A stretch of DNA of 27,807 nucleotides. It comes from a virus. Made by a program: the position numbers and the translations under genes. Below are positions 1 to 27,807 of the stretch, one piece after another (the first letter of the stretch is position 1; each line of letters opens with the position of its first letter). The notes beneath the pieces are model-generated. The model was not told the DNA's origin. It ran no database searches and saw only the letters and a program-made list of their open reading frames with translations. The stretch spans positions 1 through 27,807 of the IMG/VR virus record IMGVR_UViG_3300027741_000218. The stretch is one strand, 5' to 3'.

Positions 1-2
1 TT

Positions 3-638
3 AATTTCATGTTCACGTCCACATCCCTGCATGGCACTACCTTTGTTTTGACCCCTGGCAATAGAAACCTGTCGTTCAATATTAACTTGGCCTCCAACAA
101 TAATGCTTCCGAAGGCACATTCGTTGTCAGCGACCAAATCAATCTTTTGACTGACGCTGCGGGCAATGCCGCCTCAACTACCGACCCGGATGCTTGCGTT
201 CGTGTGCCGCTGTTGCCTACGACCAAAGAATTCCTGGATGCGGTCTATGGGTCATCGTTAACTGCCAATCGCGGCGCTCCTAAGTATTTCGTTCCGTTCA
301 ATGAAACCCTGTTCTTTGTTGGGCCGGTGCCAGATCAGGCATACCCAGTTGAGGTTGTTGGCACCTATCGTCCAAATAGCCTGTCTGCGACAAACCCGAC
401 CACATTCATCAGCCTCTATCTTCCTGATTTGTTCATTATGGCCTCCATGATCTACATCAGTGCGTACCAGAGAAATTTTGGCCGAGCCAACGATGACCCT
501 CAAATGGCCGTTTCCTATGAGAGCCAATACCAAGCCTTGCTGAAGAGCGCGTTGGTTGAAGAGGCGCGTAAGGAATTCCAATCTTCTGGCTGGGCCTCTC
601 AGTCCCCGGCTACGGTCGCAACACCATCGAGGGGCTAG
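3..638 (+). CDS. Phage head-tail adaptor protein (SU10/P22 gp4-like role), left end cut by window
   Basis: The reading frame is open to the left edge (codons Asn-Phe precede the first ATG at 9), so the gene probably starts outside the window and the visible part may lack its N-terminus. The C-terminal half carries features I associate with phage adaptor proteins between portal and tail: a short beta segment (YPVEVVGTYRPNSLS), then an all-helical segment beginning YLPDLFIMASMIYISAY, then QYQALLKSALVEEARKEF. The inferred role is one subunit of the ring that joins the portal to the tail in a podovirus-like virion. The next gene begins 3 nt after its stop, as in a late operon. The family call is from recalled sequence style, so the exact family is uncertain. 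Confidence 0.65.
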   Translation, partial: NFMFTSTSLHGTTFVLTPGNRNLSFNINLASNNNASEGTFVVSDQINLLTDAAGNAASTTDPDACVRVPLLPTTKEFLDAVYGSSLTANRGAPKYFVPFNETLFFVGPVPDQAYPVEVVGTYRPNSLSATNPTTFISLYLPDLFIMASMIYISAYQRNFGRANDDPQMAVSYESQYQALLKSALVEEARKEFQSSGWASQSPATVATPSRG

Positions 639-641
639 CAC

Positions 642-2945
642 ATGCCTCACGGTTCATTGAAAATTCTACCAGGCGTAGATCAAAATAAGACTCCGGTTCT
701 TAACGAGGCCGCAATCTCTTTTAGCCAGCTAGTTCGGTTTATACCTGACCGGACGCTTGGTGGGCTTGTGCAAAAGCTGGGTGGTTGGACCCGGTACTTT
801 GCAACTCCGATTGGATCAATCGCTCGCTGCCTATGGGCATGGCAAGACACCAACTCCGCATCTCACCTTGCGATTGGGGCCGAGGGTAGTGCCAGCGGGG
901 CTCTTCAGGTTATTTCTAGTGGCGTTTCTCAGAACGTTACGCCGCAGAAAAGCACGTTTAACGTAGCCGTCAGCATAAACACCACGGCAGGCAGCAATGT
1001 CGTTACGATCACAGATACCGGACGAAATGTCAGTTCCTATGACGTTGTGGACATTCAAACCCAGATCAGTGTTGGCGGTTTAATCCTGTTTGGCCAATAC
1101 CAGTGCTACGCTTTAGGGGCAAACACATACAATATTCGCGCCATCAATGCCCTTGGGAGTCCAGCCCTAGCTTCTTTTACTACTACCACATCTCCATTGT
1201 CGGTAACTGGAGCATCAGGTACTGGTACAATCGCCACCATTACGTTTACCGGAGCGTATGTCTTTCCAATTGGTAGCGTCGTCAATGTTTTAAGCGTTAA
1301 CCCAGCGGGATATAATGGTAAATATGTTGTCACTGCATCCGGTGCGGGTACGGTGTCTTTTGCCAATACTACCACTTCGGCCTATGTAAGCGGCGGAAAT
1401 GTTTCAAACAACGGTGTGGTGCCAATTTTTACCACAACGAGTGCTCTAAATTTGGTTACGGTATTATTTCCTAGCCATGGGTATTTCCCCGGCGACACAT
1501 TCCCTTCTTTGGTTGCATCTCCCGTTGGTGGGATAACAATTCAAGGGAACTACATTGTCGATACCACTACGACAAACACTTTTACATTTGGTGCCCAAAC
1601 AATTGCGTCATCAACGGCTTCCGCCTCCATGAACAGCGGCAATGCCCGCTATGTTTATTATCGCGGAACCGGCGCCCTCCCGGCTGGCGTAGGTTATGGC
1701 ATCGGTGGGTACGGAAGAGGTGGTTACGGCACTGGCTCGGCCCCTGTTATTGTACCGGGAACCCCTATAACAACTACTGACTGGACATTAGACAATTGGG
1801 GTGAGGAGCTAGTCGCGTGCCCTCTTAATGGGCCTATCTACATCTGGTCGCCAACAAGCGGTTCCCCTAGAGCTTCCATTATTCCAGAAGCCCCATCAGT
1901 CAATGACGGCGCTTTCGTCGCTATGCCGCAACGTCAGATTATTGCTTGGGGATCAACGTACACGGGAATCAAAGACCCTTTGTTTATCCGGTGGTGCGAT
2001 GTCAATGACTACTCGGCTTGGATCGCGCTAATCACCAATCAGGCTGGCTCATACCGTATCCCCAAAGGCTCTCGGATCGTTCAATGTATTCAGGCTGGCC
2101 AGCAGGGTCTTGTCTGGACCGATCTTGGCGTTTGGGCGATGCAATACTCTGGGCCTCCTTACGTCTATCAGTTTAACGAGCTTGGGACCGGATGCGGTCT
2201 GATTGGCCGTAAGGCGGCAGCCTCAATGGGCGGCGTTGTTTACTGGATGGGGCAAAGTCAATTTTACCGCATGGCAGGTAGTGGTATTGAGCCTATTCGC
2301 TGCCCGGTTTGGGACGTTATTTTCCAAGATTTGGACACTACCAACCTAGACAAGATCAGGGTGGCAACAAATAGCCGCTTTGGCGAAATTTCGTGGTTTT
2401 ATCCTACCAAAAGCAATGGCGGAGAGATCAACGCTTACGTCAAATACAATGTCAACCTTGACCAATGGGACTACGGGTCGCTGTCTCGCACGGCCTGGAT
2501 CAACGAGTCGGTTCTCGGGCCTCCTATTGGCGCTGGTGTCCTGCCTGGCGGAACTAGCAATTACATCATTCAGCACGAGACCTCCGCCGACGCAGTAGAC
2601 TCCTCTGGCCAGACCATTGCGATGAATTCATCTTTCCAAACGGGATACTTTGTCCTGACGGAAGCTGAATATAAAATGTTTGTTGACCAAATATGGCCCG
2701 ACATGAAGTGGGGTTATTTCGGTGGAACGCAGGGCGCTAACGTGCTTCTTACGTTCTATGTAACGGACTATCCCGGACAAACACCGTTGGTATATGGCCC
2801 CTACACCATGACCCAAGCAACGACATACATTACGCCAAGGTTCCGGGGGCGGCTGGTGTCAATCAAGGTCGAAAGCAACGATATTGGGTCATTTTGGCGT
2901 CTTGGAAATACACGTTATCGCTATCAGCCTGACGGGAAATTCTGA
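642..2945 (+). CDS. Tail nozzle / packaged-DNA stabilisation protein, P22 gp10-like
   Basis: 767 aa. The N-terminus (GVDQNKTPVLNEAAISFSQL, then VQKLGGWTRYF and a CLWAWQD stretch) resembles the large tail protein that follows the adaptor in many podovirus-like phages and prophages, usually annotated as P22 gp10-like or nozzle. The middle is rich in Thr, Ser, Gly and Val, as in beta-sandwich or propeller repeats, with a Gly/Tyr-rich stretch (IGGYGRGGYGTG) near residue 355. The C-terminal third contains many Trp and Tyr residues, typical of a beta-propeller tail tube. The inferred role is to close the portal channel and form the tail below the adaptor. GAGGGG lies 7 nt before the ATG, and the stop overlaps the next start as ATGA. 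No signal peptide is seen. Confidence 0.6.
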   Translation: MPHGSLKILPGVDQNKTPVLNEAAISFSQLVRFIPDRTLGGLVQKLGGWTRYFATPIGSIARCLWAWQDTNSASHLAIGAEGSASGALQVISSGVSQNVTPQKSTFNVAVSINTTAGSNVVTITDTGRNVSSYDVVDIQTQISVGGLILFGQYQCYALGANTYNIRAINALGSPALASFTTTTSPLSVTGASGTGTIATITFTGAYVFPIGSVVNVLSVNPAGYNGKYVVTASGAGTVSFANTTTSAYVSGGNVSNNGVVPIFTTTSALNLVTVLFPSHGYFPGDTFPSLVASPVGGITIQGNYIVDTTTTNTFTFGAQTIASSTASASMNSGNARYVYYRGTGALPAGVGYGIGGYGRGGYGTGSAPVIVPGTPITTTDWTLDNWGEELVACPLNGPIYIWSPTSGSPRASIIPEAPSVNDGAFVAMPQRQIIAWGSTYTGIKDPLFIRWCDVNDYSAWIALITNQAGSYRIPKGSRIVQCIQAGQQGLVWTDLGVWAMQYSGPPYVYQFNELGTGCGLIGRKAAASMGGVVYWMGQSQFYRMAGSGIEPIRCPVWDVIFQDLDTTNLDKIRVATNSRFGEISWFYPTKSNGGEINAYVKYNVNLDQWDYGSLSRTAWINESVLGPPIGAGVLPGGTSNYIIQHETSADAVDSSGQTIAMNSSFQTGYFVLTEAEYKMFVDQIWPDMKWGYFGGTQGANVLLTFYVTDYPGQTPLVYGPYTMTQATTYITPRFRGRLVSIKVESNDIGSFWRLGNTRYRYQPDGKF

Positions 2946-3340
2946 TGCCTGTCCCGTACATCATTGGTGACCCCTATATCGACCACAACCACTTCAAACA
3001 CGACGGTGTAGCCATGACGAACGTAAATTGGAGATGGGAATTTCCTACTGTTTCACGAACAGATGATGGTCAATTTAATGATGTCATCCGCGACGCTGAT
3101 TATGTTATCATTGGAAACGATGGGGAGAATGAGGTGCGCTGTTCGGGACGCGTTCAGCTTGACCCCGCAGTTACGGGAAATTTTGTCCAATATGACCAGA
3201 TTAGCAACGTTTTAATGGCTGAATGGATTGCAAACAGGTTCCCTGAGCTTGTCTACGGGCATACAACCGATATTCAATTTGAGCTACGTGACCAAAGGGA
3301 AGGTGCAGTAAAAACATCGACCCCCCCGTTTAGTTTGTGA
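2945..3340 (+). CDS. Phage structural-operon protein of unknown function
   Basis: 131 aa, not recognised. It starts inside the stop of the preceding tail gene (ATGA), so it is probably translated by coupling. The protein is acidic and soluble, with no membrane segment. It reads like a small beta/alpha protein (NVNWRWEFPTVSRTDDGQF, DYVIIGNDGENEVRCSG), and its position directly after the nozzle gene suggests a small virion or assembly component. A run of seven C residues lies near the 3' end (about 3320), the kind of tract where sequencing or slippage can shift the frame; the reading frame closes normally 12 nt later. Confidence 0.6.
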   Translation: MPVPYIIGDPYIDHNHFKHDGVAMTNVNWRWEFPTVSRTDDGQFNDVIRDADYVIIGNDGENEVRCSGRVQLDPAVTGNFVQYDQISNVLMAEWIANRFPELVYGHTTDIQFELRDQREGAVKTSTPPFSL

Positions 3341-3349
3341 GGTGGTGGC

Positions 3350-3691
3350 ATGGCATCTCTTGACGACATCCTAACAGCTGTAAAAAACGCTGTTGTTGCA
3401 ATGAATAACATTTCACAGACAATGACTTACATTGTTGGAAATTCAACATTTGCATCTATTTCTGTTACAACTCTTGTTAGCTCACAGCCGGGACGGATTG
3501 CAAGGGTTAGCATTACCACCGCCGGAACGACAACGGGAAATATTTATGACGCTAACGCAACGGGTGTAACAACAAAGCCGATCTTTACGATTCCTAACAC
3601 GATTGGCATCATCGAAGTAAATTTGCCGGTTTCGAGTGGTGTTGTGGTTACACCCGGAACCGGACAAGTTGTCACTGTCAGTTATTCGTGA
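3350..3691 (+). CDS. Small Thr/Val/Ile-rich virion protein candidate
   Basis: 113 aa. The first 30 residues look helical (LDDILTAVKNAVVAMNNISQ), and the remainder is a beta-rich domain high in Thr, Val, Ile and Gly (ISVTTLVSSQPGRIARVSI, then TTGNIYDANATGVTTKPIFT, then SSGVVVTPGTGQVVTVSYS). A short helix followed by a compact beta-sandwich is common in phage decoration, fibre-base or head-fibre proteins, so a surface or tail accessory role is inferred; no specific family is recognised. GAGGTGGTGGC precedes the ATG. The next gene starts 7 nt after its stop. Confidence 0.6.
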   Translation: MASLDDILTAVKNAVVAMNNISQTMTYIVGNSTFASISVTTLVSSQPGRIARVSITTAGTTTGNIYDANATGVTTKPIFTIPNTIGIIEVNLPVSSGVVVTPGTGQVVTVSYS

Positions 3692-3698
3692 GGACGCC

Positions 3699-4259
3699 AT
3701 GCCATTGAAAAAGGGTTCTTCTCAATCGGTCATCGGCTCCAACATCAGCGAGCTAAGGCATTCTGGCCATCCCCAAAACCAAGCCATCGCCATCGCCCTG
3801 TCTGAAGCCCGCAGTGGCCGAGCCAAGAAGATGGGTGGTGGATCATTTACCAAGACAACTACATCCGCAGGGATCAAGCCCCATATCGGGCCAATCCATT
3901 CTCCTGTCGCTGGCCGGACAGACCATCTTCCGATGCACGTGCCTTCTGGCTCTTATGTTGTCCCGGCTGATATTGTCGGCGCTATGGGGGAAGGCAACAC
4001 GATGGCTGGGTTTAAGTATTTGGACAAAATGTTCAATAGCGCTCCCGGCGTCCGTGCGTTTGTTGATGGCGGTCAGGTTGGAAGTCTGGTTCCTATCGTG
4101 GCGGCTGGTGGAGAATATGTTATCTCTCCGTCTGCTGTTGAGCATGTCGGAGCTGGGGATATGGACCGTGGGCATAAGGCGCTCGATTTGTTCGTTACAA
4201 AAATGAGAGCTAAGACTGTAAAAACACTAAAGGGTCTACCTCCACCGAAAAAAGATTAA
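3699..4259 (+). CDS. DUF6496-type phage protein
   Basis: 186 aa from the ATG at 3699. An upstream in-frame start at 3636 exists but lies inside the previous gene. GAGGAC sits just before the chosen ATG and the recognisable domain begins at this Met. The N-terminus (KKGSSQSVIGSNISELRHSG, then PQNQAIAIALSEARSGRAKK) is the short basic motif I know from phage and proteobacterial DUF6496 proteins. The rest holds HLPMHVPSGSYVVPADIV and LVPIVAAGGEYVISPSAVEHVG, typical of proteins found in late operons of alphaproteobacterial podoviruses. The role is unknown; a virion or assembly function is inferred from the neighbours. Confidence 0.65.
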   Translation: MPLKKGSSQSVIGSNISELRHSGHPQNQAIAIALSEARSGRAKKMGGGSFTKTTTSAGIKPHIGPIHSPVAGRTDHLPMHVPSGSYVVPADIVGAMGEGNTMAGFKYLDKMFNSAPGVRAFVDGGQVGSLVPIVAAGGEYVISPSAVEHVGAGDMDRGHKALDLFVTKMRAKTVKTLKGLPPPKKD

Positions 4260-4269
4260 GGGGAACTAT

Positions 4270-4761
4270 ATGTTTGACGATTTGGATGTACGGGCCGGTA
4301 TCCCGGATGATATTCACCAGCTTATGGACTTGGCTATGGATGCCAGCCAAGAATTAGCTTTTGTGGACTACGACCCTAAAAAGATACTTTCGGAACTTTG
4401 GGCCGCACTACATCAAGAAAATGGCATGGTCGGCGTTATTGGTGAGGCTGGCAAACAAATTGAAGGCGCGGTCCTACTCAGGGTCGGAGCTATGTGGTAT
4501 AGTTCAGAAGATGTTTTGGAAGAGAAGGGTATTTTTATCCATTCTGATTTCCGCAGCATCAAAGGTGGAAGAGCACGCCGTCTATGTGAGTTCTCGAAGC
4601 GCGTTTCTGAACAGCTTAGTATGCCTTTGATTATCGGTATTCTTTCTGATGATCGCCTTGAGGCCAAAGCTAGGTTGTATGAGCGCCAATTTGGCAAACC
4701 ATCCGGGGCATTTTTTCTGTATGGGGCCAAGCCGGGGACTGGTCGGGTAAAGGAAAACTGA
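4270..4761 (+). CDS. GNAT-like N-acetyltransferase in the virion operon
   Basis: 163 aa. The overall order fits GNAT acetyltransferases: an N-terminal DVRAGIPDDIHQLMDLAMDA helix, a central beta strand (GAVLLRVGAMWYSSEDVLEEKG), IFIHSDFRSIKGGRARRL as the acetyl-CoA binding loop and helix (the classical R/QxxGxG/A loop is only loosely kept as KGGRARRL), then LSMPLIIGILSDD and an ARLYERQFGKPSGAFFLY segment. GNAT genes of this type occur between tail genes of other phages, where the substrate is unknown. AAGGGG lies upstream of the ATG; the next gene starts 1 nt after the stop. Modification of a virion protein or host factor is inference only. Confidence 0.6.
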   Translation: MFDDLDVRAGIPDDIHQLMDLAMDASQELAFVDYDPKKILSELWAALHQENGMVGVIGEAGKQIEGAVLLRVGAMWYSSEDVLEEKGIFIHSDFRSIKGGRARRLCEFSKRVSEQLSMPLIIGILSDDRLEAKARLYERQFGKPSGAFFLYGAKPGTGRVKEN

Positions 4762-4762
4762 T

Positions 4763-7700
4763 ATGTGTGGTGGCGGCACTCAAACTACGACGCAGCAAGT
4801 CACTATCCCGCCAGAGGTTATGGCGAGGTACAACTCTGTCAATGCTCGCGCCGAAAATGTGGCCGCCACGCCCTTCCAAGCTTACACGGGTGAGTTTGTT
4901 GCCCCTCTGAATGAAACCCAACAACAGGGGATTCAGGCAACCGGCCAAGCATCCCAGTCGGCCCAACCATACTACCAGATGGGCACTGGCCTTACGCTTG
5001 CTGGAACGCAGGCTGTTGGGCCGCTTACTTCCGGTCAAATCAGCACCTACATGAACCCCTATATCGAGGGCGTTGTTGACCCAACCCTTCGCGCTCTCCA
5101 GCAGCAGCAGGGACAACAGCTCTCGCAGCAGCAGGCAGACGCCATCAAGGGCGGAGCGTTCGGTGGCGAGCGTTCTGGCATCCAGCGGGCGATGCTTCAG
5201 GGTCAACAGAACTTGGCTACTGGCCAGGCAATTGCGCCTCTGTACGCTCAGGGCTACCAACAGGCTGTTCAAACAGCAACTGGTCAGCAGGGCGTCAAGG
5301 CTCAAGACCTAGCGCGTTTAGCTCAAGCCGGTCAGCAGATTGCGGGTCTCGGAACTGGTGCTCAGGCGGCGGGTCTTCAGGGTGCTCAAGCTCAGATCGC
5401 AGCGGGTACACTCGGTCAGCAGACATCACAGGCTCAGAAGACAGCAGAATACCAACAGTTCCTCCAAGAGCGTGGGTATCCATACCAACAAGCTCAATTC
5501 CTTGCCAATATCGCGATGGGTACTGGTGCCCTCTCTGGATCAACCACTACAACAGAATCACCGGCTGGGTTCTTCTCTGACAAGCGTCTGAAGGAGAATC
5601 TCAAAGTTGTCGGTGAGACCAACGATGGCCAGCCGATCTATCGCTATAACTACAAGGGTGACCCCAAGACCCAACTGGGCCTGATCGCGCAAGAAGTTGA
5701 AAAGGATCACCCAGAGGCAGTTGGCGAATCACAGGGGTACAAGACCGTTGACTATAAGAAGGCTACTGACGATTCTGTTCGTCATCACCGTGCTTACGGC
5801 GGCGGCTTGGATGTAAATGCGTTTGGTGGTGCGGTCACGGGTCCGGGTGGATATGCCGGTGGCGGTCTCGTTGATAGCACTGATCTATCTGCCATTCTGG
5901 CGCAACAGAGGAACTTCTTCGGCCCATATGGCAAGGGCTTAGTTGGCGAAGGTCAGGTTGGTGGTGCTTCCGGCATCCCAGCAGCCAGCTTAGCTGTCCC
6001 AAAACTCGTCACCGCAGCAGGTATGCCGCAGCAACAGCGTTCTGGCCTGTCACAGGCTGCCGAAACTGGCTCTTCAATCGCTGGCCTTTATAAGACAGGT
6101 AAGTCGGCACTTGTTGGTGATAAGGAAGACGCTGGCCTTTTTGGTAAAAATGGTAACTTTAGCCGCGAGGGACTGGTCTCCGGTGCATTTGCTGGGAAGA
6201 AACCAGAGGCCACGGCAGACCTTCCAGCCGCTGGGGCAAAGCCAGCTAGTTCTGACATGTACGAGCCAAATGCGTTCGACAGCACTGGCGCAGGATTCTA
6301 TATCCCCGGAGAAATGAATCGCGGCGGCGTTGTACCACGCGGATACGCTGGCGGTGGCGAAATTAACCCCTACGCCCTTAGCGCCGATCCAATGGCTGAC
6401 GTTGTTCAAGAGGGGACTCAGAAAGCTCCAGAACTGACTAAGCCTAGCCAGGCTCCCGGTGTTAAAAGCCCGATGAGCGACGTTAAGGACGCTGTTGGCT
6501 TAGCTGGTTCGGTAGCCAGTGCTGGTACTGCGATTGCTAATTTTCTTCCAATGATTCTTGCTATGTCGGACGAGCGTCTGAAGCACGACAAGGAGAAGGT
6601 TGGAGAGCTATTTGATGGGCAACCAGTGTATCGTTATCACTTTGGTGACGGCGCTACCCAAATGGGGCTTCTTGCTCAGAACGTAGAGAAGGACCACCCG
6701 GAGGCTGTCCACGAGACCTCACATGGTATCAAGATGGTTGATTACGACGCCGCGACCCGCGATGCTGCCAATGACCGTCACGGATATTCCTTCGGTGGAA
6801 TGCCTCGCCAAGGATACGCGACGAGAGGCGGGGTCTCTCAACCCTCATCTGATGAACCTGTCATTACAAATCCTGATGAAGCCGCAGCGGCACCTCATCC
6901 TGCCGACTCTATTTTTGAAAAGCGCATTATCCCTCGCGAGTCTGCTGGTAAACAGTTTGATAAGGACGGCAAGCCTCTAACTTCCCCAGCGGGAGCCATC
7001 GGTATCGCCCAAGTAATGCCGGGGACGGCACCTGAAGCCGCCAAGATGGCCGGGTTGGTATTCGACGAAGACAAGTACCGAAATGACCCGGAGTACAATA
7101 AGGCTCTCGGTAAGGCGTACTTCCGCGCTCAGTATGACCGTTACAATGACCCAGAAATGGCTATGGCGGCGTATAACGCTGGGCCAGGGAACGTTGATAA
7201 GTCTATCCAAGCCGCTCGAAGCACGGGTGGGGATTGGCGTTCTTTCCTGCCAAATGAGACTAAAAACTACATTGGAGCTCCTGCTAATTTGAGCGCGGGG
7301 AAGCAAGCTGGCGTACCAGCCCAGTCGGGCCAAGGGTCGTTTTCATTGGCGTCTATGCTGCCCACGCAAAAGGATGCCTCCGGCAAGGAATCCACGAACT
7401 GGGAGAAGGTTCTGATCCCACTGTTGTCAGGTGTTGGCTCGGCATTGTCTTCCACTCGCAATACACTCGGCGGCGCTCTTGGCGAGGGCTTGCTTGGGGC
7501 TGTTGGAGGCTACCAAGGCATCTCCAAAATGCAGGCCGAGCTTCCAAAGATTGAAGCCGAAACAAAAACGCAGAACGCGACCACTGACCGCATTAACATA
7601 CTCACTCGCGTCGCTCGTGCCGGTATGCTTGATGCTAAATTCGTTCCTGATGTTGGCCTTCAAGTCTTTGACAAGGAGACCTTGGTTCCGGTCACGGTTA

Positions 7701-8728
7701 CGGACAAGTATGGCAAGCCTCTTCCTGAGGCGCGGGAACTGGTGCAAGAGTTTCTCAGCCGCAATCCAACTTTCAACCTAAGCGCCGAAGCCAAAAAGGC
7801 CTTTGAGGCGGGGATGAAAAAGATAGAAAGCCCAAGCGTTTCTGGAACTCCTACCAAATCAACTGATGGCAAAACTACCACGGAACAGGGTGTCGTATCT
7901 GATATCTCAAAGTTCGTTCCGCCAGATGTACGCCCGTCTGAGTGGAATGCTGTTACGCAAGTCCCAGAGGGGTATCAGCCCAAAGGCCAAGGCGCGATGA
8001 TGAGCCCGTTCAATGAAAATCGCGGGAAGTATACTGAGCGTGGGAACCAACAGGTAGCGGCTCTTCAGAACAAGGCTTTGACCGCCCCGGATACCCAGCT
8101 TATCATCGACAAAATGTCCAAAGACCTCACGACTGTAAATCGCGACAAGTTTACAGCCGCTGGCCCAACAGCAGTTATCCGCAATAATATTGCTGGCGGG
8201 ATTAACGAGGCTGCAAGGGTTTTTGGATATAACCAAGTTATCGACCCATCGAATGTTGCGGCCTTTGAAAGCATTCAGAAGGGAACGGCCAACCTTGGGT
8301 ATAAAACAGCCAATAGCGTTACAAATAGCCGCATTCCGTTTGAGCTTGTGAAGAGCGCTACTCAAGCTAATCCGCAGATCATCAACAGCCCGCTGGGCGC
8401 GGCAGTGCTTCTTCGGAACATCGAGCAAGGTGTTCAGTTGGAGCGTGACAAGGCTGCGTTCTTTGCATCGTACTTAAGGCGCTTTGAGAACGTTGAGGAC
8501 GCGTTGACTGTTTTTGAGACGTTAAACCCGGCTAGAAAATATGTTGAGCGCGGCATATACAAAGCAATGGAAGATTTTATCCCGCAACAACAGCGCGATT
8601 ATCTGAATCAGTACCTTTCGCGTGAAGATGTTGCTGGTGACGAAAAGAAAAAAGCGGCGGCTATCGCTAAATTTGACAAGCAAGTTGGCGTCAATGGCGC
8701 TGCCAAAATTCTTCTGGGAGAAAAGTGA
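4763..8728 (+). CDS. Internal virion / DNA-ejection protein with two S74-type chaperone motifs and an SLT lytic transglycosylase domain
   Basis: 1321 aa. Residues 1-260 are Gln/Ala/Gly-rich and helical (MCGGGTQTTTQQ start). An S74 endosialidase-chaperone-like segment starts at Ser272 (SDKRLKEN, then GLIAQEVEKDHPEAVGE and TVDYKKATDD), and a second at Ser602 (SDERLKHD, GLLAQNVEKDHPEAVHE, MVDYDAATRD). Both keep the Ser and Lys (S272/K277, S602/K607) that form the self-cleavage dyad in that family. An SLT transglycosylase domain follows: IIPRESAGKQ with candidate catalytic Glu726, GAIGIAQVMPGTA at 744-756, AAYNAGPGNV at 802-811. The last 500 residues are long and helical. The inferred role is an ejected protein that digests peptidoglycan during genome entry. 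AAAGGA precedes the ATG. Confidence 0.75.
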   Translation: MCGGGTQTTTQQVTIPPEVMARYNSVNARAENVAATPFQAYTGEFVAPLNETQQQGIQATGQASQSAQPYYQMGTGLTLAGTQAVGPLTSGQISTYMNPYIEGVVDPTLRALQQQQGQQLSQQQADAIKGGAFGGERSGIQRAMLQGQQNLATGQAIAPLYAQGYQQAVQTATGQQGVKAQDLARLAQAGQQIAGLGTGAQAAGLQGAQAQIAAGTLGQQTSQAQKTAEYQQFLQERGYPYQQAQFLANIAMGTGALSGSTTTTESPAGFFSDKRLKENLKVVGETNDGQPIYRYNYKGDPKTQLGLIAQEVEKDHPEAVGESQGYKTVDYKKATDDSVRHHRAYGGGLDVNAFGGAVTGPGGYAGGGLVDSTDLSAILAQQRNFFGPYGKGLVGEGQVGGASGIPAASLAVPKLVTAAGMPQQQRSGLSQAAETGSSIAGLYKTGKSALVGDKEDAGLFGKNGNFSREGLVSGAFAGKKPEATADLPAAGAKPASSDMYEPNAFDSTGAGFYIPGEMNRGGVVPRGYAGGGEINPYALSADPMADVVQEGTQKAPELTKPSQAPGVKSPMSDVKDAVGLAGSVASAGTAIANFLPMILAMSDERLKHDKEKVGELFDGQPVYRYHFGDGATQMGLLAQNVEKDHPEAVHETSHGIKMVDYDAATRDAANDRHGYSFGGMPRQGYATRGGVSQPSSDEPVITNPDEAAAAPHPADSIFEKRIIPRESAGKQFDKDGKPLTSPAGAIGIAQVMPGTAPEAAKMAGLVFDEDKYRNDPEYNKALGKAYFRAQYDRYNDPEMAMAAYNAGPGNVDKSIQAARSTGGDWRSFLPNETKNYIGAPANLSAGKQAGVPAQSGQGSFSLASMLPTQKDASGKESTNWEKVLIPLLSGVGSALSSTRNTLGGALGEGLLGAVGGYQGISKMQAELPKIEAETKTQNATTDRINILTRVARAGMLDAKFVPDVGLQVFDKETLVPVTVTDKYGKPLPEARELVQEFLSRNPTFNLSAEAKKAFEAGMKKIESPSVSGTPTKSTDGKTTTEQGVVSDISKFVPPDVRPSEWNAVTQVPEGYQPKGQGAMMSPFNENRGKYTERGNQQVAALQNKALTAPDTQLIIDKMSKDLTTVNRDKFTAAGPTAVIRNNIAGGINEAARVFGYNQVIDPSNVAAFESIQKGTANLGYKTANSVTNSRIPFELVKSATQANPQIINSPLGAAVLLRNIEQGVQLERDKAAFFASYLRRFENVEDALTVFETLNPARKYVERGIYKAMEDFIPQQQRDYLNQYLSREDVAGDEKKKAAAIAKFDKQVGVNGAAKILLGEK

Positions 8729-10680
8729 TGGCAGACGATTTGGCCTCTGATTTTCAGCTTCCTGAAATCAAAAAAGCTGCACGCCCCGAACCCGGCGAAG
8801 CATCTGACTTCATGCTCCCTGGCTATGAAGCCCCTGATGTTCAAAAGGATTGGGGTAAAGCAGACTTCCTTACAGAGGTCTTGCCAGCCGCCGTCCGTAA
8901 CGCTCCTCAAAGCGCCCTGCACCAGCTAACAGCCATCCCAGAAGCAATCTATCATTACGACAGGACCGCAGAAGGCATGAAGATGCTGGGCCGTGGCATC
9001 TTGTCAAAGACAGGCATGGGTGGCAGCGAAGACCCGGAACAGCGAGCAAAGGATGAGGCCGTCGTTAGCGCGATGGTTGCGCCATATACATCCTGGGCTG
9101 GTTTTAAGAAGTCCCTAGCCACGGACCCATTTGAATTCCTGACCACAGCAGGCATGGCGCTTTCTGGCGGGGCCACTGGTGCTAGCAAGGTAGCAAAAGC
9201 ACTTGCGTCAACCGGCACAACCGCTGGAGAGTATGCCGCAAAAGGTGTGTCTGGGCTTGGGAAGGTAGCAGAAGGTCTCTCTTATGCAGCAGACCCAACT
9301 AAGGCCGCTCTTGGGCTGGCTAGTGGCGCTGTAAAGTATGCAGCACTTCCTGCCGCAGCTCGCATTGCAGAACAAGAGGCCGGGATTAATAAACCTACAT
9401 TGGCTCAGGCATTTGAAGCAGGCAAGTCACGCACTCCACCCAAAGCACCCCCCGGTACTATTCCTGAACCTGACTTCAAAAAAAGCTTCAATGACTACGC
9501 GACTGGTCGTGGTGATCCTGTGGCTTTTTCGCAGGGTAATGCCAAGGCTTTCAACGCTATGAAGGCGGATGAAATTGGAGAGTGGGCTAAAGACAAGGCC
9601 AACCTAGCGCAGCTTGGAGACCCGGTTGATTTTGCACCAGCATACAAAGCTATCCAAGATTTTAGGAACAGCATTGGGCCTGTTCAGGGCGGTGTTGGGC
9701 CTGAGATTCGGAAAGCGCATGACGTTTTAGATCAAGTTGAAAGCCAACTGCGGTTTAGGGACTCTCTTCCCGTAAACTACATTCAAGGCTTCCCGCAGCA
9801 CGATCTTCTTAAAACAGTCGAGGGTGTAGATCAGCTTAAGAGGTCTCTATACAAGGATATGGATTCCGTTTCTGGGTATGCTTCGGACGCATACAAGCAG
9901 GCGTGGGCTGGTGTTCGGCAGTCTCTTTTCAATACAGCTCCAGAATACATCACGCTGATGGACAAGTACCAGGCCGTGCAAGATGGCCTTCAGAATGTCC
10001 AAAAAATTCTAGGAACAGGAAACCGCGTCGCTGCTAACACGGAGATGGCAAAGTTCATCAAGCAGTTTGGTGATTCGTTTGGCGCACAAGAAATTGAAAA
10101 ACTAGCCAAGTATGATCCCACCATTCCGTACAAGGTGGCCGGGGCGTCTGTTTTTGCGGCTGCTGGCCATCCATCAAGTTGGACGACGGGCCTGTCTCTT
10201 GCACAACTTGGAAATCTTGGCGCGTCCCTGTTTACGGGAAACCCAATACATATGGCTGGGGCTCTCAGTGGCATTCTGGCTCAAAAGCAATTGTTGACCC
10301 CCAAGAACGTAACCAAAATACCCTTTTATGCTGGTGAGGCGGCGGGCTCTCTACCGGGGCGGGCTGTTGGGGCGGTGGTAGAGGGTGCTGGTGCAGCTAG
10401 ACCTATTGTCCAACCCGGCTCAATGCAGCTTCAAAATGCTCAAACCGATGTAAACGAAGGGGATGAGGGTGACAAATTCCTCACCGTTCGCCCAGGCCGG
10501 GAATATCGTACAGGCCGAGCCAGTGGCGGTCGTACCATTGGCCACGACGAAATCTCTGATAGACTTGTCCGCATGGCCGATCAGGTCAGGAAGCAAGTCA
10601 GCACCCACACCGAGAAGCTTCTCGATACGCCCGACGATCATATCGCCAAGGCTCTGGAAATCGCCAACCGCGACATTTGA
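8728..10680 (+). CDS. Large virion protein, probable internal/ejection protein
   Basis: 650 aa from the ATG at 8728, which overlaps the upstream TGA; an in-frame GTG at 8725 would add one residue. It is not assigned to a named family. The N-terminus has two similar short motifs (SDFQLPEIKK and SDFMLPGYEAPD). Residues 90-220 are Ala/Gly-rich and partly hydrophobic (TTAGMALSGGATGASKVAKAL). Later parts are helical (LDQVESQLRFRDSLPVNYIQ, EYITLMDKYQAVQDGLQNV), and there is a hydrophobic AAGHPSSWTTGLSLAQLG region near 480. The C-terminus (SDRLVRMADQVRKQVSTHTE) is amphipathic. Size, composition and location between the transglycosylase protein and tail fibre suggest a partner ejection protein such as those that cross the host envelope. 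Confidence 0.6.
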   Translation: MADDLASDFQLPEIKKAARPEPGEASDFMLPGYEAPDVQKDWGKADFLTEVLPAAVRNAPQSALHQLTAIPEAIYHYDRTAEGMKMLGRGILSKTGMGGSEDPEQRAKDEAVVSAMVAPYTSWAGFKKSLATDPFEFLTTAGMALSGGATGASKVAKALASTGTTAGEYAAKGVSGLGKVAEGLSYAADPTKAALGLASGAVKYAALPAAARIAEQEAGINKPTLAQAFEAGKSRTPPKAPPGTIPEPDFKKSFNDYATGRGDPVAFSQGNAKAFNAMKADEIGEWAKDKANLAQLGDPVDFAPAYKAIQDFRNSIGPVQGGVGPEIRKAHDVLDQVESQLRFRDSLPVNYIQGFPQHDLLKTVEGVDQLKRSLYKDMDSVSGYASDAYKQAWAGVRQSLFNTAPEYITLMDKYQAVQDGLQNVQKILGTGNRVAANTEMAKFIKQFGDSFGAQEIEKLAKYDPTIPYKVAGASVFAAAGHPSSWTTGLSLAQLGNLGASLFTGNPIHMAGALSGILAQKQLLTPKNVTKIPFYAGEAAGSLPGRAVGAVVEGAGAARPIVQPGSMQLQNAQTDVNEGDEGDKFLTVRPGREYRTGRASGGRTIGHDEISDRLVRMADQVRKQVSTHTEKLLDTPDDHIAKALEIANRDI

Positions 10681-10690
10681 GGACTGACAC

Positions 10691-11518
10691 ATGACAACCA
10701 ATAAGGGTTTAACCCAACCAGCTAACGGCTCGAACGTCGATACTTGGGATGTCCCGGTCAACAACAACTTTGGCTGGATTGACCAGGCGTTTGGCAGCAC
10801 GACAAGCTTGAGCGCAACCTCTGGCTCGGCCACTCTGACGGACACCCAGTACCGCTCGCTGATTTTGGCTGTATCGGGAGCCATCGCAGCAAACGTGACG
10901 TACACCATTCCGTCCAGTGTTGGCGGTCAGTGGATTGTCTACAACACCACAACTGATAGCGTTGGTGGGCCTTGGACCATCACGATTGCGTCTGGTGGTG
11001 GCGGGACAAGTGTCGTCATCCAGCGCAATAAGGCCACGGTCATATTGAGCGACGGAACCAACATCAGGTCGGTGTATGCCGAATCTCTAACAGCAATAAC
11101 GCCGCCATTCCCGTCCGGCACGGCCATGCTCTTTGTGCAGACCAGCGCCCCCACTGGCTGGACGAAAAGCACAACGCATGACAACAAGGCATTGCGGGTA
11201 GTGTCCGGTTCTGCAAGCAGCGGCGGCTCCGTGGCGTTCACAACCGCGTTTGCGTCGCAGTCCGTGGCGGGCACGGTCGGCAGCACGGTGCTGACAATCA
11301 ATCAAATTCCGTCGCATAACCATAACACTTACAGTGTGCCTTTTAACGCAGGCGGTGGTGGCGCCACTGTTATTCAAAACATTGACCCTGCTACTGGATC
11401 TAGGACCGGCTCGACAGCTTATGCGGGCGGCGGTTTGGGCCATGATCACACATTTACCGGCACCGCAATCAATCTGGCTGTCCAATACGTCGATGTCATT
11501 ATCTGTGTGAAGGACTGA
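10691..11518 (+). CDS. Tail fibre / collar-type receptor-binding protein
   Basis: 275 aa. The N-terminus (LTQPANGSNVDTWDVPVNNN, then FGWIDQAFG) is the attachment segment typical of short-tail fibre proteins. Residues 40-135 form a beta-rich shaft, including WIVYNTTTDSVGGPWTITIA and ATVILSDGTNIRSVY. From residue 139 (PPFPSGTAMLFVQTSAPTGW) begins the collar-like tip domain. It contains two His-x-His pairs (PSHNHN at 208-212 and GHDHTFTG at 250-257), which in related fibres bind metal ions along a trimer axis, and ends in LAVQYVDVIICVKD. The inferred job is host recognition; strain range is likely set by the tip. GAGGACTGACAC precedes the ATG. It is the penultimate gene of the late operon. Confidence 0.75.
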   Translation: MTTNKGLTQPANGSNVDTWDVPVNNNFGWIDQAFGSTTSLSATSGSATLTDTQYRSLILAVSGAIAANVTYTIPSSVGGQWIVYNTTTDSVGGPWTITIASGGGGTSVVIQRNKATVILSDGTNIRSVYAESLTAITPPFPSGTAMLFVQTSAPTGWTKSTTHDNKALRVVSGSASSGGSVAFTTAFASQSVAGTVGSTVLTINQIPSHNHNTYSVPFNAGGGGATVIQNIDPATGSRTGSTAYAGGGLGHDHTFTGTAINLAVQYVDVIICVKD

Positions 11519-11520
11519 CG

Positions 11521-11814
11521 ATGCAGCTCAAGAATGGCACGTTCTGCCCCCTGATTAAAAAGGACTGCGTCCAGCTCCAGTGCGCTTGGTTCACTTGCTT
11601 GCGTGGGACAAACCCCAACACTGGCAAGGAAATTGATGAATGGATGTGCGCCGTTTCTGCGCTACCAATGCTTCAGATCGAGGTAGCAAAAGAAGCTCGC
11701 CAAGGCGCTGCGGCTACAGAAAGTTTCCGTAATGAAATGGTTGAAATGCAAGCTAGTTACAAAATAAAATCAGCCTTGAAGAACCTTTCAGATTCCGCAA
11801 AGCTGATTGGGTAG
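11521..11814 (+). CDS. Small Cys-rich phage protein following the tail fibre
   Basis: 97 aa. The N-terminal half has Cys9, Cys16, Cys21, Cys26 and Cys43, in an arrangement (CPLIKKDCVQLQCAWFTC) suggesting a metal or iron-sulfur site; the second half is helical and charged (IEVAKEARQGAAATESFRNE). I recognise this as a conserved small protein found beside tail fibre genes in alpha- and betaproteobacterial phages, with no function known to me. AAGGACTGACG lies just before the ATG. It is the last plus-strand gene of the late block: its TAG at 11812-11814 is 1 nt from the stop of the convergent minus-strand gene. Confidence 0.65.
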   Translation: MQLKNGTFCPLIKKDCVQLQCAWFTCLRGTNPNTGKEIDEWMCAVSALPMLQIEVAKEARQGAAATESFRNEMVEMQASYKIKSALKNLSDSAKLIG

Positions 11815-11831
11815 GCTAGATATTAGCTTTG
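11798..11831. terminator. Weak hairpin at the convergent junction
   Basis: CAAAGCT at about 11798 and AGCTTTG at about 11825 are perfect 7-bp inverted arms around a 20-nt loop that contains both stop codons of the convergent genes. No clear U-tract follows on either strand, so this is at best a weak or Rho-assisted end point. Confidence 0.3.
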
Positions 11832-12046
11832 TAGCTTGGGTTTGAGATTTTACTGGTGCCACGATGTGTGCTTGGCATGTCGTAGAATTTCATTCCCAAA
11901 GCAGTCAGCCTCTTTCTGCATCCGTCTTTCGTAAGAACCTTTTCTCCCATAGCCTCCATAGCGTCAGCCAGTGAACCATTTTTGCGGTACACTTTCCTTG
12001 CAGCCATGATTTGTTCAGATGTCCAAGCCGGTATGTTTGATGCCAT
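11816..12046 (-). CDS. Small HTH-like early protein, unknown function
   Basis: 76 aa from the second of two adjacent ATGs (12046; the first is at 12049). AAAGAGG lies at a better distance from the second. A longer open frame reaching 12229 overlaps the upstream genes and looks non-coding. The sequence has a homeodomain-like or GcrA-like helical pattern (AWTSEQIMAARKVYRKNGSL, then ADAMEAMGEKVLTKDGCRKR, then LTALGMKFYDM). DNA binding is therefore plausible but inferred. The C-terminus is short and basic. It is the last gene of the leftward early operon, and its start overlaps the TGA of the gene before it. Confidence 0.55.
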   Translation of the reverse strand: MASNIPAWTSEQIMAARKVYRKNGSLADAMEAMGEKVLTKDGCRKRLTALGMKFYDMPSTHRGTSKISNPSYKANI

Positions 12047-12312
12047 CATGTCCTCTTTAACGTTCTTTTCTTCATTGCGCGCAGACCAGCATGAACTTTT
12101 GTCGGGTATCTGTTCAAGCAAAGGTACTTTTCCCCAGTGTCGGCATCTTCCCGGCAATCCAGATAGACAACTAGCTTGTGATCCATGCGGCCCGAATAAA
12201 TGATGTCGCCGTCTGGAGCCTCGTAGCAATATCCATTCTCACAATCCATGTCCGGCCTACGAAGCCACCCAAACTGCCAATGCCAACCTGACTTGATTAA
12301 CCTATCCAGCAT
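12046..12312 (-). CDS. Small early phage protein, unknown
   Basis: 88 aa from the ATG at 12312, preceded by GGGAGGG nine bases upstream; a TTG at 12330 in the same frame is less likely. Aromatic residues are frequent (SGWHWQFGWLRRPDMDCENG, YCYEAPDGDIIYSGRMDHK, LVVYLDCREDADTGEKYLC), the pattern of a compact beta protein. Four Cys residues are present without a clear metal motif. No family is recognised. It overlaps the following gene by 1 nt and the preceding gene by 11 nt. Confidence 0.5.
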   Translation of the reverse strand: MLDRLIKSGWHWQFGWLRRPDMDCENGYCYEAPDGDIIYSGRMDHKLVVYLDCREDADTGEKYLCLNRYPTKVHAGLRAMKKRTLKRT

Positions 12313-12508
12313 TTGGCTTAACCCTCCCAAAGGTGACGTTGTCCTCAGCCTTTATCATCTGGTTTTTCCATGTCCAGCACTGACCGTCAGCCTCAAAGCA
12401 AACCCATAGTAAATCATGTTCTGCGCCATAATCAATCAAGACATGTGCCAAGGCCCGACCCTTGGGTGTCTCTACCGGGATTGGTGGGTTCAGTTGTATC
12501 ATCATCAT
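12302..12508 (-). CDS. Conserved small phage protein, unknown
   Basis: 68 aa. The start has three consecutive ATG codons with AAAGG seven bases upstream of the first. The core motif (IPVETPKGRALAHVLIDYG, then EHDLLWVCFEADGQCWTW) is one I recall from many alphaproteobacterial phages, usually as hypothetical protein; it looks like a small SH3-like or beta-barrel fold. No function is known to me. It overlaps the gcrA-like gene at an ATGATGA junction, so the two are probably translated together. Confidence 0.6.
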   Translation of the reverse strand: MMMIQLNPPIPVETPKGRALAHVLIDYGAEHDLLWVCFEADGQCWTWKNQMIKAEDNVTFGRVKPNAG

Positions 12509-12939
12509 GATCTAGCCTTTAGAACAAATACGGTATCTGTATACCTAGGACGGCGAGGTATAACCTTGACATAGCAGAGAGCGTGGTGGGTCTTGCAATA
12601 GCTTTTAGTCGTCACTGGCTCTCCACAAAAACGGAAGTACCGTGGGTGGTCTCCATCAATGACAAATTTGCATGTTTTAAGCGTCAGGCTCTCAAATGGA
12701 ATGCCAACTTGGCTTTCTGGCTCGGCATCGAGTTCTTCCTCAACCGGCATAGCCACTGGAATTCTAGCAACCGCAGTTTTGGGAAATGCCCTAGCCTCAA
12801 CATCAACGCCCTTCTTCCGCATCCGGTTTACCCGGCCAATGACAGCGTTTCTGGTAAGGCAGAGGATCGAGCCAATTTGACTGGCGCTAAGTTTTTCACC
12901 CCATAGACGTTGGATTTCATTATCAAGATCATTTGACAT
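12505..12939 (-). CDS. gcrA: GcrA-family cell-cycle regulator homologue encoded by phage
   Basis: 144 aa. GcrA in alphaproteobacteria binds sigma-70 RNA polymerase and activates promoters carrying methylated GANTC. Here the N-terminus has the family HTH (EIQRLWGEKLSASQIGSIL, then TRNAVIGRVNRMRKKG; residues 8-44) and the C-terminus the conserved Cys/His block: LTLKTC (Cys90), FRFCGEP (Cys105), SYCKTHHALCY (Cys115, His118/His119, Cys122), matching the sigma-interacting domain. The length is slightly below cellular GcrA. The linker (residues 50-84) is Pro/Glu-rich and variable, as expected. GGGAG precedes the ATG, and a terminator-like hairpin lies just upstream, so expression may be attenuated. 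Family assignment is firm; target promoters are inference. Confidence 0.88.
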   Translation of the reverse strand: MSNDLDNEIQRLWGEKLSASQIGSILCLTRNAVIGRVNRMRKKGVDVEARAFPKTAVARIPVAMPVEEELDAEPESQVGIPFESLTLKTCKFVIDGDHPRYFRFCGEPVTTKSYCKTHHALCYVKVIPRRPRYTDTVFVLKARS

Positions 12940-12949
12940 AGCTATCTCC

Positions 12950-12978
12950 CAAAAACGAGGCGGCTGTTGTGTGCCGCC
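12950..12978 (-). terminator. Intrinsic terminator/attenuator upstream of gcrA (minus strand)
   Basis: Read on the minus strand, GGCGGC, an 8-nt loop and GCCGCC (12978-12959) are followed by TCGTTTTT. This perfect 6-bp GC stem with a U-tract lies in the 46-nt gap between the DUF6378-like gene and gcrA, so it would limit readthrough into gcrA and the genes after it. Confidence 0.7.
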
Positions 12979-12985
12979 CCTATGC

Positions 12986-13339
12986 TTACTTTGATGCCTT
13001 TTCCGCCAGAGTGATGTCCAGCAGACTAAGGTCCGTAATTTTTACATCATCCTCTTGCACCGTAGCTTCCTCCGGGAAGACAGAAGAAAATTGAGCTGCA
13101 AACGCCAGATAGTTAATGACGTCAATGTAGCTGTCGTCCTTAGTCGGAGATGCCTGAATTCGAGCCAATTTTGTGGAAACGTGAACCATTGCAACCTCAA
13201 AGGGAGTGATTTGTGCCCCTAGAAGAAGGGATGCGATCTTGGAGATGTTATCAAAACACACCTCTACGTTTCCGTACTGTAGACCCCTCTCCTGTAGGGT
13301 AATTATTGCTTGGCTTAAAATGTCCTTGTGATTCGTCAT
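12986..13339 (-). CDS. DUF6378-type phage protein
   Basis: 117 aa from the ATG at 13339, preceded by GGAAAGAG at good distance; the frame is open further upstream to 13381, but that part has no family signal. The domain begins QAIITLQERGLQYGNVEVCF and continues DNISKIASLLLGAQITPFEV, AMVHVSTKLARIQ and DDSYIDVINYLAFAAQF, the arrangement I associate with DUF6378 proteins of phages (YG near the N-terminus, a Lys/Arg-rich helix, a D-S-W/Y-x-D motif). The function of the family is unknown to me. The coding region starts inside the 3' end of the preceding gene (89-nt overlap in another frame). Confidence 0.7.
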   Translation of the reverse strand: MTNHKDILSQAIITLQERGLQYGNVEVCFDNISKIASLLLGAQITPFEVAMVHVSTKLARIQASPTKDDSYIDVINYLAFAAQFSSVFPEEATVQEDDVKITDLSLLDITLAEKASK

Positions 13340-13595
13340 TTGCATCTCTTTCCATTTCAAAGAATTCTTGGGCCTTGCCAATGTGGGCTGTGTTCAGGAC
13401 AATGTCCCCACGGTCTTCCCATGCCGTATCGTTGTTGGGTGTCCTGCGGCGATAGTACAAGCGCCCGGTGATGAATTCATCCATATTCATAGCGTCTTTA
13501 AGTTGATCGCATGAATCCACCGGAATTTCGACCGTCAATTGATGGACCAAAAAGCCATTAGCACTCGGCATGTTCATCGTAAGAAGAAAGCGCAT
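13251..13595 (-). CDS. Conserved phage protein, unknown
   Basis: 114 aa. AAGGAACTGTA precedes the ATG at 13595. The N-terminus (MRFLLTMNMPSANGFLVHQL) is familiar from small phage proteins near recombination genes; later GRLYYRRRTPNN and RGDIVLNTAHIGKAQEFFEM complete the recognisable domain. The last 31 residues lie in the overlap with the DUF6378-like gene and are low-complexity and basic (ending TVRKRRGVF). They may be an extension gained by loss of an earlier stop. No catalytic motif is seen. Confidence 0.6.
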   Translation of the reverse strand: MRFLLTMNMPSANGFLVHQLTVEIPVDSCDQLKDAMNMDEFITGRLYYRRRTPNNDTAWEDRGDIVLNTAHIGKAQEFFEMERDANDESQGHFKPSNNYPTGEGSTVRKRRGVF

Positions 13596-13641
13596 TACAG
13601 TTCCTTTTCATTCGGCAGAAAGCTTCTAGTCAATCTATCTA

Positions 13642-13989
13642 TTACTTATCTCTCAAAACCACAGTCCCGTCCATTTTACGTTTGAACTTTGACTGCTTTC
13701 CGCCGGGAAGAGGGTTCTTGGTGACCTTGGCTCCTATGTGACGCTGGTGGATGCGCTTCACCTTAGCGATCAAAGGCATATCCACAGTAGCAGTATGAAT
13801 ACGATGGCACTTGCGATGGGCAACCAGCCAATTTGTAGCATCATCAGGACCACCGCATTCAAGAGGTATTTCGTGACTAACATCCCATTCCTCTCCGGGG
13901 ATGACCTTCATCTTGCACAGGTGGCATACGCCATTATGACGCAAGAAGATGTCAGCCCTCATCTTTGAGGTGATTCGAACACGTTTCAT
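13642..13989 (-). CDS. HNH endonuclease
   Basis: 115 aa from the ATG at 13989, which overlaps the stop of the preceding gene as ATGA; a TTG ten codons upstream is in frame but not needed. The motif order is clear: CxxC (Cys22, Cys25), EEWDVSHEIPLECGG with the first His (His39), DDATNW with the Asn (Asn53), and AHRKCHRIHT with His58, Cys61 and His62. This is a beta-beta-alpha metal HNH nuclease with a structural zinc site. The C-terminus is very basic (GGKQSKFKRKMDG), consistent with DNA binding. In phages such proteins act in packaging, homing or recombination; within this operon a recombination or DNA-processing role is inferred. Confidence 0.85.
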   Translation of the reverse strand: MKRVRITSKMRADIFLRHNGVCHLCKMKVIPGEEWDVSHEIPLECGGPDDATNWLVAHRKCHRIHTATVDMPLIAKVKRIHQRHIGAKVTKNPLPGGKQSKFKRKMDGTVVLRDK

Positions 13990-14252
13990 TGCAAGTTGGG
14001 CTTTTCGTTCCAGTTGCAAAGGCCTGCCCTATCGAGCTCCGCAATGCTTTGTAGGACAGCCAACGAAATCGCAGCTGAAGCGCTCATTGCAGAGCCTACA
14101 CTTGGTGCGGACATACAAATAACTTCGCAGACAACATAAGACAAAGACATTAAGCTTTCGCGCGTAGGGTAACCATCAAGCGCTTCAAGCAACTCTGAGT
14201 TTATTTCTTGGATTACAGCATCTTCTTCTTCACTAAGTTTATGATCTAACAT
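13986..14252 (-). CDS. Small early protein, unknown
   Basis: 88 aa from the ATG at 14252, which has AGAGG five bases upstream; an upstream frame extension to 14306 lies within the previous gene. The N-terminus is acidic and helical (DHKLSEEEDAVIQEINSELL), the middle is Ser/Ala/Met-rich and hydrophobic (VVCEVICMSAPSVGSAMSAS, then AAISLAVLQSIAELD). It could be a helical bundle; a membrane segment is possible but not convincing. The function is not recognised. It is coupled to the downstream HNH gene by an ATGA overlap. Confidence 0.5.
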   Translation of the reverse strand: MLDHKLSEEEDAVIQEINSELLEALDGYPTRESLMSLSYVVCEVICMSAPSVGSAMSASAAISLAVLQSIAELDRAGLCNWNEKPNLQ

Positions 14253-14260
14253 TTGATCCT

Positions 14261-14578
14261 CTATAGTTTCATTTCTGCTCTGCGCGTAGCTGCGTGAGAC
14301 TGCCATTCACTGAATTGCATCCTGATATATTCAAGCTGTACCTTTAGAAGCGCAGCAGTTTTCCGCGCCTCTACCATTTTTGCAATGTATTCCGACCAAT
14401 CGGGGGACGCCTTTACAGACATTTCAGCCTTTGAGACTGGCATATCCCCTAGGTCAGCCATCATCTTGGAAAGGAAAGCTGACTTGCTCTCCTCCAAGAG
14501 ACTTGCAGAAGAGTCCGCATCAACCCACCGTTTGGCGATGACACGGAACTGTTCTGACAGTGGACGATTGCTGTCCAT
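14261..14578 (-). CDS. Conserved helical phage protein of the recombination operon
   Basis: 105 aa. Familiar from phages that carry ERF or RecT systems, but with no function I know. The sequence is helical with conserved-looking blocks: NRPLSEQFRVIAKRWVDAD, SASLLEESKSAFLSKMMADL, GDMPVSKAEMSVKASPDW, then VEARKTAALLKVQLEYIRM and FSEWQSHAATRRAEM. There is no Shine-Dalgarno sequence, and the start is 2 nt after the preceding stop, so translation is probably coupled to the SSB-tail protein gene. A role in the strand-annealing pathway is inferred from position only. Confidence 0.65.
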   Translation of the reverse strand: MDSNRPLSEQFRVIAKRWVDADSSASLLEESKSAFLSKMMADLGDMPVSKAEMSVKASPDWSEYIAKMVEARKTAALLKVQLEYIRMQFSEWQSHAATRRAEMKL

Positions 14579-14580
14579 GA

Positions 14581-14826
14581 CTAGAAGGGGACATTATCGT
14601 CAATGGCGTCCTGCGTCGGACGGGTATCGACCTCTTGGCGAGGCACCTTCTCCTTAAAGGAAAAACTGAACCACTTGTCGCCATTCTTGTCCGTTTTCTC
14701 CCAGACGTTCACCCACATGTCCTTACCGAAAACCTTGGCAGAGCCTGTGAGGTCAGGGCTGTTATCCCGGTCGCGACGGCTGTTCTTGAAGACCGACCCG
14801 CTGTTATCGCGCTGTTCGTAAGCCAT
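14581..14826 (-). CDS. Small protein with SSB-like acidic C-terminal tail
   Basis: 81 aa. The N-terminus (MAYEQRDNSGSVFKNSRRDR) and the central VNVWEKTDKNGDKWFSFSFK strand pattern match a small conserved phage protein that looks like a minimal OB- or beta-barrel fold. The last residues, DDNVPF, closely resemble the DDDIPF tip that bacterial SSB uses to recruit partner enzymes. It is placed directly after the YqaJ exonuclease gene, whose stop touches its start region. A single-strand DNA binding or recombination-accessory role is inferred; it is shorter than a normal SSB (about 150-180 aa) and its family is not established here. Confidence 0.65.
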   Translation of the reverse strand: MAYEQRDNSGSVFKNSRRDRDNSPDLTGSAKVFGKDMWVNVWEKTDKNGDKWFSFSFKEKVPRQEVDTRPTQDAIDDNVPF

Positions 14827-15449
14827 TAGAGGATACCCTTTCCATATGCGCTCGTCAGAGCCTTGATCTTGTCATCCAGTTCGGTCAGGAAGAGCTTAAC
14901 CTCCCTCTCCAAGTCTTGGATCATTCTCTCATCACGCTCAACGCGAAGGACAGACAACTGCATCTCCGCTGGCATTCTAGGGTCGAATGAAACAAAGTCA
15001 CACCACTTGCGCCCCGTACAAGCCATTTGCCAGTGAATCTGGATGACGTACTTTCCGGGGACAGAGCCACCCAACAGCGTGTCGATATGCGTGGCCGTCA
15101 TTGGACACTTGATTTCGATTAGCCCATCGTCATCAATCAAGCCGTCAGGACTGGCCCCGGCCATCTCGATCTGAGGATGCACGACAAGGCCCGTAGCTGT
15201 GACTAGGTTCCCGCTGCGAGATTCATATGCCGCACAAGCCATTGGTTCGGTCTCTGTCCCCCACTGCATTGCAGCCGACTGAAAGAAGTCAGATGCCTTG
15301 CCAGTGAGGCGCTCGCAAAGAAGCTCTGCCATGTAGTTGGCGCGGCTGGTGCTATACCCGGACTTGGTCTTGGCTACGACGTCCGCAACACGGGACGCAG
15401 TCACCCGACCGATTCTGGCGGCGATCCATTCAGGCGTTCTCTGTTCCAT
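14826..15449 (-). CDS. YqaJ-family viral recombinase (lambda-type exonuclease)
   Basis: 207 aa from the ATG at 15449, preceded by GGAG seven bases upstream; an in-frame start at 15467 lacks this. It begins MEQRTPEWIAARIGRVTASR, the family start. Catalytic residues are visible: WGTETEPMACAAYE (residues 63-76), SPDGLIDDDGLIEIKCP with Asp102, Glu112 and Lys114 in D-x9-E-x-K spacing as in lambda exonuclease, and VIQIHWQMACTG with Gln residues near 137-141. It would degrade one strand of double-stranded DNA ends to expose a 3' single strand for the ERF annealing protein encoded upstream. It overlaps the 72-aa gene before it by 20 nt and the next gene by 1 nt. Confidence 0.92.
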   Translation of the reverse strand: MEQRTPEWIAARIGRVTASRVADVVAKTKSGYSTSRANYMAELLCERLTGKASDFFQSAAMQWGTETEPMACAAYESRSGNLVTATGLVVHPQIEMAGASPDGLIDDDGLIEIKCPMTATHIDTLLGGSVPGKYVIQIHWQMACTGRKWCDFVSFDPRMPAEMQLSVLRVERDERMIQDLEREVKLFLTELDDKIKALTSAYGKGIL

Positions 15450-15648
15450 TGTGATTCTCCAAAACATTTCTAGCGATTATTGATAGTGGGTGCTCTTCAT
15501 AGGTAGGGTGAAACGCGATGTTCATGAGGGCAACCCAATAGTCACCTTCACGCTCACGGCGGGCCACCTCAGACACCGGGAAGTCAATAGCGTCCATCTG
15601 GCTTTGAACGGCATGAATAGCGGCGTGTAGCTCAGACATTTTACTCAT
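15430..15648 (-). CDS. 72-aa protein between ERF and exonuclease genes
   Basis: 72 aa from the ATG at 15648, with GGGAAAAG upstream; a second ATG at 15639 is possible. The frame extends upstream to 15903 but that part is antisense-like and lies within the ERF gene. The sequence is helical (MSELHAAIHAVQSQMDAIDF, PVSEVARREREGDYWVALMN, then EEHPLSIIARNVLENHNG). It overlaps ERF by 8 nt and the exonuclease gene by 20 nt, so it is translationally tied to both; a small accessory role in recombination is inferred. No family is recognised. Confidence 0.6.
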   Translation of the reverse strand: MSKMSELHAAIHAVQSQMDAIDFPVSEVARREREGDYWVALMNIAFHPTYEEHPLSIIARNVLENHNGTENA

Positions 15649-16258
15649 TAGCTTTTCCCTTCTTATCGTAGTCTGCCGCAATCTTCTTCCAAGCCGCACG
15701 GTCTTTCTCAGTGAAAGCACTGCGCTGTTCGGTGTTGAGAGCCTTCCACCATTCCGTAAGACCGGCAATGCCCAAGTTCTCTGCGACCGTCTTGGCGTCA
15801 GCAGCGAGGCTATCGTATTCCTCCTTGGGCAGCTTCTTAACTTCGACCGGGGCAGGGGCCCCCTTAGCGGCAGCAGCGTTGCCATCATCGTCATCAGCCG
15901 CAATGCACAAAAGGGCCATCAGGCCATACCGGCGACCGTAAGTGATCCCGGAACCAACACCGTGAGCGTCCCACTTATTGACGGGGATAAACACGATTTC
16001 AGAAATCCATTCACCGGACTTGTGAAGGATCATGGTCTCGACCTCGACACCACCGCCGCCCTCGGCCCGACGCGGACCCTGCACAACGGCAAGATCGTTC
16101 AAGGCCAAAGGCTCCCGGATCGCATCACGGACAGAAGCCAGATCAGCGTAACGGGACTTAAAGTGATCGTTCTTGGACTCTTTGGAAGCATCATCAATCA
16201 TGCCCTGCGCCTTAGACAGCGCACCAGCGAGTGCAGAGATAGTGTCTGACATTTTCAT
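15641..16258 (-). CDS. erf: ERF-family single-strand annealing protein
   Basis: 205 aa. AAGGAG seven bases before the ATG at 16258 supports this start. The family core is clear: FKSRYADLASVRDAIREPLA (residues 33-52), LNDLAVVQGPRR, VETMILHKSGEWISE, and GSGITYGRRYGLMALLCIAA near 102-121 followed by an acidic DDDDG. The C-terminal 70 residues are charged and helical with a WWKALN segment, probably for partner binding. ERF proteins anneal complementary single strands in phage recombination; here it is the first gene of the leftward operon, paired with the YqaJ nuclease. The promoter lies in the 16.3-kb control region. Confidence 0.92.
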   Translation of the reverse strand: MKMSDTISALAGALSKAQGMIDDASKESKNDHFKSRYADLASVRDAIREPLALNDLAVVQGPRRAEGGGGVEVETMILHKSGEWISEIVFIPVNKWDAHGVGSGITYGRRYGLMALLCIAADDDDGNAAAAKGAPAPVEVKKLPKEEYDSLAADAKTVAENLGIAGLTEWWKALNTEQRSAFTEKDRAAWKKIAADYDKKGKANE

Positions 16259-16317
16259 TAGGTGTCTCCTTAGAGATCATTGAAGCAACCGGGGTAGTGG
16301 ACCGGCTGACAAGACAG

Positions 16318-16346
16318 ACCCTACGCCTGACCGATTCGCTAGTCAA
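16318..16346 (-). promoter_or_regulatory. Leftward early promoter with GANTC in its spacer
   Basis: On the minus strand, TTGACT (16346-16341), a 17-bp spacer and TAGGGT (16323-16318) lie 60 bp before erf. The spacer contains GAATC (GATTC on plus, 16333-16337), the CcrM methylation sequence. The left arm of the operator palindrome overlaps the -35 element. Confidence 0.65.
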
Positions 16347-16379
16347 CCCCAAAGTTGACAGGTTGCCACCTTTGGGGTT
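16345..16379. promoter_or_regulatory. Operator: perfect 10-bp inverted repeat between divergent promoters
   Basis: AACCCCAAAG at 16345-16354 and CTTTGGGGTT at 16370-16379 are perfect inverted arms separated by 15 bp. The repeat overlaps the -35 elements of both divergent promoters, as expected for a repressor site. The adjacent Cro-like protein is the obvious candidate ligand. Confidence 0.7.
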
Positions 16380-16383
16380 AAGT
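16355..16383 (+). promoter_or_regulatory. Rightward promoter, probably giving a leaderless cro-like mRNA
   Basis: Consensus TTGACA at 16355-16360, 17-bp spacer, TTAAGT at 16378-16383. Transcription would start near 16390-16391, at or just before the ATG at 16391, so the mRNA may have no leader. Confidence 0.6.
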
Positions 16384-16390
16384 GGCTGGC

Positions 16391-16585
16391 ATGACGAACC
16401 GTGACCCTATCATCCTAAAGGTGTTTGAACTGGCTGGAGGCGCATCTGCCCTGGCCAGGGAAATGTCTTTGACCCGTGCTGCGTTGTATAAATGGGAGAA
16501 AATCCCATTCAAGCATCTGCGCTTTGTTGCCTCTCGGACCAAAATTCCCAAGCGCGAGCTTAGACCTGATCTGTATGAGGACTAG
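16391..16585 (+). CDS. Cro-like / YdaS-type HTH repressor
   Basis: 64 aa from the ATG at 16391; a GTG three codons earlier is in frame but lies at the predicted -10 element. The HTH is plain: VFELAGGASALAREMSLTRA, then ALYKWEKIPFKHLRFVASRT, ending KIPKRELRPDLYED. This is the pattern of Cro and YdaS-type proteins (short first helix, AxGGxxALAxxM, SxxAVYKW). It sits at the head of the rightward operon next to the operator palindrome. No Shine-Dalgarno sequence is seen, consistent with leaderless translation. The inferred role is control of the divergent promoters. No CI-type partner is present in the window. Confidence 0.8.
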   Translation: MTNRDPIILKVFELAGGASALAREMSLTRAALYKWEKIPFKHLRFVASRTKIPKRELRPDLYED

Positions 16586-16963
16586 ATGGCCAAAATCGAA
16601 GAGATCAGGCTGTCGCTTCCATACCCTCCCAGTGTCAACCGTCTGTGGCGGGCGGCAGCGGGTGGTCGCATGTATCGGTCGAAGGAATACAACGACTGGC
16701 GGTCTGCTGCTGGATGGGCCGTTTCGTCACAAGCTAAGGGCAAGGGCATCAAGGGCGAATACGTTCTAGAGATCAGGGCGGTTAAACCTGACAAGCGCCG
16801 CCGGGATTTGGGGAACTTGGAAAAGGCCATATCCGACCTTCTTCAGGAGGTTAAGGTGATCGAAGACGATTGTTTGTGCCAAGACATCCACATCATGTGG
16901 GTAAAGCTTGGACCAGAGTGCTTGGTGATTGTGAAAAAATATGAAGCTATAATGGAGCTATAA
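16586..16963 (+). CDS. rusA: RusA-family Holliday junction resolvase
   Basis: 125 aa. The start follows the Cro stop with no gap. RusA signatures: LSLPYPPSVNRLWR at 9-22, MYRSKEYNDW, and the acidic catalytic block KRRRDLGNLEKAISDLLQEV with Asp74, Asn77, Lys80 and Asp84, then VIEDDCLCQDI with Asp94 and Asp95. RusA resolves four-way junctions left by recombination or replication, which fits beside ERF/YqaJ and the replication genes. The length is close to the usual 120 aa. The C-terminus is short, as in the family. Confidence 0.9.
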   Translation: MAKIEEIRLSLPYPPSVNRLWRAAAGGRMYRSKEYNDWRSAAGWAVSSQAKGKGIKGEYVLEIRAVKPDKRRRDLGNLEKAISDLLQEVKVIEDDCLCQDIHIMWVKLGPECLVIVKKYEAIMEL

Positions 16964-16964
16964 A

Positions 16965-17492
16965 ATGGGAAAACGATCTGACTTTGAAAGAAAAGAACTA
17001 GATTTTTATCCAACCCCTATGGAAGCCGTCAGGCCATTAATTCCGTATCTACCATTAAAGTCTACATTCTGTGAGCCGTGCGCAGGAGCCGGTCATTTAA
17101 TTCGTCACCTTGAATCATTGGGGCATCAATGCGTGTCGGCCTTCGACATCCGGCCATTGGCTGAAAATATCCGGCAGCATGATGCCTCTTGGATGGCATG
17201 GGACGATCTGAATGATGCTGACTTTGTCATTACGAATCCACCGTGGGAGAGACCTGTTCTTCATCAAATCATAGAGCGATCTGCTCGGCTGAAGCCAACG
17301 TGGCTACTTTTTGATTCGGACTGGGCATTCACCAAACAGGCTGGACCCTATCTCGAAATGTGCCGGAAGATTGTTACAGTCGGGCGCGTAAAGTGGATTG
17401 AGGGGTCTGACAATACCGGCATGGACAACTGCTGTTGGTATCTGTTCGACATCCATAGCGTAGGTCAGCCAACGGAGTTTTATGGTAAATGA
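16965..17492 (+). CDS. Orphan DNA adenine-type methyltransferase (NPPW)
   Basis: 175 aa. Class I SAM methyltransferase motifs: LDFYPTPMEAVRPLIPYL at the N-terminus, motif I STFCEPCAGAGHLIRHLE (residues 33-50), acidic FDIRP at 60-64, and the catalytic NPPW at 91-94. NPPW indicates amino methylation, most likely N6-adenine. It is compact and has no separate target-recognition domain, as in phage-encoded orphan enzymes without a paired nuclease. The target sequence cannot be read from sequence; host-type GANTC is one possibility but unproven. It starts 1 nt after the RusA stop and overlaps the next gene by ATGA. Confidence 0.8.
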   Translation: MGKRSDFERKELDFYPTPMEAVRPLIPYLPLKSTFCEPCAGAGHLIRHLESLGHQCVSAFDIRPLAENIRQHDASWMAWDDLNDADFVITNPPWERPVLHQIIERSARLKPTWLLFDSDWAFTKQAGPYLEMCRKIVTVGRVKWIEGSDNTGMDNCCWYLFDIHSVGQPTEFYGK

Positions 17493-17710
17493 AAATTAGC
17501 TTGAAAGATCAGGTTGAAACACTTGAGGAAACATTAAGGAACCATCGTGGATACGTAGCTTTTTGTAAACGTTACGCAAGTGAGCAGGACAGGCCCAAGG
17601 AAATCCTTGAAGATACGGAGCGTAGGCTCCCATACATGGAGGCTTGCCTGACCACAATGCAGTGGCTCCTGAGAAATGAAGATAAAATTAAAAATGCCTT
17701 GCAAAAATAG
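17489..17710 (+). CDS. Small coiled-coil phage protein, unknown
   Basis: 73 aa, mostly helical with charged heptad-like spacing (SLKDQVETLEETLRNHRGYV, ASEQDRPKEILEDTERRL, TTMQWLLRNEDKIKNALQK). The start ATG overlaps the methyltransferase TGA. No motif allows a function; proteins of this size and style are common in phage replication operons. Confidence 0.55.
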   Translation: MKISLKDQVETLEETLRNHRGYVAFCKRYASEQDRPKEILEDTERRLPYMEACLTTMQWLLRNEDKIKNALQK

Positions 17711-17723
17711 GGGAAAAGACATA

Positions 17724-17972
17724 ATGTCCATCGACACCGAGACGGGAGAATACGGAATGTTCCTTGATACCAAGGACTTAAATTATTTGATAAATGAGCT
17801 GAATAAGCTTGGGTACAACCGCGCAGATATCGCAAATGAGCTCGGTGTCAGCTACCGGACAATGAGTCGGTGGGTTGCTGCTAGGTCTGCTCCACGGGTT
17901 GCCTTGATGGCAATGGAGTGTATTCTGTATGTGGATACGGCCTTAGAGAAGCTCCTCCAAGACGGGGAGTAG
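17724..17972 (+). CDS. Cro/C1-type HTH protein
   Basis: 82 aa from the ATG at 17724 with GGGGAAAAG upstream; an earlier in-frame ATG at 17676 lies inside the preceding gene. The HTH is clear: LDTKDLNYLINELNKLGYNR, then ADIANELGVSYRTMSRWVAA, then APRVALMAMECILYVDTALE. This matches short phage repressors or transcription regulators of the Cro/C1 superfamily. It precedes a strong hairpin, suggesting it ends the first rightward transcript segment. The regulatory target is unknown. Confidence 0.75.
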   Translation: MSIDTETGEYGMFLDTKDLNYLINELNKLGYNRADIANELGVSYRTMSRWVAARSAPRVALMAMECILYVDTALEKLLQDGE

Positions 17973-17985
17973 GCCCAAACGGACG

Positions 17986-18016
17986 AAACCCCGGAGGCTC
18001 GAACCATCCGGGGTTT
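17986..18016 (+). terminator. Hairpin after the HTH gene
   Basis: AAACCCCGGA at 17986-17995 and TCCGGGGTTT at 18007-18016 form a perfect 10-bp stem with an 11-nt loop, 13 bp after the stop at 17972. It is followed by CTCATC instead of a full U-tract, so termination may be partial. Confidence 0.6.
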
Positions 18017-18114
18017 CTCATCAACGCAGCGACGGTGATTCGCTCGTCGGACTTGATAGAGTGTATACCTGTCTTTTCTGACGTATGCAAGTCGCCCCTA
18101 AAATGGGGTATCAA

Positions 18115-18426
18115 ATGTCCTTTCAAGCTATGGCGTGGGCTGTTAAGCAGCAAATATCTCCACGTGAAAAGTATGTTCTGATCATCATGGCAAACTACGC
18201 CAACGATAAGAGCAAGTGCTGGCCTTCCATCGCAACTCTTTGTTCTGACACGGGTTTTTCAAGAATGACAGTTGCGCGGGCTCTTGCGCAGTTGGAGAAG
18301 CTTGGGGCCATAACCGTGTCTAGGCGCGCTCACAAAAACATCAGGACAACAAGCATCTACCTACTCAAATTAGGGGCAAATTTTACCAAGGGTTCGTGCG
18401 GAGAAGAGCCTGAATCTTTTGGTTAG
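18115..18426 (+). CDS. HTH_36-type replication/regulatory protein (phage O N-domain like)
   Basis: 103 aa from the ATG at 18115, with GGGG a few bases upstream; ATGs at 18085 and 18103 are alternatives. The winged-helix pattern is clear: MAWAVKQQISPREKYVLIIM, ANYANDKSKCWPSIATLCSD, TGFSRMTVARALAQLEKLGA, then ITVSRR. This is the HTH_36 domain found at the N-terminus of phage O-like replication initiators. The protein is short, only the DNA-binding part plus about 30 residues, so it may act alone as an origin or promoter binder. It is followed by a 125-bp leader with palindromes and then the helicase. Confidence 0.75.
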   Translation: MSFQAMAWAVKQQISPREKYVLIIMANYANDKSKCWPSIATLCSDTGFSRMTVARALAQLEKLGAITVSRRAHKNIRTTSIYLLKLGANFTKGSCGEEPESFG

Positions 18427-18443
18427 CCCCGCAGTATAAATCT

Positions 18444-18458
18444 GAACATCGGATGTTC
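18444..18458. promoter_or_regulatory. 15-bp palindrome, possible operator
   Basis: GAACATC and GATGTTC are perfect 7-bp inverted arms around one central base. It sits in the gap between the HTH_36 gene and the helicase gene, where a regulator or initiator could bind. Confidence 0.45.
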
Positions 18459-18479
18459 CAGATTAGACATAAACCTATC

Positions 18480-18519
18480 AGGTAGAACCTATTACCTTCT
18501 ACCTAGTACTGCCTAGCCA
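18480..18519. repeat. Inverted repeat plus a 16-bp sequence shared with the 27.3-kb iteron region
   Basis: AGGTAGAA (18480-18487) and TTCTACCT (18497-18504) are perfect 8-bp arms with a 9-nt loop. Overlapping the end, TAGTACTGCCTAGCCA (18504-18519) is the exact reverse complement of 27317-27332, the first iteron of the candidate origin. Confidence 0.7.
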
Positions 18520-18551
18520 AGAGAGAGATTATCTAAGAAAGGTAGAGAGAG

Positions 18552-20021
18552 ATGGAACTCAGAGGTTACCAGAAAGATACGATCACCAAGCTTCGTGGGT
18601 CATTGGCATCAGGCAAGCGCCGCCCGGTTGTTCAGGCGCCCACTGGCTCGGGCAAGACGGTCATTGCGGCTGAGATCGTCAACATGGCCCGGAACAAGGG
18701 TAAGCGAGTTATTTTTGCGGTGCCGTTCCTGTCGCTGATTAACCAGACGATTGACCGTTTCATGCAGAACGGGATTTTCGATGTTGGCGTCATGCAGGGC
18801 CAGCACGAATTGACGGACCCCAGCAAGCCGGTTCAGGTCTGCTCAATCCAAACTCTGGCTAGGCGGGATATTCCCAAGGCCGATTTGGTTATTATCGACG
18901 AGTGCCATTCCCGGTACAGGTTTCTGGATAGCTGGATGATTGACCCCGATTGGGTTGATGTCCCGTTCATTGGCCTGACTGCTACTCCGTGGGCTAAGGG
19001 CATGGGTGCTGAAGGCCGTTGGGACGACTTGATTGTCTGCACTACGACTTCAGAGCTGATCGAGCAGGGAACCCTGTCAGACTTCAAGGTCTTTGCACCG
19101 TCCCACCCCGACCTGACCGGGGTTCAAATCCAAGCCGGTGATTACAAGATTGACCAACTCGGTGTCGCAATGGACAAATCGGCACTGGTGGCCGACATCG
19201 TCAGTACATGGCTGGCACGGGGTGAGGACAGGCCGACCGTCGCGTTCTGCGTCAACCGTCTCCATGCCAAGCACGTTCAGCAGGAGTTCGTTAAGGCTGG
19301 GGTCAATGCGGCCTACATGGATGCGTTTACGGATATTGAGGAGCGAGACGCCATTGTCAGGCAGTTCGGGCAGGGTGACGTTCGGATCATCTGCAACGTG
19401 GGGGTTTTGACTACCGGGTTCGATGCTGACGTTCGGTGCATCATTCTGGCTAGGCCAACCAAGTCTGAAATCCTGTACACCCAGATGATTGGGCGGGGTC
19501 TCAGGACAGCGGACGGCAAGACAAACTGCCTAATCTTGGATCACAGCGACACGACCCTGAAGCTGGGGTTTATCACTGACATCCACCACGATACGCTCGA
19601 TGACGGCAAGTCGGCCAAGAAGGTTGCGTCCAAGCCAGAGGTTTTGCCGAAAGAGTGCCCGCAATGTTCGTTCCTGCGCCCTCCAAAAGTTAGCCAGTGC
19701 CCAGCTTGCGGGTTCAAGCCAGAGCCCAAGAGTCAGATCGAGTGCGATGACGGTGAGCTGGTCGAACTCAAGCGAGGCCAAAAGGTCTCTCGGTCATTGA
19801 GCGTTGAGGATAAGAAGCTGTTCTATGCCGAGTTGCAGCGCCATGCGTATCTGCGTGGATATAAATCCGGGTGGGCTTATCATGCCTATAAGGATCGCTT
19901 TGGGGTGGGGCCAGCAAGTTCATTCTCAGCTACGGCGTCTTTAGGGATCAGGGCAGAAACCCAGAACTGGATCACTTACCGAGCTATCCGCCAAGCTAAA
20001 TCGAAGGGGCCAAAGAAATGA
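18552..20021 (+). CDS. SF2 DEAD/DEAH-box helicase with C-terminal zinc finger
   Basis: 489 aa. Walker A APTGSGKT at 29-36, motif II DECH at 116-119, motif III TAT at 143-145 within FIGLTATPWAKG, and motif VI QMIGRGLRT at 311-319. After the two RecA-like lobes, Cys369, Cys372, Cys383 and Cys386 (CPQC...CPAC) form a zinc knuckle, and the last 90 residues are basic and helical. This arrangement is common in phage replication helicases of the RecG/UvsW/RAD25-like type, likely opening or remodelling branched DNA at the origin. AAAGGTAGAGAGAG precedes the ATG. The stop overlaps the primase start (ATGA), so they form a pair. Confidence 0.88.
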   Translation: MELRGYQKDTITKLRGSLASGKRRPVVQAPTGSGKTVIAAEIVNMARNKGKRVIFAVPFLSLINQTIDRFMQNGIFDVGVMQGQHELTDPSKPVQVCSIQTLARRDIPKADLVIIDECHSRYRFLDSWMIDPDWVDVPFIGLTATPWAKGMGAEGRWDDLIVCTTTSELIEQGTLSDFKVFAPSHPDLTGVQIQAGDYKIDQLGVAMDKSALVADIVSTWLARGEDRPTVAFCVNRLHAKHVQQEFVKAGVNAAYMDAFTDIEERDAIVRQFGQGDVRIICNVGVLTTGFDADVRCIILARPTKSEILYTQMIGRGLRTADGKTNCLILDHSDTTLKLGFITDIHHDTLDDGKSAKKVASKPEVLPKECPQCSFLRPPKVSQCPACGFKPEPKSQIECDDGELVELKRGQKVSRSLSVEDKKLFYAELQRHAYLRGYKSGWAYHAYKDRFGVGPASSFSATASLGIRAETQNWITYRAIRQAKSKGPKK

Positions 20022-20941
20022 AATCAACTCATGAAATGGCACGGGGGCGATGGAGCGAGTTGCTTCCCCATTTGGGGGTAGATGCCTCGTTCTTGAAAAA
20101 CACTCACGGACCATGCCCTATCTGCGGGGGTAAGGACCGCTTTCGCTGGGACGATAAGGATTCCAAGGGTGGATATATCTGCTCTGGTTGTGGCTCCGGG
20201 GATGGGTTCAACCTCGTTCAGAAGGTCACAGGCAAGGGCTTTCCGCAGATTGCGGCTGAAATAGACGCTTGGCTAGGCCGGACATTTGCAGGAACTCCGG
20301 GGTATCTCCCCAAGCCTGTGGGTGAAGAGGAAGACCAGCGCAAAGCCATGATCCGGGTATGGTCTGAATGCTCGAAACCAACCCCGACAACCCCAGGCGG
20401 CATCTATATGGCCAGCAGGACGGGCGGAGACGGGGTCTGGGCGGGCTTTATGGAGCACTGGGGGGTTAGGGTAGCCGGGACCACTCATCCGGCCTTGGTG
20501 GGCAAAATAGCGAGCTTTGAGGGAAAGGCAGTCAACCTTCACCTGACGCTGCTAACGAACGGTGGTCAGAAGGCCAATGTCGAGCCGTCCAAGCGGGTCA
20601 TGAGGGGCAAGCTGCCAGATGGTTGTGCAATCCGCATCGGAGAGGCTGGGCCAATCATGGGGGTAGCCGAGGGCGTTGAGACAGCCGTGTCGGCCTCGAT
20701 CATGTACGGTATACCCGTATGGGCTTGCGTTAACGGAACCTTGCTCTCGAAGTGGATGCCACCAGCCCTAGCCAAGGAGATCGTTGTGTTTGGGGACAAT
20801 GACCGGAACTTCGCTGGTCAGGCCAAGGCCTACGCGCTGGCTAATCGACTTGAGGTGATCCACAAGCGCAGGGTTACAGTTGAAATACCGGACATGCCGG
20901 GTTCTGACTGGAACGATGCGCACCAATCAATGTTGGTTTAA
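20018..20941 (+). CDS. DNA primase with zinc finger and TOPRIM domain
   Basis: 307 aa. The N-terminal zinc-binding module is HGPCPICGGKDRFRWDDKD with His30, Cys33 and Cys36, then YICSGCGSGDG with Cys55 and Cys58, of the phage P4/T7-like type. The TOPRIM core follows: IMGVAEGVETAVSA with Glu218, then EIVVFGDNDRNFAGQAKAYA with Asp260 and Asp262, and PGSDWND near 295-300. No helicase domain is fused, so it would work with the SF2 helicase gene just upstream or with a host replicative helicase. It primes synthesis on opened DNA. It ends 11 bp before a bidirectional terminator. Confidence 0.92.
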   Translation: MKSTHEMARGRWSELLPHLGVDASFLKNTHGPCPICGGKDRFRWDDKDSKGGYICSGCGSGDGFNLVQKVTGKGFPQIAAEIDAWLGRTFAGTPGYLPKPVGEEEDQRKAMIRVWSECSKPTPTTPGGIYMASRTGGDGVWAGFMEHWGVRVAGTTHPALVGKIASFEGKAVNLHLTLLTNGGQKANVEPSKRVMRGKLPDGCAIRIGEAGPIMGVAEGVETAVSASIMYGIPVWACVNGTLLSKWMPPALAKEIVVFGDNDRNFAGQAKAYALANRLEVIHKRRVTVEIPDMPGSDWNDAHQSMLV

Positions 20942-20942
20942 T

Positions 20943-20982
20943 AAAAAAAAAGCCGGGGATCGCTCCTCGGCCTTTTCCTTTT
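20943..20982. terminator. Bidirectional intrinsic terminator between convergent operons
   Basis: GCCGGGGA, loop TCGC, TCCTCGGC (20952-20971) forms an 8-bp stem with one G-U pair. A nine-A run on the left gives a U-tract to minus-strand transcripts and CTTTTCCTTTT on the right serves plus-strand ones. Confidence 0.85.
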
Positions 20983-20989
20983 GTTAAAA

Positions 20990-21235
20990 TTATATCAACG
21001 GACCATCCGTAAACCCGTAAACGCCGTATCCCTCAATGATGACGATATAAGTGTCCCACCCAATGCGGTTGTCATAACAATATTGCTTAACAGTTACTTG
21101 ATCACGAGCAACGTCTTGACCAAAAAAACGCAAGCCCTTTTGCATATCAAGTATTAGATCATCTAGGTTCTTAAGCTCCCTCACGGTATCCATAGAATCC
21201 TCAAGCAAGTATCGGTGGTCTCTAAACAGGGTCAT
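20990..21235 (-). CDS. Small phage protein, unknown
   Basis: 81 aa. GAGAAC lies upstream of the ATG at 21235. The distinctive end QYCYDNRIGWDTYIVIIEGY, then GVYGFTDGPLI, is one I recall from small proteins of alphaproteobacterial phages without assigned function. The N-terminal half is helical and charged. It is the last gene of the 20990-23215 leftward operon, before the shared terminator, and its start overlaps the end of the gene before it. Confidence 0.6.
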   Translation of the reverse strand: MTLFRDHRYLLEDSMDTVRELKNLDDLILDMQKGLRFFGQDVARDQVTVKQYCYDNRIGWDTYIVIIEGYGVYGFTDGPLI

Positions 21236-21404
21236 CTATGTTCTCTTTCAATTTATCATTCAATTTATCGACATAACGGTATAAGGCAGAATACACAAAC
21301 GGGTCCAAAGCGATAACTTTGTTTTCGTGGTGGTTTACTGCCAACCATATTTGATAACCATCGAAAGACGCATAAACACCATCACCGAGATATTCATCAG
21401 CCAT
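21222..21404 (-). CDS. Conserved 60-aa phage protein, unknown
   Basis: 60 aa from the ATG at 21404, which has a strong AAGGAG site upstream; the frame continues to 21476 but lacks support. The motif MADEYLGDGVYASFDGYQIW is highly familiar from small phage proteins across proteobacterial hosts, function unknown. The remainder (VIALDPFVYSALYRYVDKLN) is a helix. It overlaps the preceding gene by 8 nt. Confidence 0.7.
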   Translation of the reverse strand: MADEYLGDGVYASFDGYQIWLAVNHHENKVIALDPFVYSALYRYVDKLNDKLKENIDDPV

Positions 21405-21681
21405 TGGTATTCTCCTTTTTGGGTTTCCATGAAGGTAAGTTAAGTTTATCCCCGTCAATCCCAGTAATATATCCAACTACATACCTTCTGGTTCCATTTT
21501 TCAGTTCACACATTAGAATATAATACTCGCCAGAAGGAGCAATACTGAATTGAAAAAAATCATTCCTTTTCCACTGTTTCACAAACTCAATATTCATAAG
21601 GTCATCAATGGTTTCAAAATCAACACTTACGGGGTCAATGCCAGAAACAAAATTTGGTATGTGCTGTCTAATCGTTGCCAT
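21397..21681 (-). CDS. Small phage protein, unknown
   Basis: 94 aa. GGGGAG precedes the ATG at 21681. It is a compact alpha/beta sequence (DFETIDDLMNIEFVKQW, then FFQFSIAPSGEYYILMCELK, then RRYVVGYITGIDGDKLNLP), and the last residues are basic. No family or catalytic residue is recognised. It overlaps both neighbours by short stretches, typical of the leftward operon. Confidence 0.55.
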   Translation of the reverse strand: MATIRQHIPNFVSGIDPVSVDFETIDDLMNIEFVKQWKRNDFFQFSIAPSGEYYILMCELKNGTRRYVVGYITGIDGDKLNLPSWKPKKENTNG

Positions 21682-21925
21682 TATCTTTCTCCCCTAATGC
21701 AGCGCGGGCGCGCTTTATCCAAGCTTGTGTCGCCTCTTCATCGCCTGTCGTGACAATATCAAAGTCGCCGCTGGTAAAAAAATCTTGCAGCACTGCCCGC
21801 AAGCGTTTGATCTCAGCAAGACAATTATTAAGACCAGCTTCTGCTTCTCTTATGGTCATATTGCCCCTAGAATCAGGATACCATTTTAGATTGGAATATG
21901 GGCGTTTTGGAGTTTCTTCAGTCAT
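21668..21925 (-). CDS. Small helical phage protein, unknown
   Basis: 85 aa from the ATG at 21925, with GGGGA at suitable distance; ATGs at 21931 and 21937 are also in frame, and the one at 21931 overlaps the previous stop as ATGA. The core is a charged helix (TIREAEAGLNNCLAEIKRLR, then AVLQDFFTSGDFDIV) followed by EEATQAWIKRARAALGEKD. It may be a coiled-coil protein. No function is recognised. Confidence 0.55.
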   Translation of the reverse strand: MTEETPKRPYSNLKWYPDSRGNMTIREAEAGLNNCLAEIKRLRAVLQDFFTSGDFDIVTTGDEEATQAWIKRARAALGEKDNGND

Positions 21926-21927
21926 AA

Positions 21928-22518
21928 TCATCCCCATTGTTGAGCCATTGCTTCAGCTATTCCGTCATAGGTCAGTGACCGCTTGGCCCACCTATCGGCA
22001 GACGGTCCCAGTTTATTCTGCCCCGAATCAGTTTGGTTCCCCCAACGCATCCTGCCGTTCACGATCCTTGGGTCGATCAGCGCGGTGGGCATCAGCTTGG
22101 GTAGCCCCTTGAGCCAGAGACAGGTTGCCTTGCTGGCATCATGTCCGAATTCAAAAGGTTGAATAATCTGATCGGGTTTACGCCAGCGAGTAGACAGGCA
22201 CCCAATCGGGTTCTTGATACAGATTCGCGGGATATCCGCAGCAGCTAGGTCCATGACAAACCGGATAGCGTCCCCTGTCATCTCGGCCCGCTCTGGACGG
22301 CGTGTGTTCCAATGCAAACCGGAGGAGGACAGGTAGGTGCAAGGCGGGTGGGCAACCATCAAGTCCCACCCGCTATGGATCACATCCAGAATGTCGCCTT
22401 GGTAATGCGGCCCCGGCTTCTCTGTGGGAAGGAGGTCACAGGACATAGCGTCATGGCCCTTACGGAGAAAAGCATCACGCACCGTCCCGGAAAACTCGCA
22501 AGCAATCAGTACGCGCAT
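21928..22518 (-). CDS. Cytosine-methyltransferase-like phage protein
   Basis: 196 aa. GGGAGAG precedes the ATG. The N-terminus MRVLIACEFSGTVRDAFLRK and GHDAMSCDLLPTE follow the SAM-binding motif I/II of DNA methyltransferases. HPPCTYLSSSG at 57-67 holds a Pro-Pro-Cys that matches motif IV, where Cys is the catalytic residue in C5-cytosine enzymes. Later IKNPIGCLSTRWRKPDQII resembles the E/KN-type motif with variation. Phage proteins of this form are commonly annotated as DNA cytosine methyltransferase, although the short length leaves no large target-recognition domain. No nuclease partner is seen. Protection of phage DNA is inferred. Confidence 0.75.
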   Translation of the reverse strand: MRVLIACEFSGTVRDAFLRKGHDAMSCDLLPTEKPGPHYQGDILDVIHSGWDLMVAHPPCTYLSSSGLHWNTRRPERAEMTGDAIRFVMDLAAADIPRICIKNPIGCLSTRWRKPDQIIQPFEFGHDASKATCLWLKGLPKLMPTALIDPRIVNGRMRWGNQTDSGQNKLGPSADRWAKRSLTYDGIAEAMAQQWG

Positions 22519-23027
22519 GTATCTCTCCCGCTTTTGTAGATGCTATCGACAAGGGCACATGCCTCGCCAAAGGGCATAGTGTTGAGGATTTGAAGGTTAG
22601 GGTGCATTGCTTTATATGCAGTCAGGTTCTGGGGTGACGGCAACGCCTTGGCTAGGGAATAGACCTTACCGTTATCGACAAAGCTGATCTTCTTCATCAG
22701 TCCCTTAACCTGTTTCTCAAGTTGCCAACGGTCCAGAAGGTCATCGATCAAACAATCCAGATCAACTGGGTAGGTGATGATGGTCGAACCCTCTACGCAG
22801 ATGTTATCCGCAAAGACACGGTCAGGGAGGCTTGCCGCATAAGCATGGGCCTTGTCCACTTCCGCATAGGTCTTGCCCATAGTCGGGTAATACTCGTTAG
22901 CCCCACCCATCCCTCGATTGGCAGCAAGGAAGGCCTTCTTCCCATCGACGTATACGTCAGCACTGAAACAAGTTGTCTCTTCTGACATAGTCTTATTGAT
23001 TTTGACGTTCTTGATAGAGAGTTTCAT
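22506..23027 (-). CDS. Conserved phage protein, unknown
   Basis: 173 aa from the ATG at 23027 with AAGGA upstream; the frame extends to 23072 but that part overlaps the preceding gene. The N-terminal domain MKLSIKNVKINKTMSEETTC, FSADVYVDGKKAFLAANRG, then MGGANEYYPTM looks like a beta-rich fold, and it is familiar from proteobacterial phages. The second half is helical (LDCLIDDLLDRWQLEKQVKG) followed by TMPFGEACALVDSIYKSG. No active-site motif is seen. It overlaps the methyltransferase-like gene by 13 nt. Confidence 0.6.
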   Translation of the reverse strand: MKLSIKNVKINKTMSEETTCFSADVYVDGKKAFLAANRGMGGANEYYPTMGKTYAEVDKAHAYAASLPDRVFADNICVEGSTIITYPVDLDCLIDDLLDRWQLEKQVKGLMKKISFVDNGKVYSLAKALPSPQNLTAYKAMHPNLQILNTMPFGEACALVDSIYKSGRDTCAY

Positions 23028-23038
23028 TGGTCCGGTCC

Positions 23039-23215
23039 TTATGCTGCGTCTTGGGTAGAAGTCACACCGCAAGCCTTAAAGAAGCGTTGAGAGTCAAATC
23101 GTGGGTTGTGTTTGATGGCCACAGAGGCAAGGGCGATAGCTGCCTGTAACCGGGAATGCGGGTCCATGATCGAGTTGATAGCCACTGCAATGTCTTCGAA
23201 GTGTTTTTTAGTCAT
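23039..23215 (-). CDS. 58-aa phage protein, first gene of the leftward operon
   Basis: 58 aa, ATG at 23215 with GGGGAACCAA upstream. The translation (MTKKHFEDIAVAINSIMDPH, SRLQAAIALASVAIKHNPRF, DSQRFFKACGVTST) reads as a small helical domain ending in a typical NPRFDxxRFxxACG motif, which I recognise from small phage proteins of unknown role. Its stop is 11 nt before the next start and its promoter lies 35 bp upstream. The motif and the ribosome site make it a convincing gene despite its size. Confidence 0.7.
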   Translation of the reverse strand: MTKKHFEDIAVAINSIMDPHSRLQAAIALASVAIKHNPRFDSQRFFKACGVTSTQDAA

Positions 23216-23249
23216 TTGGTTCCCCTATGGAATATTGGTTCACCCCCAT

Positions 23250-23278
23250 AACCTAGTCGGACAAAATGTCTGTGTCAA
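23250..23278 (-). promoter_or_regulatory. Promoter of the 20990-23215 leftward operon
   Basis: On the minus strand, consensus TTGACA (23278-23273), 17-bp spacer, TAGGTT (23255-23250). Transcription would start about 30 bp before the 58-aa gene. The -35 element lies directly beside the 19-bp tandem array, so a protein binding the array could control it. Confidence 0.7.
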
Positions 23279-23404
23279 GTCCTTGGTCCACTCTCGGTCC
23301 ATCGGTCCATCCTCGGTCCATCGGTCCACTCTCGGTCCATCGGTCCATCCTTGGTCCATTGGTCCATCAGCGGTCCATTGGTCCCTTGGTCCCTTGGTCC
23401 ATCC
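23279..23404. repeat. 19-bp tandem-repeat array built from GGTCCA units
   Basis: Units begin at 23294, 23313, 23332, 23351 and 23370 with consensus TCGGTCCATCGGTCCATCC; the first three are nearly identical, later ones diverge, and partial units flank them. Each unit contains two GGTCCA blocks. All reading frames through it are open only because it is repetitive. It could be an iteron, operator or centromere-like array. Confidence 0.85.
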
Positions 23405-23589
23405 AACTTTTTGGTCCGCCCTGGAATTTTTGGAAAAACTCATTTTGGTTTTAAAAACCCATTATGGGGCTGGCTGCCCATTATAGGGCCGGCAGCTCAT
23501 ATTGAGCGCAAAAACCCATTTTAGGTATATGTGACGGGTTTTGGTAAGCCTGGCCAGGTGTGGGCCGATTCGCTTAAAATGAGCTTGTC

Positions 23590-23625
23590 GTTAACCTGTT
23601 CGCTGCGCGAACATTAACTTTTTTT
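23590..23625 (+). terminator. Terminator-like hairpin in the leader region
   Basis: GTTAA and TTAAC enclose GTTCGC-TGC-GCGAAC, then seven T residues follow. No plus-strand gene lies close upstream, so it may end a short RNA starting near 23.5 kb or stop stray transcription before the cassette. Confidence 0.6.
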
Positions 23626-23701
23626 GTGCGATGCGAAAAGGTTAATAATCGCCCCGGAATGGACTAAACCGCTCATAATGGGTTTTGAGCTTGGAATCCG
23701 T

Positions 23702-23730
23702 TTGGCTGCAATGCGGCGCATATATATAAA
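23702..23730 (+). promoter_or_regulatory. Promoter of the 23769-26198 cassette
   Basis: TTGGCT at 23702-23707, 17-bp spacer, TATAAA at 23725-23730 within TATATATAAA. A GAATC lies just upstream at 23694-23698, so promoter activity may depend on GANTC methylation. Confidence 0.5.
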
Positions 23731-23768
23731 GAGCGAGCCGGAATAATCCGGTAGGAAAGGGGAATAAG

Positions 23769-25220
23769 ATGGCTACCTTTCAAGTGATCGAATCAGAAAC
23801 GGGAGTCGTTCTGGCGTCTTTCGATACGCAAGCCTTGGCTCAAATGGACGTGGCAGTGCGTACTGTTGCGGGAGCGCGAGTCTTTTTTAAAAGAGCTCCT
23901 GACATGCAATGGCGAGTACGGGAATGCGCGCGCTTTCTTTCCGGCCAATATAAACCCGTTATATGGTCTAATGAGCATTGGTTTATAAACCGAGACGAAA
24001 GCTTAGTCTGTCATTATTTGCATCGCGCTACCGCTCACAATCTTGTGGCGTTTACGGAGTCGAATCAGAAAGGTGAACAAGACAGGCAAACTGTTATGAA
24101 ACCGGGAGTCTATTTAACACGCTTCTTTTCTAATGTTTTGACCGTGCACGAAATAGAACACTATGCACGACTCCATTGCATGCAACCCGGCAAAGCTTGC
24201 GACATTAAATTCGCGATAAGCGCGCAGGATATTCAGGACATATACGAGCGTGGCCCTGATTCGTGTATGAGCGGCGACGTTTCCGATTATGAGCCAAAAA
24301 TACATCCCGTTTCCGTTTACGGGGATTCTGATTTGTCTCTCGCTTATATTGAAGGCGAATCGGATTATCACGATAAAGAGATAAAGAGCCGCGCATTGGT
24401 TTGGGCTGAAAGAAAGGTTTATGGGCGCGTTTATCCTACGCCAGAACGATATAGCGACTCGCGGCGCGAAATAGCACGAGTCGAGCAAAACCGGCTTGTT
24501 CAAGCTTTGGAGTCGGCGGGATATCGCCCCGGCTCTTTTAATGGTGCAAAGATTCGTGCAATCCCGCACCGTCGCAATGAAGAGTCGTATGTTATGCCTT
24601 ATCTTGACGGTGGCTATAGTGTCGACTTAGTCGGTGAACATTTTGTGCTGGGTAAACGTGCAAGCTTTGAGGCGCAAACAACTGATGGAATCATCTATCT
24701 AGAAGCACGATTTACTTGTGACAGGTGCGAGGAATCTGCTTGCCCCGACGACGCTAGTTCCGTTCGAGTCGCGCGATATTCGACGGAGTCTTGGTGCGAG
24801 TCTTGCGCCTCGAATAGTAGCTTTTATTGTCACGGGGATGAAGAAACATATTCCGACGAAATTGAATCCGTTTCTGATTCATGCGGAAACAATTATTCGA
24901 TTTATTACGCGTCTGATAACATGTTCCGTTGCGACAATACTGGTTACTGGTATGACAATAGTGAAGCGCAAGACGTATATGTGCGTGGAATCCACGTAGA
25001 AACATGGTGCAGGGACGCGATATTAGAGGACGCGTTTTGCTGCTATGGTACTGGCGTATATTATGCGACTCGCTGGCATGATAGCGTCGAAATAGACGGC
25101 GAGACGTATCTCAAAACATATGCGGAGTCGGAACATGCGCTTTCGACTCGTTTAAAAGAGATAGAACAGGCGGAGGAATATGAGAATATCGCGCATATCA
25201 ATATATATATCGGAGCTTAA
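23769..25220 (+). CDS. Zinc-ribbon, Cys-rich repeat protein of unknown function
   Basis: 483 aa. I do not recognise a named family. Residues 1-310 hold mixed alpha/beta sequence, with HRRNEESYVMPYLDGGYSVD near 267 reading like a small domain. The C-terminal third is Cys-rich: CDRC (Cys317, Cys320) and CESC (Cys343, Cys346) form a likely zinc ribbon, followed by three similar units FYCHGDEETYSDEIE, FRCDNTGYWYDNSEAQDVYV and FCCYGTGVYYATRWHDSVEI, which share F-x-C-x-x-T/D-G-x-x-Y. GANTC sites are unusually dense, in all codon phases. It is followed 3 nt later by the metallohydrolase gene, so the two probably act together. Ribosome site AGGAAAGGGG precedes the ATG. The function cannot be read from sequence. 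Confidence 0.75.
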   Translation: MATFQVIESETGVVLASFDTQALAQMDVAVRTVAGARVFFKRAPDMQWRVRECARFLSGQYKPVIWSNEHWFINRDESLVCHYLHRATAHNLVAFTESNQKGEQDRQTVMKPGVYLTRFFSNVLTVHEIEHYARLHCMQPGKACDIKFAISAQDIQDIYERGPDSCMSGDVSDYEPKIHPVSVYGDSDLSLAYIEGESDYHDKEIKSRALVWAERKVYGRVYPTPERYSDSRREIARVEQNRLVQALESAGYRPGSFNGAKIRAIPHRRNEESYVMPYLDGGYSVDLVGEHFVLGKRASFEAQTTDGIIYLEARFTCDRCEESACPDDASSVRVARYSTESWCESCASNSSFYCHGDEETYSDEIESVSDSCGNNYSIYYASDNMFRCDNTGYWYDNSEAQDVYVRGIHVETWCRDAILEDAFCCYGTGVYYATRWHDSVEIDGETYLKTYAESEHALSTRLKEIEQAEEYENIAHINIYIGA

Positions 25221-25223
25221 ACC

Positions 25224-26198
25224 ATGACAAAAACCATGACAAAAACTAACAGAACGAACGAGTCGGCAAATACTGAATCCTTGTTCTACATGCTTCAAAC
25301 CATGCGGCCGGCAGGATCAAAAACAGAGGAGTCTTTTATTGATCGCTGGATTAAACCATTGGGAACAGAGTCGGACGGATATGGTAATGAAGTTATCCGC
25401 ATAGGGGATTCCCTTGTTATGTATTCATCTCATACAGATACTGTGCATCGCAATGAAGGCTCACAGCGAATCAAGATCGCGAATGGATGGATTAGCTTGC
25501 ACTATAAAGAGCGCCGCGCGTCATGCCTGGGCGCCGATTGCACGGCTGGCGTTTGGCTAATGCGTGAAATGATATTGGCTAGGGCGCCCGGTTTATATGT
25601 CTTTCATCGCGAAGAAGAATCCGGGGGACATGGTTCGCAATGGATCGCGGAAAACAATCCCGGTTTATTAGAGGGAATCGTCGCATGTATCGCGCTAGAT
25701 CGAAAGGGAACGGATAGCATTATAACTCATCAATATGGTGGACGTTGCGCTAGCGATACCTTTGCTGTATCTATGGCCAAGCAATTTAAAGGATTCAAGG
25801 CTGACGATACGGGGTCATTTACAGACTCCGCGAACTACACTCATTTAATCCCGGAATGTACTAATCTTTCTATCGGATATGAGGACGCTCACACTGAAAA
25901 AGAAAGGCTGAATCTGTTTCACCTTATTGAAATGAGAGAGCAATTGATTCGCTTTGATATATCGCGAGTCAATATAAGGCGCGAACCGACTCCTAAGGTC
26001 ACGGCCTTGCCAAGGTGTGACCGTGGCGCTTGGAATGTATGGGATGAAAGGGAGTCGGGATGGGATGGGCGGGACAATAGAGCGGCGCGGAATGTCACAG
26101 AGTTTTGCCGACTCTATCCTGATGAAGTTGCGGATTTGCTAGGGCAATATGGTATCGGTCTTAATGATTTATACGACTCGACTCCTTGGTTAGAGTGA
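25224..26198 (+). CDS. M20/M28/M42-like zinc metallohydrolase
   Basis: 324 aa. A set of ligands typical of cocatalytic two-metal peptidases is in order: SSHTD with His70 and Asp72, LGADCTAGVW with Asp105, FHREEESGGHGS with Glu130-132, ALDRKGTD with Asp159, and EDAHTEKERLN with His223. The order H-D-E-D-H matches M20/M28/M42 aminopeptidase-type enzymes, and the catalytic Glu next to the bridging ligand is present. The substrate is unknown: peptides, amidated cell-wall pieces or a small signalling molecule are all possible. The C-terminal 80 residues (GWDGRDNRAARN, then DEVADLLGQYGIGLNDLYD) are extra to a minimal fold. GGAG lies eight bases before the ATG. The sequence is rich in GANTC. No signal peptide, so cytoplasmic. 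Confidence 0.75.
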   Translation: MTKTMTKTNRTNESANTESLFYMLQTMRPAGSKTEESFIDRWIKPLGTESDGYGNEVIRIGDSLVMYSSHTDTVHRNEGSQRIKIANGWISLHYKERRASCLGADCTAGVWLMREMILARAPGLYVFHREEESGGHGSQWIAENNPGLLEGIVACIALDRKGTDSIITHQYGGRCASDTFAVSMAKQFKGFKADDTGSFTDSANYTHLIPECTNLSIGYEDAHTEKERLNLFHLIEMREQLIRFDISRVNIRREPTPKVTALPRCDRGAWNVWDERESGWDGRDNRAARNVTEFCRLYPDEVADLLGQYGIGLNDLYDSTPWLE

Positions 26199-26224
26199 CG
26201 GGGCGAATCAGGTAGCCGGCGAAC

Positions 26225-26258
26225 AAAGGGGAAGGGGCGACTCTTCCCTTTCTTTTTT
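26225..26258 (+). terminator. Intrinsic terminator after the metallohydrolase gene
   Basis: AAAGGGGAAG (26225-26234) pairs with CTTCCCTTT (26243-26251) with one bulged G, followed by C and six T. It separates the cassette from the terminase small subunit. Confidence 0.8.
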
Positions 26259-26271
26259 GTCTGGCAAAGCC

Positions 26272-26277
26272 TATAAT
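26272..26277 (+). promoter_or_regulatory. Candidate -10 element upstream of the terminase gene
   Basis: A perfect TATAAT, 112 bp before the chosen terS start. No good -35 is seen at 16-18 bp, so either an activator helps or this is one copy of the dispersed CCCATTAT-type motif read on the other strand. Confidence 0.35.
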
Positions 26278-26388
26278 GGGTGCAGATACACCGATATGAG
26301 CACCAGCCATTCTAAGGCATGCTACGCGGCAAAGATTGCGGGAAGCTATCTAGGTATCGGGATAACGATTCAGGGCAAGGCAAGCTTC

Positions 26389-27009
26389 ATGGCTAGGGAC
26401 AAGACCGCAAAGCTATACAAGACTCGCGCTACGACAGGGCAAGAGGCGAATAAAGAAATAGGAGCGCGCCGCGCTGAAATACGGGAAAGCATCAAAGCAC
26501 GCATAGAGAAGGCAAAGGGACGCCCTACTACATTTAATGAGGAACAAGGAATAGAGCTATGTAAATTGATCAGCGAAGGGATGAGTCTAACGGAAGCTTG
26601 CGACTCATTGGGCTTGGCGAGAAGCACGGTGCTCACGTGGGCAGAGAGCGGCAATCAGCCTGCTTTTACGTCGAATCTCGCACGCGCACGGGAAGCCCTG
26701 GCCGAACATGCGTTCTCGGAAGCCTATGCGATACCTCGCAAATTACTGAAACTGTATGAAGAAGACCCTGAATTGAAACTCGATCCTGCACGGGTTCAAC
26801 TGGCAAGGCTCGCAACAGACACTCTCAAATGGTACGCGGAGCGCCTCAAACCCCGCACGTTTGGTGAAAAGAAAATTGAGCAATCTGTTACAATCACGAA
26901 CAATGCGCTTACAATTGACTCCCGCGAGCTATCGCAAGATCAACGTGACGCGCTACGTGGCGCTTTGCTGGCGGCCAAGAACCTACCTGTGACCATAGAT
27001 CACGAGTGA
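26389..27009 (+). CDS. terS: Terminase small subunit (Sf6-like)
   Basis: 206 aa from the ATG at 26389 with AAGG upstream. The frame is open from 26257 (250 aa), but the extra N-terminus lies over promoter-like DNA and lacks family signal. An N-terminal helical HTH domain (NEEQGIELCKLISEGMSLTE, then ACDSLGLARSTVLTWAESGN) is followed by NLARAREALAEHAFSEAYAI, LARLATDTLKWYAERLKPRT and FGEKK. This is the pattern of Sf6/SPP1-type small terminases: pac/cos DNA recognition, oligomerisation helices and a C-terminal large-subunit contact. No large terminase is inside the window; the DNA downstream is non-coding. The inferred role is choosing the DNA packaging site. Confidence 0.8.
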   Translation: MARDKTAKLYKTRATTGQEANKEIGARRAEIRESIKARIEKAKGRPTTFNEEQGIELCKLISEGMSLTEACDSLGLARSTVLTWAESGNQPAFTSNLARAREALAEHAFSEAYAIPRKLLKLYEEDPELKLDPARVQLARLATDTLKWYAERLKPRTFGEKKIEQSVTITNNALTIDSRELSQDQRDALRGALLAAKNLPVTIDHE

Positions 27010-27185
27010 CAAGTGTTTCTGTTGAGCCAAAGGTTGACACATTAGACAATGCTAATATACCAGAACCCATTGTGAGCCACGGTCCTCACACTAGGCGCTA
27101 CCGCTCGTTCTGGGCGCTTGCCCGGTTCAGGTACCCCGGCTCGAAATGGGCGGTCCCGGTCCATAGAACACCCCCTGGGTTTTAG
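27006..27185 (+). CDS. Possible 59-aa protein overlapping the terS stop (low confidence)
   Basis: A GTG at 27006 overlaps the TerS TGA (GTGA) and opens 59 codons ending at TAG 27183-27185. The translation begins VTSVSVEPKVDTLDNANIPE and ends with a basic aromatic stretch (RYRSFWALARFRYPGSKWAV). The overlap and a consensus -35 inside it make this ambiguous: it may be a coupled small protein, the remnant start of a downstream terminase gene, or chance. No family is recognised. Confidence 0.3.
   Translation: MTSVSVEPKVDTLDNANIPEPIVSHGPHTRRYRSFWALARFRYPGSKWAVPVHRTPPGF
27034..27061 (+). promoter_or_regulatory. Promoter reading into the candidate origin region
   Basis: Consensus TTGACA at 27034-27039, 16-bp spacer, TATACC at 27056-27061. 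No gene is obvious in the following 740 bp, so the product may be an RNA or a transcript activating the origin. Confidence 0.45.
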
Positions 27186-27294
27186 GCTCCCCTGCCTTCC
27201 CACCAGATTTTAACCCTATTCAAAATACATGATTAGAATCCAAATCCCGTTTTTCCCCACAAATTTTCCCAAAAAATTCTGGACCTGTGCAAAC

Positions 27295-27303
27295 TTATCC
27301 ACA
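27295..27303 (+). promoter_or_regulatory. Perfect DnaA box
   Basis: TTATCCACA, the consensus DnaA-binding 9-mer, lies 17 bp before the first iteron and just after an AT-rich stretch, the standard order for an iteron-type origin. Confidence 0.7.
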
Positions 27304-27319
27304 GGGTGCCCCCCCCTGG

Positions 27320-27372
27320 CTAGGCAGTACTACCTTTCCTAGACAGTACTACCGATACTAGGCTGTACTACC
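27320..27372 (+). repeat. Three direct iterons with 19-bp period
   Basis: CTAGGCAGTACTACC, CTAGACAGTACTACC and CTAGGCTGTACTACC start at 27320, 27339 and 27358, exactly 19 bp apart, each differing from the first by at most one base. The first iteron is shared in inverted orientation with 18504-18519. Confidence 0.85.
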
Positions 27373-27521
27373 TCCCTATGGTCCTTTGGTCCCTCCATAG
27401 TCCCTTACCCCCCCCCTATGGAAAATACGTACCCACAATGGGTTGTAGTGCTCAATCTGGGTTAGGGATCATAGGTAGTACTCTATCTCCCTGTACCCTG
27501 CATAAGGGATCATCCCTGAAC

Positions 27522-27537
27522 TGTTTCACGTGAAACA
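27522..27537. promoter_or_regulatory. parS: Perfect 16-bp chromosomal-type parS (ParB-binding) site
   Basis: TGTTTCACGTGAAACA, an exact 16-bp palindrome identical to the widespread chromosomal parS consensus bound by Spo0J/ParB. No parA or parB gene is in the window. A second palindrome (AGGGATCATCCCT, 27505-27517) lies 4 bp to the left. Confidence 0.9.
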
Positions 27538-27589
27538 TGCCTAGAACACCCTGTGTTGCCCTGGCCAGAAGCGTGGTCCAGACAAAGAA

Positions 27590-27620
27590 AAACCACCGAG
27601 GATTGCTCCAACGGTGGTTT
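27590..27620 (-). terminator. Intrinsic terminator (strongest on minus strand)
   Basis: AAACCACCG (27590-27598) and CGGTGGTTT (27612-27620) are perfect 9-bp arms with a 13-nt loop. Read leftward the stem is followed by TTTTTCTTTG, a good U-tract, so it likely stops minus-strand transcripts entering from the right. Confidence 0.7.
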
Positions 27621-27685
27621 CTGGCAACGGAGGCTGAATTCCATTTGCCCGATAACTCTATCACACCCATACGCCCGGTCAAGAA

Positions 27686-27719
27686 AAAGCCGCCAAAAGA
27701 TTACTCCCCTGACGGCTTT
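27686..27719 (-). terminator. Second leftward terminator
   Basis: AAAGCCG (27686-27692) and CGGCTTT (27713-27719) are 7-bp arms with a 20-nt loop. On the minus strand the stem runs into TTTTTCTT. Two consecutive leftward terminators suggest minus-strand genes lie to the right of the window. Confidence 0.6.
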
Positions 27720-27807
27720 CCCTGTTGGCCTGCCCGATCAACTTAAAGAGGATAGCACCCTAGAAGTCCTTCCACAACCTAGCAGCCTCTCCACAACTCA
27801 ATCAGCC

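Follow-up and report, generated by a model that had tools for sequence, protein, structure and literature searches.

A stretch of about 3 kb that is dense in GANTC sites lies directly upstream of, and runs into, the small terminase gene (TerS) in the 27,807-nt viral DNA analyzed here (IMG/VR record IMGVR_UViG_3300027741_000218; hereafter, the window), and its sequence indicates that this island is most likely under selection. The same window encodes a GcrA-family protein and a putative GANTC adenine methyltransferase (Table 1). The reading favored here, held tentatively and at slightly less than an even chance, is that these features are a reader, a writer, and a target: namely, a methylation island that would switch the late program, most likely packaging. 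The sequences show directly the family membership of the GcrA homologue and the island itself, its conservation with site turnover, its position beside the terminase, its reappearance among phages of an unrelated group, and its co-occurrence with the methyltransferase; from these, we infer the GANTC specificity of the enzyme, methylation of the island GANTC sites, and every functional step.

Table 1. Coordinates of features in the window that bear on the GANTC island, the putative methyltransferase, and the GcrA homologue
Feature	Position	Strand	Basis or remarks
gcrA homologue, putative reader	12505..12939	-	144 aa; PF07750, PDB match, invariant Cys/His
Terminator-like hairpin, GC-rich, between DUF6378 gene and gcrA	12957..12980	-	just upstream of gcrA
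DUF6378 gene, gcrA neighbor, in G011 too	12986..13381	-	PF19905; gene order in L052
Putative GANTC adenine methyltransferase (NPPW), putative writer	16965..17492	+	175 aa; PHROG 799, E 1.7e-39
Helicase and primase genes, downstream of methyltransferase	18552..20941	+	PHROGs 16 and 510
GGTCC tandem array, 19-nt period, just upstream of island	23285..23403		candidate iterons or terminase sites
Promoter-like match, GATTC in spacer at 23567	23551..23580	+	upstream of island genes; not above chance
GANTC island, putative target	23567..26677		53 sites, 17.0/kb versus 2.0/kb elsewhere
483-aa Cys-rich protein gene, island gene 1	23769..25220	+	PHROG 6980; 26 GANTC, shuffle mean 13.6
Zinc-peptidase-like gene, island gene 2	25224..26198	+	PHROG 4191; 18 GANTC, shuffle mean 10.6
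Small terminase (TerS)	26257..27009	+	PF20901, PHROG 1482; 6 GANTC

An earlier note on this DNA had pointed to a GANTC-rich cassette, and this was strongly confirmed: the island consists of two genes running into TerS. GANTC is not enriched over the whole window (103 sites versus 107.9 expected), being depleted in positions 1-23500 (48 versus 89 expected) and about 4-fold enriched in positions 23501-26700 (53 versus 13.8 expected); the log-likelihood ratio of the island is 50.7, and the largest value among 60 random placements was 12.4. When compared to synonymous shuffles, which preserve the protein and its codon usage, the island genes have a GANTC z-score of 7.6 both in the window and in the related contig G001, the top value in the palindromic 4-mer, 2N2, and 2NN2 classes tested for these two. 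The top z-scores listed for non-palindromic motifs were no higher than 6.1 and belong to GAGT and GACT in G001, both of which overlap GANTC. General palindrome richness was rejected as an explanation: ATAT, CGCG, and others are also raised, but GANTC alone is strong among palindromes under synonymous shuffles. The sites occupy all three frames and every site context is distinct; thus, the island is not a repeat array. Helical phasing among the island sites was looked for and none was found. The 483-aa protein gave a structure model with a pLDDT of 81 and a pTM of 0.40, and this model had no PDB matches at E≤0.001. As the GGTCC array does in the window, GGWCC clusters lie near the island of G001.

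The island is conserved as a density of sites with turnover, not as a set of fixed sites. In G001 (45,413 bases), the same island holds 51 sites (20.0/kb), and its two genes share 74% and 84% amino acid identity with those of the window; the aligned genes contain 44 sites in the window and 48 in G001, of which 28 are shared, 16 are private to the window, and 20 are private to G001. In a scan of 40 peptidase loci (272 confirmed, 80 kept; mostly ~6 kb either side covered), islands were found in L083, L084, L085, L087, L088, and L091, with weaker ones in L086 and the truncated L114. The high site density persists in L084, L085, and L088, where the first gene is 43-45% identical to that of the window, and in L091, although its first gene is 27% identical; across these four loci, GANTC z-scores are 4.2-6.2 in the first gene and 4.0-6.0 in the peptidase gene. 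Islands of L086, L087, and L114 are weaker by the same measure (z -0.6 to 2.3), and L119 is ambiguous (8.0/kb inside the gene versus 4.5/kb outside). Among genome loci, 29 of 44 were scanned, and L323, L324, and L330 carry islands. Milder islands in G011, G012, and L021 (6.8-7.5/kb versus 1.1-1.5/kb) lie upstream of or in TerS and cover different genes. The primase query returned no relatives in viral_contigs.

In the Pasto and BDU-MI-1 records, homologues of the Cys-rich and zinc-peptidase gene pair are found close to the beginning. These pairs have no island and hold GANTC below the shuffle expectation, and the genes themselves were therefore rejected as the cause of the island. Outside the island, GANTC avoidance is general among these phages and has been reported for pelagiphages (PMC9516812). 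It is extreme in MW202675 (L017, L019; 2 sites versus 285 expected) and G030 (1 versus 130). Clusters of 64-104 GGNCC sites were also seen in G011 (48946-52653), G026, and G007 and are perhaps Gly-Pro coding repeats, which is a guess.

A comparable island occurs in an unrelated phage group. In Roseobacter phage CRP-6, positions 42433-44886 hold 38 GANTC sites (15.5/kb versus 0.7/kb elsewhere) directly upstream of, and on the same strand as, gp65 and the large terminase gene (TerL); gp65 has no Pfam hits and is a putative TerS by its position alone. Searches of CRP-6 gp66-gp69 against the window island genes found no significant similarity (best E 0.09), and 17 of the CRP-6 island sites fall in stretches without annotated genes. 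The CRP-6-type set comprised 80 loci, of which 56 were analyzed and three were dropped for having <700 bp upstream, leaving 53. Of these, 36 exceed 6 GANTC sites per kb upstream of TerS-TerL (a threshold of our own choice), 14 are at ≤1.4/kb, and three lie between (L303, L312, and L319); from TerL onward, the median is 0.86/kb. Inside the CRP-6 island, gp68 (L241:7219-8025) encodes a GP88-family protein (PF17338), homologues of which were found in the island contigs G094 and G088 and were not found in G098, G097, G102, or the island contig G092.

A swap of GANTC for another methylation motif was also considered, in a comparison of all 14 loci that lack an island with 18 of the 36 that have one. 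Upstream of TerL, the 14 island-less loci gave CCNGG counts of 172 versus 9.2 and CGCG counts of 51 versus 1.7. Motif swapping was rejected on the per-locus distribution, in which strong CCNGG falls in a dense cluster of ~200-350 bp, six of the 14 loci hold 1-3 CCNGG sites, and CGCG varies from 0 to 6 per locus. Several of the CRP-6-type phages that lack a GANTC island have dense CCWGG clusters ahead of TerL; such clusters, the GGTCC array of the window, and the GGWCC clusters of G001 are candidate iterons or terminase sites.

The putative writer belongs to PHROG 799, carries the NPPW/F/Y motif of this group, and precedes the helicase and primase genes, in agreement with the reported location of CcrM-like phage methyltransferase genes upstream of replication genes (PMC5537653). 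It is 49% identical to AMO44073 of phage DSS3P8, which appears in a list of CcrM-like phage enzymes, some putative and some confirmed (PMC5537653, Fig. 3 legend). The GANTC-specific phiLM21_p027 also falls within PHROG 799 and shares with AMO44073 and the window enzyme the NPP motif and the position upstream of replication genes; direct similarity between the window enzyme and this experimentally confirmed protein is, however, weak (28% over 143 aa), and the GANTC specificity of the window enzyme is putative. The enzyme belongs to a family other than PF01555, for which none of 19 records had a match. A second putative DNA methyltransferase (PHROG 757) is encoded at 21928-22518 on the minus strand.

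The methyltransferase was found in six of 39 records, of which G000, G011, G036, G038, and G040 all carry an island; the sixth, G004, is a 7.4-kb fragment from the same metagenome as G001 that contains gcrA and no island. Island records without the enzyme (G001, G006, G012, G037, G039, and G041) may be fragments. One contig assigned to a 'beta proteobacterium' MAG, L324, also combines peptidase, island, and methyltransferase. Within the CRP-6 type, CRP-6 itself (enzyme gp24) and G094 have the enzyme as well as an island, while in G098 and G102 the gp23 and MazG genes are adjacent, the slot between them holds no enzyme, and there is no island; since four slots were readable, two present and two absent, this pairing is only suggestive. 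The enzyme is not sufficient for an island, because Mel-JY03 has a 55% identical enzyme and no island, and seven other phages (RW, RHph_I3_18, RHph_Y52, HMSP1, PBC5, Labrenzia V1, and phiLM21) have a related enzyme and likewise no island. Caulobacter phage RW (L194-L197) and Labrenzia phage V1 (L205, L206) carry a GcrA-like match in addition to the methyltransferase.

The protein encoded at 12505-12939 is a member of the GcrA family, as the earlier note had proposed, and it has both expected regions. The Pfam GcrA profile (PF07750) matches residues 8-125 with 50.8 bits (E 3.2e-13; curated cut-off, 26.9 bits), and a PDB search matched Caulobacter crescentus GcrA (7ye1_G, E 4e-7), the GcrA DNA-binding domain (5yiu, E 0.0014), and, weakly, the sigma-interacting domain (5yix, E 0.85). 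In the PDB alignment, TRNAVIGRVNRM of the phage protein is paired with TRNAVIGKVHRL of C. crescentus GcrA, the helix-turn-helix (HTH) cores being nearly identical; an N-terminal HTH with a TRNAVIGKVHRL-type region is thus present, as is the C-terminal Cys/His sigma-interacting block, in which Cys90, Cys105, Cys115, and His118 are invariant across an alignment of eight GcrA proteins. The two proteins share the HTH core TRNAVIG.V.R, a linker, and the Cys/His block, but are 31% identical in the alignment, are 173 (C. crescentus) and 144 aa long, and differ in that the window copy is phage-borne. Confidence in the AlphaFold2 model is confined to the HTH (residues 1-50; block pLDDT 79-91), with the C-terminal Cys/His part folded without confidence, and a fold search with this model returned generic HTH proteins. 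Because the protein is a family member with both regions, a role at sigma-70 and methylated GANTC is predicted from the family.

Placement of gcrA in an early operon, also proposed in the earlier note, is plausible from the gene order on the minus strand, where it follows genes for Erf, a YqaJ-type exonuclease, HNH, and DUF6378 proteins. Against it stands the terminator-like hairpin immediately upstream of gcrA, read from 12980 to 12957; terminator-like sites number 24 in the window versus 16.5 expected, not far above chance. In the relative G011, the gcrA flanks look alike as read from the order of open reading frames (ORFs), with HNH, a 124-aa ORF, and a DUF6378-like ORF. The GANTC noted earlier in a promoter spacer does exist upstream of the island genes, but promoter-like matches in the window are at chance (14 found versus 17.0 expected), and by their coordinates one of the 14 has GANTC in its spacer. 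The gcrA gene itself contains no GANTC site.

A phage-encoded GcrA is a known kind of gene and carries no novelty. The homologue gp222 of phage phiCbK was described in 2012, together with the proposal that phage GcrA pushes the host into, or holds it in, a replicating state (PMC3556154), and a table entry places gcrA in Sinorhizobium meliloti prophages as well (PMC12429752). Caulobacter GcrA was matched in 34 of 50,697 GenBank phage records, and the PF07750 profile was found in the window and in 4 of 5, 2 of 30, 0 of 3, 5 of 40, and 6 of 14 records of further sets. Like the window protein, gp222 and the other phage homologues belong to PF07750; phiCbK, however, belongs to another phage group, and its GANTC-richer stretch is weak (6.1/kb versus 1.3/kb). 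In G043, of which the first 60 kb were covered, 11 GANTC sites fall within 1 kb (28015-29052) near gcrA (30382-30831). The suspected link between GcrA and the GANTC cassette has indirect support: a putative methyltransferase is present and the trio of GcrA, methyltransferase, and island occurs in four records (G000, G011, G036, and G038), but GcrA and island each occur without the other. GcrA is found without an island in G035, RW, Labrenzia V1, RHph_X2_24, and Ssp-JY42, and a search of CRP-6 for PF07750 found none, so that GcrA is not required for the island arrangement. Overall, the island is accompanied by a methyltransferase and a terminase more consistently than by GcrA.

In the favored reading, the phage methyltransferase would act with host CcrM to methylate the island once phage DNA has been replicated, and whether this patch beside the terminase genes is methylated would serve as a switch for the late program. 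The step most likely to be switched would be the start of packaging, as with Dam methylation at the pac site of phage P1. The latter is a short site, far smaller than the GANTC island. P1 pac with Dam/Dmt resembles the present arrangement in having a methylation motif at the packaging region and a phage-encoded methyltransferase, but pac uses GATC, whereas the island uses GANTC and spreads ~50 sites over 2.5-3 kb of coding DNA. In the island-bearing phages, the motif cluster lies at or beside the terminase genes (CRP-6 TerS by position only); a phage methyltransferase gene occurs with it in several of them and is putatively specific for the island motif. P1 packaging requires Dam methylation at pac (PMC12707154), and because both island-bearing relatives of the window and the unrelated group carry a putatively matching enzyme, methylation marks may help control packaging. 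In its binding, GcrA prefers fully methylated GANTC over the hemimethylated and unmethylated forms (PMC3667746); the phage GcrA could therefore read the same mark for transcription, and GcrA-sigma70 would possibly couple it to expression of the cassette and terminase.

Other readings were weighed against this one. That host promoters are the sole targets of the phage GcrA, with no connection to the island, is a substantial though doubtful possibility, since it is the published proposal for phiCbK (PMC3556154) and agrees both with the five GcrA-bearing phages that lack an island and with the CRP-6 island that lacks GcrA; the co-occurrence of GcrA, methyltransferase, and island in four records speaks against it. 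A transcriptional role, in which methylated GANTC recruits GcrA-sigma70 to drive or time the cassette and terminase, would suit the binding preference of GcrA (PMC3667746) and the single upstream promoter-like match with GANTC in its spacer. We consider it unlikely, as the sites are spread over 2.5-3 kb instead of being placed at promoters, promoter-like matches are at chance, and CRP-6 has no GcrA of its own, though its host may have one.

The lack of positional phasing, the ~50 sites per genome, and their presence in coding and noncoding DNA alike would also be expected if many GANTC-dense copies titrated the CcrM or GcrA of the host at a late stage of infection; such a sponge is rather unlikely, having no need for a terminase-side position and giving no reason for GANTC avoidance across the remaining genome. 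Protection by methylation of the first-entering phage DNA end from restriction is improbable: in favor are the location of the homologous genes early in the Pasto and BDU-MI-1 records and the scarcity of GANTC elsewhere, which points to selection against unmethylated sites, but extra sites would leave the DNA more exposed to a GANTC nuclease, not less, and Pasto and BDU-MI-1 have no island. Finally, the base composition and other 4-mers of the island differ from the remaining window, as they would if it were a by-product of codon or amino acid composition, of repeats, or of recent acquisition from GANTC-rich DNA. This explanation is very hard to sustain given that GANTC exceeds synonymous shuffles with all contexts distinct, and that the island is maintained across deep divergence and in unrelated CRP-6-type phages.

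Whether the island represents a new phage element is judged an even call: it would be a terminase-side methylation island of 2.5-3 kb, shared by two or more unrelated phage groups of alphaproteobacterial type, gained or lost with a small CcrM-like methyltransferase, and imposing selection that shapes the proteins it overlaps. What appears new is the local reversal of GANTC avoidance beside the terminase. Among the portions of the literature on GANTC clusters or terminase in phages that were consulted, no published terminase-side GANTC islands were found, and one study reports that predicted GcrA sites were positioned asymmetrically in none of the phage subsets analyzed (PMC9437464). CcrM-like methyltransferases are common in alphaproteobacterial phages, some of which also encode GcrA; in the parts of the literature examined, no target of these proteins on a phage genome was found described, and the island offers a concrete one. 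Its motif is that of host cell-cycle methylation, and the island, if such an element, would make packaging or late gene expression depend on methylation of the CcrM type, which in some members a phage GcrA would read. Because CRP-6 has been isolated and its host is in culture, this role is directly testable: namely, methylation-gated packaging or late transcription.

Follow-up and report, generated by a model that had tools for sequence, protein, structure and literature searches.

The viral DNA analysed here (the window) is an entire linear IMG/VR record of 27.8 kb (27,807 nucleotides). Its gene content is podovirus-like: the left part encodes head, ejection and SLT-lysozyme functions, the middle is devoted to recombination and replication, and the gene for the small terminase subunit (terS) lies towards the right (Table 1). 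RusA, ERF, an exonuclease and an O-like initiator are all encoded in the window, and no full-length CI-type repressor was recognised among the scanned proteins. The noncoding region that follows terS, on the side where terL is missing, holds a 16-base palindrome of the kind to which chromosomal ParB binds, together with short repeats and a pair of hairpins.

Table 1. Features of the window referred to in the text.
Feature	Position	Strand	Remark
YdaS/Cro-like small repressor	16382..16585	+	
Lambda-O-like replication initiation protein (HTH_36), predicted	18085..18426	+	
Tandem repeat array, 19/38-base unit GGTCCACTCTCGGTCCATC	23285..23403		gap between gene blocks
Terminase small subunit (TerS), Sf6-like	26257..27009	+	likely start ATG 26296; comparison anchor
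Noncoding region, terS to missing-terL side	27010..27807	.	truncated by contig end
DnaA-box-like word TTATCCACA	27295..27303	+	kept in L122
Three iteron-like repeats CTAGGCAGTACTACC, 19-base spacing	27320..27373	+	
Chromosomal-type parS palindrome TGTTTCACGTGAAACA	27522..27537	.	perfect match
Two adjoining terminator-like hairpins, one per strand	27592..27636		about 55 bases right of parS

The results showed that TGTTTCACGTGAAACA is an exact palindromic match to chromosomal-type parS (0 mismatches over 16 bases), as an earlier note on this DNA had described, and the further copies which that note proposed to look for are not found in the window, the site being the only match at three or fewer mismatches where shuffled sequences give an expectation of 0.08. 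The note had also put the likelihood of a chance occurrence at 6.5e-6; the arithmetic holds, but the figure is post hoc and carries little evidential weight, the real evidence being the conservation described below. No Rfam match was obtained. The hairpins on both strands suggest that transcription is convergent around the site, and no promoter was seen at parS in the window's terS-side gap. The suggestion that an adjoining candidate origin favours a role in segregation proved weak. Such an origin would rest on the DnaA-box-like word and the iteron-like repeats, but the closest relative, L122, clearly keeps just one of the repeats instead of the array, and the gene of the predicted O-like initiator is 9 kb away from parS. 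A replication origin at parS was rejected on these grounds together with the lack of a clear GC-skew switch and of any enrichment of DnaA-box-like words across the corresponding region in other relatives, and a lytic origin at the O-like initiator gene is more likely.

Conservation of the site, which the earlier note had named as a check, was found in close and distant relatives alike. With TerS as the query, tblastn retrieved 13 viral loci, 12 of which carry one to five sites located 37-1235 bases downstream of terS, each site having at most one mismatch and each locus at least one exact copy; the contig of the thirteenth ends in the region where the site would be expected. With a TerS profile, sites were present in the terS-terL region of 19 of 31 loci. 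A TerL profile gave 80 loci, corresponding to 55 lineages after deduplication at 95% nucleotide identity, and parS was found in 30 of the 47 lineages with at least 1 kb of sequence upstream of terL and in 27 of the 33 in which TerL identity was also at least 75%. The relatives' copies occupy the region equivalent to 27010..27807 of the window, with L122 carrying parS in the same place, and in the longer relatives they are confined to the terS-terL region. Each parS-bearing lineage has one to five copies between the two genes, spaced irregularly (35-980 bases apart) and lying 68 bases to 4 kb from terL; an open frame of at least 100 amino acids, possibly spurious, overlaps 22 of 90 sites.

The distribution of mismatches was then compared between the two sides of the terL start in the 55 lineages. 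Upstream of terL (187 kb) there were 87, 12, 0, 0 and 4 copies at 0, 1, 2, 3 and 4 mismatches, respectively, the four-mismatch class being set against a chance expectation of 6.4, and in terL and the sequence downstream (279 kb) the corresponding numbers were 0, 0, 0, 2 and 13. The 99 upstream copies with at most one mismatch have 94 different left flanks and 96 different right flanks, which are almost devoid of information past one or two additional bases per side, and flanks that are nearly all different indicate that selection acts on parS itself. The one-mismatch variants are confined to central positions 6-10. As read from the sequences, this combination of mismatch spectrum, varied flanks and central-only variation is the signature of a putative binding site under direct selection.

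On the TerL tree the presence of parS can be accounted for by 5-6 changes, compared with 14 when the labels are shuffled, and one clade has parS in 28 of 30 rows. The site is missing from several subclades in which the gene order is the same, so parS is not essential. Among the relatives that keep the terS-gap-terL order without parS are L149-L154, L156 and L159/L160/L165, which offer natural controls for a host comparison, and no substitute palindrome is conserved in place of parS among such relatives. We rejected the explanation that parS is placed here merely for want of other noncoding space, since equally large parS-free gaps occur in G005 and G004 (by crude gene calling). Genes for tRNA-Pro/tRNA-Gln were seen in relatives (L135, 3229-3392; L138, 9962-10037) and may help in host assignment.

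Across the whole IMG/VR collection, the exact 16-mer occurs in at least 120 stretches, whereas a control palindrome with equal base composition gave three. Among the matches listed (at least 120), 37 encode a TerL that could be recognised, and in 16 of them parS lies about 140 bases or less from the terL start. Most of the terL-proximal stretches belong to a marine group like Pelagibacter phage HTVC027P, with TerL about 60% identical to that of HTVC027P. These distant cousins often have a single parS copy, usually 18-166 bases upstream of the terL start, falling on either side of a TATAAT-like element, and close relatives within the group may have or lack parS although the same upstream region and terL promoter are kept. 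The 50 kb of HTVC027P itself include a single one-mismatch site, which lies between terS and terL at 16412 (L178) among gp30-gp34; gp30, gp33 and gp34 reportedly show unusual expression timing, and the phage is obligately lytic by description (PMC12753301). In L097 (around 309-349) the terL promoter region contains an exact parS with another perfect palindrome, TGTTCCACGTGGAACA, next to it, and the pair is also present in L257.

The exact 16-mer was found in 286 of 50,697 named phage records, and the control palindrome in none. It recurs in Listeria, Lactobacillus, Roseobacter, T5-like, phi29-like, actinobacterial, inovirus and microvirus records. Intergenic gaps contain the sites of Ruegeria phage DSS3P8, Woes, Nubia, Arian and Vibrio phage phi 3 and most copies of bajarodino virus 6, and ParB_N had no match in any of these inspected phages; in Listeria P100-like records the 16-mer falls in an annotated gene, and the cases are not all alike. 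Bajarodino virus 6 (L174, PQ006149.1), a 5.9-kb inovirus without ParB, has six exact copies, at 635, 662, 1414, 2857, 4096 and 5628, and is a possible small model for the use of host ParB by an episomal phage. The B. subtilis phage Chedec 11, of 18 kb, has two parS sites. In the T5-like Vibrio phage phi 3 (L176), parS is located in the terminal repeat between A1 and A2, and a one-mismatch site is present too (2934, 821).

No match to ParB_N, AAA_31 (ParA), tyrosine integrase or resolvase was found in the window or in the longer relatives, including records of 45-47 kb; fragmentary records could hide a gene, but several records together span the gene order. The earlier note's remark that no partition genes are in view therefore extends to the longer relatives tested, and a phage ParB acting on a different site of its own, which that note had considered as a refutation, was not found in the window group, so that a phage-encoded ParB was rejected there. 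ParB_N did match in 4 of 50 records in a mixture of window-group relatives and other parS-bearing viral records. No complete ParABS partition system was found, neither ParB nor ParA being matched in the records tested, some of which are fragments, and the genes scanned include an O-like initiator but no recognised plasmid-type replication or maintenance gene. The absence of an integrase in the window group also fits a virulent phage, and no lysogen was seen.

A search for possible hosts in 84,980 species genomes gave no match with the TerS profile, and the TerL profile matched a phage-like MAG contig of 45 kb and a contig of 42 kb whose TerL is 56% identical. The 45-kb relative, from the betaproteobacterial MAG G068, has the same gene order (TerL 70%, TerS 44%) and a one-mismatch site 616 bases before terL. 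In the chromosome of G068, an exact parS lies 2 kb from parB in an mnmG-rsmG-parA-parB-atp locus, and this locus supplies the only ParB found in the MAG. The second contig, binned in a Methylococcales MAG, lacks parS, as does the MAG as a whole at one mismatch or fewer. Both phage-host links rest on binning and are tentative. Of the proposal in the earlier note that host ParB is borrowed for inheritance as a phage-plasmid, the borrowing is well backed by the selected site, the lack of detected par genes and the parAB locus of the MAG with its exact parS. The phage-plasmid part fared less well, as integrase, par and plasmid-type replication genes were not found and the nearest described cousins are characterised as obligately lytic (PMC12753301); stable inheritance of this kind is possible but unsupported.

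Taken together, recruitment of host ParB by the phage is the most likely reading of the sequence data. We put at about 0.5 the probability that TGTTTCACGTGAAACA in the window phage is a genuine host-type parS kept by selection, through which host ParB is recruited and the phage DNA handled like a chromosome origin. Host ParB-CTP would bind each parS copy, close as a clamp and slide onto neighbouring phage DNA, bringing ParA and SMC, and in alphaproteobacteria also MipZ, to the phage genome. Loading and sliding at the phage sites are inferred by analogy with the known ParB biology (loading, sliding, and recruitment of ParA and SMC) and with the link between MipZ and ParB (PMC7333895). With less certainty as to the benefit, unintegrated phage DNA in the cell would be treated like a chromosome origin and so be tethered, distributed, compacted or retained across a division in the course of a slow infection or a carrier state. 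What the phage gains from host ParB may be the placement or retention of its DNA, the loading of SMC, the timing of transcription or the sequestration of ParB. Somewhat more tentatively, the par-less parS of unrelated phages could represent piracy of the centromere machinery within lytic infection, where ParB-CTP clamps, SMC and ParA would aid the placement, expression or packaging of DNA. Against recruitment stand the weakness of binning as evidence for the host link, the subclades that share the gene order without the site, and the sites overlapped by open frames. The long-term inheritance part is further weakened by the description of HTVC027P as obligately lytic and by some of the other parS-bearing named phages, which we take to be virulent.

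Another use of host ParB would be as a transcription cue, with clamps spreading over terS and terL and restraining or timing the late genes until replicated DNA dilutes ParB. The usual position of the HTVC027P-like copy just upstream of terL, beside the TATAAT-like element, and the intergenic sites of several named phages agree with such a cue, and in a study of Pseudomonas aeruginosa promoters adjoining parS were reportedly repressed by ParB (PMC5521831). We nevertheless consider it unlikely. Control of a promoter is disfavoured because the promoter context varies and the window site, in an apparently convergent region, stands before hairpins on both strands without a promoter; moreover, parS is missing from close relatives in which the terL promoter is retained. 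A clamp-loading site is preferred over a promoter operator because copy number, spacing and distance to the genes all vary. Still less probable is a sequestration role, in which replicating DNA with up to five parS copies would titrate ParB and halt origin segregation or, via MipZ, division: multi-copy arrays on DNA that multiplies in the cell and the known link between MipZ and ParB would suit it (PMC7333895), but many lineages have a single copy, and sequestration gives no reason for a constant position next to terS and terL. In a packaging role, condensin loaded by ParB at parS would act next to a presumed packaging start and help to order concatemers for the terminase. The constant terS/terL neighbourhood in two distantly related groups and the Sf6-like TerS speak for this packaging role; phages with the same terminase exist without parS, however, and we regard it as improbable.

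Readings in which the host protein has no part fare worst. The site could be the operator of a phage-encoded regulator that equals parS by coincidence, and regulatory-looking gaps hold it in phages that do encode HTH proteins, but an exact 16-base chromosomal consensus with tolerance at the centre only, recurring in unrelated phages of many hosts, makes this very improbable. A chance match or an assembly chimera with the host chromosome, which the mere 270 bases between parS and the contig end might have suggested, is ruled out by the conservation in L122 and many independent contigs.

The site type itself is known, and what appears to be new here, on the sequence evidence, is a wide group of freshwater and marine phages with the parS of bacterial chromosomes and no detected par genes. 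No description of such a group was found in the open-access literature searched, nor any earlier mention there of parS in HTVC023P/HTVC027P-type pelagiphages. To our knowledge, the centromeres reported from phages until now are private sites, served by ParA/ParB that the phage itself encodes. If the proposal is true, chromosome segregation in the host would count among the host factors of phages, a new explanation would be at hand for parS sites that stand alone on mobile DNA, and a simple genetic test would be available in the growth of phages in parB-null hosts; parB-null B. subtilis is viable.

Among known systems, the HTVC023P/HTVC027P-type pelagiphages resemble the window group in having related TerL and structural genes and in the splitting of terS and terL by small genes and gaps, and differ from it in their single copy, in relatives usually placed right upstream of terL. 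The lambdoid lytic replication module shares with the window the O-like initiator, RusA and ERF/exonuclease, whereas the window has no integrase or recognised full-length CI-type repressor. Phages with a complete private parABS are already known (PMC7157519), and P1, N15 and mycobacteriophage RedRock (PMC7157519) have, like the window group, a centromere site and no integrase; these phages encode ParA/ParB and use private repeat-type parS, in contrast to the chromosomal parS without detected par genes of the window group. Chromosomal ParABS (Spo0J/ParB-parS) has the same 16-base consensus as the phage sites, the same central-only variation and similar clusters of one to five sites within about 1-2 kb, and the difference lies in the phage parS being without detected parA/parB, so that the protein acting on it would be the host's.
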